Of a stretch of DNA of 64,000 bases, positions 1 through 64,000 are shown in pieces (within the stretch, counting starts at the first letter, position 1; each line of letters opens with the position of its first letter). Below the pieces are notes generated by a model that saw only the letters and a program-made list of their open reading frames with translations, was not told where the DNA came from and ran no database searches. The DNA is taken from NCBI RefSeq assembly GCF_900169525.1, contig NZ_LT821239.1:1138708-1202707 (forward strand). The letters run 5' to 3'. Source of the DNA: Corynebacterium pacaense (GTDB lineage: Bacteria; Actinomycetota; Actinomycetes; Mycobacteriales; Mycobacteriaceae). A program made the translations under genes and the position numbers.

Positions 1-2
1 GC

Positions 3-815
3 TACGGCCGTCCGATCGGGCAGGTGCTACTCACAGCCGCCGATGCGGGCAAACGCGATCGCGCACGCAACGCCCAACGTACCATCGACCGCCTCCGCTT
101 CCTGGGTGCGGTACCCATTGTCAATGAGAACGACACCGTTGCCACCACCGGCGTCAATTTCGGCGACAACGATCGATTGGCGGCCCTGGTCGCGCACCTG
201 GTCAGTGCGGATGCCCTCGTTCTGCTCAGTGACGTCGACGGGCTCTTCGACAGGAACCCCAGCGACCCCGGCGCACGCTTCATCTCCGAGGTCCGCGATG
301 GAAACGACCTCAAGGGTGTGATCGCCGGCGACGGCGGAAAGGTGGGCACAGGCGGAATGGCGTCGAAGGTGTCCGCGGCCCGACTCGCCTCCCGCGGAGG
401 TGTGCCGGTGCTGCTGACATCGGCGGCTAACATCGGACCGGCACTCGAGCACGCCGGGGTGGGTACGGTGTTCCACCCGAAGGACAACCGCCTGTCCGCC
501 TGGAAGTTCTGGGCCCTCTACGCGGCTGACACCGCGGGCAAGCTCCGACTCGACGAAGGTGCGGTGCGGGCGGTGACCTCGGCCAGGAAGTCACTGCTGG
601 CGGTGGGAATCACCGAGATCATCGGGGATTTCCAGGCCGGGGAGATCGTGGAGATCCTCGGACCGGAGGGGCAGATCATCGGACGCGGCGAGGTCAACTA
701 CAGCTCCGATGAGCTGCGTCCGATGCTTGGATACCAGACCCAGGACCTGCCGGACGGCATGCAGAAACCGGTGGTTCACGCCGACTATCTGTCCAATTAC
801 GCCAGCAGGGCCTGA
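3..815 (+). CDS. proB: Glutamate 5-kinase, 3' part (5' end outside window)
   Basis: ATP-dependent phosphorylation of L-glutamate, the first step of proline synthesis. The frame is open from the window edge, so the start is missing; 270 residues are visible against about 370 in the family. The amino-acid-kinase core shows [28 protein letters not shown] and [12 protein letters not shown]. The last ~80 residues ([10 protein letters not shown] through the [12 protein letters not shown] region) are the C-terminal PUA domain of bacterial ProB. It is followed, on the same strand, by a 2-hydroxyacid dehydrogenase gene and proA. In C. glutamicum a dehydrogenase gene likewise separates proB and proA. 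The assignment is secure. Confidence 0.97.
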
Positions 816-875
816 CGGCCCTCCGGAGTCGCCCCGGCTGCTGTCAACACGATCATCCCGGTGTAGGTTGGTTGC

Positions 876-1790
876 ATGAAATTCATCATGTATCCGCACA
901 AATGGACCGAAACCATCGCCGCCATCGAGGCCGCCGGGCACGAGAATGTGGATCGTCTGGATTCCGCGGAGCTGCTGTTCTTCAACGGATCCGCACCGGA
1001 GTTCCCCGATCTGCCGGAGAGTGTGAAGATCGTCCAGACCGCAATGGCGGGCATTGACGCGCTGGTGGACAAGGGCGTGGTCAACACCCGGATTCGCTGG
1101 GCGAACGCCGCCGGGCTCTACTCCGATACCGTCGCCGAATCCACCCTCGGTCTCCTGCTCGCGCAGCTGCACGGACATGTCGCGATCACGCGGGCGAGAT
1201 CCTGGAGCGTCCGCGACCGGGTGGAGCGTTCCGTCGACTGGCTCTACGACCACAAGACGGTGGCCGTGGTCGGCGCCGGGGGCATCGGGACGAGATTGAT
1301 TGAAATGCTCGCGCCCTTCAACGTCAAAACCATAGCGGTGAACAACTCCGGTCATCCCGTTGCGGGGGCGGACGAGACCTTCGCGATGGAGGATGCCGGA
1401 CACATCTGGTCGGAGGCCGACTATTTCGTCCTACTGATGCCCCTGACCGAAAAGACGCGCGGCATGGTCGATTCCGGGATTCTCGCCAGAATGAAACCCA
1501 CCGCCGTTGTGGTCAACGTCGGCCGTGGGCCGCTGGTGGTTACCGAGGACCTCGTGTCCGCGCTCGAGGACGGCACCATCGCCGGTGCCGCCCTCGACGT
1601 CACCGACCCAGAGCCGCTGCCGGACAACCATCCGCTGTGGAACATGGACAACGTGGTGATCACGCCGCACACCGCCAACACCAGTGAGCGGATCCGAGCC
1701 CTGACCGGCGCACTGACGGTGCGAAATATCGAACTCTTCGAGGCGGGGGAGAAGATGTCCACCGAGGTCGACGTGGAGGAGGGCTACTAA
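876..1790 (+). CDS. D-isomer-specific 2-hydroxyacid dehydrogenase family protein
   Basis: 304-residue NAD(P)-dependent oxidoreductase. The Rossmann motif is [16 protein letters not shown]; family catalytic positions are seen in VNVGRGPLV (Arg), [13 protein letters not shown] (Glu) and ITPHTAN (His). It lies between proB and proA, 60 bp after proB and 19 bp before proA. This matches the C. glutamicum locus where an unassigned dehydrogenase (described as unkdh) sits between the two proline genes. The substrate is unknown, and position alone does not prove a role in proline synthesis. The ATG at 876 is chosen because [10 protein letters not shown] begins the conserved N-terminus. Confidence 0.9.
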
Positions 1791-1809
1791 TTGGCTAGAC
1801 TGGGCAATC

Positions 1810-3108
1810 ATGAGTTCCCAGACGAGTTCCACTGAACAGATCCGAGATCAGGAGCGCGCCGAAGTTCTGGAGAAGGCGCGCACTGCCAAAACAGTCGCAC
1901 CCGAGATCGCCATTCTCGGTTCGGCGCAGAAGAACGAGGTCCTCCTCCGGGCGGCTGACATCCTCATCGAGCGTGCCGGGGAGATCATCGCCGCCAACGC
2001 CTTGGACATCGAGGACGGACGCCGGAACGGGATGGAGGAGTCGCTGATCGACCGTCTCGCGCTGGACCTGTCCCGCATCGAGGGCATCGCCGGCGGTCTC
2101 CGCCAGGTCGCCTCACTCAATGATCCGGTCGGTGAGGTGCTGCGCGGACACGTCATGGACAACGGCATCCAGATGCGCCAGATCCGGGTGCCCCTGGGTG
2201 TGATGGGCATGGTGTACGAGGCCCGCCCCAACGTCACCGTCGATGCCTTCGGTCTCGCCCTGAAGTCGGGCAACGTGGCACTGCTGCGCGGTTCCTCGAC
2301 CGCGGTGCACTCGAACGGGACGCTGGTGTCAATTCTCCAGGATGTGCTCGCCGATGCCGGCCTGCCTCGGGAGGCGGTGCAGCTGCTGCCCTGTCAGACC
2401 AGGGACTCCGTACAGGATCTGATCACCGCCCGCGGTCTCGTCGACGTGGTGATCCCGCGCGGAGGTGCGGGGCTGATCAACGCAGTGGTCACCAACGCGA
2501 CGGTGCCGACCATTGAAACGGGCACCGGAAACTGTCACTTCTACATCGACGCCGACGTCGATCTCGAATCCGCGATCGCCATGCTGCTCAACGGAAAGAC
2601 CCGACGCTGCAGTGTCTGCAACGCCACCGAGACCGCGCTGCTGGACGCGGCGCTTCCAGAAAAGGACAAACTGGTCGTCGTGCAGGCGCTTCAGGCCGCG
2701 GGAGTCACCGTTCACGGGCTTGTCGACGCCCTGGGCGCCTTCGGGGCCACCGATGTTGTGGCGGCCACCGAAACCGACTGGGATTCCGAGTACCTCTCCC
2801 TCGACATCGCGGTCGGCATCGTCGACGGCGTCGATGGTGCGATAGCCCACATCGCCAGATACAGCACCCACCACACCGAGGCGATCGCCACCAGGAACAT
2901 TTTCACCGCGCAGCGCTTCGCTGATCGCGTCGATGCGGCGGCGGTGATGATCAACGCCTCAACGGCCTTCACCGATGGCGAGCAGTTCGGGATGGGCGCC
3001 GAGATCGGTATCTCCACCCAGAAGCTTCACGCCCGCGGCCCGATGGCGCTGCCGGAGCTGACCTCCACGAAATGGATTCTCCAGGGTACCGGCCAGATCC
3101 GCCCCTGA
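1810..3108 (+). CDS. proA: Glutamate-5-semialdehyde dehydrogenase (gamma-glutamyl phosphate reductase)
   Basis: 432 residues, full length for ProA. It reduces gamma-glutamyl phosphate to glutamate-5-semialdehyde with NADPH, the second step of proline synthesis. Conserved stretches: [41 protein letters not shown], the catalytic cysteine region [13 protein letters not shown], and the C-terminal [17 protein letters not shown]. It follows the dehydrogenase gene by 19 bp and is probably co-transcribed with it and proB. Confidence 0.97.
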
Positions 3109-3154
3109 TTCCGGGGCTGGCGCGACAATTGACAGTCCGATAACTTAATCTCCC

Positions 3155-4123
3155 ATGAGAATGAAAATCGGCGCGGTCATCATCGGCACGTGTACCGCGG
3201 CGGTGGCACTGTTCCTTTCCGCACCCGCGGCGCGGGCCACTGATGCCGCCGCCGTGGCCCCCGCGGAGATCGTGGACCCGTGGAATGACGATTACATCCC
3301 CATCCATCCCGACCGGGACCCCGATCTCTACCGCGCCGTCTTCGATCCGCCCCAACCGGGCGAGTGCCCCGCCGTGGTGGTCATCGCAGCCAGGGGGAGC
3401 GAGCAGAACACCCAGATCCGTCCCACCCGCTACAGCCCCGAAGCGCCCTGGACCTCGAACGGATTCGAGGAGAAGGTGTTCAAGTACCTGTTCAGACAGC
3501 TGGAGGCGGAGCACCTGAGGAGCACAGGTGAATCCCTGATGAAGGATGTCTACGTCATGGGCCTGACCGACAGGGAATACCCCGCCTCCTTCCCACTGCG
3601 CTCCCCGGGCAGTTCGGCGATCGAATTCCCGGTGTCCGTCAGCAGCGGACGCGCGAGCGTCGTCGACGCCGCGGACCGCTTCGAGGATTCCACCGGCTGC
3701 ACACCGAAATACCTGCTGGCCGGATACTCCCAGGGAACCCTCGTTGTCGGGGACCAGGCGCAGGACTTCATCGACCGCGACCAGTACGTGGGAACATTTC
3801 TCTTGGCCAATCCGGCGCAGTACCCCGGTGATCCCTCCATCGTCGGTGCCGAGCCGATCAGTTCCGGGCTCACCTCCTCACTGGGTCTGCCGAGGAACAG
3901 GGACGAACACACGATCAGCTACTGCCGGATCGGGGACATCGTCTGCGACTCCTCGCCGGGACAGTTCCTTGTCGCCGGTTCAACCGCACTGTCCTCCGCC
4001 GTAATTCCGGCACGCAGCAACAGCGGCAGCAGCCACACCCTGTACTTCACCGAGGACGACCGCTACGACAAGGAGGTCCTCGACGCACTTGCGGGGTGGA
4101 TCGTGCAGGCCCGCGAATCCTGA
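3155..4123 (+). CDS. Secreted cutinase-family serine esterase
   Basis: 322 residues. The N-terminus is a Sec signal peptide (MRMKIG, then a hydrophobic core, then APAARATDA with likely cleavage near residue 29), so the protein is exported. The mature part has [12 protein letters not shown], the nucleophile motif [11 protein letters not shown], and [13 protein letters not shown] carrying the catalytic Asp between two family cysteines; a His in SSHTLYF is the likely third catalytic residue. Actinobacterial cutinase-like enzymes hydrolyse lipid or polyester esters; the natural substrate here is unknown. It lies between proA and nadD but is probably its own unit. Confidence 0.9.
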
Positions 4124-4142
4124 ACGGATATACTTCCCATCC

Positions 4143-4775
4143 ATGACACCCACCCGCATCGGAATCATGGGAGGAACCTTCGATCCGATCCATCACGGAC
4201 ACCTGGTCGCAGGTTCCGAGGTTGCCGCACGATTCAGTCTTGATCTGGTGATCTTCGTCCCCACCGGCCAGCCCTGGCAGAAGACCGAAAGGCAGGTCAG
4301 TCCGGCTGAGGACCGCTACCTGATGACGGTGATCGCCACCGCATCGAATCCGCGCTTCACCGTGTCCAGGGTGGACATCGACCGCAGCGGCGACACCTAC
4401 ACCATTGACACGCTCAATGATCTGCGTCGGCAGTTCCCAGAGGCGGAGCTGTTCTTCATCACCGGCGCCGATGCGCTGGCCCGGATCGTCACCTGGCGTG
4501 ACTGGGAAAAGATGTTCGAGTTGGCGCACTTCGTCGGCGTCACCCGCCCCGGATACGAGCTTGACGGCGATATCATTCCGCAGATTCACAAGGACCGGGT
4601 GTCGCTGGTGGAGATCCCCGCGATGGCGATCTCCTCGACGGACTGCCGCGCACGTGCGGAGGAGGGGCGTCCGGTCTGGTACCTGGTGCCCGACGGGGTC
4701 GTGCAGTACATCGCCAAACGGCAGATGTACCGACCGGGTGGAGCGGATGGGTCGATGGATCCCACCGGATACTGA
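4143..4775 (+). CDS. nadD: Nicotinate-nucleotide adenylyltransferase
   Basis: Adenylates nicotinate mononucleotide to deamido-NAD in NAD synthesis. 210 residues from the ATG at 4143, chosen because [20 protein letters not shown] carries the nucleotidyltransferase signature [11 protein letters not shown] at the expected position; an open frame continues upstream but without family similarity. The C-terminal [20 protein letters not shown] region is the usual ISSTxIR-type motif. nadD–rsfS–phosphatase–degV is the same order as in mycobacteria and C. glutamicum. Confidence 0.96.
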
Positions 4776-4941
4776 TCTTCCCGGTGCAGTGCCCGTGTTC
4801 CGCCTAAAAGTAGGTGATTGAGGGTGCTTCATGGAAAACTGGGAAGGGTTGGCAACGGCGACGAGTGCCGGTTGCCGGTTTCCCGCGGAAACGGAGTAGG
4901 TTTTCGTGGGGGACCTCCCCAGAGCAGTGTTAAGGAATTTT

Positions 4942-5415
4942 GTGTCTGCAAACAATGAAGCTATCCGCCAGGCCACGATCGCGGCCAGGGCAGCGGATGA
5001 GAAGAACGCCGAGGACATCGCCGTTCTGGATGTGTCCGAGATGCTCGCCATCACCGAGATCTTCGTCCTGGCCTCCGCCGACAATGAGCGTCAGGTGTCC
5101 GCGATTGTCGAGGAGATCGAGGCCGACATGACCGATGCGGGCCTGGAACCCAAGCGCCGTGAGGGAAACCGCGAGAACCGCTGGGTGCTGCTGGACTACG
5201 GATTGATCGTGGTGCATGTGCAGCGGCGGAGTGAGCGTGAATTCTACGGACTCGACCGCCTCTACCGCGACTGTGCGCTCATCGATGTCGAGGGCATCGA
5301 AACCATGCAGCGCCCCGAGTCCTGGTCCGATGAGGTGGATATCCGCACCCTTGATTCCATCGATGATCTACCGCCGGTCCCCGCAGAGTACGAGCCTGAT
5401 TTCGAAGAGCAGTAA
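4942..5415 (+). CDS. rsfS: Ribosomal silencing factor RsfS
   Basis: 157 residues, RsfS/Iojap (YbeB) family: binds ribosomal protein uL14 on the 50S subunit and blocks 30S joining in stationary phase or starvation. Recognisable core: DIAVLDVSEMLAITEIFVLA, ENRWVLLDYGLIVVHV, REFYGLDRLYRDC. The GTG at 4942 is chosen because AAGGA lies five bases upstream and family similarity starts just after; a GTG at 4906 would add 12 unrelated residues. The acidic C-terminal tail ends 10 bp before the next gene. Confidence 0.93.
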   Translation: MSANNEAIRQATIAARAADEKNAEDIAVLDVSEMLAITEIFVLASADNERQVSAIVEEIEADMTDAGLEPKRREGNRENRWVLLDYGLIVVHVQRRSEREFYGLDRLYRDCALIDVEGIETMQRPESWSDEVDIRTLDSIDDLPPVPAEYEPDFEEQ

Positions 5416-5425
5416 AGAAGGACCA

Positions 5426-6136
5426 ATGACCCGACGTTTGATTCTGCTCCGGCACGGGCAGACTGACTACAATGCGACCTCACGGATGCAGGGCCAGCTC
5501 GACACCGGCCTGTCCGAACTCGGCCGGAGGCAGGCCGAAGAATCCGCGAAAGTTCTGGCGAACCAGAACATCACGCACGTATTCAGTTCGGATCTGTCGC
5601 GGGCTCGCGACACGGCTCAGGCCGTGGCCAGGCTTATCGACGCCGAGGTTGTCACGGATCCGCGTCTGCGGGAGACCCACCTGGGTGAGTGGCAGTCGAA
5701 GACCCACCGGGAGATCGACACCACCTTCCCCGGGGCGCGCGCGCTGTGGCGCCACGACCCCCAGTGGTCCCCGCCGGGAGGGGAATCCAGGGTGGAGGTG
5801 GCGCGCCGGGCCAGGCAGTTCGTCGATGAGCAGATGATCGGACTGGAGGACTGGGACAACTCCACGGTGCTCATCGTCGCCCACGGTGGGACCATCAATG
5901 CCCTGACCTCGAACCTGTTGGCTCTCTCCTTTGATCAGTACCCCATGTTCTCCGGGCTGGGGAACACCTCCTGGGCGCAGCTGACCGCCCGCCCACGCTA
6001 CTACCCCGGTAGCGAGAACCCCGAGGACGATCTGAAGAATACCGCCGTGACCATGGCAGGTCCGATGTTCAACCCTTCCAATGTTGATGATGCCCAGTGG
6101 TACCTCGACGGCTGGAATATCAGCGTAACAAGCTAG
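5426..6136 (+). CDS. gpgP: Histidine-phosphatase family protein, probable glucosyl-3-phosphoglycerate phosphatase
   Basis: 236 residues with the phosphohistidine motif LLRHGQTDYN (His10) and the second catalytic His in LIVAHGGTINAL. It was long annotated as phosphoglycerate mutase. In mycobacteria the gene at this exact position (nadD–rsfS–X–degV) is GpgP, which dephosphorylates glucosyl-3-phosphoglycerate during methylglucose-lipopolysaccharide precursor synthesis. The substrate here is inferred from synteny. The start at ATG 5426 follows GAAGGA. It is 15 bp from degV, so probably one operon. Confidence 0.8.
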   Translation: MTRRLILLRHGQTDYNATSRMQGQLDTGLSELGRRQAEESAKVLANQNITHVFSSDLSRARDTAQAVARLIDAEVVTDPRLRETHLGEWQSKTHREIDTTFPGARALWRHDPQWSPPGGESRVEVARRARQFVDEQMIGLEDWDNSTVLIVAHGGTINALTSNLLALSFDQYPMFSGLGNTSWAQLTARPRYYPGSENPEDDLKNTAVTMAGPMFNPSNVDDAQWYLDGWNISVTS

Positions 6137-6151
6137 TTCCAGGAGGACACA

Positions 6152-6976
6152 GTGGCTGTTCGCATTATCACCGATTCATCGGCGTGCCTACCTGAAGAGG
6201 TGGCCGATGAACTCGACATCACCGTGATCAACCTCCACCTGATGCACAACGGGGAGGAGCGCTCCACCTCGGGGCTGTCCTCCCTGGAGCTCGCGGCCGC
6301 CTATGCCCGCCAGCTGGAGCGCGGTGGTGACGCCGGGGTCCTCGCGCTGCACATCTCCAAGGAACTGTCCTCGACCTGGTCCTCCGCGGTGACCGCCTCC
6401 GCCGTCTTCGAGGACGGTGCCGTCAGAGTGGTTGACACCGGATCTCTGGGAATGGCGGTGGGTGCGGCCGCCATGGCGGCCGCGAAACTGGCGAAGGAGG
6501 GCGCCTCCCTGGAGGAGTGCTACGACATTGCCGTCGATACGCTCCAACGTTCGGAGACGTGGATCTACCTGCACCGCATCGATGAAATCCGACGCTCGGG
6601 GCGGATCTCGGCGGCCACGGCGGTGGTGTCCGCGGCGCTGGCTAACCGGCCGATCATGCGCGTTCACGATGGCAGGGTGGAGTTGGCGGCGAAGACGAGA
6701 ACGCAGTCGAAGGCCTTCGCCAAACTTGTGGAACTGGCGCAGATTAGGGCCCACGGTGAGCCGGTGTTCGTGGCCATCGCGCAGAACGAAGCGAGAGAGG
6801 CCGCGAAATCCCTGCAGCAGCTGCTGGAGGATTCGCTTCCCGAGGGGTCCAGTTTCATGGCCGTCGATGTCGATCCGACGCTGTCGGTGCATTCAGGTCC
6901 CGGTGCCATAGCGGTCTCCGCGGTCTTCTCCTCGCCCGCCGATGATTCATCCACAGGCAGGCCCACGGGAAAGTAG
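6152..6976 (+). CDS. DegV family fatty-acid-binding protein
   Basis: 274 residues. DegV/FakB-type fold: starts VRIITDSSACLP (first ligand loop) and shows HISKELSSTWSSA, VVDTGSLGMAVG and YLHRIDEIRRSGRIS, the canonical fatty-acid-pocket elements. Family members deliver bound fatty acids to a kinase or act in lipid handling; no FakA partner is visible in the window. GTG start at 6152 with AGGAGG five bases upstream. Confidence 0.9.
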   Translation: MAVRIITDSSACLPEEVADELDITVINLHLMHNGEERSTSGLSSLELAAAYARQLERGGDAGVLALHISKELSSTWSSAVTASAVFEDGAVRVVDTGSLGMAVGAAAMAAAKLAKEGASLEECYDIAVDTLQRSETWIYLHRIDEIRRSGRISAATAVVSAALANRPIMRVHDGRVELAAKTRTQSKAFAKLVELAQIRAHGEPVFVAIAQNEAREAAKSLQQLLEDSLPEGSSFMAVDVDPTLSVHSGPGAIAVSAVFSSPADDSSTGRPTGK

Positions 6977-7040
6977 TTGTCCACAGGGTGCGCGATACCC
7001 TGCTTGGCGTGGTGCCTCCGCAGGCCTAGCGTCTGCAGAC

Positions 7041-7673
7041 ATGAAAGACATCTCCTCCCGCATCGCCGAGTTGACCCGTCCCACGGGGACCGAGGACCTG
7101 CTCAACGTGAGCTATCCCGAGCCCCGTCTGAGAATCGGTGTCAAGCATGCCGTGATTACCGCGGCGGCGGTTGCGGCGCTGGCGCTGGGGTGGTTCCTGC
7201 TGAGGCAGGACACGGAGCCGGTGGCCGCGTCGGCCCTGGTCGCGGTCGCCCCCGAAACGGAGATCGTGGTATCCGTGGTCGGTCATGTGGAGAAACAGGG
7301 CGTTGTCACCCTCCCTGCTGATGCCAGGATCGCTGATGCACTCACCGCAGCGGGTGCCCTCCCCGACGCGGATCTGGCCTCGGTCAACCTCGCCCAGAAA
7401 CTCGGTGACGGCCAGCAGATCGCGGTGTCGAGGGTGGGCGAGGCCGACGGGCAGGGCGCAGGCCCCGCTGCCACCGACCCCGGGTTGCTCTCACTCAACG
7501 GCGCCGATTCGACACAGCTGCAGTCCCTGCCCGGGGTGGGGGAGAAGACCGCGGCCGCGATCATTGCGCACCGCGACAGCATCGGGGGATTCACCTCGGT
7601 GGAACAGCTTATGGAGGTCAAGGGGATCGGACCCGCGAAGTTCGCTGAGATCTCACCGCAGGTGGCGCCGTGA
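7041..7673 (+). CDS. comEA: ComEA-like helix-hairpin-helix DNA-binding membrane protein
   Basis: 210 residues: a short cytoplasmic N-terminus, one membrane segment at about residues 36–57 (AVITAAAVAALALGWFLL), a SLBB-type region (TEIVVSVVGHVEKQGVV), and a C-terminal double helix-hairpin-helix (LQSLPGVGEKTAAAIIAHR; VKGIGPAKFAEI). The family binds incoming DNA at the cell surface in transformation. The stop overlaps the comEC start by four bases (GTGA), implying translational coupling. The ATG at 7041 is preferred over upstream starts that lie in the degV 3' end. Confidence 0.9.
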   Translation: MKDISSRIAELTRPTGTEDLLNVSYPEPRLRIGVKHAVITAAAVAALALGWFLLRQDTEPVAASALVAVAPETEIVVSVVGHVEKQGVVTLPADARIADALTAAGALPDADLASVNLAQKLGDGQQIAVSRVGEADGQGAGPAATDPGLLSLNGADSTQLQSLPGVGEKTAAAIIAHRDSIGGFTSVEQLMEVKGIGPAKFAEISPQVAP

Positions 7674-9316
7674 GGGAACTGCGACTCGTGCCCACGGCGC
7701 TGCTGACCTGGGCGGTGGTGCTCTCGGTTGTGCTGAGCCGTTCGTGGATGATCGCCACCCTTGTGATCCTGGGGGCCGTCCTGGTCTGCGCGCTGCTGGG
7801 GCAGTGGGGGCAGGCCCTGGTCGCCACCTCCATCCCGCTGTGCGCCGGGGCGATCGCCTACGCGCGGGTACGGATGGCCGCCACCACTCTGGAGGGCGAA
7901 CTGGTGGGCAGCGTCGGCTCGGTGCGCCGACTCGATGGCGGACTGTCCATCCTCCAGCTTGAGCTTCCGGGTTATCCGGTTCCGGTTCCGCTCATGCTCA
8001 GGGGTGGCCACGAGGTTGCGCCGGGCTCGGTGATCGCGGTGGCGGGAAGGATCAGCCCCAGTGAGCGACCCGGGGTCGGGGAATGGATCCTCAATGCCAG
8101 CTCGGTCGAGCATCTGCAGGATCCCTCCGGGGCCGCGGCCTGGAGCAATCATGTTCGTGACAGCTTCCTGACCACGGTCAGGCAGCATGTCGGGGAATCC
8201 TCGCAGGGGCTGGTCCCCGGGATGGTGCTCGGTGACACCCGGCTGCAGAGTACCGCGGACGCCCAGATGTACGTGGATACGGGGCTATCCCATCTTAGTG
8301 CCGTGAGCGGGGCGAACGTTGCCATCGTGACCGCCTCCGTCATGGTTGTGCTCAGCCTGCTCACCCTCGGGCCCCGGGTGCAGATCGGCGGGGCCTGCCT
8401 GGCACTGGTCGTCTTCGTGGCTCTGGTGGGCACCGAGCCAAGTGTCCTGCGGGCGTCGGTGACCGGGATGGTGGGTTTGCTGGCGGTGCTCAATTCAACG
8501 CGCATGGAGCCGATTCACGGACTGGGTCTTGCCGTGATCGCCCTGCTGTTCTGGGATACGGATCTCGCCGTGCACTACGGCTTCGCCCTGTCGGTCGCAG
8601 CGACGGCCGGCATCGTCGCCCTCCACCCGCTGCTCTACCGGGCGTTGGCGCGGACCGGGCTGCCGGACATCCTGGTCAGGGCCCTGGCCGTGGCGGTGGC
8701 GGCGGATGTGGTGACACTGCCCCTGGTGGCCATGATGGCGGGGAGGATTCCCCTGGTCTCCGTGCTGGCCAATGTGTTGGCCGCACCCGCGGTGCCCCCG
8801 GTGACCCTGCTTGGTCTGTTCGCGGCGCTGCTGACACTGCTTCCCGGTTCCCTCGAGGTGGTGCCCCTGAGCATCCTCGAACCCTTCACATGGTGGATCC
8901 ACCAGGTGGCATCTCGGTGCAGTACCCTTCCGGGGGCCTCTCTGGAGATTCCATCCGGGTGGACCGGCCCGGTCTGGGTGGTGGTGGGGTGCGCGTGGCT
9001 GGTGCTCGCCATCCACTACGGCCACGCACGGTGGGTCGTCGCAGTGGCGCTCATGGGGGCGGTGGTTTCCTGGAATCAGACCCGACTGCCCCCGGTGGTC
9101 GATCCCTCGGAGTTGAACCACGTGGTGGTGGACACCGTCGAGGAGGCGGTGGACGTGGGGACGGGTGTGGAGCTGATCGTCGTCCGGGAGGGTGGGACCG
9201 CCGCGGATCGGCCGACGGTGACCAGAGCGGGCATCCCGGTGCTTTTTCCCAACCGTGACGGCCCGGTCACGCTGCACACCGACGGAACACAGCACGCCGC
9301 GGACAGGCGATTCTAG
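7670..9316 (+). CDS. comEC: ComEC/Rec2-like competence channel protein
   Basis: 548 residues, mostly hydrophobic with many membrane segments. The competence-domain signature is clear: SSQGLVPGMVLGDT, YVDTGLSHLSAVSGANVAIV and HYGFALSVAATAGI. Family members form the inner-membrane channel for single-stranded DNA. The protein ends soon after the membrane domain, so the C-terminal metallo-beta-lactamase-like domain of long ComEC proteins appears to be absent; the short tail after residue ~480 has no HxHxDH motif. GTG start overlapping comEA. Confidence 0.9.
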   Translation: MRELRLVPTALLTWAVVLSVVLSRSWMIATLVILGAVLVCALLGQWGQALVATSIPLCAGAIAYARVRMAATTLEGELVGSVGSVRRLDGGLSILQLELPGYPVPVPLMLRGGHEVAPGSVIAVAGRISPSERPGVGEWILNASSVEHLQDPSGAAAWSNHVRDSFLTTVRQHVGESSQGLVPGMVLGDTRLQSTADAQMYVDTGLSHLSAVSGANVAIVTASVMVVLSLLTLGPRVQIGGACLALVVFVALVGTEPSVLRASVTGMVGLLAVLNSTRMEPIHGLGLAVIALLFWDTDLAVHYGFALSVAATAGIVALHPLLYRALARTGLPDILVRALAVAVAADVVTLPLVAMMAGRIPLVSVLANVLAAPAVPPVTLLGLFAALLTLLPGSLEVVPLSILEPFTWWIHQVASRCSTLPGASLEIPSGWTGPVWVVVGCAWLVLAIHYGHARWVVAVALMGAVVSWNQTRLPPVVDPSELNHVVVDTVEEAVDVGTGVELIVVREGGTAADRPTVTRAGIPVLFPNRDGPVTLHTDGTQHAADRRF

Positions 9317-9329
9317 GCGATGTGGCACG

Positions 9330-10298
9330 ATGGGATCCGTGTCTATTTCTCCCGTACATCTCATCCTCGGCGAGGATCCCTTTCTCGCCGACCGTGCACG
9401 TCAGGGCGTCATCGCGGAGATCAGGGGGCAGAGCACCGATGGGGCCTCGCTGCCGGTGACGGAGATGCGGGCCGGCGACGTGCAGTCGGGGGAACTCGCG
9501 GAGCTGCTCTCGCCCTCGCTCTTCGGAGAGGACCGTGTCGTTGTGCTCACCAACATGGACGAGGCGGGGGCGGAACCGGCTGATCTCGTGCTCAGGGCCG
9601 CACTCGATCCGGCGCCCGGGATTTACATGGTGATCATCCATTCCGGCAAGGGCCGCACCAAGGCGATGGTTCCCAAACTCAGCAAGATTGCCAGCGTGCA
9701 GCGCGCGGACAAGCTGAAGGAGCGCGAGCGGCCGGCGTGGGTGCAGCAGGAGTTCCGGAGTCAGGGTGTCAAGGTAACCCCGGACGTGGTCCATGCCCTG
9801 CTCGAGGGGGTGGGCTCGGATCTGAGGGAGTTGGCCTCGGCTGTCAGTCAGCTGGTGGCCGATACCGGAGGTGACGTCACCGTTGAGAAGGTGCGCGCCT
9901 ATTACGTCGGTGTCGCCGAGGTTTCCGGTTTCGACATCGCCGATCTCGCCTGTGCCGGGCAGGTTTCCAAGGCCGTGGCAAGTACCCGGAGAGCCCTGCA
10001 GCTGGGCATCGGGCCCGTTTCGCTGGCTGCGGCGCTGAGCATGAAGGTGGGGCAGATAGCGCGCCTCTACTCCACCCGCGGCCGAATCGACTCCGGTTCG
10101 CTCGCACGAGAACTCGGGATGGCACCGTTCATTGTGGAAAAGGTTGCCAAGCAGGCGCGCACCTGGTCGGGGGAGGCCGTCAGCGACGCGGTGATCCTGA
10201 TGGCGGATCTGGATGCCGCGGTGAAGGGACAATCGGGCGACATCGAGTTCGCCATCGAATCCGCGGTGCGGAAGGTGGCGGAGCTGGCGCGCAGGTAG
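9330..10298 (+). CDS. holA: DNA polymerase III subunit delta
   Basis: 322 residues; clamp-loader delta subunit, which opens the beta clamp. Recognisable HolA features: SPVHLILGEDPFLADRA at the N-terminus, LSPSLFGEDRVVVLTNMDEAG, LLEGVGSDLRELASAVSQL, and FDIADLACAGQVSKAV. The start could be ATG 9330 or GTG 9339 three codons later; neither has a strong Shine-Dalgarno. Order comEA–comEC–holA with rpsT convergent downstream is typical of Actinobacteria. Confidence 0.93.
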   Translation: MGSVSISPVHLILGEDPFLADRARQGVIAEIRGQSTDGASLPVTEMRAGDVQSGELAELLSPSLFGEDRVVVLTNMDEAGAEPADLVLRAALDPAPGIYMVIIHSGKGRTKAMVPKLSKIASVQRADKLKERERPAWVQQEFRSQGVKVTPDVVHALLEGVGSDLRELASAVSQLVADTGGDVTVEKVRAYYVGVAEVSGFDIADLACAGQVSKAVASTRRALQLGIGPVSLAAALSMKVGQIARLYSTRGRIDSGSLARELGMAPFIVEKVAKQARTWSGEAVSDAVILMADLDAAVKGQSGDIEFAIESAVRKVAELARR

Positions 10299-10309
10299 AC
10301 TCTTCATCC

Positions 10310-10720
10310 ATGAATGATCCACGGCTTCCCGATGACGTCCAAGAGCTGGTGACCAGGCTGTTCGGTTACGCGCGCGAGGGAGGCGCGGAGGCGGCCGCCC
10401 AATTGGCGGGCTATATCGACAACGGTGTGGATGTTGACATCATGAACCAGGACGGCAACACACTGGTGATGCTCGCCGCCTACAACGGGCACACCGATGT
10501 CCTGGGAGTTCTTCTCGACCGGGGCGGAGACGTCAACCGGCTCAACGACCGGAACCAGTCCCCGCTGGCGGGTGCGGTGTTCAAGAAGGAGGATGCGGTC
10601 ATTGACCTGCTGATGGACCACGGCGCGGATCCCCTGGCAGGCAGGCCCAGCGCGCTGGACACAGCCGTCATGTTCGAGCGCCCCGATCTGGTGGCCAGAT
10701 TCGAATCTGAACGGCAGTGA
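10310..10720 (+). CDS. Ankyrin-repeat protein
   Basis: 136 residues containing about three ankyrin repeats: GVDVDIMNQDGNTLVMLAAY (repeat 1), HTDVLGVLLDRGGDVNRLN (end of 1/start of 2), LAGAVFKKEDAVIDLLMDHG (2/3). Soluble, no signal peptide, so probably a small cytoplasmic protein-binding module; the partner is unknown. Its stop overlaps the GTG start of the downstream LysE-type exporter by four bases. Confidence 0.85.
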   Translation: MNDPRLPDDVQELVTRLFGYAREGGAEAAAQLAGYIDNGVDVDIMNQDGNTLVMLAAYNGHTDVLGVLLDRGGDVNRLNDRNQSPLAGAVFKKEDAVIDLLMDHGADPLAGRPSALDTAVMFERPDLVARFESERQ

Positions 10721-11394
10721 CCTGGGGTGCGCTGGGCACCCTGATCCTGCTCAACGTTGTGGGAAGTCTGTCACCCGGCCCCGACACCTTCTTCATGCTG
10801 CGCCTGGCAACGCGCTCCCGCGCACACGCCCTCGCGGGGATGGCGGGAATCATCACCGGCCTGGCCGTGTGGGTGTCCCTGACCGTGGTCGGTGCGGCGG
10901 CACTGCTGTCGTCCTATCCCTCGATTCTCGGACTCATCCAGGTGGTGGGGGGCAGCTACCTGTGCTCGATGGGGGTCAGGATGGGGACCTCCGCGTGGGC
11001 GGAGCTCACCAGGGCGCGGGCCTTCGGTTTCGGGGAAGGTGCGCGACCCGTACCGGATGCCCACGGGTCGCTGGGGACACTGCGGCAGGTATACCGGCAG
11101 GGAGTGGCCACCAACCTGTCCAACCCGAAGGTGGTGATGTATTTCGCCGCGATCCTCGCTCCGCTGATGCCTGCCCATCCGCGGCCACTGCTGGCCATCG
11201 GGTTGACCCTGCTGATCCTTGTTCAGACGGCGGCGGTTTTCGGCACGCTCTGCCTTGTAGTGTCCACGGAACGGGTGAGAAAAGCGGTCCTCAGGGCCGG
11301 GCCGGTGTTCGATTTGATCGCGGGCGTCGTGTTCACCGGTGTCGGAGCGACGCTTCTGGTCGAGGGCGCGGAGTATCTCCTGCGGTTGTGGTGA
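10717..11394 (+). CDS. LysE/RhtB-family amino-acid exporter
   Basis: 225 residues, about six membrane segments. Family signature at the N-terminus: LLNVVGSLSPGPDTFFMLRLA, then GTALAGxxxG-like HALAGMAGIITGLAVWV, and NLSNPKVVMYFAAILAPLMP in the middle. Family members export amino acids such as threonine or homoserine lactones; the substrate here cannot be read from sequence. GTG start at 10717 inside the end of the ankyrin gene (GTGA overlap). Confidence 0.9.
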   Translation: MTWGALGTLILLNVVGSLSPGPDTFFMLRLATRSRAHALAGMAGIITGLAVWVSLTVVGAAALLSSYPSILGLIQVVGGSYLCSMGVRMGTSAWAELTRARAFGFGEGARPVPDAHGSLGTLRQVYRQGVATNLSNPKVVMYFAAILAPLMPAHPRPLLAIGLTLLILVQTAAVFGTLCLVVSTERVRKAVLRAGPVFDLIAGVVFTGVGATLLVEGAEYLLRLW

Positions 11395-11441
11395 GCGGAT
11401 CATCCGTCCCGGTTCCGTGGCCGCCCGGGAAGTGGAAAAGA

Positions 11442-11465
11442 CTCCCCACCGTGTGCGGTGGGGAG
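11442..11465. terminator. Bidirectional intrinsic terminator
   Basis: Nine-base perfect stem CTCCCCACC / GGTGGGGAG around a six-base loop. On the minus strand (rpsT side) the stem is followed by TCTTTTCC, on the plus strand by CCTTTCG. It serves the convergent LysE-type gene and rpsT. Confidence 0.8.
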
Positions 11466-11482
11466 CCTTTCGAGTCCGGGTT

Positions 11483-11746
11483 CTAGGCGATGCTGTTGAC
11501 TGCCTTGGCCAGAGCGGACTTCTTGTTGGCGGCGTTGTTGCGGTGGAAGACACCCTTGGAAACGGCCTTGTCCAGGGTGCGGGAGGCCACGCGAAGCTGT
11601 GCCTCGGCGGCGGCCTTGTCACCGGCCTCCACAGCGGCGCGGGTCTTGCGGATCTCGGTGCGGACGGCGGAGCGCACAGCCTGATTGCGCAGGCGGGCCT
11701 TCTCGTTGGTCTTGATCCGCTTGATCTGAGACTTGATGTTTGCCAT
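11483..11746 (-). CDS. rpsT: 30S ribosomal protein S20
   Basis: 87 residues, the usual length. Starts [20 protein letters not shown] and ends [19 protein letters not shown], both typical of bS20, which binds 16S rRNA in the 30S body. Monocistronic; its terminator lies at 11442–11465. Confidence 0.97.
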
Positions 11747-11935
11747 TGAAACTTACCTCTTGAACTTTCTGGTTAAAGTTGTGAACAACCCATTTCCGTC
11801 ACGGTTCCCGCGGCTGCTGCCGCTCGGTGAAAACTGATGCGAACCCAAGGTCCTGTCCGCTATCGGTTGACACGTGCCCGGAAATGGGACAACAGCGTTA
11901 AAGATTATCACCGGACGCTGGCGGGAACAAAACCG

Positions 11936-12520
11936 CTAGGCCCAGTCAAAGTCGTTGCGCAGGCGGTTGGCCACCCGTTCGAAGCGGCCGCGGGGCAGGA
12001 CGATGCCCTGGCGGCGGATGTCGAGTTCGGATGCCTCGAGGATGCGGTCGAGGCGGACCCAGCTCTGCCGTCCCCGTTCATCCCAGGCGCCGGCGCCGAT
12101 CTCCATCCATTCCTCCTCCATGCGGTGCTCGGGGTTGCAGGAGATGATCAGGCCGAGGATTGTGTTGCGATTTCGTCCCACCACCACCATCGCCCGTTCC
12201 TTCGGCGGGTTGTGGGGTCCCTCGGTGGGTACCCAGATCCAGACGACCTCACCGGGGTCGGCCTGGCCGTCCATGTCGGGGGCGTAGAAGATCGGACGCG
12301 CCATCGACTCCGTGGGTGCGACGTTGACGTCGGTCGCGCGGTGGTGGGGCCTGGTGGCATCGTCCGGCTCGTCGCTTGTCACGATTCCCAGTCCGTCGCG
12401 GATGGTGGCGAGGGAGTTGTCCACCTGGCGGCGCGGAGGCTGGGTGAGAAACCGGAGGACCCGCGTGAACACGCCGGGGCGGGAGCCACTGCTTCTTCGA
12501 CGGGCCAGTGTGGAGCTCAT
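11936..12520 (-). CDS. PemK/MazF-like family protein
   Basis: 194 residues. The C-terminal ~120 residues resemble the PemK/MazF fold ([27 protein letters not shown], then GLIISCNP, then SWVRLDRI), preceded by a basic ~75-residue N-terminal extension. No antitoxin-like small gene is adjacent, and similar solitary genes occur next to lepA in corynebacteria, so a housekeeping rather than toxin role is possible. The ATG at 12520 is chosen for the GAAGGTGAG upstream; it is divergent from lepA. Confidence 0.75.
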
Positions 12521-12722
12521 TTTCTCACCTTCAAGCAGTAGTTCCGGGGCGTTCATGCCCCTGTGTAACCATTCTGTGATGTTGTGGGAAATATCGCAAG
12601 GGGTCCCCGGGAAGTTACGTCCAGGCAGGGGTGGGCTTTGTGCTGCTCGAGCATGTTTAACACCAGTAGCGCACTCAGGTAGAGTGAGCAGCGTTATTGA
12701 ACCGAAGGGACCTTGCACGCAT

Positions 12723-14570
12723 ATGGCGGAGAAATTTGCAGAAAAGACGTTTACGGATCCGTCGAGGATTCGTAACTTCTGCATCATTGCCCACATTGAC
12801 CATGGAAAATCGACGCTCGCCGATCGTATTCTGCAGCTGTCCAATGTTGTGGATGCGCGCGACATGCGCGATCAGTACCTGGACAACATGGACATCGAGC
12901 GTGAGCGTGGCATCACCATCAAGGCGCAGAACGTGCGTCTGCCGTGGATCCCGCGGAGTGGCACCCACCAGGGACAGGAGATCGTCATGCAGATGATCGA
13001 CACCCCTGGTCACGTCGACTTCACCTATGAGGTCTCCCGGGCACTCGAGGCCTGTGAGGGTGCGATCCTGCTTGTTGATGCGGCCCAGGGGATTGAGGCG
13101 CAGACCCTGGCCAACCTCTATCTGGCGATGGAGAATGATCTGGAGATCATTCCCGTGCTGAACAAGATCGATCTCCCCGCCGCCGACCCAGACAAGTTCG
13201 CCCTGGAGATCGCCAATATCGTCGGCTGCGAGCCGGAGGATGTTCTCCGCGTCTCGGGCAAGACCGGTGTCGGTGTGCCGGAGCTGCTGGACAAGGTCGT
13301 CGAGCTGATCCCCGCACCGACCTCGACGGTTGATGCGGATGCCCCGGCGCGCGCGATGATCTTCGATTCCGTCTATGACACCTACCGTGGGGTGGTCACC
13401 TACGTGCGGATGATGGACGGCAAGCTCGTACCGCGGCAGAAGATCCAGATGATGTCCACCGGCGCGACCCATGAACTGCTCGAAATCGGAATCGTCAGCC
13501 CCACACCGAAGAAGTGCGCGGGTCTCGGCCCCGGCGAGGTGGGCTACCTGATCACCGGCGTCAAGGATGTGCGTCAGTCAAAGGTCGGCGATACCGTCAC
13601 CTGGGCGCACCACGGAGCGAAGGAGGCGTTGAAGGGATACGCGGAGCCGAAGCCGATGGTCTATTCCGGTCTCTTCCCGATCTCGCAGGCTGATTTCCCG
13701 GACCTGCGCGACGCGTTGGAGAAGCTTCAGCTCAACGATGCCTCCCTGACCTATGAACCGGAAACCTCGGTGGCCCTCGGGTTCGGATTCCGGTGTGGAT
13801 TCCTGGGATTGCTGCACATGGAGATCACCCGCGACCGCCTCGAGCGCGAGTTCGACCTCGATCTGATCTCCACCGCACCCTCGGTGAACTACCGCGTCGT
13901 GGACGAGACGGGGGAGGAGCACCGTGTGCACAACCCCGCCGACTGGCCCAGTGGAAAGCTCCGCGAGGTCTACGAGCCTATTGTCAAGGTCACCATCATC
14001 GTGCCCACTGAGTTCGTCGGTCCGACCATGGAGCTGTGCCAGGCGAAGCGTGGACAGATGGGTGGAATGGACTATCTGTCTGAGGATCGCGTCGAGCTGC
14101 GTTATGTCATGCCGCTCGGCGAGATCATCTTCGATTTCTTCGATATGCTCAAATCCCGCACAAAGGGATACGCCTCACTCAACTACGAGGAGGCGGGCGA
14201 GCAGCTCGCGGATCTGGTGAAGGTGGACATCCTGCTCCAGGGAGAGCCGGTGGACGCCTTCTCCGCCATTGTCCACCGTGACAATGCGCAATGGTACGGC
14301 AACAAGATGACCGTGAAGCTGAAGGAGCTGATTCCCCGTCAGCAGTTCGAGGTCCCGGTCCAGGCCGCCATCGGATCCAAGGTCATCGCCCGCGAGAACA
14401 TCCGTGCCCTGCGCAAGGACGTCCTGGCGAAGTGCTACGGCGGCGATATCTCGCGTAAACGCAAGCTCCTGGAGAAGCAGAAGGCCGGAAAGAAGCGGAT
14501 GAAGAACATCGGTTCCGTCTCCGTTCCCCAGGAGGCCTTCGTGGCCGCCCTGTCCACCGACGAGGCCTAG
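12723..14570 (+). CDS. lepA: Elongation factor 4 (ribosomal back-translocase LepA)
   Basis: 615 residues, full length. GTPase motifs [14 protein letters not shown] (P loop), [10 protein letters not shown] (switch I), DTPGHVDF and NKIDLP; LepA-specific C-terminus [20 protein letters not shown]. Acts on stalled or mistranslocated ribosomes. The ATG at 12723 is chosen because [20 protein letters not shown] is the family N-terminus in actinobacteria; the frame is open further upstream without similarity. Confidence 0.97.
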
Positions 14571-14632
14571 ATTCCGGGCCCGGAGGCGGACGCTTCCCCG
14601 TGTGAGGGGGGGGCGTCGACACGCAAGGGACG

Positions 14633-15502
14633 TCAGTCCGTGGCGTAGGGCGAGGCCCCGCCGGAGGTTGAGATCGGCGTGAACCACCAGGTGAAGTCGG
14701 TTTCCAGGGATTCGAGGCAGTCGCGGTGGGACTGCTGGTACAGGGCCTGCATCGGGAGGTCCTCGAAGAGGATCGATTCCAGGTTCTCCCGCCACTTCTC
14801 CGGCACGGGGAGGGCGTACTCGCGAGCGTAGAACTCGGCCTGGCGGAACAACAGCCGGGTGGCCAGCGCGTGGGCTAGCGTTGCGGGGCGGCCCAGTCCC
14901 GAGGACAGGGATCGGGAGACATCGAGGATCGCGGTGAGAAAACGCCTTGCGAACTCGGCATCGTAGTGTGCGGCGAAGCGTGCGGGAAGCTCCGAGAGCA
15001 CGAGGGTGCCCTCGAGGGAGAAATCGGGATGGGTTACCAGTTCCAGATCGTAGAAGGCGTCGTCGGTCAGCGCCCTCGATGCCTGCCAGAGCAGGCCCTT
15101 GAGCAGTGAGTAGCGGACAAGATCCCGGTCCGCGGCATCATCGGGGACAAGGCCCGCCACCTCGGTTGATTTTGCCAGCAGGTAGCTCACCTCGAAGGGA
15201 TTTCCGGCGGCGGAGTCATCCTCGGGCGGGAGCACGACCTCCTCGACCCGGGCCACCGTCGTGGAGGTCTTGACCACCTTGATCACATCGGCATTCTCCG
15301 GGGAGACCCGGGGATCGAGAATCATCACCAGAGCTGCATCAAGGTCGGTGCGAAGGGTCTCGGAGACCTGATCGGCCTCTGCGCGGGGGAGCAGCCGCCG
15401 TGATTCGCGGAGTGCGGCTTCGTGGACTGCCTCCCGATCCGGAAACTCGACCTCGAGGGTGAGCGTGGCGGTTGCCTGGAACATCGTGGACCGAAAATGC
15501 AT
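14633..15502 (-). CDS. Conserved hypothetical protein, mostly helical
   Basis: About 289 residues from the ATG at 15502 (MHFRSTMFQATATL); an internal ATG at 15484 (MFQATATL) is an equally possible start, and neither has a clear Shine-Dalgarno. No signal peptide or membrane segment. It begins with a beta-rich stretch (ATLTLEVEF) and continues with acidic helices (LLWQASRALTDDAFYDLE; ARRFLTAILDVSRSL). I do not recognise the family. Convergent with lepA, which ends 63 bp away. Confidence 0.7.
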   Translation of the reverse strand: MHFRSTMFQATATLTLEVEFPDREAVHEAALRESRRLLPRAEADQVSETLRTDLDAALVMILDPRVSPENADVIKVVKTSTTVARVEEVVLPPEDDSAAGNPFEVSYLLAKSTEVAGLVPDDAADRDLVRYSLLKGLLWQASRALTDDAFYDLELVTHPDFSLEGTLVLSELPARFAAHYDAEFARRFLTAILDVSRSLSSGLGRPATLAHALATRLLFRQAEFYAREYALPVPEKWRENLESILFEDLPMQALYQQSHRDCLESLETDFTWWFTPISTSGGASPYATD

Positions 15503-15638
15503 GCCTAGCAATTTAGACGCACAGCGGCGAAATGCAATCTCGAGCGCCACTGTGCGGACATTTGGGCACCATCAAGGTGTGGTCGCCTCGCCGCCAATTC
15601 GGAGAGCGATATGGATTGAAGGCCCCAGGGACGCGGGA

Positions 15639-15657
15639 AACCCCCTTGATGGGGGTT
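15639..15657. terminator. Possible terminator hairpin
   Basis: AACCCCC / GGGGGTT stem of seven pairs with loop TTGAT, in the 270-bp gap between the hypothetical gene ending upstream on the map and the displaced 3' end of the split secreted gene. No U-run, so weak. I see no gene in the rest of 15503–15771. Confidence 0.35.
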
Positions 15658-15771
15658 GAATGCGGGATGAAACGGAGAGAATCCACAAGCATTCGGAGGA
15701 AATCCACTCTGGCTCATAAGAGTTTGTTATTTCTCTCACAAGAGCAGAAGTGGCTCCATCCACGGCTGGAA

Positions 15772-15976
15772 CTAGTGGAAAAATTTCTGCAGCGCGGGAA
15801 TCCGCTCGAGGAGGATCTTCCAGAAACCGCTGAGTGCGGCCAGGAGTGCGGCCATGACCGACTGTGCAGAGGAACCGTTCTCTCCCGGTCCATCACAGCT
15901 GTCCGAGGTGGTGGACTGGGCGGAGCGAAGGCTCGCGCCGTCGCTGACGGAATCATCGGCCCACAGGTAGCTGGTG
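15772..15976 (-). pseudogene. Displaced 3' end of the secreted lamin-tail/phytase-like gene
   Basis: The last 68 codons (including stop) of the gene whose 5' part is at 27543–28817. The residues begin TSYLWADDSVSDGASLRSA and end in a hydrophobic helix (MAALLAALSGFWKILLERIP). Joining the two parts through a single copy of the target TA gives ACC-TAC-ACC in frame, coding GTRTT-Y-TSYLWADD. WADD-type endings after a CxDG motif are usual in this family. It now reads in frame from the transposase of IS copy A. Confidence 0.88.
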
Positions 15977-16506
15977 TAGGGCGTGTCTTGTAAAAGGTTG
16001 AGCCACGCGATCACTCCGTTGAGGACAACTGCGGCCCGGTACACGATCGCGAGCTTGTCATACCGAGTCGCGAGTCCTCGCCACTGTTTCAACCGGCAAT
16101 AGCCACGCTCGATCACGTTCCTTCCCCGATACTTCTCCGCATCAAACTTCGCAGGCCTGCCGCCCTGCATGCCGCGCCGCTTCCGATGCCCCTGCTGATC
16201 ACGAGGTTCGGGGATCACCGCTTCGATGCCACGCCTGCGCAAGTACGCCCGGTTCGCCCGCGAGGAGTACGCCTTGTCGCAGAGCGCGGCATCGGGCCTG
16301 GTGCGACGGCCGACCCGCACTTGTTCCATGAGCGGGATGAACATCGGCGAGTCACCATCTTGTCCCGCTGAGCAAATCGTCACCAGCGGCAGGCTGCGCC
16401 CATCGACGAGCTGATGTGTTTTCGTTGACAAGCCGCCCCGAGAACGGCCGACTGCGTGGTCAGGCGGCTCGGTCAGCGGATTCTTGTAATTCGATATAGC
16501 CCTTTT
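15772..16506 (-). pseudogene. Transposase orfB of IS copy A, fused to flanking gene remnant
   Basis: IS5-family transposase second frame, with HAVGRSRGGLSTKTHQLVD, DKAYSSRANRAYLRRRG (Asp) and NVIERGYCRLKQWRGLATRYDK (Glu). In copies B and C the frame ends at a TAG made by the target TA plus the next base G. Here the flank is TAC, so translation would run on through 67 residues of the split secreted gene to 15772. Open frame listed from 16506. With orfA broken this copy is unlikely to make active transposase. Confidence 0.8.
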
Positions 16507-16902
16507 TTACGCGTTTGGTGTTGGTCGCGTGCTGATGCGCACGAGCGATCGTGGAATCCACCGATACCGACCAGTCGAGCAGGCCCTCGCGGTCTGCGTA
16601 CTCGTGCAGACGCGCTTGCGCCCGATCCCAGACACCATCGTCGGCCATGCGCCTATGCTACGCCCAGACCGTTTGCCAAGGCCCGAAAGCATCAGGAAGG
16701 TCTCGCCACGCGATCCCGCATCGATACCGGTAAATGATCCCCTCGACCATCAGTCGGGCGTCGGCGAACGGGCGGCCCTTCTTGCCCGTGGGACCAGGCA
16801 ACAAATCAGCAATCAGTGTCCATTGGTCGTCTGAGAGGAGCTGGAATCGAGACATACCTCCACGATCTCAGCTCCCACAGAATTCATTTGCAAGACACGC
16901 CC
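15979..16902 (-). mobile_element. IS5-family insertion sequence, copy A
   Basis: 924 bp with ends GGGCGTGTCTTG (15979 onward) and its complement ending at 16902, flanked by TA on both sides. It is nearly identical to copies B and C. I saw two base differences from copy C, one of which creates a stop in orfA. It is the left, inverted end of the composite transposon. Its inner flank lies inside the signal-peptide region of a lipoprotein gene. Confidence 0.93.
16460..16855 (-). pseudogene. Transposase orfA of IS copy A, nonsense mutation
   Basis: Same 131-codon frame as in copies B and C (starts MSRFQLLSDDQWTLIADLLP) but codon 66 is TAG (16658–16660) where the other copies have TGG (Trp in QTVWAWHRR). 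The product stops after 65 residues, before the first catalytic Asp (SVSVDSTIARAH). Confidence 0.88.
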
Positions 16903-16904
16903 TA

Positions 16905-17417
16905 GGACTGGCAGGATGTGGCGCAAATGAAACCCCGGAGCCTGTAACTAGTAGTAGCGAGGTCACTGCTACGACCTCGGAGGAGGCCGCGACGACCACG
17001 AGTAGTGAGGCGGCGGCGAAGTCTGTCGTAAAGGAACCGATCGTTGAGGAGCCCTACGCAGAGCCCGCACCAGTCGTCAAGGAGGCCTATGCCGCGCCAC
17101 AGATCCCTCCTTTTATGAGACCTGAGGATTTTGACCCTTACGGGCCTCCAAAGTTCGTCGAGTGTTGGGAAAGTAACGCAGCGGTCATGTCGGACGGTTC
17201 GATTGTCACCGACACGGTGAACTGCGCACCGGACCCTGCCCCGTCAGCGGTCGGACCTTACGGCAGTCCCCCGCGCGCGGACGGATGTGTCGGCCCCGCT
17301 GCTGTGTGTGGTTACTACGATGAGTACGGCAATCCGATCTGGTTCGACAAGATGACCGGCGAGACCTCCCCGCGTTACTACGACGAGTACGGCAATCCCA
17401 CGATGGAGAGCTACTAA
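16905..17417 (+). pseudogene. 5'-truncated lipoprotein gene
   Basis: The frame enters directly from IS copy A and begins at the end of a lipobox, LGLAGCG, followed by a Thr/Ser/Glu-rich linker (ETPEPVTSSSEVTATTSEE), a Pro/Val/Glu-rich stretch and a C-terminal part with a repeated YYDEYGNP motif and four cysteines. The hydrophobic signal segment before LAGC is missing, replaced by IS sequence, so the product could not be exported normally. The family is not recognised. The IS evidently inserted into this gene in the donor and carried off only its 3' part. Confidence 0.8.
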
Positions 17418-17493
17418 CCTCCGTCGCTAGCGATCTTCACGAGGGTGCTGATGTAACGACCACTGGCAACCGCCCCTGGCCCGAAGATGAGAA

Positions 17494-17521
17494 AACCGCC
17501 ACACCCGAAGGCGAGGCGGTT
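17494..17521. terminator. Terminator between lipoprotein remnant and cspA
   Basis: Stem AACCGCC / GGCGGTT with a 14-base loop; on the minus strand (cspA side) followed by TTTTC, on the plus strand by CTTCTT. Placed to serve both convergent genes. Confidence 0.65.
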
Positions 17522-17541
17522 CTTCTTACCGATCGATTGGC

Positions 17542-17745
17542 TTAAAGCGGGCGAACCTGCTGAGCCTGGGGGCCCTTGGTACCCTCGCCGACCTCGAACT
17601 CAACCTGCTGGCCCTCTTCAAGGTTACGGAAACCGCCACCCTGAATCTCGGAGTAGTGAACGAAGACGTCCGCGGATCCATCGCTAGGGGCGATAAAGCC
17701 AAAGCCCTTCTCGCCATTGAACCACTTCACAGTTCCCTGTGCCAT
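17542..17745 (-). CDS. cspA: Cold-shock-domain protein (CspA family)
   Basis: 67 residues, full length: [20 protein letters not shown] contains RNP1 (KGFGFI) and VFVHYSEI is RNP2. Single-stranded nucleic-acid-binding RNA chaperone. The ATG at 17745 has GGAAAAGGTAAAAG-type purine-rich sequence upstream. It is cargo of the composite transposon, and its upstream region is cut by an IS6-type element 50 bp away. Probably an accessory copy, since corynebacteria carry chromosomal csp genes elsewhere (inference). Confidence 0.93.
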
Positions 17746-17795
17746 ATCTTTTACCTTTTCCTGATGAGGTGATGCTACGTTCGCCAGCATGATTC

Positions 17796-18645
17796 GGTGC
17801 TGTTGCAAACTTCAGGCGGAGAGCCGTGACGACCCAGTCTTCATCCTCTGATGCTCGCTGCGGGTCGGCGTTCTCAGGCAGCCTCGAACACCCGGCTGAC
17901 GATCACCGCATCCGGGTTCGGTTGCCCGTGAGGTCAAACATCGCGCCCTGGCCTTTCCGTAATGAGTGCATCGCTTCCATCCCTTTCAACGTCCGGTACG
18001 CCGAGGTCCGGTTTTTGAACGCCCCCTTCGGTCCGAGGATCCGTTTCAGCCGCCCATGATCTCCTTCAATGACGTTATTGAGGTATTTCACCTGCCGGTG
18101 TTCCACGGTCTGCGGGCAGATTCCCTCTGACTTCAACTCGGCGATTGCCCTGGCCAGGGAGGGTGCTTTATCGGTGTTGATCACCCGCGGGGACCCGGTT
18201 ATCGTGTTCGACCTCAGGGTCTTGGCCAGGAAACGTTTCGCTGCGGCGACGTTCCGCTTTGGGGACAGGTAAAAATCCAGGGTCTGGCCACCGGCGGTGA
18301 TCGCCCGATCAGAGGTAACACCACCTGCCGCCGACCCGGATATAGGTCTCATCCACCCGCCAGGAACTGGCCTGCCAGTCAGGTACCTGCCGGTACCACC
18401 GTGTTTGCTTGTCCAGCTCAGGGGCGTATTTCTGGACCCAGCGGTGAGAATCGTGGTGTGATCGACCGGCACGCCCCGCTGAAGTCATCATTTCCTCCAG
18501 ATCGCGGTAGCTCACCCCGTAGCGGCAGTGACCTGCGCACTGCCCACAGGATGATGTCACGGGGGAAATGACGACCGGAGAAGGTACCCATGGCTGTGAT
18601 TATTTCACGCCTGTCTTCCTACTGCCCCAACTTTGCAACAGCACC
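17796..18645 (-). mobile_element. Degenerate IS6-family element
   Basis: 850 bp bounded by perfect 14-base inverted repeats GGTGCTGTTGCAAA, the IS6/IS26-type terminus. The eight bases on each side (CATGATTC left, CCGAAATT right) do not match, so there is no target duplication; a recombination or deletion at this element is likely. The encoded transposase is broken by frameshifts. Confidence 0.88.
17903..18591 (-). pseudogene. Frameshifted IS6-family transposase
   Basis: Begins MGTFSGRHFPRDIILWAVR (ATG at 18591), then changes frame: YGVSYRDLEEMM, WRVDETYIRVGGRWCYL (first catalytic Asp region) and ITAGGQTLDFYLSPKRN, VINTDKAPSLARAI and VEHRQVKYLNNVIEGDHGRLK (later Asp and Glu). These segments lie in different frames, with indels near 18530, 18450 and 18313. 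The assembled product would be a normal IS6 DDE transposase; the gene as it stands is inactive. Confidence 0.88.
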
Positions 18646-18681
18646 CCGAAATTCATCATCAGACATACTATTGGGCGCCAT
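18646..18681 (-). pseudogene. Possible 5' stub of a gene cut by the IS6 element
   Basis: An ATG at 18681 starts MAPNSMSDDEFRG and then runs into the IS6 terminus. The surrounding ~60 bp are AT-rich, unlike the neighbours. Too short to identify; listed because it explains otherwise empty sequence. Confidence 0.3.
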
Positions 18682-18736
18682 AGTTTTGAGTTTATTGGCA
18701 AGAGTTAAGACTGGGGTGTTTTCACCTGAGCATTGG

Positions 18737-18759
18737 GGCGGGGCAGGTCACGCCCCGCC
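18737..18759. terminator. Terminator-like hairpin downstream of the oxidoreductase gene
   Basis: Eight-pair GC stem GGCGGGGC / GCCCCGCC with loop AGGTCAC, 80 bp past the stop of the minus-strand oxidoreductase. No U-run, so efficiency is uncertain. Confidence 0.5.
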
Positions 18760-18838
18760 GGGACTACCTCGATACCGACGGGGATGACCGGAGCTCGTGT
18801 CGTGGCTTCTGGCCGCGGTGCGTGCGAGTGGTGGTCGA

Positions 18839-19753
18839 TCAGGCTGCGGTCATATCAATCACGATTTTGCCGGTGGCGTGGCCGTCTTCAACCACGGCTA
18901 GTGCCTCCCCGGCCCGATCGAGGGGATACCGGCTGGTGACCTGCGGGTCAACCAGGCCGTATTTGATCACATCGGTGATCTTCGCCATCGCCTCCGGGGT
19001 TCGCTCCAGGCCCACTCCACCGAGTTCTGCGGCGGTAGCCGGATCAACGGCAGAGATGAGATGGGAGGGGTCGGTGACCAGTCCGGCGACCTCGCGCAGT
19101 GCCTGCCCGCCGACCAGGTCGACGATGAGGTCGACTCCGTCCGGGGCTAGGTGGCGGACCCGGCCGGCCACAGCATCCCCCGACGGGATGAAGGTGGCAC
19201 CGGTGGCTTCGACGACCTGGCGTTTAGCTTCACTGGCCACTCCGAGCACGGTGAACTTATGGACCCGACCGATCTGGGCGGCCATCAAGCCGACACCCCC
19301 ACCGGCCCCGACGATCAGCAGAACCTGGCCGGGATCGAGCTCGATCTGGTGGGTGACATCATAAGCGGTCGCTGCGGCCACCGGGATGGTGGCGGCATCA
19401 GTGAAGGAAATCTCCTCCGGCTTGACCACCGCGTCGACCGCGGCGACTAGGGTGTCTTCAGCGAAGCCGCCGTAACCCGGGACGACTGGGCCCAGGATCT
19501 CCTGGCCGACGGTGAACTCCTCGACTCCGGCTCCGACGGCGGTGATCACGCCGGCGACTTCCTGGCCCATCGGGGCTGGCAGCGCCAGATCGGTGCCCAG
19601 GGCGCCGGAGCGGATCTTCCAGTCGACGGGGTTGACCCCGGCGGCACGAACGTTCACCGCGAGTTCTCCCGGTCCTGGTTGTGGGGCTGGACGGTCAATC
19701 AGCTTCTGAGTGTCAGGCCTATCGAAGATGTGGAACGCATATACCTTGGACAT
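18839..19753 (-). CDS. Zinc-free MDR-family NADP-dependent oxidoreductase (quinone-oxidoreductase-like)
   Basis: 304 residues: GroES-like N-terminal domain (VRAAGVNPVDWKIRSG, MGQEVAGVITAVG) and Rossmann domain with VLLIVGAGGGVGLMAAQIGR. The catalytic and structural zinc cysteines of alcohol dehydrogenases are absent, as in quinone-oxidoreductase-type members. The ATG at 19753 starts MSKVYAFHIFDRPDTQKL. Last gene of a minus-strand run ATPase–cupin–oxidoreductase with gaps of 56 bp, so probably controlled by the FNR-type promoter upstream of the ATPase. A frameshifted paralogue lies at 24975–25627. Substrate unknown. Confidence 0.88.
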   Translation of the reverse strand: MSKVYAFHIFDRPDTQKLIDRPAPQPGPGELAVNVRAAGVNPVDWKIRSGALGTDLALPAPMGQEVAGVITAVGAGVEEFTVGQEILGPVVPGYGGFAEDTLVAAVDAVVKPEEISFTDAATIPVAAATAYDVTHQIELDPGQVLLIVGAGGGVGLMAAQIGRVHKFTVLGVASEAKRQVVEATGATFIPSGDAVAGRVRHLAPDGVDLIVDLVGGQALREVAGLVTDPSHLISAVDPATAAELGGVGLERTPEAMAKITDVIKYGLVDPQVTSRYPLDRAGEALAVVEDGHATGKIVIDMTAA

Positions 19754-19809
19754 GGTTGTTCTCTTCTTTCTGTGAGTGGTTCTCGTAGGTGTCAGAGCCG
19801 TGATGGTGA

Positions 19810-20238
19810 TCAGCTCTCCGGCGGGGTGTCTCGCCCCTCGGCTTCAGCTGCCTCCGCCTTAGTGCGGGTGGCGTGGGCGCTATCGACGGCGTGCTCGGGC
19901 GGGGAGTAGATCGTATAAAGCACCAGCGGTTCATCCCCGGTGTTGCGGAAGTTATGTCGGGCTCCGGCCGGCACGGCGCACTGGTCACCGGGTCCGATGA
20001 GATGGGTTTCGCCGTCGAGATCGGCCTTACCGGTGCCGGCGACAAACGTCAGGATTTGATCGGTGGTGTCGTGGACTTCCTCGCCGATCTCTTCTCCGGG
20101 TGGAATGGTCATCATGACGGTCTGGGCATGGTGACCGGTCCACAGCACCCGGCGGAAGTCCGGGTTGTCTGTGGCGATATCGGCGATGGTGAAGTGCTTA
20201 ATGTTGTCACCGATGTGGAAATTTTTCGATGAAACCAT
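19810..20238 (-). CDS. Cupin-domain protein
   Basis: 142 residues, one small cupin barrel: TIPPGEEIGEEVHDTTDQIL (motif 1, with the first metal-ligand His and Glu positions) and GDQCAVPAGARHNFRNTG (motif 2 with His). Acidic Ala/Glu-rich tail. Could bind a metal or act as a small dioxygenase or sensor; no activity can be assigned. The start at 20238 follows GAAAGAGGACACC. Located between the P1B-ATPase and the oxidoreductase on the same strand. Confidence 0.88.
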   Translation of the reverse strand: MVSSKNFHIGDNIKHFTIADIATDNPDFRRVLWTGHHAQTVMMTIPPGEEIGEEVHDTTDQILTFVAGTGKADLDGETHLIGPGDQCAVPAGARHNFRNTGDEPLVLYTIYSPPEHAVDSAHATRTKAEAAEAEGRDTPPES

Positions 20239-20294
20239 GGTGTCCTCTTTCTTTCCTGCGGCACTGCCGCTGGTGGGGTGGCGGTGATGGTTGG

Positions 20295-22172
20295 TTATGT
20301 GGTGGCGGTCTGGTGGGTATCGGCGGCGGCCTTCTTGGCCGCGGCCTGCGGTTCCTTGAGGGTGGGGCGCAGCAGGAGCATCGCAATCGCGATGACCAGC
20401 AGGACGGAGGCCTCGTGGACGAGCATGCCAATCGACATGGTCACTCCACCGAGCAGGACACCGATCAGCAGGATCGTGACGGTGAGCAGGGCGATGCCGA
20501 TGTTGACCCGCATCGTGTTGACGGTGCGCTTAGCCACACCCAGGGCGTAGGGCAGCCGCGGCAGCCGGTCGGCCATCAGGGCGATATCGGCGGTCTCGAT
20601 GGCGGCAGGCGAACCGGCCGCACCCATCGCCACACCGATGTCCGCGGTGGCCAGTGCCGGGGTGTCATTGACACCGTCGCCAACCATGGCCACGACCCGG
20701 CCCTGCGCCTGCAGCTCCTTGACGATCTCGAGCTTGTCCTCAGGCATCAGTTCTGCCCTCACCTCGTCGACACCGAGCTCGGCGGCGACGTTGCGGGCCA
20801 CTCGCTGCGCGTCACCGGTGGCCATGACCACGCGGATTCCCTTATCGTGCAGGGACCTGATCGCGGCCGGGGCGTCGTCACGGATGGTGTCGGCCACGGC
20901 GACGATGCCGATGGCTCGTCCGTTGACGCCGACGTACATGGCGGTCCTGCCCTGGTCATTGAGCTCGAGAATGCGGGTGTTATCCGGGGTGTGATCGAGC
21001 AGGTCGGCTGAGCCCACGGCCACGGTGGCACCGTCCACGTCAGCGCGGATGCCGCGGCCGGCGACCGGTTCGGCCTTTTCCACCATCGACACGGTCAAGC
21101 CCTTGTTCTCTGCACCTTGGATGATGGCCTCGGCCAGGGGGTGCTCCGAGGCGGTTTCGGCACGGGCGGCCAGGAGCAGTACGTCTTCGTCCGAGTAGGA
21201 GGGGTCGATGACCTCGACATCGGTTAAGACGGGCCGGCCGTTGGTCAGCGTGCCGGTTTTGTCGACGACCACGGTGTCGACTTTCGCGGCGGTCTCGAGG
21301 TATTCCCCGCCCTTGATCAGGACGCCGTCCTTGGCGGAGCGGCCGATGCCGGCGACGATCGAGACCGGGATCGAGATGACCAGAGCACCGGGGCAACTGA
21401 TGACCAGCAGGGTCAGCGCCAGTTCGACGTTGCTGGTGATCAGACCGACGGCCAGGGCAGTGACCATCACACCGGGGGTGTAGTAGGTGGAGAACTTCTC
21501 CAGGAAGGTCTGGGTCTTGGCCTTGTCATCCTGGGCGTCTTCGACGCGGTGGATGATCTTGGCCAGGGTGGAATCCGAGCCGATGCCGATCGCCTCAATG
21601 CGCAGCACACCGGAGCGCAGCCAGGTGCCGGCGAAGACCTCGGAGTCCGCGGCCTTCTCGGCCGGGACGGATTCTCCGGTGATGGTGGCCTCATCGACCC
21701 CACCGTGTCCGGAGAGCACCCGACCGTCGACGGGGACCTGTTCGCCGTTGCGCACCAGAACGGTGTCGCCGGGGACAAGTTCCCAGATCTCGACCGTGTC
21801 AGGTTCCCCGTCGCGCAGGATGGTGGCGGTTTCCGGGGCGGCATCCACCAGGTCGGACAGGGCCTGGCGGGTGCGGTTCATGGTCGCCTTCTCCAGTGCC
21901 TTGCCGAGGGCGAAGAGGAAGGTCACCGCGGCTGATTCCCACCAGTTCTGGAGAAACAGGGCGCCAACGGCGGCGACGATGACCAGCAGGTCAATTGAGA
22001 TCATCTTGATCCGCAGTGCCTGGTAGGCGGAGAGGGCGATCTGCCAACCGGCGACGACCGCTGCGGCGATCATGAACGCATCCGACAGGATCATCTCGGC
22101 AGGGGTGAGCCAGGACAGAATAATCAACAGGCCTGAGACGGCGACGATGCCCCAGGTTTTCCAGGTCTTCAT
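20295..22172 (-). CDS. Heavy-metal P1B-type ATPase with Cys-Pro-Gly membrane motif
   Basis: 625 residues. ATPase hallmarks: TGES (165–168), phosphorylation site VVVDKTGTLT (Asp304), SEHPLAEAI, and VGDGVNDTPALA. There is no N-terminal metal-binding domain; the protein starts with membrane helices. The metal-site helix reads LLVISCPGALVIS (Cys260-Pro261-Gly262), where Cu and Zn/Cd pumps have CPC and Co/Fe-type pumps SPC. The substrate is therefore open. The C-terminus (KEPQAAAKKAAADTHQTATT) is soluble. First gene of the ATPase–cupin–oxidoreductase run, with an FNR-type box and -10 element upstream. Soluble CPSC proteins encoded nearby may replace the missing domain (inference). Confidence 0.93.
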   Translation of the reverse strand: MKTWKTWGIVAVSGLLIILSWLTPAEMILSDAFMIAAAVVAGWQIALSAYQALRIKMISIDLLVIVAAVGALFLQNWWESAAVTFLFALGKALEKATMNRTRQALSDLVDAAPETATILRDGEPDTVEIWELVPGDTVLVRNGEQVPVDGRVLSGHGGVDEATITGESVPAEKAADSEVFAGTWLRSGVLRIEAIGIGSDSTLAKIIHRVEDAQDDKAKTQTFLEKFSTYYTPGVMVTALAVGLITSNVELALTLLVISCPGALVISIPVSIVAGIGRSAKDGVLIKGGEYLETAAKVDTVVVDKTGTLTNGRPVLTDVEVIDPSYSDEDVLLLAARAETASEHPLAEAIIQGAENKGLTVSMVEKAEPVAGRGIRADVDGATVAVGSADLLDHTPDNTRILELNDQGRTAMYVGVNGRAIGIVAVADTIRDDAPAAIRSLHDKGIRVVMATGDAQRVARNVAAELGVDEVRAELMPEDKLEIVKELQAQGRVVAMVGDGVNDTPALATADIGVAMGAAGSPAAIETADIALMADRLPRLPYALGVAKRTVNTMRVNIGIALLTVTILLIGVLLGGVTMSIGMLVHEASVLLVIAIAMLLLRPTLKEPQAAAKKAAADTHQTATT

Positions 22173-22220
22173 GATGGGTGTCCTTTACTTTTTGAGGGTC
22201 TTTTTCTTGTGACACTCATT

Positions 22221-22262
22221 AAGTTAGGGGCATTCCGGGTTTAACTCCTTGATCTGGATCAA
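22221..22262 (-). promoter_or_regulatory. FNR-type promoter of the ATPase operon
   Basis: Perfect palindrome TTGATCTGGATCAA (22249–22262; on the minus strand TTGAT-N4-ATCAA), then 22 bp, then -10-like TAACTT (22226–22221). With a start about seven bases past the -10, the palindrome centre is at -41.5, the class II activator position. Two other cargo promoters have exactly this geometry. Confidence 0.75.
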
Positions 22263-22331
22263 TTACCCACCCACCTCCGACCTGACGAGGTGGAGCAGAA
22301 GAGCATGCCACGTGGCCTGTCAAGGCCAGAG

Positions 22332-22361
22332 ACCCACCAGCACCGCACGGTGCTGGTGGGT
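22332..22361. terminator. Strong hairpin, probable terminator
   Basis: Fourteen-pair perfect stem ACCCACCAGCACCG / CGGTGCTGGTGGGT with a two-base loop. It separates the ATPase promoter from the minus-strand sequence upstream of it. No long U-run. Confidence 0.6.
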
Positions 22362-22425
22362 TCCTAGCGTGGAGATGACGTGGCGTCGATCATGCTCCTT
22401 TCCCGGGTACTCGGATAGGGGGTGT

Positions 22426-22773
22426 TTAGTAGGCCGAGGGTTTGGTGGTACAGCCGGCGTCCATGAGAGGGCCGGTGTGAGTGCTCAGCCATTCCCGGAT
22501 CGGGTAGCGGCCGTGTGGGTCGGGCGCCGCAAGGGAGGGGAACAGGGCGAGGTCGTCATCTACGCGTCGCTGGTAGGCGTCACGGGTCTCCTTGAGATGT
22601 CCTAGGTGATAGTGTCGTCCTGGCCCGCAGGATGGCTCACGCGGTACAACGCCGCCACACTGTGGTAGGCGGGAGTAGCCGTTGCGTATGGCATCCTGGA
22701 TGTCGCCTGTATTCAGGGCTCGAGTTCTTGCGAGAAGATTCGGTCCCTGTCGTTCACGGGTCGGTGTGGGCAT
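22426..22773 (-). CDS. Hypothetical protein, uncertain
   Basis: 115-residue open frame between the repeat-protein gene and the ATPase promoter. It contains QCGGVVPREPSCGPGRHYHL, a Cys/His-containing stretch, and no membrane segment. No Shine-Dalgarno precedes the ATG at 22773 and I do not recognise the sequence. It may be non-coding; listed because nothing else fills 22362–22814. Confidence 0.3.
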   Translation of the reverse strand: MPTPTRERQGPNLLARTRALNTGDIQDAIRNGYSRLPQCGGVVPREPSCGPGRHYHLGHLKETRDAYQRRVDDDLALFPSLAAPDPHGRYPIREWLSTHTGPLMDAGCTTKPSAY

Positions 22774-22814
22774 GAGGACAGCGCGGCTCCCACTTCGGAA
22801 AGATAGTCCAGTCG

Positions 22815-23132
22815 CTAATGATCGTGGGCGTTGACAATGGCGTTGACCTTGGCATCCACAGCCTCCAGTGTGCTCAAGTCCAGGCGGGCAGTGTCGGTGT
22901 CCACGCCGTGCCCCTTCATCAGGAAGTCCAGCTTCGGGTGCAGCTGGGCGAGGGTATCGTTCGCCATGCTAGAGGGGTCACCGCCGTGGGCGGCGCATAA
23001 CGCGTTCGCCTTGGCGTGCAGTGAGGAGACGGATTCGAGGTCCAGATCCGACTCGTCGAAGTTCTCGACCCCGTGGTCCTTGAGCAGGAAGTTCAGTTTC
23101 TCGTGGAGACTGGCAAAGGTCACTTCGGCCAT
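22815..23132 (-). CDS. Small protein of two tandem repeats, unknown function
   Basis: 105 residues that are almost entirely two copies of a ~45-residue unit: FASLHEKLNFLLKDHGV… and LAQLHPKLDFLMKGHGV…, each ending with a Leu-rich part and a VDAKVNAI/LHAKANAL helix and AH near the end. The shared core is L-H-x-K-L-N/D-F-L-L/M-K-x-H-G-V. Each repeat carries three conserved His, one Cys in repeat 1; soluble. The family is not recognised. The start at 23132 follows GAAAGGACGCCACC. It has its own FNR-type promoter, identical in layout to that of the ATPase. Confidence 0.82.
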   Translation of the reverse strand: MAEVTFASLHEKLNFLLKDHGVENFDESDLDLESVSSLHAKANALCAAHGGDPSSMANDTLAQLHPKLDFLMKGHGVDTDTARLDLSTLEAVDAKVNAIVNAHDH

Positions 23133-23181
23133 GGTGGCGTCCTTTCATGATGAAGATCAGCTGTTTTTTGTGGCACTCATT

Positions 23182-23223
23182 AAGTTATGGACAATCCGGA
23201 GAAAGTACCTTGATCCGCATCAA
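23182..23223 (-). promoter_or_regulatory. FNR-type promoter of the repeat-protein gene
   Basis: TTGATCCGCATCAA (23210–23223), 22-bp spacer, TAACTT -10 (23187–23182). The sequence ACTCATTAAGTTA around the -10 is shared with the ATPase promoter, suggesting the two arose by duplication. Confidence 0.75.
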
Positions 23224-23289
23224 GTACCCGCAAAGTGAGATCTGGATCGCAAAAAGACTGTGGTGCTCGTAGCCCGGGGACACAGATGG

Positions 23290-23317
23290 CCCGCCGGCAC
23301 TTTCTGGTGCGGGCGGG
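23290..23317. terminator. Terminator between CPSC-protein gene and repeat-protein promoter
   Basis: Eleven-base arms CCCGCCGGCAC / GTGCGGGCGGG with one mismatch and loop TTTCTG; TTTGT follows on the plus strand. It lies about 20 bp past the stop of the minus-strand CPSC-protein gene. Confidence 0.6.
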
Positions 23318-23337
23318 TTTGTGGGGTCGGGAGTGCG

Positions 23338-23574
23338 TCAGATCGCCGACGGCTTGGCGGTGTAACCGACCTCGGCTACCGCGGTAACCAGGTCACGTAC
23401 GGAGGCCTTCTGTGGGTCGTGGGTGACCAGGATGCGTCCGGAGGAGAACTTCACCTCTGCATTCTCCACGCCATCCAAACCATGCAGCTTGTTTTCGATC
23501 TTGGCAACACAGCTCGGACAGGTGAACTCATCAGAGCGCAAGGTGGTGTTCTTCAGCATGGCCGGGGCGGTCAT
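23338..23574 (-). CDS. Soluble heavy-metal-associated (HMA) domain protein, CPSC type
   Basis: 78 residues, a single ferredoxin-like HMA domain: FTCPSC (Cys19, Cys22) in place of the usual GMTCxxC, then LDGVENAEVKFSSGRILVTHDP and the final VAEVGY. Likely a metallochaperone or carrier that hands metal to the P1B-ATPase, which lacks such a domain (inference). ATG at 23574 after GAAAGGACC. Preceded by its own FNR-type promoter. Paralogous to the CPSC protein at 24557–24796. Confidence 0.88.
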   Translation of the reverse strand: MTAPAMLKNTTLRSDEFTCPSCVAKIENKLHGLDGVENAEVKFSSGRILVTHDPQKASVRDLVTAVAEVGYTAKPSAI

Positions 23575-23627
23575 CGTAACCAGGTCCTTTCATCTTTTAT
23601 CGTCATGTTCCTGTGCTTGCACCTTTA

Positions 23628-23669
23628 AAGATACGGTCCTTTCCGGGTTAATTCCTTGACCTGGATCAA
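23628..23669 (-). promoter_or_regulatory. FNR-type promoter of the CPSC-protein gene
   Basis: TTGACCTGGATCAA (23656–23669; one base off the perfect palindrome), 22-bp spacer, TATCTT -10 (23633–23628). Same spacing as the promoters at 22221–22262 and 23182–23223. Confidence 0.72.
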
Positions 23670-23730
23670 ACAACGACAAATCTCTCCTACCAGGAAATTG
23701 TTCTGGAAAAGAGAGAGGGATGTGGGCGTT

Positions 23731-24480
23731 TTAAAGGCCGGTGACCAGGTCGGCCAGGGCCTGGTGGTTGGTAATGGCGATCCATTCGCGGCCAGAGTCG
23801 ATGACACCGGTTTTCTTCATCCGCGCCATTGCCCGGGAGGCGGACTCGACGGTGGTGCCGGCCATTCCGGCCACATCGTCGCGGCGCAGGCGGACCTGCA
23901 GCAGGCTGGATCCGTCTTGTCGGATTTGCCCGAGCTTGGCGTCCAGATGTTGGAGAGCGGCGGCCACGCGCTGCTCGACAGTCGAGGTGGTCTGTGCGGT
24001 CTCGCGTTCCCGGGACCGGACCAATTGGTCCTGCTGCATCCGCATGATCGCCAACGCCAGTTGCGGGTAGGCGACCACGACCTCGGCCAGGGCCTCGGCG
24101 GGCAGGTAGAGCGCGCAGGTGGTCTCGATCGCCCAGGCGGAGTCGGTGGCTGGGGAGCTATGGGTGTGCAGTGGGCCGATGACATCCCCGGGGGCGGCGA
24201 TGTCGACGGTGATTTCGCGGCCATTGATGGTGTCCCGGGTGATCCGGGCCCGACCGGAGGCGACCATATAGCTGCCCTGAGCCTGCTCGCCGGCTAGGAG
24301 GATGGGATCACCCGCGGCCCAGGCCCAGGAGGTCAGATGCTGGTCAAGCTCCCTGTGCTGTTGTGGGTTCAGCTTCTTGGTCAGCGGAGAACGGGCTAGG
24401 ACCTGCATGCGCACGTCCAGGGAGCACTGGTGCGGCTGAGCACAGGTGCGACGGACGGGATTGCGGGCCATAAGCCCCAT
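23731..24480 (-). CDS. Crp/Fnr-family transcriptional regulator with FNR-type recognition helix
   Basis: 249 residues: cyclic-nucleotide-type effector domain (about 35–145), dimer helix (about 146–185) and C-terminal winged HTH. The recognition helix is TTVESASRAMARM, with Glu212, Ser215 and Arg216 in the E-xx-SR arrangement FNR uses to read TTGAT. Cys13 and Cys19 near the N-terminus (TCAQPHQCS) and Cys122 (ETTCALYLP) resemble the placement of FNR cluster ligands, although FNR has four, so redox or metal sensing is plausible but unproven. The ATG at 24480 is chosen where similarity begins (MARNPVRRTC); 24471 is an alternative. It follows a CPSC-protein gene on the same strand by 76 bp. Confidence 0.9.
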   Translation of the reverse strand: MGLMARNPVRRTCAQPHQCSLDVRMQVLARSPLTKKLNPQQHRELDQHLTSWAWAAGDPILLAGEQAQGSYMVASGRARITRDTINGREITVDIAAPGDVIGPLHTHSSPATDSAWAIETTCALYLPAEALAEVVVAYPQLALAIMRMQQDQLVRSRERETAQTTSTVEQRVAAALQHLDAKLGQIRQDGSSLLQVRLRRDDVAGMAGTTVESASRAMARMKKTGVIDSGREWIAITNHQALADLVTGL

Positions 24481-24556
24481 GCTATCAAGCCCGGAGAGCA
24501 ATGACCGCGGAAGCGGAGGAACAAAAGCCTCCGACACAACCGACAGCCGCGCGCCC

Positions 24557-24796
24557 TCACCACTCGCTGCCTGAGGAGTGGGCAGTGGAGGTGATGTCGG
24601 TGACGACCTTGATGAGCTCGTCCACAGACACCTGTTGTAGGTCATGGGACACCACGAGATGGCCGGGCTGTACTACCACTTCGACGGAGGCCACCGCGTC
24701 CAGGTCACTGAGTGCGGTCTGGGCGGTGGCCAGGCAACTCGGGCAGAAAAACCCCGACGTGGACACGGTGGTGTGCTTGAGGATGGGAGTGGTCAT
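24557..24796 (-). CDS. Second soluble HMA-domain protein, CPSC type
   Basis: 79 residues, single domain with FFCPSC (Cys18, Cys21), DLDAVASVEVVVQPGHLVVSHDLQ and a Ser/His-rich end. Paralogue of the protein at 23338–23574. GGGGAG lies nine bases before the ATG. It lies directly upstream of the FNR-type regulator gene and may be co-transcribed with it. Only a half-site resembling the FNR palindrome is seen upstream. Confidence 0.82.
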   Translation of the reverse strand: MTTPILKHTTVSTSGFFCPSCLATAQTALSDLDAVASVEVVVQPGHLVVSHDLQQVSVDELIKVVTDITSTAHSSGSEW

Positions 24797-24974
24797 GATG
24801 AACTGCTCCCCAGAAGTTGGAGTAGTTCAAATGTCGGTGGGGTCCTTCGTGATCACTTCTTTCACTCTTTGATCCACGTTATGGTCTCGCGGTGATCATC
24901 TTCCTACCGTGACAGGCAAGGCCGCGAACGGCCGTGACCACAGGAAAGAAATTCACGAGGAGAGGAAGCACACG

Positions 24975-25627
24975 ATGTCGAAGGTATACGTGTTCAACGA
25001 GTACGGCGGCCCGGACAACCAGGAACTGATCACCCGCAACACCCCCAGCCGGCCCCGGGAGAACTCGGGGTCAAGGTCCACGCGGCCGGGGTCAACCCAC
25101 TTGATTGGAAGGTCCGTTCCGGGGTTGCCGGAACCCCGCGAGAGCTTCCGGCACCCCTGGGCGCGGAGGCCTCCGGGATCGTCACCGCCGTTGGAGACGA
25201 TGTGGAGGGCTTCGCGGTCGGCGATCAGGTGCTCGGCCTGGTGGTCCCCGGCGTCGGCGGATATGCCGAGGACACCCTGCTGGTGGCAGAGAGTACCGTG
25301 CTCAAGCCGGAGGAGATCTCGTTCACCGACGCCGCCGCGATCCCGGTCGCTGGGGCGAGCGCCTACGCCGGCACTCACCAGGTCGAGCTTGAACCAGGCC
25401 AGTCGTTGCTGATCAATGGGGCCGGTGGTGGGGTCAGGCTGATGGCCGCGCAGATCGGACGGGTCCACAAGTTCCAGGTCGTCGGCGTTGACCACGAGGA
25501 CAAGCGCGAGCTCATCGAATCCACCGGTGCTATCTTCGTCGCCACCAGCGACGCCGTCGTGGAGCAGGTGCATGCGCTGCTCCCTGACGGTGTGGACATA
25601 GTCTTCGACCTAGTAGTACTTCGTTAG
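24975..25627 (+). pseudogene. Frameshifted, 3'-truncated MDR oxidoreductase
   Basis: Starts MSKVYVFNEYGGPDNQELI, closely like the intact oxidoreductase at 18839–19753. A one-base deletion in a C-run near 25042–25046 moves the rest (ELGVKVHAAGVNPLDWKVRSG, GDQVLGLVVPGVGGYAEDT, INGAGGGVRLMAAQIGR) to another frame. The similarity stops after DIVFDLV near 25612, so about the last 80 codons are lost. Divergent from the CPSC/regulator pair. Confidence 0.88.
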
Positions 25628-25715
25628 GTAGGGGCGTGCCCGCACTACGATATTGGATGCAACCTGTTCTTCTCCCGCCCCATAGAAAAGAACATGGGAG
25701 CTGGTGGGTTAAGAT

Positions 25716-26303
25716 TTGAGGGTGAAGTCCCAGCTAGTTGCCTACATCGATGAGTCCTCAGCTCGTCGCCCTCCGCGTAATCAGGAGTACATGGTTTGCG
25801 CAGCAATCCTTGACTCTGATGATTTAGATAAGGTGCGGGCGGAGTTACTTCCCCTCCTCCTTCCGGGACAGATCAAGCTGCACTGGACTGATGAACGAAC
25901 CAGTCGACGTCGCAGGATAGTAGAAACACTATCGACGATTGACTCTATGCAGGCCGTTATCACTCATCGCAGTGAACTAAGCAAAAAGACCGAGCGTTAT
26001 CGCCGGAAATGCCTGGAGCAGATGTATTTTGAGTTATCTTCCATGGACATCCAGAGCGTGACCTTGGAAAGTCGGCAGGAAGCACGAAACAGCAAAGACA
26101 TCGAACATATCGTTGCCTTACAGGGCCAGGGTCAAGGCGCTGGTATCCGCTTACAACACGTCCGAGGTGGGGATGACCCGTTGTTATGGATTCCCGATAT
26201 TGTGCTTGGCGCATTGAATTCGGTGTACCTGGGCGAGGAGCATTACTGGGAACAACTTCATGACAAAGTTATCCTCAATCGCCCCACGCCAGAATCCCTT
26301 TAA
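25716..26303 (+). CDS. DUF3800-like protein (YIDES motif)
   Basis: About 195 residues. Begins QLVAYIDESSARRPPRNQEY and near the C-terminus has LLWIPDIVLGALNSVYLG; both resemble the conserved Asp/Glu-bearing ends of DUF3800 proteins, which are often found in mobile and defence loci and look nuclease-like. The function is unknown. TTG 25716 or GTG 25722 could be the start; no strong Shine-Dalgarno. Base composition is more AT-rich than the neighbours, suggesting a separate origin. Confidence 0.65.
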   Translation: MRVKSQLVAYIDESSARRPPRNQEYMVCAAILDSDDLDKVRAELLPLLLPGQIKLHWTDERTSRRRRIVETLSTIDSMQAVITHRSELSKKTERYRRKCLEQMYFELSSMDIQSVTLESRQEARNSKDIEHIVALQGQGQGAGIRLQHVRGGDDPLLWIPDIVLGALNSVYLGEEHYWEQLHDKVILNRPTPESL

Positions 26304-26310
26304 GCAAAGC

Positions 26311-26358
26311 GAAGACCCTAGGTCCAGTCGTCCGGCTGGGGTCCTAGGGTCGTCTTCC
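26311..26358. terminator. Long hairpin after the DUF3800-like gene
   Basis: Interrupted arms of about 20 bases (GAAGACCCTAGG… / …CCTAGGGTCGTCTTC) immediately downstream of the stop. Probable terminator without U-run. Confidence 0.55.
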
Positions 26359-26374
26359 GATCCTGTCGTAACAG

Positions 26375-26560
26375 GTGGCTATGTTGGCAATTCTAACATC
26401 AATACCCAACAAATCAAGGCAAAACTACTCCGAGTCCGGGGTTGTGTCCGATAGCATGGCGTCCTTTAAGCAGTTTGGAGGGCTAATTGAAGAAATGGCT
26501 ATGGCGGTCGCCCCGCTCATTGACGAAGTCCTCGTTAGCGGTGACGAATGTATCAAGTGA
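26375..26560 (+). CDS. Short open frame, uncertain
   Basis: 61-codon frame ending SFKQFGGLIEEMAMAVAPLI…SGDECIK, which looks more protein-like than its start. No Shine-Dalgarno. It may be the 3' remnant of a gene cut by earlier rearrangement. Apart from this and the hairpin I see nothing in 26304–26617. Confidence 0.25.
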   Translation: MAMLAILTSIPNKSRQNYSESGVVSDSMASFKQFGGLIEEMAMAVAPLIDEVLVSGDECIK

Positions 26561-26619
26561 TGAAACCTTACTAAGGTGTGGGCATCTGGCTTTCAGCGGT
26601 GCGGGTGTCGTGTGGCCTA

Positions 26620-27543
26620 GGGCGTGTCTTGCAAATGAATTCTGTGGGAGCTGAGATCGTGGAGGTATGTCTCGATTCCAGCTCCTCTCAGACGACCAAT
26701 GGACACTGATTGCTGATTTGTTGCCTGGTCCCACGGGCAAGAAGGGCCGCCCGTTCGCCGACGCCCGACTGATGGTCGAGGGGATCATTTACCGGTATCG
26801 ATGCGGGATCGCGTGGCGAGACCTTCCTGATGCTTTCGGGCCTTGGCAAACGGTCTGGGCGTGGCATAGGCGCATGGCCGACGATGGTGTCTGGGATCGG
26901 GCGCAAGCGCGTCTGCACGAGTACGCAGACCGCGAGGGCCTGCTCGACTGGTCGGTATCGGTGGATTCCACGATCGCTCGTGCGCATCAGCACGCGACCA
27001 ACACCAAACGCGTAAAAAAGGGCTATATCGAATTACAAGAATCCGCTGACCGAGCCGCCTGACCACGCAGTCGGCCGTTCTCGGGGCGGCTTGTCAACGA
27101 AAACACATCAGCTCGTCGATGGGCGCGGCCTGCCGCTGGTGACGATTTGCTCAGCGGGACAGGATGGTGACTCGCCGATGTTCATCCCGCTCATGGAACA
27201 AGTGCGGGTCGGCCGTCGCACCAGGCCCGATGCCGCGCTCTGCGACAAGGCGTACTCCTCGCGGGCGAACCGGGCGTACTTGCGCAGGCGTGGCATCGAA
27301 GCGGTGATCCCCGAACCTCGTGATCAGCAGGGGCATCGGAAGCGGCGCGGCATGCAGGGTGGCAGGCCTGCGAAGTTTGATGCGGAGAAGTATCGGGGAA
27401 GGAACGTGATCGAGCGTGGCTATTGCCGGTTGAAACAGTGGCGAGGACTCGCGACTCGGTATGACAAGCTCGCGATCGTGTACCGGGCCGCAGTTGTCCT
27501 CAACGGAGTGATAGCGTGGCTCAACCTTTTACAAGACACGCCC
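26620..27543 (+). mobile_element. IS5-family insertion sequence, copy B
   Basis: 924 bp, GGGCGTGTCTTG ends, flanked by TA on each side (26618–26619, 27544–27545). Right, outward-facing end of the composite transposon. Both transposase frames are intact. I saw three base differences from copy C. Confidence 0.94.
26667..27062 (+). CDS. IS5-family transposase, orfA (copy B)
   Basis: 131 residues: N-terminal DUF4096-type region (LSDDQWTLIADLLPGPTGKKGRP, YRCGIAWRDLPDAFGPWQTV) and the first catalytic Asp in SVSVDSTIARAHQH. The C-terminal VKKGYIELQESADRAA lies past the presumed slip site AAAAAAG (27014–27020). Complete transposase requires joining to orfB by a +1 (or -2) frameshift. Confidence 0.92.
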   Translation: MSRFQLLSDDQWTLIADLLPGPTGKKGRPFADARLMVEGIIYRYRCGIAWRDLPDAFGPWQTVWAWHRRMADDGVWDRAQARLHEYADREGLLDWSVSVDSTIARAHQHATNTKRVKKGYIELQESADRAA

Positions 27544-27546
27544 TAG
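27016..27546 (+). CDS. IS5-family transposase, orfB (copy B)
   Basis: Open from 27016 in the +1 frame relative to orfA. It contains HAVGRSRGGLSTKTHQLVD, the second Asp (CDKAYSSRANRAYLRRRG) and Glu (NVIERGYCRLKQWRGLATRY). An internal ATG/GTG-independent start is not evident near the conserved beginning, supporting translation by frameshifting. The stop TAG at 27544–27546 is formed by target TA plus flanking G, so the element has no stop of its own. Confidence 0.88.
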   Translation, partial: KRAISNYKNPLTEPPDHAVGRSRGGLSTKTHQLVDGRGLPLVTICSAGQDGDSPMFIPLMEQVRVGRRTRPDAALCDKAYSSRANRAYLRRRGIEAVIPEPRDQQGHRKRRGMQGGRPAKFDAEKYRGRNVIERGYCRLKQWRGLATRYDKLAIVYRAAVVLNGVIAWLNLLQDTP

Positions 27547-28817
27547 GTGGTCCGGGTGCCGTCGGTGCAGTCACCGGTGCTCACGTGGGAGGCGAAGCCC
27601 TCGTTGGCATAGTTGTTCATGTTCTTCGGGCGGGCGTAGATGTTGCTGTCCGTCTGTGTCAGCGTGCCCGCGGAGTAGTCGAGGAAGATGCTGGCGCCGT
27701 CGCAGACCTCATCGCAGAGCACCTGGAGTTTTCCGGTCGAGGGGGTGTAGTCCAGTGCCATGACGCCCTTGAACGGGGAGTCGAACTTCTGCAGCAGCTT
27801 CGGCTCGATCGCACCAAGGTCGACGAGGAGAACCTCGCCGGTTTCCTCGACCCCGGCGGCGAAGACGGTGCCCCCGAGGTGCTCGACGGTTTCCAGGCCG
27901 CCGTTCGCACCGATGTCTCCGGTGAAGTCCCGGAGATTCCATTCATCGCTCGCCTGGAGCTTTCCTGACGTTGTCGTGGGGGCATCGAAGCGCAGGATGG
28001 AGGGGCGCGAGACGGACTTGTCCTTGTTGTTGCGTTCGGTGGAGAGGTAGATCGCGCCGTCGGTACCGATGGTGATGCCCTCGCCGTCAGGGGTCCCCTG
28101 ACCATCCGGGTAGGTGGTTGTCCAGTGTCCGGCCTCGGTGTAGGTGTCGGTCACCGGATCATGGTCAAGGACGAAGATGTCACCGGCGTCATTGTTGACG
28201 ATCCAGGCCCTGCCGTCGGCGTCGAAGTCCACGCCGGACATGTCCTCAACGGCGAAATCGGCACCGAGTGTGAGATTCTTGATCGCAATGTCGTCATAGG
28301 GGAGTCTGGCCGTGCTCGGATCGGTGTTCTCACCCTCGGCGACGTTCGCGGCGTTCCTCGTCGGCTCGGCGGTGACGGCGAAGGCGCCTGTCTTGTCGGG
28401 GATGCGGCCCCAGGTCGTGGCCGCGTGCTCCGTCCAGGAGGTCTCGTCGATCAGGTCTCCACCGGCGTCGCGGAGGGTGACCGAGTCTTTGCCACCGAGG
28501 CCGAAGTCGCTGGGCCCGCCCTCGGTGTAGAAGGAGATGTATCCGCCGGATTCGATAGAGGTGCCGGCCGGGATGACCAGGGGCTGATGGGTGTTGTCAT
28601 TGTCAATGATCGTCCACCCCGAGATGTCCACGGAGTTGATGTTGTCGGTGTTGGCCAGTTCGACCCAGTCGCCCTGCGGGTCCCCGTTCGATTCGACCTC
28701 ATTGATCACGATGGACTTCTCGGGGGAGGTCTGGGCGAGGGCGGGGAGAGGGGCGAGGGTGAGTCCGGCGATGACCGGTGCCACGGTGACACTGCGGATG
28801 ACGCTGCGCTTGTTCAT
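27543..28817 (-). pseudogene. Secreted lamin-tail / phytase-esterase-like protein, 5' part of a split gene
   Basis: 424 codons then a TAG made at the transposon junction. Signal peptide (MNKRSVIRSVTVAP… ending LPALAQT), a lamin-tail domain at about 35–130 (IVINEVESNGDPQGDWVELA, ISGWTIIDND) and an esterase-like-of-phytase beta-propeller (FAVEDMSGVDFDADGRAWIV, TPDGEGITIGTDGAIYLSTE, NGGLETVEHLGGTVFA). The C-terminal 68 codons lie at 15772–15976. The intact product would be 492 residues. The truncated form may still be secreted. The start at 28817 follows AGAAG. Confidence 0.9.
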
Positions 28818-29113
28818 TTTCACTTCTTTCGGGATTTCTCCTGTTGTCCTGCACAAAAAAACTGCGCCATGCCGCCGGCGGATGGCGCGTGCCAGGCAAT
28901 CGTATGATCAGACAATGATCTCCAGTTGTGCAAGGGGTGAACTGTGTGTGAACGGTGGCGTTCAGGCATGCGCTGCCCGCGATGTGCCGGTTCCCGGACG
29001 CGGGTAATTCAGATCCCTTGCACACGTCTGAAAAGTGAACTAAGGTTAACGGAAAGTAAACAAACGGGTCTGGGAACATGAACAACCCGCGAGTTGAGAA
29101 AAGGAGAAGCACA

Positions 29114-29359
29114 ATGGCCACCGAGATTACCGCAATCCGCAACATCGAAGCCGACTATCTGTGGAGCGTCCGCGAAGACCTTCAATCCCGCTTCGCCGGC
29201 ATCGTCGCGGCGGAGATGATCGATGATGTCCTGGACTACGTCGCCTCGAACCGCAGCGCGCGGGTGACGGCCTTCAGCAAGATCTTCATCGAGCGCGAAG
29301 CAGCGGAGGCCCTCGTCTCGCTCGCAGGCACCCGCGGGGAACTCTCCCTGGCGGCCTAG
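29114..29359 (+). CDS. Small helical protein resembling the three-helix-bundle dimerisation domain
   Basis: 81 residues. VREDLQSRFAGIVAAEMIDDVLDYVA and ARVTAFSKIFIEREAAEALVSL look like the three-helix domain found alone or ahead of actinobacterial arsenate reductases/phosphatases. No enzyme domain is attached here. AAGGAG lies eight bases before the ATG. The stop TAG (29357–29359) coincides with the IS copy C insertion point and is preserved by the first base of the element. Confidence 0.65.
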   Translation: MATEITAIRNIEADYLWSVREDLQSRFAGIVAAEMIDDVLDYVASNRSARVTAFSKIFIEREAAEALVSLAGTRGELSLAA

Positions 29360-30282
29360 GGCGTGTCTTGCAAATGAATTCTGTGGGAGCTGAGATCGTG
29401 GAGGTATGTCTCGATTCCAGCTCCTCTCAGACGACCAATGGACACTGATTGCTGATTTGTTGCCTGGTCCCACGGGCAAGAAGGGCCGCCCGTTCGCCGA
29501 CGCCCGACTGATGGTCGAGGGGATCATTTACCGGTATCGATGCGGGATCGCGTGGCGAGACCTTCCTGATGCTTTCGGGCCTTGGCAAACGGTCTGGGCG
29601 TGGCATAGGCGCATGGCCGACGATGGTGTCTGGGATCGGGCGCAAGCGCGTCTGCACGAGTACGCAGACCGCGAGGGCCTGCTCGACTGGTCGGTATCGG
29701 TGGATTCCACGATCGCTCGTGCGCATCAGCACGCGACCAACACCAAACGCGTAAAAAAGGGCTATATCGAATTACAAGAATCCGCTGACCGAGCCGCCTG
29801 ACCACGCAGTCGGCCGTTCTCGGGGCGGCTTGTCAACGAAAACACATCAGCTCGTCGATGGGCGCGGCCTGCCGCTGGTGACGATTTGCTCAGCGGGACA
29901 AGATGGTGACTCGCCGATGTTCATCCCGCTCATGGAACAAGTGCGGGTCGGCCGTCGCACCAGGCCCGATGCCGCGCTCTGCGACAAGGCGTACTCCTCG
30001 CGGGCGAACCGGGCGTACTTGCGCAGGCGTGGCATCGAAGCGGTGATCCCCGAACCTCGTGATCAGCAGGGGCATCGGAAGCGGCGCGGCATGCAGGGCG
30101 GCAGGCCTGCGAAGTTTGATGCGGAGAAGTATCGGGGAAGGAACGTGATCGAGCGTGGCTATTGCCGGTTGAAACAGTGGCGAGGACTCGCGACTCGGTA
30201 TGACAAGCTCGCGATCGTGTACCGGGCCGCAGTTGTCCTCAACGGAGTGATCGCGTGGCTCAACCTTTTACAAGACACGCCC
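29359..30282 (+). mobile_element. IS5-family insertion sequence, copy C
   Basis: 924 bp, same ends and TA duplication (29357–29358, 30283–30284). Inserted in CCTAGG, where the stop codons of the 29114 gene and of rbsK overlapped. Intact frames. Differs from copy B at three positions I could find. Confidence 0.94.
29406..29801 (+). CDS. IS5-family transposase, orfA (copy C)
   Basis: 131 residues, identical in sequence to orfA of copy B as far as I can compare. Slip-site candidate AAAAAAG at 29753–29759. Confidence 0.92.
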   Translation: MSRFQLLSDDQWTLIADLLPGPTGKKGRPFADARLMVEGIIYRYRCGIAWRDLPDAFGPWQTVWAWHRRMADDGVWDRAQARLHEYADREGLLDWSVSVDSTIARAHQHATNTKRVKKGYIELQESADRAA

Positions 30283-30285
30283 TAG
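29755..30285 (+). CDS. IS5-family transposase, orfB (copy C)
   Basis: Same frame arrangement as copy B (+1 relative to orfA) with the second Asp and Glu of the DDE triad (CDKAYSSRANRAYL; NVIERGYCRLKQWRG). The stop TAG at 30283–30285 is again supplied by the target TA plus G. Confidence 0.88.
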   Translation, partial: KRAISNYKNPLTEPPDHAVGRSRGGLSTKTHQLVDGRGLPLVTICSAGQDGDSPMFIPLMEQVRVGRRTRPDAALCDKAYSSRANRAYLRRRGIEAVIPEPRDQQGHRKRRGMQGGRPAKFDAEKYRGRNVIERGYCRLKQWRGLATRYDKLAIVYRAAVVLNGVIAWLNLLQDTP

Positions 30286-31223
30286 GTCGTTGAACCCGGC
30301 TCCAGATTCCCGGTGGCCCCGGCACCGGGGAGCCGGCTGGACAGGTCCGGATAGGATGCCTGGGCCCCGGCGCCGCGGACCGAGTAGGCCGCGACCCGCG
30401 CCGCGTGGGTCGCGGCACGTACCAGTGAATCACCCCTGAGCAGCCGGGCGCACAGAGCCCCGGCGAAGGCGTCCCCGGCCCCAGTGGTGTCCACGGCCGC
30501 GACCCGGGGTGTGGGTACCGCGGTGATCCCGGAGGCATCCGCCACCAGCGCGCCGGCCGCACCGAGTGTGAGAACCACCGACGTGAATCCCACCCTGAGC
30601 AGCTCCCCAGCGAGCATCTCCGGATCCCGGGCAGTAACGGGCGATCCCAGCTGCCCGAGGATCAGGCCGGCCTCGTGCTCATTCGCCAGCAGCGGATCAG
30701 CGCTCAGCAGTGCATCACGGGGAACCTCGATCACGGGCGCGAGGTTGATCACCACACGCCCGCCAGCCCACCTGACCGCCTCGGCGAAGCCCTCGGCCGG
30801 GATCTCACCCTGGAGCACGATGATCGCGGCGTCACCGAGCAGGGCGCGGTGCCTGCGCACCAGGTCGGCGTCGACAAGCGCATTCGCGCCGGGGATGACC
30901 ACGATGCTGTTCTCCCCGTCTGCGGCGATGGTGATCACCGCCAGGCCGGTGGTCTCCTCCTTGGTCTCCACCGCGTCCAGGTCCACCCCCGAGGCACTGA
31001 GGTACTCCAGTGCCGGCGCGGCGTAGGGATCCCGGCCGATCGCTCCGATGAAGGCGACATCGGCCCCCTGCAGGGCGGCGGACACCGCCTGGTTGGCGCC
31101 CTTGCCACCTGCGGTGATCTCCCCGCCGGTGCCCAGCAGCGTCTCCCCGGGGTTCGGATGGCGGTGGACGTGGACATTGAGATCCGCGTTGATCGAACCG
31201 ACCACAACGATCCGTTTGATCAT
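30282..31223 (-). CDS. rbsK: Ribokinase
   Basis: 313 residues, PfkB family: VVGSINADLNVHVHRHPNPG at the N-terminus, GGKGANQAVSAALQG, and the C-terminal anion-hole/catalytic motif DTTGAGDAFAGALCARL. Phosphorylates D-ribose to ribose 5-phosphate. The stop (30284–30282) lies at the IS copy C junction and is unchanged in sense by the insertion (ACG-ACC-TAG). Divergent from an ADP-ribosylglycohydrolase gene 110 bp away. Confidence 0.93.
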   Translation of the reverse strand: MIKRIVVVGSINADLNVHVHRHPNPGETLLGTGGEITAGGKGANQAVSAALQGADVAFIGAIGRDPYAAPALEYLSASGVDLDAVETKEETTGLAVITIAADGENSIVVIPGANALVDADLVRRHRALLGDAAIIVLQGEIPAEGFAEAVRWAGGRVVINLAPVIEVPRDALLSADPLLANEHEAGLILGQLGSPVTARDPEMLAGELLRVGFTSVVLTLGAAGALVADASGITAVPTPRVAAVDTTGAGDAFAGALCARLLRGDSLVRAATHAARVAAYSVRGAGAQASYPDLSSRLPGAGATGNLEPGSTT

Positions 31224-31333
31224 GGGATTCTCCTGACTGGGAAGGATGAAAAGCCGAATACCACCAGCATAAGTGCACGAAATCGATTTCGGAACCGATG
31301 GCGGGCGGTTCCCCCTGATCTACCATTGCTGCC

Positions 31334-32254
31334 ATGAGCAGCGAAAGCAGAGCACAGGCGGTTCTACTGGGACAGTTGATCGGCGACAGCCTGGGAAGCC
31401 AGGTCGAGTTCGCCACCGCGGCGGAGATCTCCGAGCACCATCCCGGAGGTGTGGTCGACCTCGCGGACGGTGGACCCTTCTCGCTCCGGGCCGGACAACC
31501 CACCGATGATTCGGAGATGGCGCTGGCACTTGCCCGGAGCATTCTCCGCAACGGCGGCTTCTCGGTGGATGACGTTCTGGAAAGCTACACCCGCTGGGCG
31601 CGCAGCGGGCCCTTCGATATCGGCGCCACCACCTCCGCGGCGCTGATGGATCACCGCAGGGACGGTGCCAGCCAGGCGAACGGGGCGCTGATGCGGATCT
31701 GCCCACTGGCAATCTACATGGCGCCCTTCCCCGGCGAGACCGCAGAGGAGCTCGCCCGGATCGACGCCGCCCTGACCCACCCCAACCAGCTGTGCCAGGA
31801 TATCAACGCCGTCTTCGTCAGGGTTATCGCCGCCGCGATCTACCGGGAGTACGACAGGCCGGCCATGCTCGATGCCTTCCGCGAGCATTCCGCCGGCGAG
31901 GTCAGGGATCTGATCGAGGCTTCCGTGGTCGCCCCTCCGGCGGAGTTCCAGGAGAGCATGGGATGGGTGAGGATCGCCTTCGGGAATGCGATCTTCGAGC
32001 TGGCCAACGGCACCTCCCTGGAGCAGTCGCTGATCAGGACGGTGGGCAGGGGAGGGGACACGGACACCAACGCCGCCATCTGCGGAGCACTGCTCGGTGG
32101 TCTGTACGGGGTGCAGGGACTGCCACGGCGGTGGATCGATCCGGTGCTCAGCGCACGCGCGGATGTGTACTCCCCGCGCCCGCGACCCGAGGAGTACTGG
32201 CCGGTGGATGCCCCGGATCTCGCCCTGGGGCTTCTCCGGATCGCGACGGCTTAA
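31334..32254 (+). CDS. ADP-ribosylglycohydrolase-family protein
   Basis: 306 residues. Metal-ligand motifs QPTDDSEMALALA (Asp pair) and RGGDTDTNAAICGALLG are those of the ARH/DraG fold; N-terminal LLGQLIGDSLGSQVEF fits. Members remove ADP-ribose from proteins or process related ribosides. Divergent from ribokinase, so a role in ribose or ADP-ribose salvage is possible (inference only). Confidence 0.88.
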   Translation: MSSESRAQAVLLGQLIGDSLGSQVEFATAAEISEHHPGGVVDLADGGPFSLRAGQPTDDSEMALALARSILRNGGFSVDDVLESYTRWARSGPFDIGATTSAALMDHRRDGASQANGALMRICPLAIYMAPFPGETAEELARIDAALTHPNQLCQDINAVFVRVIAAAIYREYDRPAMLDAFREHSAGEVRDLIEASVVAPPAEFQESMGWVRIAFGNAIFELANGTSLEQSLIRTVGRGGDTDTNAAICGALLGGLYGVQGLPRRWIDPVLSARADVYSPRPRPEEYWPVDAPDLALGLLRIATA

Positions 32255-32285
32255 AACCGGCCCTTCGAGCGGCTATGATGGCCGC

Positions 32286-32861
32286 ATGCGACTGTTTGCT
32301 GCGGTCAGGCCACCCCATGAGGTCACGGAGCATCTGGTTCGGGCCCTGCGGCCCCTGCGCGAGGAACTCCGTGGGGATCTCCGTTTCACCGATCCGGATA
32401 ACTGGCACATCACCCTGGCGTTCTACGGTGAACTACCCGAGGGGGCGGTGGAGGATCTCGTTGATCATCTCGGGCTGGCAACCCGGGTGAATGACAATTT
32501 CACCATCAGCATCAAAGGAGCGGGATCCTTCGCGCAGCGTAACCTCTGGATGGGGGCGGGCGGGGAGACCCGTGCGCTGCGCACCCTCATGGCCGACTGC
32601 CTGCTCGACCCGGAGGAGCGCAAGCGCCAACGTGCGCACCTGACGGTGGCACGGGCCAGCCAGCGTTCCAGGATCCGGGGATGGGATCCCGTGATCCCGG
32701 ACCTGGTTCGCGCCCTCGCGGTATACGAGGGCCCGGCCTGGCGGGTGGAGGAGATTGAACTCATCGCCTCCGAACCGGGCAGGGGGCGCGGCGGGGGGCC
32801 GCTGTACACGACGGTGGCAACGCTCTCGCTGGGCACCACCCGCTTGTCGACGCTGACCTGA
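32286..32861 (+). CDS. thpR: RNA 2',3'-cyclic phosphodiesterase / 2'-5' RNA ligase family
   Basis: 191 residues with both H-x-T motifs of the 2H phosphoesterase family: NWHITLAFYGEL and RAHLTVARASQ. N-terminal MRLFAAVRPP is typical of ThpR. It acts on RNA 2',3'-cyclic phosphates; the physiological role is unclear. It follows the ADP-ribosylglycohydrolase gene by 31 bp. Convergent with the VIT-family gene, whose stop begins one base after its own. Confidence 0.88.
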   Translation: MRLFAAVRPPHEVTEHLVRALRPLREELRGDLRFTDPDNWHITLAFYGELPEGAVEDLVDHLGLATRVNDNFTISIKGAGSFAQRNLWMGAGGETRALRTLMADCLLDPEERKRQRAHLTVARASQRSRIRGWDPVIPDLVRALAVYEGPAWRVEEIELIASEPGRGRGGGPLYTTVATLSLGTTRLSTLT

Positions 32862-33596
32862 TCACACCCCGACGGCCGTGCCGAAGAGCGCTCCCACCGC
32901 GTAGGTCACCGCCATGGTGAGCATACCCATGCCCACGTTGCGCACGATCGCCTTGCCCGGCTGCGCCTTCCCCAGCTTCGCGCTGATCAACCCGGTCAGG
33001 AACAGACCCGCGGCCACCGAGAGCACGACGATCCAGACGCGCACAGCGGGCTCGACCGGCAGCAGAACCAGCAGCATCGGGATCGCCGCGCCCGCGGTGA
33101 AGGACACCAGGGAGGAGAATGCGGCGGCCCACGGGCTGGTCAGCGCATGGGGGTCGATGCCCAGTTCCGCATCCGCATGGGCACCGAGGGCGTCGTGGCG
33201 GGTGAGGTCACGGGCGACCAGAGCGGCCACGTCCGGGGTGACCCCGCGGCGGATGTAGATATCGGTGAGTTCCTTGAGCTCCTGATCCGGCAGGTGCTTC
33301 AACTCCCACTTCTCCTTGTCCAGCAGCGCCTTCTCGGTGTCGCGCTGGGTGCTCACGGAGACGTACTCGCCGCCCGCCATGGAAAACGCACCGGCAACCA
33401 GTGCCGCGAGTCCGGCGGTGATGATGGCGATGAGATTGGTGGTCGCGCCGGCCACGCCGATGATCACACCGGCCACCGAGACGATCCCGTCGTTCGCGCC
33501 CAGGACGCCTGCACGCAGCCAGTTCAGCCTGGAACCGACCTGCTCCAGGTGCTCCTCGCCCTCATGGGGCGAAACCGTGGGTGATTTCTCTTGCAT
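32862..33596 (-). CDS. VIT1/CCC1-family membrane transporter
   Basis: 244 residues: LRAGVLGANDGIVSVAGVIIGVAGA (TM1 of the iron/manganese VIT family), FSMAGGEYVSVSTQRDTEKA (conserved Gly-Glu-Tyr), a charged cytosolic middle, and three C-terminal membrane helices. Family members export Fe(II) or Mn(II) from the cytosol; the metal here is not determined. Confidence 0.88.
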   Translation of the reverse strand: MQEKSPTVSPHEGEEHLEQVGSRLNWLRAGVLGANDGIVSVAGVIIGVAGATTNLIAIITAGLAALVAGAFSMAGGEYVSVSTQRDTEKALLDKEKWELKHLPDQELKELTDIYIRRGVTPDVAALVARDLTRHDALGAHADAELGIDPHALTSPWAAAFSSLVSFTAGAAIPMLLVLLPVEPAVRVWIVVLSVAAGLFLTGLISAKLGKAQPGKAIVRNVGMGMLTMAVTYAVGALFGTAVGV

Positions 33597-33683
33597 CAGG
33601 CTCGTGCTTTCTCATAACCGACAGATGACCTCTCGATGATAGGAGACGCCTGCCAAACCTGCAAGCAAGCTGATCCTTATCCT

Positions 33684-35114
33684 TCACAGCACCGGAATCG
33701 CATCCAGGAGCGCTCTGGTGAACTCGCTGCGCGGGTGGTCGTAGACCTCATCGACACGCCCGCGTTCAACTATCCGCCCGTGATCCATGACCACCACCGA
33801 GGTGCAGATGTGGCGGACCACCGAGAGATCGTGGGAGACGAAGACAAGGGTCAGCCCGTACTCATCGACGAGCTGGGCCAGCAGATCGAGCACCGGTTTG
33901 CGCACGGAGACATCGAGGGCGGACACCGGCTCATCGGCGAGCAGAATCTCCGGCTTCACCGAGAGTGCACGGGCGATGCTGATGCGCTGCCGTTGCCCCC
34001 CTGAGAACTCGTGGGGGTAGCGGTCGATCACCTCGGCACCCAGCCCGACCTGCGCTAGCACCTCCAGCGCCCGCTCCCGCTTCTCCCGCGCACCCCAGCC
34101 AAGGAGCGGTTCCGCGACGATCTCACCGATGCGCATGCGCGGATTCAGGCTGGACTGCGGATCCTGGAACACCATCTGGGTTCCGCCCTCTACCCGGAGG
34201 GTGCCGGAGGTCGGACGATCCAGTCCGGCGAGCAGCTTCAACAAGGTGGTCTTACCCGAGCCGGAACCGCCGACCACCCCGAGACGCTCGCCCCTGCGCA
34301 GCGTCAGTGAGATCGAATCGAGCGCAGTGGTGCCCCGGAACTGCCTGCGCACACCGTCGAGGGTGGCCACGGTGGGGCCGTAGTCCTCCACCACGGGCGG
34401 GGTGCTGAGGGTGGAGGCGTCGACAAGGCGGCGGGTGTAGGGGTGGCGCGGGGACCGCAGCACTCCGGCCGTGGCGCCCGATTCGACTATCTCACCCGAT
34501 TTCATCACCAGGAGCCGGTCGCAGGTCTGCGCGACCAGCCCGAGGTCGTGTGTGATGAACAGTAGGGAGGTGCCGCGTTCCTCGGCCATGCGCAGCAGCA
34601 GATCGATGATGTGCCTCTGCACGGTGACATCGAGGGCGGTTGTCGGTTCATCGCAGATCAGGACCTCTGGGTCGTTGGCCATCGCCATCGTGATCAGGGC
34701 GCGTTGGCGTTGGCCGCCGGAGAGTTCGTGGGGGTAGGCGCGCGCCGTGCGCGCGGGCAGGGAGACATCCGCGAGCATCTCCCCGGTGCGTCTGCGTGCC
34801 CGGGCGCGCGTGTGCCCGTGCAGCGTCATCATCTCCTCGATCTGGCGGCCCACGCGCATCAGCGGGTTGAGTGCGGTCATCGGCTCCTGGAAGATCATGG
34901 CGATCCGCTGCCCGCGGTGGCGCCAGGAATCCTCGGCGTCGAGAAGCGTGCTTCCGCTGCGTGGCAGGTCCGTCAGCCCCATGATCGCCAGCGCCGTCAG
35001 GGACTTTCCCGATCCGGATTCACCGATCAGGCCCACGCGCTCACCTGCCCCGATGCGGAAGGAGATGTTGTTGACCAGTCCCTTCCCTATACTCAGGTTC
35101 TCCACCTCAAGCAT
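33684..35114 (-). CDS. Dipeptide/oligopeptide ABC transporter, fused double ATPase
   Basis: 476 residues containing two complete nucleotide-binding domains: GESGSGKS, ELSGGQRQRALI, LICDEPTTALD in the first; GGSGSGKTTLLKLL, EFSGGQRQRISIARAL, LLADEPVSALD in the second. This is a DppD–DppF fusion powering peptide import. ATG 35114 overlaps the end of the upstream permease gene by eight bases. Confidence 0.93.
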   Translation of the reverse strand: MLEVENLSIGKGLVNNISFRIGAGERVGLIGESGSGKSLTALAIMGLTDLPRSGSTLLDAEDSWRHRGQRIAMIFQEPMTALNPLMRVGRQIEEMMTLHGHTRARARRRTGEMLADVSLPARTARAYPHELSGGQRQRALITMAMANDPEVLICDEPTTALDVTVQRHIIDLLLRMAEERGTSLLFITHDLGLVAQTCDRLLVMKSGEIVESGATAGVLRSPRHPYTRRLVDASTLSTPPVVEDYGPTVATLDGVRRQFRGTTALDSISLTLRRGERLGVVGGSGSGKTTLLKLLAGLDRPTSGTLRVEGGTQMVFQDPQSSLNPRMRIGEIVAEPLLGWGAREKRERALEVLAQVGLGAEVIDRYPHEFSGGQRQRISIARALSVKPEILLADEPVSALDVSVRKPVLDLLAQLVDEYGLTLVFVSHDLSVVRHICTSVVVMDHGRIVERGRVDEVYDHPRSEFTRALLDAIPVL

Positions 35115-35928
35115 GTTCCATCTCCACTCTGGGGTCGTTGGCGTCACGGATGCCGTCACCGAGGAGATTGAACCCCAGCACGGTCACCGCGATGGCCAGC
35201 CCCGGCCACACCGCCAGCATGGGATGCACGCCCAGGGACGCCTGCGCACTCTGCAGCATCCTGCCCCAGCTGGGTTCCGGCGGCGGGGTGCCCAGGCCGA
35301 GGAAGCTCAGCGCGGCCTCCGCCAGGATCGCCAGGGCGAAAGCAACCGAGGCCTGCACGATGAGCATTCCGGAGATGTTGGGCAGCACGTGCCTGATGGC
35401 GATCACCGGCTCCGGCACGCGGGAGCTTCTCGACGCCGCCACGAAGTCCCTGCTGACCACCTGCAGGGTGCCAGCGCGCGCCACACGCGCGAAGCCGGGG
35501 ATCCCGGCCACCCCGATGGCGAGCATCGCCGAGGTGGTGGAGGCACCGAAGACCGCCCCGGAGATGATGGCCAGCAGCAGCGCGGGAAAGGCCAGCATGA
35601 GATCGGCACCGCGCATGACGAAGGTCTCCACCGCCCCGCCGCGCATCCCCGCGAGCACCCCGAGGGGGATCCCGAGGACTCCGGCGATGGTGACGGCGAT
35701 CAACCCGACGAACAGCGTGATGCGTGAACCTACCATGATCTGTGAGAACACATCGCGACCATAGCGGTCGGTGCCGAGCAGGTGGCTGAGGGAGGGGCCC
35801 TCCAACCGGCTGGCGGGGGCGACCTGGGTGGGGTCGTAGGGAGTCCAGAACAGCGAGAGCAGAGCGAGCACCATCACCGTGAACACGATCGCGGCGCCGA
35901 TGCGGCCGGAACGGGGGAGTCGTCTCAT
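35107..35928 (-). CDS. Dipeptide/oligopeptide ABC transporter permease (DppC type)
   Basis: 273 residues, about six membrane segments, with LLGTDRYGRDVFSQIMVGSR at the N-terminus and the EAA loop EAALSFLGLGTPPPEPSWG. Pairs with the DppB-type permease, whose stop overlaps this start by four bases (ATGA). Confidence 0.94.
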   Translation of the reverse strand: MRRLPRSGRIGAAIVFTVMVLALLSLFWTPYDPTQVAPASRLEGPSLSHLLGTDRYGRDVFSQIMVGSRITLFVGLIAVTIAGVLGIPLGVLAGMRGGAVETFVMRGADLMLAFPALLLAIISGAVFGASTTSAMLAIGVAGIPGFARVARAGTLQVVSRDFVAASRSSRVPEPVIAIRHVLPNISGMLIVQASVAFALAILAEAALSFLGLGTPPPEPSWGRMLQSAQASLGVHPMLAVWPGLAIAVTVLGFNLLGDGIRDANDPRVEMEHA

Positions 35929-36848
35929 CGGCGGATCCTCGGATCGAGCACCTGGTAGGCCAGATCGACGACCAGGTTGACCAGCAGGGTGAAAACCACC
36001 AGGAGCATGACTATTGACTGCACCGCAACCAGGTCACGGTTGGACACCGACTCCAGCAGCATCGAACCGATGCCGGGGATGACAAAAACCTGCTCGATGA
36101 CCACGGCACCGATCAGCAGGGTGGTCAACTGCAGTCCGGTCACCGTCAGCACCGGCAGCGCCGCGTTCCGCAATCCGTGCACCCTCAGTGCACGGGACAG
36201 GCTCATCCCCTTCGACATCGCCGTGCGCATGAAATCCTCCCGCATCACCTCGACCACCGAGGAGCGGACATAGCGGGTGAGAATGGAAGCCTGGACCGCG
36301 GACAGTGCGAGCACCGGCAGGAGCAGGCGGGAGAGGAAGGCGCCGAAGTCCGCATCCGGGGGCACCCATCCCGAGGCGGGAAGCCAGCCCAGCGCGATGG
36401 AGAAGACCGCCACGAGCAGGATACCGGCGAGGAAGCTGGGAACCGCGATGCCGATCTGGCTGACGGCCGAGATCAGTGCCCCGGCGCGACGGGCGGAGAA
36501 CACCCCCAGCGGGATGGCGATGAGCAGTGACAACACGATGGAGCAGCCGACGAGGATGAGGCTGACCTGCAGCCGGTCAACGATGATCGGAGTCATGTCC
36601 TGGCCGGAGCTGAGGGAGGTGCCGAGATCGCCGCTGAGCATCCCCCCGATCCAACCGATGTACTGCGCGATAAGGGGCCTGTCCGTTCCCAGCTGCTGCC
36701 GCAGCTCGGCGATGGATTCCGGGGTGGCCGTCACCCCGAGCGCGATGGCCGCGGGATCACCGGGGATGACCCGCAGCAGCAGGAACACGATGACACTCGC
36801 CACGACGATCGTGATGAGGTAGCGGCTGAGCGTCCGCACGACAATCAT
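35925..36848 (-). CDS. Dipeptide/oligopeptide ABC transporter permease (DppB type)
   Basis: 307 residues: N-terminal membrane helix, VFLLLRVIPGDPAAIALG, RPLIAQYIGWIGGMLSGDLG, the EAA loop around RTAMSKGMSLSRALRVHGLRN, and a C-terminal helix ending YQVLDPRIRR. Between this gene and the binding-protein gene upstream are 185 bp in which I see no gene. Confidence 0.94.
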   Translation of the reverse strand: MIVVRTLSRYLITIVVASVIVFLLLRVIPGDPAAIALGVTATPESIAELRQQLGTDRPLIAQYIGWIGGMLSGDLGTSLSSGQDMTPIIVDRLQVSLILVGCSIVLSLLIAIPLGVFSARRAGALISAVSQIGIAVPSFLAGILLVAVFSIALGWLPASGWVPPDADFGAFLSRLLLPVLALSAVQASILTRYVRSSVVEVMREDFMRTAMSKGMSLSRALRVHGLRNAALPVLTVTGLQLTTLLIGAVVIEQVFVIPGIGSMLLESVSNRDLVAVQSIVMLLVVFTLLVNLVVDLAYQVLDPRIRR

Positions 36849-37033
36849 GGCACCACCTGATCCGGGTGCACCCGCGCCTGGGGATCTGTCATGGAACTAC
36901 AGGGTAGTCGCAGGCAACGCGGAAACTAAACGGAAAACGGGGCACGGCCGCAACCCCGTCGCGGCCACCGGGAGTTCGGCCGGTCTCCGGCGGTGCGCCT
37001 TGTCCCTCCGATCCGGTCAGGATCGAGGCTTCG

Positions 37034-38524
37034 TCAGGGGCGCCGCTCCATCGCGGAGAGCTCAAGAGCCCCGGAGACCACACTGGGGTCCACGCCCGCG
37101 ATGTCGCGGTCGGTGACAACGATGTTGGCCACGTTCATCAGATTGTCCGCACCCGCCTGATCCATGATCCGGGCCACGGCCGCGCGCATGGGTGTGACCT
37201 CATCCCCGCCGCTGTCGGCCAGAGCCAGCAGCTCCCGGGTCTCGGGGTCATCGAAGCCGAGGTAGTAGCCGGGTGCGAACAGGGTGGGAATATCCCTCGC
37301 CTCGACATGGGTGATCAGGGAGATGTCATAGTCGTGCTGAGTGAGCACCCGGGAGATCCACACCGCGGGAAACTCCGTGGATTCGATCACCGGGTTCAGG
37401 CCCACATCCCGGAGCTGGGAGTAGAGGATCTCGCTGGCGGCCTGGGCGTAGGGGAGGCTGGGAATGGAGAGGGTGACGGTGGTCCCGGTGGCGCCGGCCT
37501 CCTCGAGCAGCTCGCGGGCGCGCTGCGGGTCATGGGGGTAGAGCGTGGACTTCTCATACCAGGGATCGGTCGGGGGAACCGGCGCCCCGCCGGTGTCGGT
37601 GCCGTAGCCCTCCATGGCGGTATCAATGATCGCCTGACGATCGATGGCGTACATCACCGCCCGTCGGACCCGCACATCATCGAAGGGTGCGCGCTGATTG
37701 TTCATGGACAACAACATCTCCCCGTTGGTGGTCCCCACCTCGACGCGGTAGTCCCCGAGGGTGGACAGCAGCTCGGGGGACTGCAGGGCCCACACCACGT
37801 CGACGTCGCCGCTGCGCAGGGAGTTGGTGGCGGCCGTCGCGTCGCTGAAGTAGCGGATGGTGGCGGCGTCGTTGCGCGGTGCGGGCCCCCAGTAGTCGCT
37901 GCGCGCGGTGAAGCCGATCGCCCGGCCGACCGACCAGTGGGTGACCGTGTACGGGCCGGTGCCCACCGGTTCCCCGGCCAGGTCCGCGATGCCGCTGGGG
38001 GTCATCATCGCGCCGATGGCCGTGCCCATATTCCACAACCACTGGTTGGAGGGACGGGCAAGGCGCACGGCCAGGGTGTGCTCATCGACGACGGTGGTGG
38101 ATTCGACCACATCCATTCCGGACTTGAGCCCGTTGGTCCACCCGTTCTTCACACGGTCGATGGAGAACTTCGCGCTTTCGGCGTTGAAGGGGGAGCCATC
38201 GGAGAAGGCGACCCCCTCGCGCAGGTGGAAGGTGTAGTCGCGGCGGTCCGGGGAGAGTTCCCAGGAGGTGGCCAGCAGGGGTTGGACCCCTCCGGCGGAG
38301 TCGATGCGGACCAGACCCTCGTAGATGTTCGACATCATGGCCTGGGGGATGGCGGCACCTGAGGCATTGGTGAAATCCAGCGAGGCGGGGGCCGCCGTGG
38401 TGGCCACGACGATGGAGGACTGGTCCACCGCGGGTGGCTGCTGGTAGCTGGTGGAACCGGCGGAGCAGGCGCCCAGGGCACCGGCCAGTGCCAGCATCGG
38501 CACGAGGGTGCGGACTCTCTTCAT
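37034..38524 (-). CDS. Dipeptide/oligopeptide ABC transporter substrate-binding lipoprotein
   Basis: 496 residues. Lipobox LAGALGACSAG near residue 20 after MKRVRTLVPMLA, so lipid-anchored outside the membrane. Family 5 binding-protein core: MSNIYEGLVRI, LREGVAFSDGSPFNAE, VGTGPYTV, DVRVRRAVMYAIDRQAII. Divergent from the GlcD-like gene with 91 bp between. Transcribed with the permease and ATPase genes. Confidence 0.93.
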   Translation of the reverse strand: MKRVRTLVPMLALAGALGACSAGSTSYQQPPAVDQSSIVVATTAAPASLDFTNASGAAIPQAMMSNIYEGLVRIDSAGGVQPLLATSWELSPDRRDYTFHLREGVAFSDGSPFNAESAKFSIDRVKNGWTNGLKSGMDVVESTTVVDEHTLAVRLARPSNQWLWNMGTAIGAMMTPSGIADLAGEPVGTGPYTVTHWSVGRAIGFTARSDYWGPAPRNDAATIRYFSDATAATNSLRSGDVDVVWALQSPELLSTLGDYRVEVGTTNGEMLLSMNNQRAPFDDVRVRRAVMYAIDRQAIIDTAMEGYGTDTGGAPVPPTDPWYEKSTLYPHDPQRARELLEEAGATGTTVTLSIPSLPYAQAASEILYSQLRDVGLNPVIESTEFPAVWISRVLTQHDYDISLITHVEARDIPTLFAPGYYLGFDDPETRELLALADSGGDEVTPMRAAVARIMDQAGADNLMNVANIVVTDRDIAGVDPSVVSGALELSAMERRP

Positions 38525-38615
38525 GGCTTCCAAGGGTAGTCGGCGCGATTCGGGGGCGAGAAGGCGCCACCCGGCGCTAGCATGATGTCCACACACCTCG
38601 AGAATTCAGGTTCCC

Positions 38616-41432
38616 ATGACCCGTTCACGAAGCTTCGACCACCCCGGCACCCCGGTCTGGGCCGCCCAGGCCCGGGCGGGACTACGCACCGACATGGGCA
38701 CGCGTGCGGCGTACTCCTCGGACGCAGGCATCTTCCGGAGGGTGCCCGCCGCGGTCGCCGAACCCTCCTCGGTCGCCGAGGTGCGTGACGCCATCGCCGT
38801 TGCGGTGGCTCGCGGTTGGCCCATCGTCGGCCGCGGTGGTGGGAGCTCCGTCGCAGGCAACGCCATCGGCGAGGGCCTGATCATTGACACCTCGCGCCAC
38901 CTCAACCGCATCCTCGAGATCGACCCGCGGTCACGCACCGCCGTCGTGGAACCCGGGGTGGTCTGCGATGCGCTGCGCGATGCCGCCGCGGAATTCGGGT
39001 TGACCTACGGGCCGGATCCTTCGACGCACTCACGCTGCACCATCGGTGGGATGGTGTCCAACAACGCCTGCGGCTCGCATTCAATCGCCTACGGAACCGC
39101 CGCGCAGAATCTCGTCGACATCACCGTGATGCTCGCCGATGGACGCGAGGTCACCATCACAGCACGGGGCTGCGATGACCAGGTCATCGACGAGGCACTC
39201 AAGGGTTTGGCCAGGCACCGCCGGCTTATCGACGCCCATCTCGGGCGCTTCCCGCGGCAGGTGTCGGGATACGGACTCCAGTATCTGGCCACCGACGTGG
39301 CCAAGGCGATGGCCGGAACCGAGGGCACCACCGGGATCATCACCCGCCTGAGGGTCAATCTCGTCGAGGTGCCGAAGTTCACGGCGCTGGCGGTGCTGGC
39401 CTTTGACACCATCTTCGATGCCGCGGAGGCGGCGCCCGAACTGCGGCTACCGGGGGTGGCCACGATCGAGGGAATGGGCGGGGACCTGCTCGCCGCGCTG
39501 CGCAGCAGGAAGGGTCGGGAGCGCGACGGAAGCCAACTGCCCGGTGGTGACCGTGCCGGCGGGTGGCTCTACTGCGAAACCGGGGGAGACACCCACGTGG
39601 AGGCGGTGGAGGCGGCGCTCGGGCTCGCGGAGGGCGTGGACACCCTCGGACACCTGGTGGTCTCCGACCCCGCGGAGATGCGCGAGCTGTGGCGAATCCG
39701 GGAATCGGCCGCGGGAACGGCGACCCGGCTCCCGGAAGGTGGTGAGGCCTGGCCCAACTGGGAGGACTCCGCGGTGCCCCCGGAAAACCTCGCCGCCTAC
39801 CTGCGTGACCTTTACGCATTGATGGACAGGTACGACTACCGGGGAATTCCCTTCGGGCACTTCGGCGAGGGCTGCGTGCATGTGCGGATCAGCTTCGATT
39901 TCACCACCCCGGAGGGCGTGTCCACCTTCGAGGCCTTCATGGGGGAGGCGGCGACACTGGCCAGTTCCCATGGTGGCAGCCTCTCCGGCGAACACGGCGA
40001 CGGGCGGGCGCGCTCCGCCCTGCTCGATCGCATGTACCCACCGGAGATCCTGGAATTGTTCGAGGAATTCAAGCTGATTTTCGACCCGGACCGGATCTTC
40101 AACCCGGGAGTCCTGGTGTGGGCGGATCCTCTAACCCGGGGCCTGCGGATGGACCAGGGCCAGCGCCACCTCGACATCACCCCGGTGCACCGCTTCTCCG
40201 CGGACCGGGGTTCGATGATCAATGCCGTCAATCGCTGCGTCGGAGTCTCCGCCTGCCGGTCGGGGGAGAACGCGATGTGCCCCTCCTTCCAGATCACCGG
40301 CGATGAGGTGCACTCGACGCGGGGGCGCGCACGTGTGCTCTCCGAGATGTTCCGCGGGGAATCGATCACAGGGGGCTTCCGGAACGAGGAAGTGGCCCAG
40401 GCCCTGGACCTGTGCCTGTCCTGCAGGGCCTGCGCCTCGGAGTGCCCGGTCAACGTCGACATGGCCACCTACAAGGCGGAGTTCCTGGACCTGCACTATC
40501 GGGGCCGCATCCGCCCGATGGCGCACTATGTCATGGGGTGGCTGCCGTTGCTCGGGCACCTGGTGCACAGGATTCCCCTGCTGCCCCGGATCATCGACGC
40601 GGCAATGGGGTCCCGCAGGATCTCCCCGGTGATCCGCAGGGTGGGCGGGCTGGCGGACCGGCCACTGATACGATTCGCCCACCACCGGCTGGAAAGGCCG
40701 GAACCCCGCGCCGGGGACACCGTCGTGCTGTGGCCGGATTCCTTCACCTCCACCCTCGATACCGCACGGGCTGAGGCGGCGATTCGGGTGCTCGAGGCGC
40801 TCGGCTTCTCGGTGGAGATCCCGCGCGGCTTCGTGTGCTGCGGACTGACCTGGCATTCCACCGGACAGCTCGGCATGACGCGCCGGGTTCTCGAGCACAC
40901 GGCCTCGGTGATGAAACCCCATCTTGACCGCGGCTTGACCATCGTGGGGCTGGAACCCTCCTGCACCGCCATGCTCTCCGGGGAGATCAGGGAGCTCTCC
41001 GACAACCCGGAACTGCACCGACTTAGTGAGCTGACCAGATCCTTCGCGGAGGTCGTAGCCCCCAGGCTGCGGTCCCTCAACCTGCCCGCCACCGGGGTCA
41101 GCGCGCTGACCCAGATCCATTGTCACGAGCGCGCCACCGGCGATCCCGGGCCGTCCCGGCTGCTTCTCGACGCCCTCGGCGTGGCAGCGGAGGAGATTAC
41201 CACGGGCTGCTGCGGACTGGCTGGAAACTGGGGTTTCGAGAAGGGCCATGCCGAGATGTCCTTCGCCCTCGGTGAGCGGGAACTGTTTCCAAGGGTCCGC
41301 GCCGCGGAGGGCTACGTGATCGCCGACGGCTTTTCCTGCCGAACCCAGATCGAGCAGGGCACCGGGCGGAGGGCCCTGCACCTGGCGGAGGTCGTCCTGG
41401 AGATCCTCCGGAGCAACGGCGTGGCAGAATAG
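38616..41432 (+). CDS. FAD-linked oxidase with Fe-S and CCG domains (GlcD/D-lactate dehydrogenase-like)
   Basis: 938 residues, three parts in order: PCMH-type FAD domain (VGRGGGSSVAGNAIGEGL, CTIGGMVSNNACGSHS), FAD-oxidase C domain (HFGEGCVHVRISFDF, GEHGDGRARSALLDRMYP), 4Fe-4S region (CVGVSACRSGENAMCPSF; CLSCRACASECPVNVD) and CCG domains (CCGLTWHSTG; GCCGLAGNWGFEKGH). Such one-chain enzymes oxidise D-2-hydroxyacids at the membrane; lactate versus glycolate cannot be decided. C. glutamicum has a similar gene named glcD at this locus. Confidence 0.88.
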   Translation: MTRSRSFDHPGTPVWAAQARAGLRTDMGTRAAYSSDAGIFRRVPAAVAEPSSVAEVRDAIAVAVARGWPIVGRGGGSSVAGNAIGEGLIIDTSRHLNRILEIDPRSRTAVVEPGVVCDALRDAAAEFGLTYGPDPSTHSRCTIGGMVSNNACGSHSIAYGTAAQNLVDITVMLADGREVTITARGCDDQVIDEALKGLARHRRLIDAHLGRFPRQVSGYGLQYLATDVAKAMAGTEGTTGIITRLRVNLVEVPKFTALAVLAFDTIFDAAEAAPELRLPGVATIEGMGGDLLAALRSRKGRERDGSQLPGGDRAGGWLYCETGGDTHVEAVEAALGLAEGVDTLGHLVVSDPAEMRELWRIRESAAGTATRLPEGGEAWPNWEDSAVPPENLAAYLRDLYALMDRYDYRGIPFGHFGEGCVHVRISFDFTTPEGVSTFEAFMGEAATLASSHGGSLSGEHGDGRARSALLDRMYPPEILELFEEFKLIFDPDRIFNPGVLVWADPLTRGLRMDQGQRHLDITPVHRFSADRGSMINAVNRCVGVSACRSGENAMCPSFQITGDEVHSTRGRARVLSEMFRGESITGGFRNEEVAQALDLCLSCRACASECPVNVDMATYKAEFLDLHYRGRIRPMAHYVMGWLPLLGHLVHRIPLLPRIIDAAMGSRRISPVIRRVGGLADRPLIRFAHHRLERPEPRAGDTVVLWPDSFTSTLDTARAEAAIRVLEALGFSVEIPRGFVCCGLTWHSTGQLGMTRRVLEHTASVMKPHLDRGLTIVGLEPSCTAMLSGEIRELSDNPELHRLSELTRSFAEVVAPRLRSLNLPATGVSALTQIHCHERATGDPGPSRLLLDALGVAAEEITTGCCGLAGNWGFEKGHAEMSFALGERELFPRVRAAEGYVIADGFSCRTQIEQGTGRRALHLAEVVLEILRSNGVAE

Positions 41433-41437
41433 CGCCC

Positions 41438-42364
41438 ATGCAACAGGTTCTCATGGGATTCGCCGTGGTCTTCATCGTGATCGGTGTCGGCGTTATCCTC
41501 GGACGCACCGGGGTCCTTGGTCCCGGCGCACAACGTTCGATGGGCCTGTTCGTCTACTATGTCGCGACCCCGGCGCTGCTTTTCGATCGCGTCACCCACA
41601 CCGACCCCCGGGAATTCTTCTCCACCAACTTCCTGGTCATAGCACTCTCGGCATTGTCGGTCGGTTCGCTGTTCTTCCTGTTGAGCAGATTCGTCCTGCA
41701 CCGTGGCGCCCCGGAATCCGTCATCGGCATGCTGGCCTCCTCCTACGCCAACGCGGGAAACCTCGGAATCCCGCTGGCCGCCTATGTCCTCAACGACACC
41801 TCCGCGGTGGTTGCGGTGATTCTCTTCCAGGTCGCCTTCTACGCCCCGGTCACCATGACCATCCTTGATTTTATGCACAACCGGAGGAACACCAGTCTGC
41901 TGCGCAACCTGGTGATCACGCCGTTGAGCAACACCATGGTTCTGGCGGCGATCGCCGGCATCCTGGTCTCGCTGTCCGGTGTCGCCGTGCCACGGGTGAT
42001 CGAGGAACCGGTGTCGATGCTGGCCGGCGGTGCGGTGCCCGTGGCGCTGGTGGTGTTCGGCCTGTCACTGTCGGGCGCTAAGATCTTGCAGAAAGGTAAG
42101 GTGGCGCGCCGGGATGTGCTGCTGGCGGTGGTGTTCAAGAACCTGGTGCACCCTCTGGTCGCGGCTCTGCTCGCGGTGGCTTTCGGGATGGAGGGACAGG
42201 CGTTGATGACAGCCGTTGTGCTGGGGGCGCTGCCCACCGCGCAAAATGTCTACACCTATGCGTTGCGCTTCCGCACCGCGGAAACACTCGCGCGCGATAC
42301 CGGCGTGGTGTCCACTCTGGTGTCATTCCCCGTGCTGGTGCTGATCTCGGTGGTGCTGGGATGA
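41438..42364 (+). CDS. Auxin-efflux-carrier family transporter
   Basis: 308 residues, about ten membrane segments arranged as two halves: VFIVIGVGVILGRTGVLG at the N-terminus and SYANAGNLGIPLAAYVLND in the middle (family motif). Members export malonate, malate or auxin-like acids; substrate unknown. It starts five bases after the GlcD-like gene, so a role in moving the oxidised or substrate acid is possible. Confidence 0.88.
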   Translation: MQQVLMGFAVVFIVIGVGVILGRTGVLGPGAQRSMGLFVYYVATPALLFDRVTHTDPREFFSTNFLVIALSALSVGSLFFLLSRFVLHRGAPESVIGMLASSYANAGNLGIPLAAYVLNDTSAVVAVILFQVAFYAPVTMTILDFMHNRRNTSLLRNLVITPLSNTMVLAAIAGILVSLSGVAVPRVIEEPVSMLAGGAVPVALVVFGLSLSGAKILQKGKVARRDVLLAVVFKNLVHPLVAALLAVAFGMEGQALMTAVVLGALPTAQNVYTYALRFRTAETLARDTGVVSTLVSFPVLVLISVVLG

Positions 42365-42888
42365 GCATAAGGGTGCGCACGAGCAGGCGGGAGCTGCTTC
42401 ATTCCAGGGCGATGAAGACGTGCCTGCTCTTCGTCATGGTCTGCGTGCCCTTTCTCCTGTTCTTCCTGTTCTCCATGGAGGACAGTGAGGGGACGTGGCG
42501 CACCCTCTACGGTGTGGCCGCAGCGGCGCCCGGTTTCGGTACCGCCGTCGCCGTGGTGTCGATGGCCGTGGTGTGGTGGAGGCGTCGACAGGCTGTGCTG
42601 ATCATCGATGGGCAGGTCCGCATCCCGGGGAGCGGGGTGGAGTTCCCCCTATCGGAACTGCGCACCGTCCAACTGTGGAGCGGCCCCGGCCCGACGTCGA
42701 GTGTGGCTCTCCTGCCCGCACATGTCACCGAGCGCGCACAGCGCGACGGCGTGCGCCCGATCGCACCCTACGTGGTCTCCTTCCCCAAGGGATCCACCCC
42801 GCGCCCGTTCGAACTCGTGGAGCTCCTCCTGGAGCTCCACCCCGATCTCGGGGTCGAGCGCCTGGGGGTGTTGTCCGGGCGACGCTGA
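42361..42888 (+). CDS. Small membrane protein, unknown function
   Basis: 175 residues with two hydrophobic segments at about 19–38 and 46–70 followed by a soluble PH-like region (AVLIIDGQVRIPGSGVEFPL). The ATG overlaps the previous stop by four bases. Not recognised beyond this. Confidence 0.75.
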   Translation: MSIRVRTSRRELLHSRAMKTCLLFVMVCVPFLLFFLFSMEDSEGTWRTLYGVAAAAPGFGTAVAVVSMAVVWWRRRQAVLIIDGQVRIPGSGVEFPLSELRTVQLWSGPGPTSSVALLPAHVTERAQRDGVRPIAPYVVSFPKGSTPRPFELVELLLELHPDLGVERLGVLSGRR

Positions 42889-42899
42889 TACCACTGTGG

Positions 42900-43877
42900 C
42901 TAGAGCCACGCCTCCGCGAGGATCTCCAGGTTCCTGTCGGTGGATTCCTGGTCCGGGGATTGCAGCGAAATCATCAGCTCATCGGCCTGCGCTGTGCGTA
43001 CGAAACCCTCGAGGAAGGCCTTCACATCCCCTCCCGTGCCGATGGCGGTGTAGCGCAGCATGTCCACGATCTGGTGTCCCGAGGCCGATTCCATGATTGC
43101 ATCCAGCTGCTCGTCGGTGATCTGCCTGCCGCGGGTGGCCATGCTCCTGACACGCTTGCGGGCAACCGTGGCGAAATGCTCCTCCGCGGTCTCCCTGTCA
43201 TCGGCCGCGGTGACATTGACCGCGGCGATGACATAGGGCTCGGGATGCTCCGCAGAGGGCTGGTAGGTCTCGCGGTAGACCGACACGGCCTGCTCAAGAT
43301 GGGTCGGGGCGAAATGCGAGGCGAAGGAATAGGGCAGACCCAGCTGGGCCGCGAGCTGAGCTCCGAACAGCGAGGAGCCGAGGATGTACAGCGGAACATT
43401 GGTATCCCGACCGGGGATCGCCTGCACACCCGGAATCCTGGAACGCCCGGAGAGATAGGAATGCAGCTCCACCACGTCCTGGGGGAAATGCTCGGCGGCG
43501 GACGGCTCACGACGCAACGCCCGAAGGGTGTTCATGTCGGTGCCCGGCGCGCGTCCCAGACCCAGATCGATCCGGTCGGGGTAGAGCTCGGCGAGCGTCC
43601 CGAACTGCTCGGCGATGACATAGGGAGAGTGGTTGGGCAGCATCACGCCACCGGCACCGAGCCGGATCGTCGAGGTGCGGGCGCCGATATGGGAGATCAG
43701 CACCGCAGGTGATGAGGAGGAGATGTTGGGCATGTTGTGGTGCTCGGCGTACCAGATACGCTTGAAACCCAGTTCCTCGGCCTTCTGGGCGAGGGCGACC
43801 GAACGCCGGAAGCTGTCCCTGGGGCGCTCACCCTCGAAGATGGTGGCGAAATCAATCAGTGATAGTGGTACAGACAT
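42900..43877 (-). CDS. Luciferase-like (LLM) flavin-dependent oxidoreductase
   Basis: 325 residues of the alkanal-monooxygenase-like group: [62 protein letters not shown]2-dependent family; substrate unknown. AGGAG lies before the ATG at 43877. In C. glutamicum the related gene neighbours aecD and brnQ. Here 248 bp separate it from aecD and I see no brnQ-like sequence in them. Confidence 0.87.
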
Positions 43878-44125
43878 TTTCTCTCCTGGCATAGGTTCTT
43901 CAGGCCGCTTCGGGTCCGCCGCCCAAGTTGGCCCCCGGACCGTCCACGATCGACCCGGCGCGGTCCCGTGCGGTCCGGGCCACCACGGGGGGAGGCAGAC
44001 ACGGCGTGGCAGATAACTCCTGTTTCAACCATGGGCCCGGACCTTTTGTTCCCGCCACCGGACTGAGGATCCGGGACCGGAGGGTGCTTCCGAACAGTGT
44101 CTTCGGCCGGCCTCACCGGAGAAAA

Positions 44126-45232
44126 TCAGAGGACGCTGGCGATCCTTCTCAGACCCTCCTCCAGGGTCTCCCTGGAACACGCGAAGTTCAGGCGTGCGCA
44201 GGAATCGAATCCGCCGAATGCCCTGCCGTTGTTGAGCATCACCCGTCCCTCCGCCCGCAGCTTCGTGGAGGGCGATTTGCTGATTGCGGTGTCGGAGAAA
44301 TCGAGCCACATCAGATAGGTGGCGGCGGGGAAATGAACCTTCACGCCCATCTTCTCCAGTTCCGCAGCGGCGAAATCTCGATTCCCGCGGAGAACATCCA
44401 GTTCCTTCTCCAGGAACTCCTCACCTTCCGCATAGCAGGTCTCCGCGGCAATGAGCCCGAGGATGGACACGCCGTCCCGGGTGATGTCGGACAGGTTCTT
44501 CCAGGCCTTCACATCGGCTTCATTGCTGAAGAAGATCTGTGCGCACTTCAGGCCCGCGGTGTTCCAGGCCTTCGAGGTGGCGGTGACCGTGACACACACG
44601 CGGGCGGCGGTCTCCGACACTCCTGCGGCGACAACGTGTGTGCCATCTAGGACCAGCGGCGCGTGAATCTCATCGACGATCACCCGTGCGCCGTACTTGT
44701 CGGCCAGGTCCGTCAGTTCCAGAATGTACTCCTCGGTGAACACCGTGCCCATCGGGTTGTGCGGGTTGCAGAACAGGATTGAACCCGCGCCGTCGGCGAA
44801 AGCCTTTTCAATCTCCCGGAGATCGAACTTGTAGGCGTCGATGTAGATCGCCTGGCGGCCGGTGACCTTCGGCAGCTCGATGAACGGCGGGTACGCGGGG
44901 ATCGGAACGATGACCGGGGAGCCGGGTTTGGTGAAGTGCTCGATGGCGAGCTTCAGTCCGCGCACCACATCGGGGATGGCGAAACAGTAGTCCGGGTTGA
45001 GTGCGTAGCCGTAGCGGCGCCGGTAAAAACCGGAGATCGCCTCGGGCAGTCCGGTGGTGTCCGGGGGATAGCCGAAGACTTCACGTTCCACGGCGTCGGC
45101 GAGGGCCTCCTTCAGCGGGGGACAGGTGCCAAAATCACTCTCCGCGACCCAGAGGGGCAGGACATCCTCATCGAAACGGGTCCATTTCAGGGTGCGGCGG
45201 TTCTTCAATTCTTCGAGTTCAGGGAAACGCAT
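44126..45232 (-). CDS. aecD: Cystathionine beta-lyase (C-S lyase)
   Basis: 368 residues, MalY/PatB-type PLP enzyme. Closely matches C. glutamicum AecD from MRFPELEELKNRRTLKWTRF to CSRETLEEGLRRIASVL. The PLP lysine is in TATSKAWNTAGLKCA. It cleaves cystathionine and related C-S bonds in methionine metabolism. The ATG at 45232 matches the AecD N-terminus. I see no open frame in 43878–44125. Confidence 0.93.
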   Translation of the reverse strand: MRFPELEELKNRRTLKWTRFDEDVLPLWVAESDFGTCPPLKEALADAVEREVFGYPPDTTGLPEAISGFYRRRYGYALNPDYCFAIPDVVRGLKLAIEHFTKPGSPVIVPIPAYPPFIELPKVTGRQAIYIDAYKFDLREIEKAFADGAGSILFCNPHNPMGTVFTEEYILELTDLADKYGARVIVDEIHAPLVLDGTHVVAAGVSETAARVCVTVTATSKAWNTAGLKCAQIFFSNEADVKAWKNLSDITRDGVSILGLIAAETCYAEGEEFLEKELDVLRGNRDFAAAELEKMGVKVHFPAATYLMWLDFSDTAISKSPSTKLRAEGRVMLNNGRAFGGFDSCARLNFACSRETLEEGLRRIASVL

Positions 45233-45377
45233 AAGCTCTAGGCTAGTAAACTTTTCCCAAGAACCCCGGACAGGCCCCGGACGGCGCCCCAACGGCACCC
45301 AGGTAGCTCCTGATCTATCCAAGGCCAGACCCCGGGTTGGTCTGCAGTTTCAGCGATGAATACATTAGGAGTCCGAA

Positions 45378-45893
45378 GTGAAGTTGAGGATCATCCCCGC
45401 ACTGGTGGCAGTTGCATTTCTTGCGGGCTGCTCGGGTGACGGTGATCAGAACTCAGGCGCTGGCAGCGAATCCATCGAGGTCAGCACATCGAGCACCCCT
45501 TCCTTCGTGGCCCAGGTTGTCTCACCCATCAACGCTCCTGATGATGGCGATCCGGTGGTCGATCCCGGGCTCAACGTCGAATACCGCTTCCAGGGCACCG
45601 GTTATGGCACGAATGGTGGCTCGGTGATCTACCTGGCAGTCAAGAACCTCAACGAGGTGCCGCTTCCCGCCGATGCGATCGGGCAGCCGACGCTGAAGAT
45701 CAAGGACTACAACGGCTCCATGACCGACATTGAGTCCCTGCCGGGTGATGACAACATCCCCCTCGACCTCCCCCTTGGCGTCGGGGCAACGACGAACCTG
45801 CAGTGGGCCTTCAACACCTCCACCGGGTCCCTGTGGTCCGCGGAGTTCCGCGTCGGCAATGTCATCTTCCGTGGAAACCTGAACAACATGTAA
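45378..45893 (+). CDS. Secreted lipoprotein, unknown function
   Basis: 171 residues, GTG start, MKLRIIPALVAVAFLAGCSG giving a lipobox LAGC at residue ~18. The mature part has a beta-sandwich-like pattern (GGSVIYLAVKNLNEVPL, GATTNLQWAFNT), reminiscent of DUF4352-type extracellular domains, but I cannot confirm the family. Confidence 0.8.
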   Translation: MKLRIIPALVAVAFLAGCSGDGDQNSGAGSESIEVSTSSTPSFVAQVVSPINAPDDGDPVVDPGLNVEYRFQGTGYGTNGGSVIYLAVKNLNEVPLPADAIGQPTLKIKDYNGSMTDIESLPGDDNIPLDLPLGVGATTNLQWAFNTSTGSLWSAEFRVGNVIFRGNLNNM

Positions 45894-45992
45894 AAGTTTC
45901 AGCGCGCGGGAACCATTCACAAGTTTCTGGAGTCTAACCGGACTGAGCACTAAAGGTGCTCGTCCCGGACCAGAGAAAACTTGGGGGATCCC

Positions 45993-46562
45993 ATGCGAAC
46001 ACGGGGGTTGCTTGTTCTCACCGTTTGCCTCGGCGCCGTCACTGCCTGCTCACAGACCGCAGTCACTGAGGCGCCACCGCCTATCGACGCCCACACCGAC
46101 ACCACCCACCCAACCCACGACCGTTCCGCTGGCCTCTTGGACGCCCAGTTCGATCCGTGCACGGACCTGACAGAGGAGCAGCTTTCTGCGGCGGGGCTCG
46201 AAAACAAAATGACTTCCCACATTGAGCTGCCAGAGGGCGTGAAGTCATGCGGATGGGTACATGTTGATCGGGAAAACCATCCCGGGACCTATCTGATCGG
46301 CACGGATCAGGTCGATCAAGAGCACATGATTTCTCAAGGTCTGGAAGTCATTCAGCGACCTGATACTCAAACTGCTGGCTTGTACACGCATCGAATGGAT
46401 CCTTTGGCGGGGGAGGCATGCGGAGCGGCGGTCGATTTTGAATGGGGGCGTGTAATGGTTTCCTACACACATCTCGGAGGCCATGCGGATTACTTGGAAC
46501 TGTGCTCAAGGCCAGTGATTGTTTTAGACAATTTAATTCAGAAAGTTGGGGAGAACCACTAA
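45993..46562 (+). CDS. DUF3558-like lipoprotein
   Basis: 189 residues. Lipobox region LTVCLGAVTACSQ; mature part DPCTDLTEEQLSAAGLE, KSCGWVH, ACGAAVDFEWGRVMVSY and ELCSRPV with paired cysteines, as in DUF3558 lipoproteins of mycolic-acid actinobacteria. GGGGGA precedes the ATG at 45993. Its stop overlaps the start of the PPE/WXG-like gene by one base (TAATG), implying coupled expression. Confidence 0.82.
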   Translation: MRTRGLLVLTVCLGAVTACSQTAVTEAPPPIDAHTDTTHPTHDRSAGLLDAQFDPCTDLTEEQLSAAGLENKMTSHIELPEGVKSCGWVHVDRENHPGTYLIGTDQVDQEHMISQGLEVIQRPDTQTAGLYTHRMDPLAGEACGAAVDFEWGRVMVSYTHLGGHADYLELCSRPVIVLDNLIQKVGENH

Positions 46563-48253
46563 TGGAAGTTCGAATTAACACGCCTGCGATTCGGCAATCA
46601 CTGGATAAGCTTGTCAGTCTTGAAGACGGAGTTTCCTATAGCGTTGCTACTACTCAACAATCAGCTATAACATCTGCATATTCACCGGTCTCCGGCCTGG
46701 ACCAGCTCGGTGGCGAGCACGGAAAGGTCATCAGCGGGGGGATCGGCGCAGCCTATGAGGTGCTGCGGTCCTACAAGGAGCAGGTGGAGTGGTTGAAGGG
46801 TGCGCTGAATGCGACCCATGCGGCAATGGTCCAGCAGGACGGGTTGTTCGCGCGCGGTCTGGACATTGCGGATATCGGTGGCAGTGTCGCCGATGATGAT
46901 GCTGAGTTCCCGATGCGACCCGCTCCGCGTTTCGAATCCTTCGTGTTCCGCCCGCCTATGGTCAGTCCTCCGGCGTCGGTCAATGAGCTGGCATCCCATT
47001 TCACGGCGACCGACGCGTCGGCGCCGTCTCAGGCCCAGGCGAAATGGACGGGTGTGGCCAGGGAGATTCTCGCGATCTGCACCGAGATGCGGGGTGTCGC
47101 CGGGAGCATCGCCGAGAACAATTCCGGGGAGGCCTTCGATGAGGCGGTGTCGAAGATCTCCGAGGTCGCATCCGCAGGGGAGGTTTTCGCCGCGAACGCC
47201 CAGACGATGGCGGCCAGCGTCGGTACCCTCACCCAGATCCACGCCAGGCACGCCTTCCAGGTGCAGCTCGCCGCGATGTCGATCAATGCCATTGTCGATC
47301 CGGTGCAGAGGAGTGCCGCCGAGGCCGCCTACATAGCATCGTTCGTTCCCGCGTTTCAGGCGGATCTGCTCGCGGCGGTGCCGCCCATCGACAATCTGAT
47401 GCGTGCCCCCGAGTCCGCTGGTGGTGGTGGAGGAGGACATGTCGCCCTCGGCGTTGATGACGTCGCGGGTAGTGGTCGGGTGCTCGAGACGGCGGGACTG
47501 GCGGCCCGGGGGTTGGCCGGTGCGGCCGCGCAGGCTGCCTCCTCCGCCCAGGTCGCAGGTGGCGGGGCCTTCGGCACCGTTGATGGTGCCCTCGGTGGCC
47601 TCGACATCAATCAGCTGGGCACCGATGCGGCGAACGCGGTGCTCAGCCCGTCGGCGCTGAACGGTGCGGTGTCTCCGGCCCAGCTGGGTGGTCCTTCCGC
47701 ATCCGGTGCGGCCACAGGTGCGGGACATCTTGCGGGAGTTCCGGGGATCAGTGGCGTGGGATCACTGGGACGACATGCCCGGGAGGCTCTCGGTGGTGGG
47801 TTGTCGCCGGCCGCCGGTGCGGGTCCGAGGGCGGATCCACTCTTGGCCGCCCACACCCAGAGCGCCTCCGCGGGGATGGGGGCGGCACCACCGGTGGCCG
47901 CGAAAGGTGCCTCTGGCCCCTTCGGCGCAGCCGGGGTCGCGCGGGGTGGTGCCGGTGCCAGGGGCCAGGGTGCGCCGACAACCGGTAACGGATCCTCACA
48001 GGTCGGTGCCGGGACGGGAGGAAGCTCGACGCCGCGCCCGGGTGTGGCCGCCGCGCCCGCACGCACCCCGATGATGATGCCCATGGCGCCGATGGGTGCG
48101 GGAACCGGAGCTGCGGGAGGCGCCAACCGACGAAACCGTGGCAAGGTGCAGACGGTGACCTCCGCGGTGGAGCGCAGCGGAAACCTCAGGGCGCTGCTGG
48201 GCGAGCAACCTCCCGTAGTGCCCGGAGTCATCGGGGACTGGGTACGGGGATAG
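46562..48253 (+). CDS. PPE/WXG100-like helical protein with Gly/Ala-rich tail
   Basis: 563 residues. The N-terminal ~300 are helical and resemble ESX-substrate folds: YEVLRSYKEQVEWLKGALN, then QAKWTGVAREILAICTEM with a W-x-G turn, then AAMSINAIVDPVQRSAAEAAY. The remaining ~260 residues are low-complexity Gly/Ala/Pro, ending VVPGVIGDWVRG. No signal peptide. Possibly a substrate or partner of a type VII-like export system, none of whose machinery genes are visible in the window. Coupled to the DUF3558-like lipoprotein. Confidence 0.68.
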   Translation: MEVRINTPAIRQSLDKLVSLEDGVSYSVATTQQSAITSAYSPVSGLDQLGGEHGKVISGGIGAAYEVLRSYKEQVEWLKGALNATHAAMVQQDGLFARGLDIADIGGSVADDDAEFPMRPAPRFESFVFRPPMVSPPASVNELASHFTATDASAPSQAQAKWTGVAREILAICTEMRGVAGSIAENNSGEAFDEAVSKISEVASAGEVFAANAQTMAASVGTLTQIHARHAFQVQLAAMSINAIVDPVQRSAAEAAYIASFVPAFQADLLAAVPPIDNLMRAPESAGGGGGGHVALGVDDVAGSGRVLETAGLAARGLAGAAAQAASSAQVAGGGAFGTVDGALGGLDINQLGTDAANAVLSPSALNGAVSPAQLGGPSASGAATGAGHLAGVPGISGVGSLGRHAREALGGGLSPAAGAGPRADPLLAAHTQSASAGMGAAPPVAAKGASGPFGAAGVARGGAGARGQGAPTTGNGSSQVGAGTGGSSTPRPGVAAAPARTPMMMPMAPMGAGTGAAGGANRRNRGKVQTVTSAVERSGNLRALLGEQPPVVPGVIGDWVRG

Positions 48254-48288
48254 GTTGCCCGGACCGTGGCACGGCTATGGTGGAGGGC

Positions 48289-48849
48289 ATGATTAATGAG
48301 GTTGAACTGGTTGTGCTCGCTGATGAGGAGGGCAATGCCATCGGCACTGCACCAAAGGACACGGTGCACACCACTGAAACACCGCTGCACTTCGCCTTCT
48401 CCTGCTACGTGCTCAATCCCAGGGGCGAGCTTCTGATCACCCGCCGCGCACTGAGCAAGAAAACCTGGCCGGGGGTGTGGACGAACTCGATGTGCGGGCA
48501 TCCGGCACCCGATGAGACCAACGCCGATGCCATCAGGCGACGTGGGGTCGATGAGCTGAATCTGGATGTGGATTCACTCGTTGATATTCAGGAGGTTCTC
48601 AGCGATTACGAGTACCGCGCGGTTGATGCCTCGGGGATCGTCGAGTGGGAGATCTGCCCCGTCTACGTCGCCCGCGTCGCGGTCGGGGAGCATGTCGATC
48701 CCCGCCCCGGGGAGGTCGAGGAGTACGCGTGGGTCGATCCGCAGAAGCTCTTCGATGCCGTGGACAACGCCCCCTTCGCCTTCTCCCCGTGGCTGGTGGA
48801 TCAGTTGCGCAGCGCGGAACTTCGCCACGCCATCATTGAGTTCGTCTAG
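48289..48849 (+). CDS. idi: Isopentenyl-diphosphate delta-isomerase, type 1
   Basis: 186 residues, Nudix fold: LHFAFSCYVLNPRGELLITRRA, WPGVWTNSMCGHPAPDE (active-site Cys), RRGVDELNL and IVEWEICPVYVARV. Interconverts IPP and DMAPP. The ATG at 48289 has GGAGG two bases upstream; the ATG at 48277 is an alternative. The stop overlaps the convergent maltokinase stop in CTAG. Confidence 0.95.
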   Translation: MINEVELVVLADEEGNAIGTAPKDTVHTTETPLHFAFSCYVLNPRGELLITRRALSKKTWPGVWTNSMCGHPAPDETNADAIRRRGVDELNLDVDSLVDIQEVLSDYEYRAVDASGIVEWEICPVYVARVAVGEHVDPRPGEVEEYAWVDPQKLFDAVDNAPFAFSPWLVDQLRSAELRHAIIEFV

Positions 48850-49925
48850 GAACCGAGCACTCTCCTGACCGCGGCGAGGGGGATGTGCACCCAGTCGGGG
48901 CGGTTGTTGGTTTCATAGGCCACCTCGTAGAGTGCCTTGTCAAGAACGTAGGCGTCGAGAAGCCGGGGGTGGGAGATTTCCCCGTAGCCGGCGAGGAAAC
49001 CCTCGGCGGCCTCCCGCCCCCATCCGGGGCGGGAGCCGGCGAAGTGTGCGGCGTAGTCGATGGAGCGCAGCATGCCGGCGACATCGCGCAGCGGGGAGTC
49101 CGGCCGTCGCCGCTCCGGCAACGGTCGCGCGGGTTCACCCTCAAAATCGATGAGGATGAAGCGGTCCTCGGTGCGCAGCACCTGCCCGAGGTGCAGATCT
49201 CCGTGGATTCTCTGGATATCAACCTCCCCCTGCACACCCGCGTAGACCTCCTCGACCTGCCCGCGGTAGGGTTCAAGCACCGGGGCCTGAGCGAGGAGAC
49301 TGTCCAGGCGAGCCAGCAGTCCCTCGGAGACCGAGGCGCGGGTGGCGCCGAATGCCGTGGCCAGCGCGGTGTGGACGTTGCGTGTCGCGGCGCCGAGAAG
49401 GCGGGCGTCCTCGGCGAAACTCCCCTCGACAGTGCCCAGTGCGTAGTCCCAGCCGTCGCGGCCGGGGATGAATTTCTGCGCCATCGCCAGTGTGTAGGGT
49501 TGTCCCCCGAGATCGATGGTGGAATGGCCGGTCACCGGGGCGATGTTGGGGCAGTCACTGATTCCGCTGAGCAGTTCGACATCGGGATTGGTGCCCGCCT
49601 CGAGTTTCCGGAAGTATTTCACGATTGTCTCGCCGGCCACCAGGGAGGTGTTTGACTGCTCACCGCCGAGTTGGCGGAAGGGGCCCGCGGGGAAGGGGGT
49701 GTCTGAGATCCACTCGCCGAGCCCCGGGCCGACCTCCGCCGCGTGGGCGGCCAGGACGTCGTGGCCGGTGGCGTCGACAAGAAGTTGGTACAGGGCGTCA
49801 TTGACTCTCGCAATCACCAGCGTGTTTGCACCGATCTCGCGGGAGACAAGGATGTGCACGCTGGTGATCGGCTGTGATTTCGCGCCGTAGAAGCGCTCCC
49901 CGGGGAGGAATTCTGCGATGCTCAT
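48846..49925 (-). CDS. mak: Maltokinase
   Basis: 359 residues. Aminoglycoside-phosphotransferase-like kinase with LGGEQSNTSLVAGETIVKYF (nucleotide Lys), RIHGDLHLGQVLRT (catalytic Asp) and FILIDFEGEPARPLPERR (metal Asp). Phosphorylates maltose to maltose 1-phosphate for GlgE-type glucan synthesis. Start overlaps the treS stop by four bases; treS–mak pairs are standard in Actinobacteria. In C. glutamicum the gene is also called pep2. Confidence 0.92.
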   Translation of the reverse strand: MSIAEFLPGERFYGAKSQPITSVHILVSREIGANTLVIARVNDALYQLLVDATGHDVLAAHAAEVGPGLGEWISDTPFPAGPFRQLGGEQSNTSLVAGETIVKYFRKLEAGTNPDVELLSGISDCPNIAPVTGHSTIDLGGQPYTLAMAQKFIPGRDGWDYALGTVEGSFAEDARLLGAATRNVHTALATAFGATRASVSEGLLARLDSLLAQAPVLEPYRGQVEEVYAGVQGEVDIQRIHGDLHLGQVLRTEDRFILIDFEGEPARPLPERRRPDSPLRDVAGMLRSIDYAAHFAGSRPGWGREAAEGFLAGYGEISHPRLLDAYVLDKALYEVAYETNNRPDWVHIPLAAVRRVLGS

Positions 49926-51712
49926 GGCTGATCACCGCTGAGGTCGAACCAGAAGAAGCCGTGGGGGGCGAGGGTGACCACCCATTCCCTTTCCGAGATC
50001 GTCGGGAAGAGCTGCCCGCCGGACACCTCCCTGGGAGTGCGTCCGGCGAATTCCCGGAGATCCAGGGACACGGCCTGCGGATGCCTGGACATGTTGTTCA
50101 CGCACAGCACCGTCTGCCGCTCATCCTCACGGATGAAGGTCAGGACGGCGTCGTTGGTGGAGTCCACCTCGCGGTAGTCGCCGGTTCCGAATGCTCGGTA
50201 CTGTCGTCTGATCATGATCTGATTGCGGATCCACTGCAGCAGCGAGGTGTCCTTCTTCAGCTGGCTCTCCACATTGACCTGGGCGAAACCGAAGCGGTCA
50301 TTCTGGATCGCGGGCAGATACAGCCGCTCGGGATCCGCCTTGGAGAATCCGCCGTTGCGGTCGCTGGACCACTGCATGGGGGTGCGCACGCCGTCCCGGT
50401 CGGGAAGCCAGATGTTGTCGCCCATGCCGATTTCATCACCGTAGTAGAGGATTGGTGAGCCGGGTAACGAGAGCAGCAGCCCGTGGAGCAGCTCGAGCTG
50501 GTTTCGGTCGGCGTCCAGGAGCGGGGAGAGTCGGCGCCGGATGCCCACGTTCGCCCGCATCCGGGGCTCGAAGGCGTACTGCTGGTACATGTAGGCGCGC
50601 TCATCATCGGAGACCATCTCCAGGGTCAGCTCATCGTGATTGCGTAGGAATATCCCCCACTGCGCCGTGGACGGGATGTCCGGGGTGGCGGCGAGGATCT
50701 CGCTGATCGGGGTCCGCGATCCCTGGCGGGCCGCCATGAAGATCCGCGGCATCAGCGGGAAGTGGAAGGCCATGTGGCATTCGTCGCCGGTTTCCTTCTC
50801 GCCGAAATAGGCAACGACATCCTGCGGCCACTGGTTGGCCTCCGCCAGGACGATGCGCCCCGGGTACTCCCTGTCGATCACCGCGCGGCAGCGCTTGAGA
50901 AACTCGTGGGTCTCCGGCAGGTTCTCGCCGTTTGTTCCCTCGCGTTCGAAGAGGTAGGGCACCGCGTCGAGGCGGAACCCGTCGAGGCCGAGGTCCAGCC
51001 AGAACCGCAGGACGTCGATCATCGCCTCCTGGACCGCCGGGTTGTCATAGTTGAGATCGGGCTGGTGGGAGAAGAAGCGGTGCCAGAAGTACTGCTTGCG
51101 CACCGGATCGTAGGTCCAGTTCGACTCCTCGGTGTCCACGAAGATGACCCGGGCCTGATGGTAGAGATCCGGGTCATCGCCCCAGAGGTAGAAATCTCCG
51201 TAGGGCCCGTCAGGGTCGTGGCGGGACTCCTGGAACCAGGGGTGCTCGTCGGAGGTGTGGTTCATCACCAGGTCGGTGATCACACGGATACCCCTGCGGT
51301 GCGCCTGGGAGACCAGCTCCACGAAGTCCTCGACGGTGCCGAACTCGGGCAGGATCTCGCGGAAATTGCGGATGTCATAGCCGCCGTCACGCAGCGGAGA
51401 GTCGTAGAAGGGGGGAATCCATATGCAGTCGATCCCGAGCCACTGGATGTACTCCAGCTTCTCCGTCAGACCCTTCAGCGTTCCGGAGCCGCTACCCTCC
51501 GGATCGTAGAAGGATCGCACCAGGACCTCATAGAAAACCGCGTTTTTGTACCACAGGGGCTCGCTCTTCTCCCAGGGTTGCTCGCCTGGCGCGGGGGCGG
51601 GTGTGGAGAAGTCCTCGGATTCGCGTTCGCGGATGAAGCCCTCAGCATCGACGACGGGGCGTGCGGTCGACTCTGGAATCAGTTCTGAACCGGGTGGAGT
51701 GGTATCGGTCAT
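49922..51712 (-). CDS. treS: Trehalose synthase (maltose alpha-D-glucosyltransferase)
   Basis: 596 residues, GH13 family: FYEVLVRSFYDPEGSGSG, RVITDLVMNHTSDEHPWF, GFRLDAVPYLFEREGTNGEN (nucleophile Asp), IVLAEANQWPQDV (acid Glu), FLRNHDELTLEM (third Asp). Interconverts maltose and trehalose. The ATG at 51712 starts MTDTTPPGSELIPES; a start at 51736 is possible. Works with the coupled maltokinase. Confidence 0.95.
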   Translation of the reverse strand: MTDTTPPGSELIPESTARPVVDAEGFIRERESEDFSTPAPAPGEQPWEKSEPLWYKNAVFYEVLVRSFYDPEGSGSGTLKGLTEKLEYIQWLGIDCIWIPPFYDSPLRDGGYDIRNFREILPEFGTVEDFVELVSQAHRRGIRVITDLVMNHTSDEHPWFQESRHDPDGPYGDFYLWGDDPDLYHQARVIFVDTEESNWTYDPVRKQYFWHRFFSHQPDLNYDNPAVQEAMIDVLRFWLDLGLDGFRLDAVPYLFEREGTNGENLPETHEFLKRCRAVIDREYPGRIVLAEANQWPQDVVAYFGEKETGDECHMAFHFPLMPRIFMAARQGSRTPISEILAATPDIPSTAQWGIFLRNHDELTLEMVSDDERAYMYQQYAFEPRMRANVGIRRRLSPLLDADRNQLELLHGLLLSLPGSPILYYGDEIGMGDNIWLPDRDGVRTPMQWSSDRNGGFSKADPERLYLPAIQNDRFGFAQVNVESQLKKDTSLLQWIRNQIMIRRQYRAFGTGDYREVDSTNDAVLTFIREDERQTVLCVNNMSRHPQAVSLDLREFAGRTPREVSGGQLFPTISEREWVVTLAPHGFFWFDLSGDQP

Positions 51713-51769
51713 GAAAACCAGGGTAGAGATATTCACGCCCGTGTGCCGTCGGACAGTACAGCTGGAGCA

Positions 51770-52969
51770 TCACCCCACAGGATCGGGCCCCGGCGTGCCC
51801 TGGAAGGATATCCGCACCATCCTCAGCGGATCCCGGACCACTTCAGGTGTGTCGCCGAGTAGCGACAGCGCCGCGCGGTCCTCCGCGGAGTACTGGGGCC
51901 AGCGCGGGGTCTCACCACGGGCGAAGTCGGCCACGATGCGGTGTGCGGTACCGTTGCTCCGGAAAATCGCGGGCAGATCATCACAATGCCTGCCGGGAAA
52001 CTCGATCCACCAGCCCTTCTCCGTCATCGCGACGTAGCGGCGGATCATCGAGTCCCCGATCATGCGGCCGACCACGCGGTCGTCGATGTCGAGCGCGGAC
52101 CTGATGTAGGATTCCGGCACCGTGACACCCAGCAGCCGTGCGGCCAGCTTGCGCCCCCGGTGACGTTCATCGAACCACCGGCCGATGCCGTGGTTGTACA
52201 GCTCGTCCCTGGTGGAGGTGATGATCAGCGGGATGTCCACGAGCTCGGAGGGGTCGTAGGGGGAGGGGCCCAGGGCGAGGTCGGAGAAGAAGCGTCGGGC
52301 GAAACGCCGATACCCCCGCTCCAGCGCGGAGGCGTCGAGTGCGGACAGTGATGCCCTGGTCACCGGCTTGCGCAGGGCGAGACGCAGCGCCGACCTGCGT
52401 TCCGGGAAGCCCCGGCGCGGGAAGCTCGGTGAAAGGGCGATGACCCGTCGGAAGGCTCCCCGGTAGTGGTCGCGGCGGGTGAGCCAGAGCACGATGCCGC
52501 CTCCCGCGGATTGTCCGATGAGCGTGACGTTTGTGGGGTCGCCGCCGAAGTACTCGATGTTCCGTTGCACCCATTCCAGGGCGAGGACACAGTCGTCGGT
52601 GCCGCGGTAGTGGTTGGGTTCGTCGTCGTGGAAGGGGACGAAACCCTCGAGTCCCAGGCGGTAGTCAATGAGCACCACGACGAATCCCTGCTCCATGAAC
52701 AGCGTCGGGTCGGTGCGCTCATCGAAGCGGGTGCCGCTGTCGTAGCCGCCACCGTGGATGAACACGATCACCGGCAGGTCCGCGCCGAAAGACGCCTTCG
52801 GTGTTGCCACCGTCAGGGTGAGGCCGGGGGGTGTGGTGGTGGCGTCGATACGCTGCGGGGGCAGCTTCTCCGCGTTGCCGAAGGCCTCGGCCCGCGCATA
52901 GGGGATGGAGCGGAAAAGGTGGGGGCCGCCGCTGATTTCGCCCGCGGGGCAGGTGACCGAGACAGACAT
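51770..52969 (-). CDS. Type-B carboxylesterase
   Basis: 399 residues, alpha/beta hydrolase. Oxyanion region VIVFIHGGGYDSG, nucleophile motif TLIGQSAGGGIVLWL, and acidic residue in LIITSTRDELYNHG; ELVDIPLII matches the family. Shorter than typical type-B esterases and without signal peptide, so cytoplasmic. Substrate unknown. Divergent from the M3 peptidase gene 32 bp away. Confidence 0.88.
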   Translation of the reverse strand: MSVSVTCPAGEISGGPHLFRSIPYARAEAFGNAEKLPPQRIDATTTPPGLTLTVATPKASFGADLPVIVFIHGGGYDSGTRFDERTDPTLFMEQGFVVVLIDYRLGLEGFVPFHDDEPNHYRGTDDCVLALEWVQRNIEYFGGDPTNVTLIGQSAGGGIVLWLTRRDHYRGAFRRVIALSPSFPRRGFPERRSALRLALRKPVTRASLSALDASALERGYRRFARRFFSDLALGPSPYDPSELVDIPLIITSTRDELYNHGIGRWFDERHRGRKLAARLLGVTVPESYIRSALDIDDRVVGRMIGDSMIRRYVAMTEKGWWIEFPGRHCDDLPAIFRSNGTAHRIVADFARGETPRWPQYSAEDRAALSLLGDTPEVVRDPLRMVRISFQGTPGPDPVG

Positions 52970-53001
52970 GGGATTTACTCTAACAACTAGGATCGACTTC
53001 C

Positions 53002-55029
53002 ATGAGTGTTGATGCCCTGCTGAAGCCCAGCAATCTGCCCTACCAGCTGCCCGCTTTCGCGTCGATCGAGAGCGGCGACTTTCTGCCCGCCTTTGAGATC
53101 GCCATGGCCGAGCATGATGCCGAGATCGCCGGAATCGTCGCCGATCCCGAACCCGTCAGCTGGGAAAATACCGTCGAGGCGCTGGAGCGCGCCGGGCGGG
53201 CGCTGTCCCGGGTGTCCGCGGTGTTTTTCAACCTCCACGGCACCGACTCCTCTCTGGACATGGATGAGATCGCCCGCGACATCGCGCCGAGGCTGGCCGC
53301 GCATTCCGATGCCATCTACCAGAATCAGGACCTATACCAGCGGATTCTGGAGGTTTCCGCACCGGGGGACGAGGAATCGCAGCGCCTGCACGAACACCTG
53401 AAGAGAGCTTTTCGACGCCGCGGGGCAGCCCTCGACGCCGCCGGGCGGGCCCGGCTCTCCGACATAAACCAGCGCCTGTCGGCGCTGTCGGAGGAGTTCG
53501 GGCGCAATCTGCTCGCCGACACCAGGGAGCTTGCGGTCTCCTTCAGCGAGAGTGAGTTGGAGGGCTTTGATCGAGCACGCGTCTTGGCCGCAGCTGACTA
53601 TGCGCGGCGCAGTGGGGCCCCGGGGTTCGTCATTCCGCTGGAGCTTCCCACCGTGCAGGCCTCGCAGGCGGTGCTCGCCAACCCGGTGGCGCGTGCCCGC
53701 CTGTACTCGGCCTCGCAGGAACGGGGAAGAACCAGCAATGCCCCGGTGCTCCTGGAAACGGTGCGGCTGCGAGCGGCCAGGGCCGCGCTGCTCGGCTATT
53801 CCACGCACGCCGACTATGTCATCGAGGAGGAGACCGCCGATGACGTCACTGCGGTGCGGGACCTGCTGTTCGAGCTCGCACCCTCCGCCGCGGCCAGCGC
53901 GGATGCCGAATACAAACTGTCCGTCGAGGAGGCGGGGGAGGAGATCTCCGCCGCGGACCGGCCCTACTGGGAATCGCGCGTCAGGGAGCGCGACTATGCC
54001 CTCGACGATGCCGAGTTGCGCAGGTACTTCCCCCTGTCGCGGGTTCTCGAGGACGGGGTGTTCTATGCCGCCGAGCGTCTCTATGGAATCACCGTGGTGC
54101 GGCGGAGCGACCTTCGGGGATACGCGGAGGGCGTCGATGTCTGGGAGGTCCTGGATGCGGACGGCTCCGGCATCGGTCTGCTGCTGACCGACTACTTCGG
54201 CAGACCATCCAAGCGCGGAGGCGCCTGGATGAGCTCCTTCGTGGATCAATCGGAGCTGTTGGAGACGAAGCCGGTGGTGGTCAATGTCATGGGGATCACC
54301 AGGCCTACCACGGGCGAGGCGCTGCTGAGCCTGGACGAGGTGACCACCATTTTCCATGAGTTCGGCCACGCCCTCCACGGGTTGCTCTCGGCGGTGCGCT
54401 ATCCCACCTTCTCCGTAACGTCGGTGCCAAGGGACTATGTGGAGTTCCCCTCCCAGATCAATGAGAACTGGGCCTTCGACGAGACCGTGGTGCGACACTT
54501 CGCCCGTCACGTCGAAAGTGGTGAGGTGATCCCCGAGGCCATGCTCGGGGCGATCAGTGCCTCCCGGCAGTTCGGACAGGGCTTTGCCACCACCGAGTAC
54601 CTTGCGGCCTCCATCATCGACCTGGCCTGGCATTCACTGAGCGAACAGGAGGCGGCCGCAATCGATGACATTGAGAAGTTCGAGGAGGAGGCACTCGCCG
54701 AGGCCGGTCTGGATCCGGAAAAGGTCGCCCCGCGCTACCGCTCGACCTATTTCAACCACATCTTCGCCGGCGGCTACTCAGCCGGCTACTACTCCTACCT
54801 GTGGGCCGAGGCTCTCGACGCCGATGGTTTCGACTGGTTCACCGAGAGCGGCGCAGCGGGTCCGCAGGCGACGGACACCGCCACCAGGGAGGCGGGTCGG
54901 AGGTTCCGTGAACTCGTGCTCTCCCGGGGAGCGGCGGCGGACTACACCACCGCATATGAAACACTGCGGGGGCGTCCGAAGGACCTTGGTCCGTTGTTGC
55001 GCCGCCGTGGATTGGCTGGGGCCATCTGA
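53002..55029 (+). CDS. M3-family metallopeptidase (oligopeptidase A / dipeptidyl carboxypeptidase type)
   Basis: 675 residues. Zinc motif FHEFGHALHGLL (HExxH) with the downstream Glu in PSQINENWAFDE; N-terminal FASIESGDFLPAFEIAMAEH and C-terminal HIFAGGYSAGYYSYLWAEAL are typical of M3A enzymes. Degrades short peptides in the cytoplasm. Whether it is Dcp-like or PrlC-like is not clear. Confidence 0.92.
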   Translation: MSVDALLKPSNLPYQLPAFASIESGDFLPAFEIAMAEHDAEIAGIVADPEPVSWENTVEALERAGRALSRVSAVFFNLHGTDSSLDMDEIARDIAPRLAAHSDAIYQNQDLYQRILEVSAPGDEESQRLHEHLKRAFRRRGAALDAAGRARLSDINQRLSALSEEFGRNLLADTRELAVSFSESELEGFDRARVLAAADYARRSGAPGFVIPLELPTVQASQAVLANPVARARLYSASQERGRTSNAPVLLETVRLRAARAALLGYSTHADYVIEEETADDVTAVRDLLFELAPSAAASADAEYKLSVEEAGEEISAADRPYWESRVRERDYALDDAELRRYFPLSRVLEDGVFYAAERLYGITVVRRSDLRGYAEGVDVWEVLDADGSGIGLLLTDYFGRPSKRGGAWMSSFVDQSELLETKPVVVNVMGITRPTTGEALLSLDEVTTIFHEFGHALHGLLSAVRYPTFSVTSVPRDYVEFPSQINENWAFDETVVRHFARHVESGEVIPEAMLGAISASRQFGQGFATTEYLAASIIDLAWHSLSEQEAAAIDDIEKFEEEALAEAGLDPEKVAPRYRSTYFNHIFAGGYSAGYYSYLWAEALDADGFDWFTESGAAGPQATDTATREAGRRFRELVLSRGAAADYTTAYETLRGRPKDLGPLLRRRGLAGAI

Positions 55030-55054
55030 TCGGGGCCGTGTAAACTGCTAGCGC

Positions 55055-55270
55055 ATGACCGCGTTGCTCGACTGGATCACCCAGCATCTCACATCGGCCC
55101 CGTTGTGGATCCAGTCACCAATCGTGATCGGGGGTGCCCTGATCGTGTGTGCGCTTCTTGCGATCCCCGTGGTGCGCGTCATCGATGCAACTGACAACCG
55201 CATTATGCGTGCCAGAGCCACCAGATCCGCTGTGGCCGCAGATGCCGGAGGAAAAGAAGACAATGGCTAA
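55055..55270 (+). CDS. Small membrane protein
   Basis: 71 residues: amphipathic N-terminus (LLDWITQHL), one membrane helix at about 23–44 (IVIGGALIVCALLAIPVVRVI), basic then acidic tail. Overlaps the next small gene by eight bases. Actinobacterial small membrane proteins of this type follow peptidase genes; function unknown. Confidence 0.72.
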   Translation: MTALLDWITQHLTSAPLWIQSPIVIGGALIVCALLAIPVVRVIDATDNRIMRARATRSAVAADAGGKEDNG

Positions 55271-55403
55271 TCCAGAAGAACTGCGCAAACGCGACCGGGA
55301 ACTGCCCAGGCGCAAGCGAAAGTATCCGCAGTCCAGGGTCACCCAGGCTCTGGTTATCCTGCTCGTCGTCGTGCTGGTGGCCTGGCTGGTCACCCTGGTG
55401 TGA
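55263..55403 (+). CDS. Very small single-pass membrane protein
   Basis: 46 residues: charged Arg/Glu/Lys N-terminal half (NPEELRKRDRELPRRKRK) and one C-terminal membrane helix (VILLVVVLVAWLV). GGAGG lies within the end of the preceding gene. Probably co-translated with it. Function unknown. Confidence 0.68.
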   Translation: MANPEELRKRDRELPRRKRKYPQSRVTQALVILLVVVLVAWLVTLV

Positions 55404-55421
55404 GCGATGTCGGGGCCGGGT

Positions 55422-56468
55422 TCACGGGTGAACCTCCGCTGCCCAGGGATCAACGGGAATATGCAGACGTGAACGTCCCCGGTTATCGAGGATCCTGCCG
55501 TAGACCTTCGCCATCCGCATAGAGATGGAACGGGAGGCGATCTCCGCCGGTATCCCCATGAGCGCGATGCGGGAGGTGAAGTTCTCGCCGTCCAGGAGAC
55601 TCCGTAGTCCCGCCACCACGATAACGTTCGCGGTGCTCGCGACGGAAGCACAGAATCTTGTTTCCTTGAGACCACCGATCCTGAAAGCCAGTTCCTCGGC
55701 GAATTCCGGCGGTGTTCTCAGGGAGAGGATGGTGGAGATCGGGTAGTCGAACAGTGGGCGCGCCACATCGCAACGAAAGATCGCTTGCCGTCGCGACTGG
55801 AGCTGGGTCACCATTCGTTTCACCGTGGAGGTTGTGCTCCCGAGTTCCTCAGCGAGCTGATTGAGTGGTCTGCGGGCATCTGCGCCCAGGGCGAGAAACA
55901 ACGGACGAAAACTCGCGCTTGGCGCCTGTGTCACGCCTCGCGTCGATTGGTGAAGATTCTGGAACTCCTCCATGACCTCCGAAGGAGGGGGAGCATCCCT
56001 TGCGGATGTCGTCGTCCCTACGATTTCCTGCCGCCAATCCACACCTCCGGTTATCTGGTGAAAGAGGTTTATCCTGGTCCTTTCGCATAGACGGAGTTCA
56101 ATAATGTCCTCATTGATCCGGCGCAGAATGCCAGGCAGAGAAACCCCGATCAGAATGCAGTACAGGTTGAAGTCTCCGGTGGTCGTGCCCACGGTGATGA
56201 TGTCCGGGTACCTGCTCAGATTTTCGATGACGTGGGACAGATTAGCGTGTGAGCAGCTGACTTCGATAAAAGCGCCTTGAGAAGCAGCGGGGTGCAGAGC
56301 GATGCCGGTCCAGGCCAGGTGGGCCCTGCTCATCCGATTCCACCTGCGCGCGACAGAGACCGGCGAGCGGTCCACCATTGTTCCTACAGAGGTCCACCCC
56401 GCCCGTGGATCGCGCTGCAGTGCATCGACAATTTCAAGATCGAGTGCGTCGACATGATCCGTTCTCAT
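55422..56468 (-). CDS. Two-module Lrp/AsnC-family regulator
   Basis: 348 residues, two HTH plus ligand-domain units in tandem. First unit: LDLEIVDALQRDPRAGWTSV, then HTH SPVSVARRWNRM and a RAM-like domain; second: PLNQLAEELGSTTSTVKRMV then FCASVASTANVIVVAGL. Lrp-type proteins sense amino acids. It is divergent from the MFS–deacylase–dsdA genes, which it may control. The ATG at 56468 is chosen; 56498 is possible. Confidence 0.85.
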   Translation of the reverse strand: MRTDHVDALDLEIVDALQRDPRAGWTSVGTMVDRSPVSVARRWNRMSRAHLAWTGIALHPAASQGAFIEVSCSHANLSHVIENLSRYPDIITVGTTTGDFNLYCILIGVSLPGILRRINEDIIELRLCERTRINLFHQITGGVDWRQEIVGTTTSARDAPPPSEVMEEFQNLHQSTRGVTQAPSASFRPLFLALGADARRPLNQLAEELGSTTSTVKRMVTQLQSRRQAIFRCDVARPLFDYPISTILSLRTPPEFAEELAFRIGGLKETRFCASVASTANVIVVAGLRSLLDGENFTSRIALMGIPAEIASRSISMRMAKVYGRILDNRGRSRLHIPVDPWAAEVHP

Positions 56469-56528
56469 TTCAACATTATGCACGGGGAAAATCTTCATTT
56501 ACGTCATTTGGCGCATCCAAACGGTCAA

Positions 56529-56548
56529 TTTCTATCATATTAAAGAAA
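56529..56548. promoter_or_regulatory. Candidate operator in the Lrp/MFS intergenic region
   Basis: Inverted repeat TTTCT-N10-AGAAA in a conspicuously AT-rich 125-bp divergent spacer between the Lrp-type regulator and the MFS gene. AT-rich imperfect palindromes are usual Lrp targets; binding is inferred. Confidence 0.4.
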
Positions 56549-56593
56549 CTTGATTGCGGAGGGCTAGTGTTTCCTCACACCGAAAGGAGACCC

Positions 56594-57931
56594 ATGTCAT
56601 ACCAAACAGCAACATCTTCCGTGGAGAGAGGGCGAGCAGGAGAAAGCGCGGTTTTCGGAAAGATCAACCGTAGAATTCTCCCGCTGCTTCTCATCTGCTA
56701 CACCTTCGCCTATCTCGATCGAGTCAATATCGGGTACGCGAAACTCCATATGCAGGAAGACATACCGCATCTTACCGAGGCTGTCTTCGGCGTCGGCGCC
56801 GGATTGTTCTTCCTCGCCTACGCAAGCCTGGAGGTTCCCAGCAATCTCCTGATGAATCGGATCGGAGCCAGGAAGACCATCACCCGGATAATGGTGCTGT
56901 GGGGCTTCACCTCGGCATCGATGATGTTTGTGACAAACGAGACAACCTTCTACGTGCTCCGAATCATGTTGGGGATCTTCGAGGCAGGATTCGCTCCGGG
57001 AATCATTCTCTATCTCACCTATTGGTATCCGGCCAAACGAATGGCGTCGGTGATGGGAATCTACATGCTGGCGGGACCGATCGGCGCCATTCTCGGATCT
57101 GCCGGTTCTGCGATGATCATCGCGGCTACCGATGATCTCGGTGGACTATCCGGTTGGCAGTGGATGTTCCTCATCCAGGGTCTGCCCTGCGTGCTGCTCG
57201 GGCTTTTGTTCTGGAAACTGATGGTGGATAAACCCTCACAAGCACCCTGGCTGAGTGACCCGGAGAAGCAGATTGTTCAGCAGCATTTGGAGAAGACGCG
57301 GGAGCAACAGCACACCAGCAGCTTTCTTGTTGCGCTGAGGAGTCCGGCGGTCTATGTCATGTCCATGGCGTACTTCGGAATCATGTGTGGAATCTATGCC
57401 GTGAGTTTCTGGCTACCGACAATCCTCCTTGAAAACGGAGTAACAGACTTCTTCTCCAATGGGATGCTCTCGGCCCTGCCCTATGTGTTGACTATTCCGG
57501 TGATGATACTGCTAACGCGCAGCTCGGATCTGCGTGCAGAGAGAACGTGGCATTCAATCATTCCCGCGTTGTTCGCCGCTGCCGGTCTAATTGTCGCGGC
57601 GTTGTTCGCGGATACTTTCCTCGTCTCATTCATCGCCCTGAATGTCGCGGTAGCCGGCGTGTGGGGAGCATACACGGTGTTCTGGGCGGTCCCGGCACAG
57701 CACTTCGGAGGGACCGCCGCAGCTGGTGGCATCGCGATGATCAATACCGTGGGCATTCTGGGTGGGTTTGTCGCCCCGACGATCATGGGTCTTGTCAAAG
57801 ACTCGACCGGGAGCACACAGAATGGGCTTCTTACGATGGTCGTTCTTCTCCTGATCTCGATCGTGGCGCTCGCACTTCTTCCGCGACAGATGAACCGGGA
57901 GGTCACGGCGCAGAAGGGGGAGCATCGATGA
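56594..57931 (+). CDS. MFS transporter, anion:cation symporter (ACS) type
   Basis: 445 residues, about 12 membrane segments. N-terminal LICYTFAYLDRVNIGYAKLHM and RIMLGIFEAGFAPGIILYLTYWYP are ACS-family signatures (carboxylate/pantothenate carriers). AAGGAGA precedes the ATG. Stop overlaps the deacylase start by four bases, so the two probably share a substrate, perhaps N-acyl or D-amino acids (inference). Confidence 0.9.
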   Translation: MSYQTATSSVERGRAGESAVFGKINRRILPLLLICYTFAYLDRVNIGYAKLHMQEDIPHLTEAVFGVGAGLFFLAYASLEVPSNLLMNRIGARKTITRIMVLWGFTSASMMFVTNETTFYVLRIMLGIFEAGFAPGIILYLTYWYPAKRMASVMGIYMLAGPIGAILGSAGSAMIIAATDDLGGLSGWQWMFLIQGLPCVLLGLLFWKLMVDKPSQAPWLSDPEKQIVQQHLEKTREQQHTSSFLVALRSPAVYVMSMAYFGIMCGIYAVSFWLPTILLENGVTDFFSNGMLSALPYVLTIPVMILLTRSSDLRAERTWHSIIPALFAAAGLIVAALFADTFLVSFIALNVAVAGVWGAYTVFWAVPAQHFGGTAAAGGIAMINTVGILGGFVAPTIMGLVKDSTGSTQNGLLTMVVLLLISIVALALLPRQMNREVTAQKGEHR

Positions 57932-59514
57932 GAACCGTCATCTCGCAGGCATACATCGCCAACGGTGGCTCCATTGGAAGCCAACCAAAGGACATCGTTG
58001 TTGAGGGTGCACGGATCGTCGGCATCGCTGCTCCAGGAAGCGTCGGATCAAGGATCGCGGATCGACTTATCCGCGCCGATGGGCGCGTCCTGGCACCTGG
58101 ATTCATTGATACCCACGCCCATGCCGACAACTCCCCTCTTCTAACGGAGGATGATACGTCGAAGATTCTTCAAGGGGTGACCACTGAGATCAACGGCAAC
58201 TGTGGATTCAGCCTCGCGCCGATCAACGCAGAGACCGAGGGGGACTTCACCTCTCTGGTTGAGCGGATCTTTCCGCCGATGACCTATGGTTGGGACAGCT
58301 TTCGCAGCTACGTCGAGGCCCTGCACAGGGGCGAGTTCATCACCAACTTTGCGACGCTGATCGGGCACAATACGATCAGGATCGCGGCGATGGGTTCCGA
58401 GAACAGACCACCCGCGCCGGCTGAGATGGCGATGATGGAGGCCCTGATCGATGAAGCTCTTGAGTTGGGTGCGGCGGGACTGTCCACCGGTTTGATCTAT
58501 CCACCGGGAGTATTCAGCTCCGAAGAGGAACTGATCCGATTGGCCTCTCGATTACCGCAGGGAGCGGTTTATGCCAGCCACATGCGCAATGAAAGCCGGC
58601 ATCTTCTGGCAAGCGTTGAAGAGACGATCGCGGTGGCCCGCCAGGCCGGAACCCGATGCCACATTTCGCATCTTAAGATGGCAGATCGTCGTCTCCCAGG
58701 ACAGATGACGAGAGTCCTGGAGTACATCGATGATCGAAACCGGGAAGGAACTCCCATTACACAGGATGTGTACCCATACACCGCGGCCAGCACGATGCTC
58801 TCGGCCATCCTCCCGCCTTGGATGCACGATGGGGGATCGCAGGCTCTCCGGGAAAGGCTCACATCGGCGTCGCTCGTCTCGGAAGCGGCACGGCAGATCC
58901 ATGATCCGCTGGCCGACTTTGAGAATTACGGTCTGCAGGCGGGTTGGGAGAATATCGTCATCGCAAGCACCGCGTCCCACCGATTCGAGGGTGAATCCAT
59001 ACTCGCCATTTCGCGGCGACTGTGCCTGGACCCGGTCGCTGCCGTGGCAGCGATACTCAGTGAGGAGAACCTGGCCGCCACGATGATCGTCCACGCGATG
59101 CGCGAGGAGGATGTGCAGACGGTACTTCGCCATCCCAACACCATGGTGGGTACGGATGGTCTCCCAGTCGGTACAGGTGGGCGGCCGCACCCACGCGGAT
59201 ACGGCAGTTTTCCGAGAATTCTGCAGAAGTACGTGAGGGAGATGAAAACGCTGTCACTGCCGGAAGCATTGCGAAGGATGACTGCCCTGCCAGCGGAGGT
59301 TTTCGGGCTGCACGGAAGAGGATGGATCAAGGAGGGTTACATCGCTGATCTGGTCTTGTTCGATCCGACCGGGGTCGTCGACAATGCCAGCTATTCCGAG
59401 CCGACCGCGGCTCCGCAAGGAATCGATGACGTGATCATCGGTGGTGAAAGGGTCGTGGAGAATGGCAGTTGGACCGGCCGCAGGGCCGGTAAGTTTCTTG
59501 CTGTGAACCACTAG
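57928..59514 (+). CDS. N-acyl-D-amino-acid deacylase (D-aminoacylase) family
   Basis: 528 residues, amidohydrolase fold. Metal-site and catalytic motifs of D-aminoacylases: GFIDTHAHAD, EINGNCGFSLAP (Cys), YASHMRNES, RCHISHLKM and MVGTDGLPVG (Asp), ending in the usual GYIADLVLFDP. Releases D-amino acids from N-acyl precursors. Translationally coupled to the MFS gene and 46 bp before the D-serine ammonia-lyase gene. Confidence 0.88.
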   Translation: MRTVISQAYIANGGSIGSQPKDIVVEGARIVGIAAPGSVGSRIADRLIRADGRVLAPGFIDTHAHADNSPLLTEDDTSKILQGVTTEINGNCGFSLAPINAETEGDFTSLVERIFPPMTYGWDSFRSYVEALHRGEFITNFATLIGHNTIRIAAMGSENRPPAPAEMAMMEALIDEALELGAAGLSTGLIYPPGVFSSEEELIRLASRLPQGAVYASHMRNESRHLLASVEETIAVARQAGTRCHISHLKMADRRLPGQMTRVLEYIDDRNREGTPITQDVYPYTAASTMLSAILPPWMHDGGSQALRERLTSASLVSEAARQIHDPLADFENYGLQAGWENIVIASTASHRFEGESILAISRRLCLDPVAAVAAILSEENLAATMIVHAMREEDVQTVLRHPNTMVGTDGLPVGTGGRPHPRGYGSFPRILQKYVREMKTLSLPEALRRMTALPAEVFGLHGRGWIKEGYIADLVLFDPTGVVDNASYSEPTAAPQGIDDVIIGGERVVENGSWTGRRAGKFLAVNH

Positions 59515-59560
59515 TCGAATCGGACCGGTGCGCACACCGATGATGGAAGGGTAGGAAATC

Positions 59561-60922
59561 GTGGGAGATGAGTTGACAGGACCTCTGGTGCCACATGATG
59601 TCACCGCGGATTCGGTGGTGTCGGCGCTGGCGCAGGGGAGCCCGACGGTGTGGCTGCGGCCGGGACTTCCCGGTGCCAGCGTGACCCTGGGAGCCACGGA
59701 ATCGGTGATCGATCCTGACCTTATGGATGACGCGGAACAGCGGCTGCAACGTTTCGCCCCCTGGTTCGCGCGGACCTTTCCCGCGACTGCTGAACAGGAC
59801 GGGATCATTGAATCCCCGTTGATCCGGGCACCGCGCACCCGCGACTATCTGAACGCACGGATGGGTGTGGAGCTTGAGGGGGACCTCTGGTTGAAGCGTG
59901 ATGATCTGCTTCCGGTCAGCGGCTCGATCAAGGCGCGGGGCGGCTTCCACGAGGTCCTTGAGTTTGCGGAGACGGTCGCCCGCGGGGCCGGTCTGGACCA
60001 CCCTGATCCCGCGACCTTCGGCTCCGGCGTATTCCGCGACCTGGCCTCTACCTACCGCATCGTGGTGGGATCCACCGGCAACCTTGGCCTGTCCATCGGC
60101 ATTCTCAGTGCCAGCCTGGGGTTTACAACGACCGTGCACATGTCGAGCGATGCCCGTGGGTGGAAGAAGGAGCTGCTCCGGCGACAGGGGGTCACCGTCG
60201 TAGAGCACGATGGGGATTTCGTCGAGGCGGTTGAGGCAGGACGTGCCTCGGCAGCTGGTGCCCCGCGCACGCACTTCGTCGATGATGAGCGGTCCACCAG
60301 TCTCTTCGCCGGATACTCGGTGGCCGCGGTCCGGGTGCGGGAGCAGCTTGCGGCCGCGGGTGTGACGGTGGATGACCACCACCAGCTGGTGGTGTACCTG
60401 CCCTGCGGGATCGGTGGTGGACCGGGTGGGGTGACCTACGGGTTGAAGAAGGTGTTCGGTGACAACGTCCACTGTGTGTTCGTCGAGCCGACGGAGGCGC
60501 CGGCGATGCTTCTCGGCGTGCGCACGGGGCTCCACGGTGATATCGCCGTGCAGGACATCGGATTGTCCGGGCGCACCGCAGCCGATGGACTGGCGGTGTC
60601 GCGACCATCCCGCTTCGTCGGATCCACCGTCGGGGATCTCATCGATGGGTTCGCCACCGTCTCCGATGACACGATCAGGGCAGGCGTGGGGGTTCTCTAC
60701 GATCAGGAATCCATCGAGGTCGAACCCTCGGCGACCGCGGCCCTGACCGTTCCCTGGCGGGCGGTGGGTGCCGCCGCGGACGTTCCCTGGCCGCAGGGCC
60801 CGTGCACCACGCATCTGGTCTGGCTGACCGGTGGGGCGATGGTTCCCGGCGATGAGCGCTCCACCTATATCACCGAGGGAAGGCGTCTGCTGGATTCAAC
60901 ACCGGACGTCCTCGGTTCCTAG
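59561..60922 (+). CDS. dsdA: D-serine ammonia-lyase
   Basis: 453 residues, PLP fold II. Lysine motif VSGSIKARGGFHEVLEFAE, phosphate loop GSTGNLGLSIG, and PCGIGGGPGGVTYGLK; N-terminal LKRDDLLP. Converts D-serine to pyruvate and ammonia. Completes the preceding deacylase pathway for D-amino acids (inference). The stop overlaps the convergent ABC gene's stop in CTAG. Confidence 0.93.
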   Translation: MGDELTGPLVPHDVTADSVVSALAQGSPTVWLRPGLPGASVTLGATESVIDPDLMDDAEQRLQRFAPWFARTFPATAEQDGIIESPLIRAPRTRDYLNARMGVELEGDLWLKRDDLLPVSGSIKARGGFHEVLEFAETVARGAGLDHPDPATFGSGVFRDLASTYRIVVGSTGNLGLSIGILSASLGFTTTVHMSSDARGWKKELLRRQGVTVVEHDGDFVEAVEAGRASAAGAPRTHFVDDERSTSLFAGYSVAAVRVREQLAAAGVTVDDHHQLVVYLPCGIGGGPGGVTYGLKKVFGDNVHCVFVEPTEAPAMLLGVRTGLHGDIAVQDIGLSGRTAADGLAVSRPSRFVGSTVGDLIDGFATVSDDTIRAGVGVLYDQESIEVEPSATAALTVPWRAVGAAADVPWPQGPCTTHLVWLTGGAMVPGDERSTYITEGRRLLDSTPDVLGS

Positions 60923-62787
60923 ACCTCATCCTCATTCTCCGGAACGTCGCCGGTGAACCCGAAGGCGCGGAGCCGCTGACGATCGGATTCCGCGGTGGAC
61001 TGCGTGAGGGTGAGCAGCTGGGAGTATATGCCGCCGGAGACGGCCAGTTCGGCGGGGGAACCGATCTCGTCCACCCTGCCCTCGTTGATGGTGACGATGG
61101 TGTCCACGTCCGCGATGGTGGACAGCCGGTGGGCGATCATCAGCGTGGTGCGGTTCATCATCAACTGCTCCAGACCCGCCTGGACCGCACGTTCAGATCT
61201 GGTGTCCAGCGCCGAGGTGGCCTCATCCAGAATGAGCACCGGGGCGTCCTTGAGCATCGCCCGTGCCACGGCGACGCGCTGCCTCTGCCCACCGGAGAGC
61301 TTGAGTCCGCGCTCACCGATGATGGTCTGATAACCCTCGGGGAAACCCTCGATGAACTCGTGGGCGTTGGCCTTCCTCGCCACCTCGATGATCTCATCCA
61401 TGGACGCGCCGGGGCGACCGTAGGCAATGTTCTCCGCGATCGATCCGGAGAACAGGCTGGCGTCCTGGAAGACCACACCCACCGACGCCCGCAGCTGCTC
61501 GGTGGTCAGCGTATCGACGCCCCTGCCGCACACCGTCAAGGTTCCCGAACCGGGCTGATAGAGGCCGAGGAGCAGGTTTACCAGGGTTGATTTGCCGCCG
61601 CCCGACTCGCCGACGAGGGCGATCCGCTCACCGTGGTGTGCGCTGAAGGTGACGTCGTCGATGACGGGTTTGCCCGCCTCATAGGCGAAGGAGACGTGAT
61701 CGAATGCGAGCGCCGGCTCCCCGCAGGGCAGCGGCGCGATCGCAGCGGTGCTCAGGGAGGGGACGGTGCTGGTGGTCGTGGCGTCGACAAGCTCCCTGTT
61801 CGCAGTGGGCTCCAGGGGCTGCGCCATGACTTCGAAGTAGTCGCGGGATCCGGCGATCGCGCGCTGCGCGGAATCGACGATCCAGCTCATCATGAACACC
61901 GGCTGCTTGGCCATGTTGACCAGTTGAATGAGCATGACCATGTCGCCGAGCGTGAAGTATCCGTGCAGGGTGCGGTAGAACAGCAGGAGGTAGATAGCGA
62001 GGAAGATGAGATTCATCGCGACGCCGCGCAGTGAGTCCATCTGATGCCACCAGCGGGACTGCGGGCGGGTGATCTCGACGGTCCGTCCGTAGCGGGTGCT
62101 GAAATCATCGAGTTCCCGGGTCTCCGCGACGAAGCTCTTGACCACCTTGACCTGCCCCACGACCTCGGCGAAACGACCGTTGGCCAGATCGATCTCCCCG
62201 TTCTTCGCGGCCTCGAGCTTCTGCCAGCGTTTTGAGGTCAGTGCCGTCAACCACATGTAGATCGGGAAGAGCGCGGCCAGCAGGACGGCCAGCGGCCAGT
62301 AGTACACCGCTGAGATCGCCAGAACGGCCGCGGCGGTGATGAGCATGGGGAAGAAATTGTTGGAGAAGCTCTGCATGAACTGCGTGACGCCATTGATCGA
62401 ACGGTCCAGGCGCGCGATGATGGTCCCCGTCACCTGGTTGTCAAAGTACTTCTGCGGCAGCGCGAGCAGCTTGGCGTAGTACCGGGTGGCAAGTATCTGG
62501 CGCATCCGCGCGGACATGACATCGCCGATGTAACCGCCGATGTTGCTGATCACCGTGTTGAGGGCGTCCGCGATGAACAGGACCAGTGCCAGGATGATGA
62601 TGGTGCGGGTCACGGAGTCGAGGGCGCGTTCTCCGTTGACTGCGGAGACGATGGTGTTGGTGGCCTCACGCAGGATGAAGGGCGACACCAGGGCCAGCGC
62701 CGCCACCGTCACCGATGCGAGGATGATTCCGAGGTAGTAGGGCCAGAGAGCGGAGGTTGTCTTGAGAATGCGTCCAAGAAGTCGCAT
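60919..62787 (-). CDS. ABC exporter, fused membrane and ATPase domains
   Basis: 622 residues: six-helix type-I exporter domain (about 1–320) and ATPase domain with VGESGGGKSTLVNLLLGLYQ, LSGGQRQRVAVARAML and VLILDEATSALD. Half-size exporter expected to dimerise; substrate unknown. Convergent with dsdA; no partner ABC gene adjacent. Confidence 0.9.
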   Translation of the reverse strand: MRLLGRILKTTSALWPYYLGIILASVTVAALALVSPFILREATNTIVSAVNGERALDSVTRTIIILALVLFIADALNTVISNIGGYIGDVMSARMRQILATRYYAKLLALPQKYFDNQVTGTIIARLDRSINGVTQFMQSFSNNFFPMLITAAAVLAISAVYYWPLAVLLAALFPIYMWLTALTSKRWQKLEAAKNGEIDLANGRFAEVVGQVKVVKSFVAETRELDDFSTRYGRTVEITRPQSRWWHQMDSLRGVAMNLIFLAIYLLLFYRTLHGYFTLGDMVMLIQLVNMAKQPVFMMSWIVDSAQRAIAGSRDYFEVMAQPLEPTANRELVDATTTSTVPSLSTAAIAPLPCGEPALAFDHVSFAYEAGKPVIDDVTFSAHHGERIALVGESGGGKSTLVNLLLGLYQPGSGTLTVCGRGVDTLTTEQLRASVGVVFQDASLFSGSIAENIAYGRPGASMDEIIEVARKANAHEFIEGFPEGYQTIIGERGLKLSGGQRQRVAVARAMLKDAPVLILDEATSALDTRSERAVQAGLEQLMMNRTTLMIAHRLSTIADVDTIVTINEGRVDEIGSPAELAVSGGIYSQLLTLTQSTAESDRQRLRAFGFTGDVPENEDEV

Positions 62788-62939
62788 GGTTTACTGGACC
62801 TTCCTCGGGGTGGGATGGAGGGGAGCCCCGAGAAAGCCATTGTGGACCAAGTCGCGTACCCACCACAACTCCGCCGGCGGGGCTGCGACCGGCGCCGGTT
62901 GCCACCCGATCCCGCTCCGGTGACCGGACCCGGCGGGGG

Positions 62940-64000
62940 TCAGTGCCTCCGCGCAGCCCTGGAGACCCTGTGATAGAGCTCATTGTCGCGCAGGGACTCG
63001 ATGGTTACGGGGTTGCCGTCGTTGTCGCACAGCGGCACGCACCAGTTGGGGTAGAGGTCACTGGTGGTCCCCGGCTGATTCTGGGCACGTTTGTCGCCGA
63101 CGAGATCCACCAGTGAGACGCAGGCGAGCGCCGCGGGTGTGCCGGCGATGAAGCGATGCAGCGCGACCATGAGATCGGCGAGGTCGCCACGGTCGTGCCT
63201 GTCCGTGCCGAAGAACACGCCATCGAGCTCCCCGGCCTCCACGACGCGGTCGAGGATCTCGTTCTGCCACACCAGATCCTCGGCATCCTCGGTGGCGGCA
63301 TCGCGGGTCAGTACACCCAGGCGATCGCGCAGGGTAATGTGCTCGCCCGCGAGATACCCGGCGGTGGGCGGGAGGTCATGGGTGGTCACCGATGCCAGCG
63401 CCAGGGCGCGGTACTCCTCCTGACGACGGGGACCGGGGCCGTTGGGGGAGTGCTCGAACCAGAGAATGGAGGTGCCAAGGATCCCGCGCTCGGCGAGGAA
63501 GTCCTGGACCCAGGGTTCGAAGGTGCCCAGATCCTCCCCGATGACCACGGCTCCCGCGCGCTCAGCCTCGAGGGCGAGGATGCCCACGAGTGCGTTGTGG
63601 TCGAAGCGGATGTAGGTTCCGGTGGCCGGCGACTGCATCCTCGGCATCACGAAGAGGCGGAAGAGCCCGAGGATGTGATCGACGCGGATCCCCCCGGAGT
63701 GCCTGAGCACGGTGCGCAGGAGGTTGCGCCAGGGGATGTATCCCTGTTCGGCGAGTCTGACCGGGTGCCACGGGGGCTGGGACCAGTCCTGTCCCTGCTG
63801 ATTGTAGCCGTCCGGCGGGGCACCGACCGAGATATCGGGGGCGAGGACGTAGGCGAGGTTGTGGGCATCGGCACCGCCGGGATGCACCCCCACGGCCAGA
63901 TCCGCCATGATCCCGATGCTCATGCCGGCGTCCGTGGCACGATGCTGGGCGAGGGCGAGCTGGTCATCGCAGATCCACTGCAGCCACATGTAGAAGGTGG
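62940..64000 (-). CDS. malQ: 4-alpha-glucanotransferase, C-terminal part (5' end outside window)
   Basis: GH77 enzyme. The frame is open to the right edge, showing ~350 C-terminal residues. Motifs: IGIMADLAVGVHPGGADA, IRVDHILGLFRLF (nucleophile Asp), VVIGEDLGTFEPWV (Glu), TTHDLPPTAGYLAG (third Asp). Transfers glucan segments in maltodextrin use, alongside treS and mak in the same window. The 152 bp between malQ and the ABC exporter gene show no other gene. Confidence 0.95.
   Translation of the reverse strand, partial: TFYMWLQWICDDQLALAQHRATDAGMSIGIMADLAVGVHPGGADAHNLAYVLAPDISVGAPPDGYNQQGQDWSQPPWHPVRLAEQGYIPWRNLLRTVLRHSGGIRVDHILGLFRLFVMPRMQSPATGTYIRFDHNALVGILALEAERAGAVVIGEDLGTFEPWVQDFLAERGILGTSILWFEHSPNGPGPRRQEEYRALALASVTTHDLPPTAGYLAGEHITLRDRLGVLTRDAATEDAEDLVWQNEILDRVVEAGELDGVFFGTDRHDRGDLADLMVALHRFIAGTPAALACVSLVDLVGDKRAQNQPGTTSDLYPNWCVPLCDNDGNPVTIESLRDNELYHRVSRAARRH

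Follow-up and report, generated by a model that had tools for sequence, protein, structure and literature searches.

HisRep, a histidine-repeat protein of 105 residues encoded in Corynebacterium pacaense, is, as judged by sequence comparison, the member of an uncharacterised family and an optional component of a metal-ATPase cassette of FNR type. From alignments and gene neighbourhoods, we regard it as almost certain that HisRep forms a conserved family and belongs to this cassette, and our best guess, to which we give a probability of about 0.5, is that the protein may act as a cytosolic metal-binding helper of the neighbouring pump. What is new here is the HisRep family, for which the libraries searched hold no curated model; the regulator type, the HMA proteins, and the P1B pump are of known kinds. 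An unannotated family with a four-unit repeat is thereby added to the FNR-type metal cassettes of actinobacteria and lactic acid bacteria, and it becomes directly testable how the sensing of oxygen or redox state is connected with an unusual CPG-motif pump. The window denotes the whole stretch of 64,000 nucleotides analysed, and positions are counted from its first letter.

Repeat architecture and conservation

The HisRep gene and its repeat units are located as follows.

22815..23132, minus strand: HisRep coding sequence (105 residues), recognised from its open reading frame and relatives
23070..23111, minus strand: unit 1, residues 8-21, SLHEKLNFLLKDHG, with cap histidine H20 in 21/21 members
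22983..23024, minus strand: unit 2, residues 37-50, SLHAKANALCAAHG, with H39 in 21/21 and cap histidine H49 in 20/21
22905..22946, minus strand: unit 3, residues 63-76, QLHPKLDFLMKGHG, with cap histidine H75 in 21/21
22821..22862, minus strand: unit 4, residues 91-104, AVDAKVNAIVNAHD, with H103 in 20/21

The initial annotation had described the protein as two copies of a histidine-containing repeat. Repetition is indeed far above chance, with a half-against-half alignment score of 112 as compared with 2000 shuffles averaging 24 and never exceeding 48, but the units number four rather than two. For the window protein alone, an ungapped four-way comparison of 14-mers scored 179 (mean 26 and maximum 76 in 400 shuffles), and about 45% of this score comes from the two-fold pairs (units 1-3 and 2-4). 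As an independent test of the four-fold arrangement, unit 1 was compared with unit 2 within one hairpin, using 1000 shuffles per member. Here, the score was reached by none of the 1000 shuffles for either the window or the Salinicoccus protein and by 8/1000 for that of Tetragenococcus, while the within-hairpin repeat is not significant in a Carnobacteriaceae-group member (L044; 161/1000) and in Yaniella copy 2 (739/1000). The best four-way frame of Yaniella copy 2 is shifted as well. Because the within-hairpin results differ by member, the four-fold reading is firm for part of the family and eroded elsewhere. Read from the sequence, the HisRep repeat is better described as four-fold, consisting of four putative helices that are each a version of LHxK...HG.

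Conservation was assessed in an alignment of 21 distinct members (A4), seven of which are the window protein or at least 96% identical to it. This alignment omits a truncated B. jeotgali member, two contig-end fragments (L050 and L051), the second T. osmophilus plasmid copy, and three later-found members (G1220, G1303, and G1232). Among the helix-ending histidines, H20 and H75 are found in 21/21 members, and H49 and H103 in 20/21, the exceptions being a cysteine in place of H49 in one member and a tyrosine in place of H103 in another. The remaining histidines are H39 (21/21), H10 (16/21), and H65 (9/21). With identity to the window protein spanning 36-98%, these counts mean that H20, H39, H49, H75, and H103 are nearly fixed over that range. 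Each unit also carries a lysine two residues past the first histidine position (K12 in 19/21; K41, K67, and K95 in 21/21), and the glycine after the cap histidine in units 1-3 occurs in 19/21, 12/21 (G50), and 19/21 members, respectively. The regular histidine spacing originally ascribed to both repeats holds in part only: residue 93, the counterpart of H39 in repeat 1, is a histidine in 0/21 members, and position 65 is a glutamine in 12/21. Moreover, acidic FDxSxLD loops are conserved, the computed pI is 4.8, and the sequence contains no CxxCH motif. As no signal peptide is apparent by eye, HisRep is probably cytosolic.

Searches for related families and structures

The protein had been called unrecognised at the outset, and this description is borne out in that no convincing match was obtained in Pfam, NCBIfam, or PDB sequences; the profile search recommended at the same time was carried out and brought up no characterised family. 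In Pfam, the window HisRep stays below the curated cut-off, its best score being 13.8 bits against the required 28. The TAL effector repeat touches 5/21 members (best E 0.08), aligning 16 residues of the window protein at 13.8 bits versus 28, and was judged a chance match. Eight more Pfam families each touch one or two members, the best being HFX_2341_N at E 0.0026 in one member; Pfam cut-offs are known for the window protein, and the other 20 members of A4 were graded by E value. The window HisRep gave no NCBIfam match at E values up to 1, nor did any of the 21 members at E <= 0.1, and a four-member HisRep profile matched no PDB chain at E values up to 10. Matches were likewise lacking in viral contigs and phage records, as well as in PADLOC (two members searched). 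Among the PHROGs, phrog_32091 is weakly matched by 8/21 members (best E 0.0015; in the window HisRep, over residues 61-81) and seven others by one HisRep member each, all of which we attribute to chance or a shared helix pattern. No HisRep match was seen to TIGR03652 or related hemerythrin/RIC families, which the RIC-like neighbours described below do match in pieces. Open-access literature searches returned no description of the HisRep protein, its cassette, or the CPG motif.

The structure prediction that had been suggested was also run and yielded a four-helix model with a pLDDT of 91. More precisely, AlphaFold2 with the window HisRep (13 sequences) gave a pLDDT of 91.3 and a pTM of 0.84, with helices at residues 6-19, 35-48, 62-74, and 89-104, and with the Marinilactibacillus protein placed first (10 sequences) the same four helices were obtained at a pLDDT of 91.0 and a pTM of 0.85, the weakest of the five Marinilactibacillus-led models having a pLDDT of 78.7. 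In the predicted fold, H20, H49, and H75 would each directly follow the final residue of a helix, and H103 would belong to the last turn of helix 4. Successive helices are connected by loops of 13-15 residues (first model) or 11-14 residues (second model), more than a tight hairpin would take.

Foldseek found nothing at E <= 0.001 in the PDB and BFVD, and cytochrome c-prime is among its weak matches for HisRep. A second structural aligner placed the calponin-homology domain at the top for both models, weakly and with no chain above Z 5.0; the leading matches were 6oa6 (Z 4.7, rmsd 4.2, 94 aligned) and 1wku_A (Z 5.0, rmsd 4.6, 95 aligned). Both the calponin-homology layout and the HisRep models have four helices joined by long loops, but with Z at most 5.0 and an identity of 5-17% we claim no kinship, and a match at this level can mean merely a common arrangement. 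Since the loops are 11-15 residues long and the weak top matches are to calponin-homology domains, there is no indication of a simple up-and-down bundle of four helices. Hence, from the four-helix bundle proposed initially, the four helices are predicted with either of two starting members, but not the simple up-and-down layout.

Distribution of HisRep

Relatives of HisRep were found in Corynebacterium, Rothia, Brevibacterium, Yaniella, Salinicoccus, Atopococcus, Marinilactibacillus, Alkalibacterium, and Tetragenococcus. A scan of genome contigs gave 12 HisRep loci, which on the Actinomycetota side belong to Corynebacterium sputi, C. sp. HMSC04H06, C. variabile, Rothia, two Brevibacterium, and Yaniella, and otherwise to Salinicoccus, Atopococcus, Marinilactibacillus, Alkalibacterium, and Tetragenococcus solitarius. 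In Yaniella, two copies are present, some 19 kb apart.

Among whole genomes, HisRep is rare and patchy; the counts that follow include the HisRep-bearing centre genome of each sample, and the samples overlap. HisRep was found in 1/301 genomes of the window's family, searched with a single-sequence query, and in 1/396 of its phylum sample, in both cases the window's own genome. The corresponding numbers are 8/27 for the family of Alkalibacterium, 2/105 for that of T. solitarius, 1/33 for that of Salinicoccus, and 6/197 for that of Yaniella, these six being two full-length copies, one contig-end fragment, and three weak matches inside long frames. Using a larger profile, we found HisRep in 13/395 genomes of the order of Marinilactibacillus and 2/396 of the order of Yaniella.

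Genes of the cassette

Around HisRep, the window contains the following genes.

18839..19753, minus strand: zinc-type oxidoreductase, which also adjoins the ATPase in L012 and L049
19810..20238, minus strand: cupin protein, which also adjoins the ATPase in Yaniella (L012) and G926 (L049)
20295..22172, minus strand: P1B-type metal ATPase, by domain and motif reading, with CPG in TM4, MSIGMLVHEAS in TM6, and no N-terminal HMA domain found
23338..23574, minus strand: HMA1, a soluble heavy-metal-associated domain protein with CPSC, by domain match
23731..24645, minus strand: FNR-like regulator open reading frame, with recognition helix TVESASR, CAQPHQC, and one central cysteine
24557..24796, minus strand: HMA2, a second HMA-domain protein, without an FNR box within 220 nt

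Two further features of this region may be recorded. By eye, a second and frame-disrupted copy of the zinc-type oxidoreductase lies at 24976-25627, the copy at 18839-19753 being intact. An open reading frame of 115 residues between HisRep and the ATPase (22426-22773, minus strand) is 93-96% conserved in six relatives; because it is interrupted in four of these (L002, L006, L008, and L009), it is probably decaying or no gene.

We examined 28 HisRep loci for a P1B ATPase match, taken as at least 45% identity over 150 residues, and found one within 3 kb in 21 of them. Two of these 21 are near-identical T. osmophilus plasmids, where the match lying this close is a C-terminal ATPase fragment and the complete gene is found at a distance of about 5 kb. 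Moreover, in 25/28 loci a promoter of the box-plus-hexamer kind described below lies no more than 6 kb away, both strands being considered. The seven loci with no P1B ATPase within 3 kb, three of which lie less than 500 bp from a contig end, are two from Brevibacterium, Yaniella copy 2, those of Salinicoccus and G1232, and two contig-end loci. Both of the ATPase-less Brevibacterium loci (for one, the contig ends 454 bp away) have a RIC-like gene about 120 bp upstream of HisRep, and an HMA gene is found within 200 bp of HisRep in Salinicoccus and G1232. No cassette gene is present in the 20-kb stretch of Yaniella copy 2. Frequent further members of the cassette are Dps, short RIC-like proteins (TIGR03652, below cut-off), and Crp/Fnr regulators.

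The short RIC-like proteins (86-110 residues; L010 5834-6094, L012 17804-18070, and L015 10089-10421) occur in the same FNR cassettes and are possibly a reduced type of di-iron or repair protein. On the T. osmophilus plasmids, the C-terminal ATPase fragment precedes HisRep (L005 4805-5572, and likewise L004), and the HMA and RIC-like genes are duplicated in tandem (L005 7442-8825, and likewise L004).

The family of Alkalibacterium shows how the pump and HisRep are distributed relative to each other. A close relative of the ATPase (E <= 1e-150) is found in 22/27 genomes and HisRep in 8/27, so that in this one family 14 of the 22 ATPase-bearing genomes are without HisRep, from which it follows that the pump does not need it. 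All eight HisRep genomes have two ATPase matches, as against 3/19 of the others. HisRep is thus optional in the cassette and occurs in genomes that have an additional copy of the pump.

Promoters and FNR-type control

Three putative promoters of the same kind are found in the window.

23210..23223, minus strand: FNR box of HisRep, TTGATGCGGATCAA, its centre 84 nt before the start codon
23182..23187, minus strand: -10 hexamer of HisRep, TAACTT, 22 nt past the box, in class II geometry
22249..22262, minus strand: FNR box of the ATPase, TTGATCCAGATCAA, by pattern match
22221..22226, minus strand: -10 hexamer of the ATPase, TAACTT, 22 nt past the box
23656..23669, minus strand: FNR box of HMA1, TTGATCCAGGTCAA, by pattern match
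23628..23633, minus strand: -10 hexamer of HMA1, TATCTT, 22 nt past the box

According to the initial annotation, HisRep has its own promoter, matched to that of the ATPase even around the -10 region, and is under FNR-type control. At the sequence level we can confirm the former, as both promoters have the box, the 22-nt spacing, and TAACTT, and they share their layout and TAACTTAATGAGTG[C/T]CACAA. FNR-type control is likewise supported by the box, the 22-nt spacing, and the nearby FNR-like regulator, and from the box, the spacing, and the E..SR recognition helix of that regulator we consider such control of the HisRep cassette very likely. If the hexamer occupies -12 to -7, the box centre would fall at -41.5. 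The FNR box is described as TTGAT-N4-ATCAA (PMC4505428), and the window thus resembles class II FNR/FLP regulons in its TTGAT-N4-ATCAA box, the -41.5 spacing, and the E..SR recognition helix of the regulator. The regulator itself, however, differs from FNR in having CAQPHQC plus one central cysteine instead of four cysteines in the usual layout; Gram-positive FNR-like proteins are described as often having two cysteines, with their cluster being debated (PMC5039431). The start of the regulator is likelier at the ATG at 24480, and CAQPHQC is found near this likely start.

The pattern TTGAYNNNNATCAA has five matches at three sites in the window, versus 0.06 matches expected. In the whole genome, TTGAYNNNNRTCAA occurs at eight sites, three of them in the cassette, as compared with two for the reversed-pattern control. 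At the five sites outside the cassette, TAnnnT at 22 nt was seen in 1/10 orientations, and this one instance (L088) was set aside on finding by eye no sensible gene behind it.

For a wider view, we chose 36 cassette genes from 11 sequences of two phyla, some of them near-identical, and sought a box within 220 nt. A box was found for 31/36 genes, with TAnnnT at exactly 22 nt in 30/31 and at 23 nt in one Brevibacterium gene; this pattern is a permissive one and also occurs at other offsets in several AT-rich sites. The five boxless genes are the window regulator, the window HMA2, and the HisRep genes of L010, L012, and L013, where in L010 and L013 the gene directly upstream of HisRep has a box. 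An own box is therefore present for 6/9 of the HisRep genes examined. Across 30 ATPase loci, TAnnnT lies at 22 nt in 79/152 box orientations, and the next most frequent offset in the range of 10-35 nt is 24 nt, with 24; block-shuffled copies of the loci contained an average of 2.4 boxes, and 0.15 with the hexamer. Every one of these 30 stretches has at least one box-plus-hexamer promoter.

The CPG-type P1B ATPase

P1B-4 ATPases have an SPC motif in TM4 and an HEG[G/S] motif in TM6. The best PDB match of the window ATPase is 7qbz, which we take to be a P1B-4 enzyme, and in this alignment C-P-G stands opposite S-P-C and the TM6 LVHEAS opposite LVHEGS. In TM6, with LVHE[A/G]S, the window pump may resemble the P1B-4 ATPases, of which 7qbz is the nearest solved one; in TM4 it differs from them in having CPG in place of SPC. 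The cassette pumps in general likewise read CPG in TM4, not CPC or SPC, the latter being the P1B-4 motif. CPGALVI is found in 13 of 14 aligned cassette ATPases, the 14th being a C-terminal fragment without TM4 (Tetragenococcus plasmid), and TM6 reads MS[I/V]GMLVHE[A/G]S in the alignment, with G, A, or S at the variable place among members. CPG is also present in 30/30 ATPase loci from the family of Alkalibacterium (L052-L081; 27 by a first pattern and 3 by a looser one), four of which are also among the 14 aligned sequences. To our knowledge, CPG is not a recognised motif of any P1B class, and our literature search found no paper joining 'P1B-type ATPase' and 'CPG motif'. In the family of Alkalibacterium, the CPG ATPase with nearby class II FNR-type promoters is widespread (22/27 genomes), even without HisRep.

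Some indications about the substrate and the host range of the pump come from Corynebacterium glutamicum. Its copper-induced region is given as cg3281-cg3289, with no cg329x gene named in the main text of that paper (PMC3140484), and to this extent copper is weakly disfavoured as a substrate. One table calls cg3292 a copper chaperone (PMC12113857), and cg3291 is referred to as an uncharacterised regulator (PMC8112011); we infer that these are the counterparts of HMA1 and the window regulator, respectively. In addition, a P-type ATPase, Cgl2974, numbered near copB (Cgl2962), is listed among low-pH-responding ATPases (PMC13049421). Cgl2974 is probably the CPG pump, in which case a laboratory strain of C. 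glutamicum, besides the plasmid carrier, would have the pump too.

Possible role of HisRep

A metal-handling helper not described before is suggested because HisRep travels with a metal pump and an oxygen-type switch between distant bacteria. In such a scheme, low oxygen or a reduced cell would lead the FNR-like regulator to turn on the pump, the HMA protein, and HisRep together. HisRep might then hold a divalent metal (of the Fe, Zn, or Co class rather than Cu) via its conserved histidines and, as a buffer or chaperone, could pass it to the pump or the HMA protein. Small metallochaperones of the HMA/CopZ type offer a parallel, since they too are small proteins encoded beside a P1B pump and have the role proposed here, but HisRep differs from them in its all-helical, histidine-based units and in having no CxxC and no HMA domain match. 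The metal role is favoured by the repeat, the nearly fixed histidines, the proximity of the pump and of FNR-type promoters, and the 7qbz match of the pump; counting against it are the variation at H10 and H65, the single replacements of H49 and H103, the seven loci with no ATPase nearby, the many pump-bearing genomes that lack HisRep, and Yaniella copy 2 with its lack of cassette genes.

A bolder form of this proposal, which we regard as doubtful, is that HisRep has a new tetra-histidine fold, in which four near-identical helices with long return loops would have their C-terminal ends meeting so that H20, H49, H75, and H103 make up one site. The protein would then be the dedicated partner of an undescribed CPG-type pump, with both switched by FNR and the cassette moved between Actinomycetota and Bacillota. 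The tetra-histidine site is a guess from the anatomy of the predicted model.

HG at the end of a helix is also a common helix-capping pattern. It is conceivable, at an appreciable minority chance, that the histidines and glycines of HisRep are metal-free helix caps, and that the protein modulates the activity of the CPG ATPase or of an HMA protein, or serves either as a protein-protein adaptor. This would agree with the HG at the helix ends, the conserved acidic FDxSxLD loops, and the tight pairing of the two genes in four Lactobacillales loci (Atopococcus, Marinilactibacillus, Alkalibacterium, and T. solitarius), where the HisRep start lies 26 nt past the ATPase stop codon. The Salinicoccus and Brevibacterium senegalense stretches, however, hold HisRep without the ATPase, and G50 is found in 12/21 members as against 20/21 for H49. 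Given that the glycine is less conserved than the histidine, capping alone fails to explain the histidines.

Improbable, in our judgement, is the binding of heme or a di-iron centre, which would give HisRep a gas-, redox-, or nitrosative-stress-related task within the FNR regulon. Four helices with conserved histidines would suit such a protein, and so would the company it keeps: in Brevibacterium, a small RIC-like gene lies about 120 bp ahead of HisRep, and RIC-like genes and Dps are frequent neighbours in Lactobacillales. While the short RIC-like proteins that share the FNR cassette recall the RIC/ScdA/YtfE iron-sulfur repair proteins, HisRep itself has no match to these. Moreover, the protein lacks CxxCH and any sequence match to heme or hemerythrin families, and by eye we saw no hemerythrin-type carboxylate set beside the histidines. 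Lastly, a role for HisRep in regulating the cassette or in binding nucleic acids seems very improbable, as its small size, helical nature, and, in corynebacteria, a promoter separate from that of the pump are countered by its acidity (pI 4.8), the lack of a match to helix-turn-helix families, and the FNR-like regulator already present.

Plasmids and mobile elements

HisRep is found in four plasmid records, two from Corynebacterium (97.1% and 96.2% identity) and two from Tetragenococcus osmophilus (42.9%), all annotated as 'hypothetical protein'. The C. glutamicum plasmid bears HMA1, HisRep, and the ATPase, and of the regulator only 90 residues were matched. Since the Corynebacterium and Rothia copies are near identical and the gene is present on plasmids, recent transfer can be inferred. 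In the window, copies of a transposase-type element are seen around the region at 16734-17417, 26483-27546, and 29009-30285; a transposase open reading frame starting with MSRFQLLSDDQW occurs at 26667 and 29406, and a piece of its opposite-strand frame opens the open reading frame at 16734. As these repeated copies surround the region, it would fit a mobile or rearranged island.
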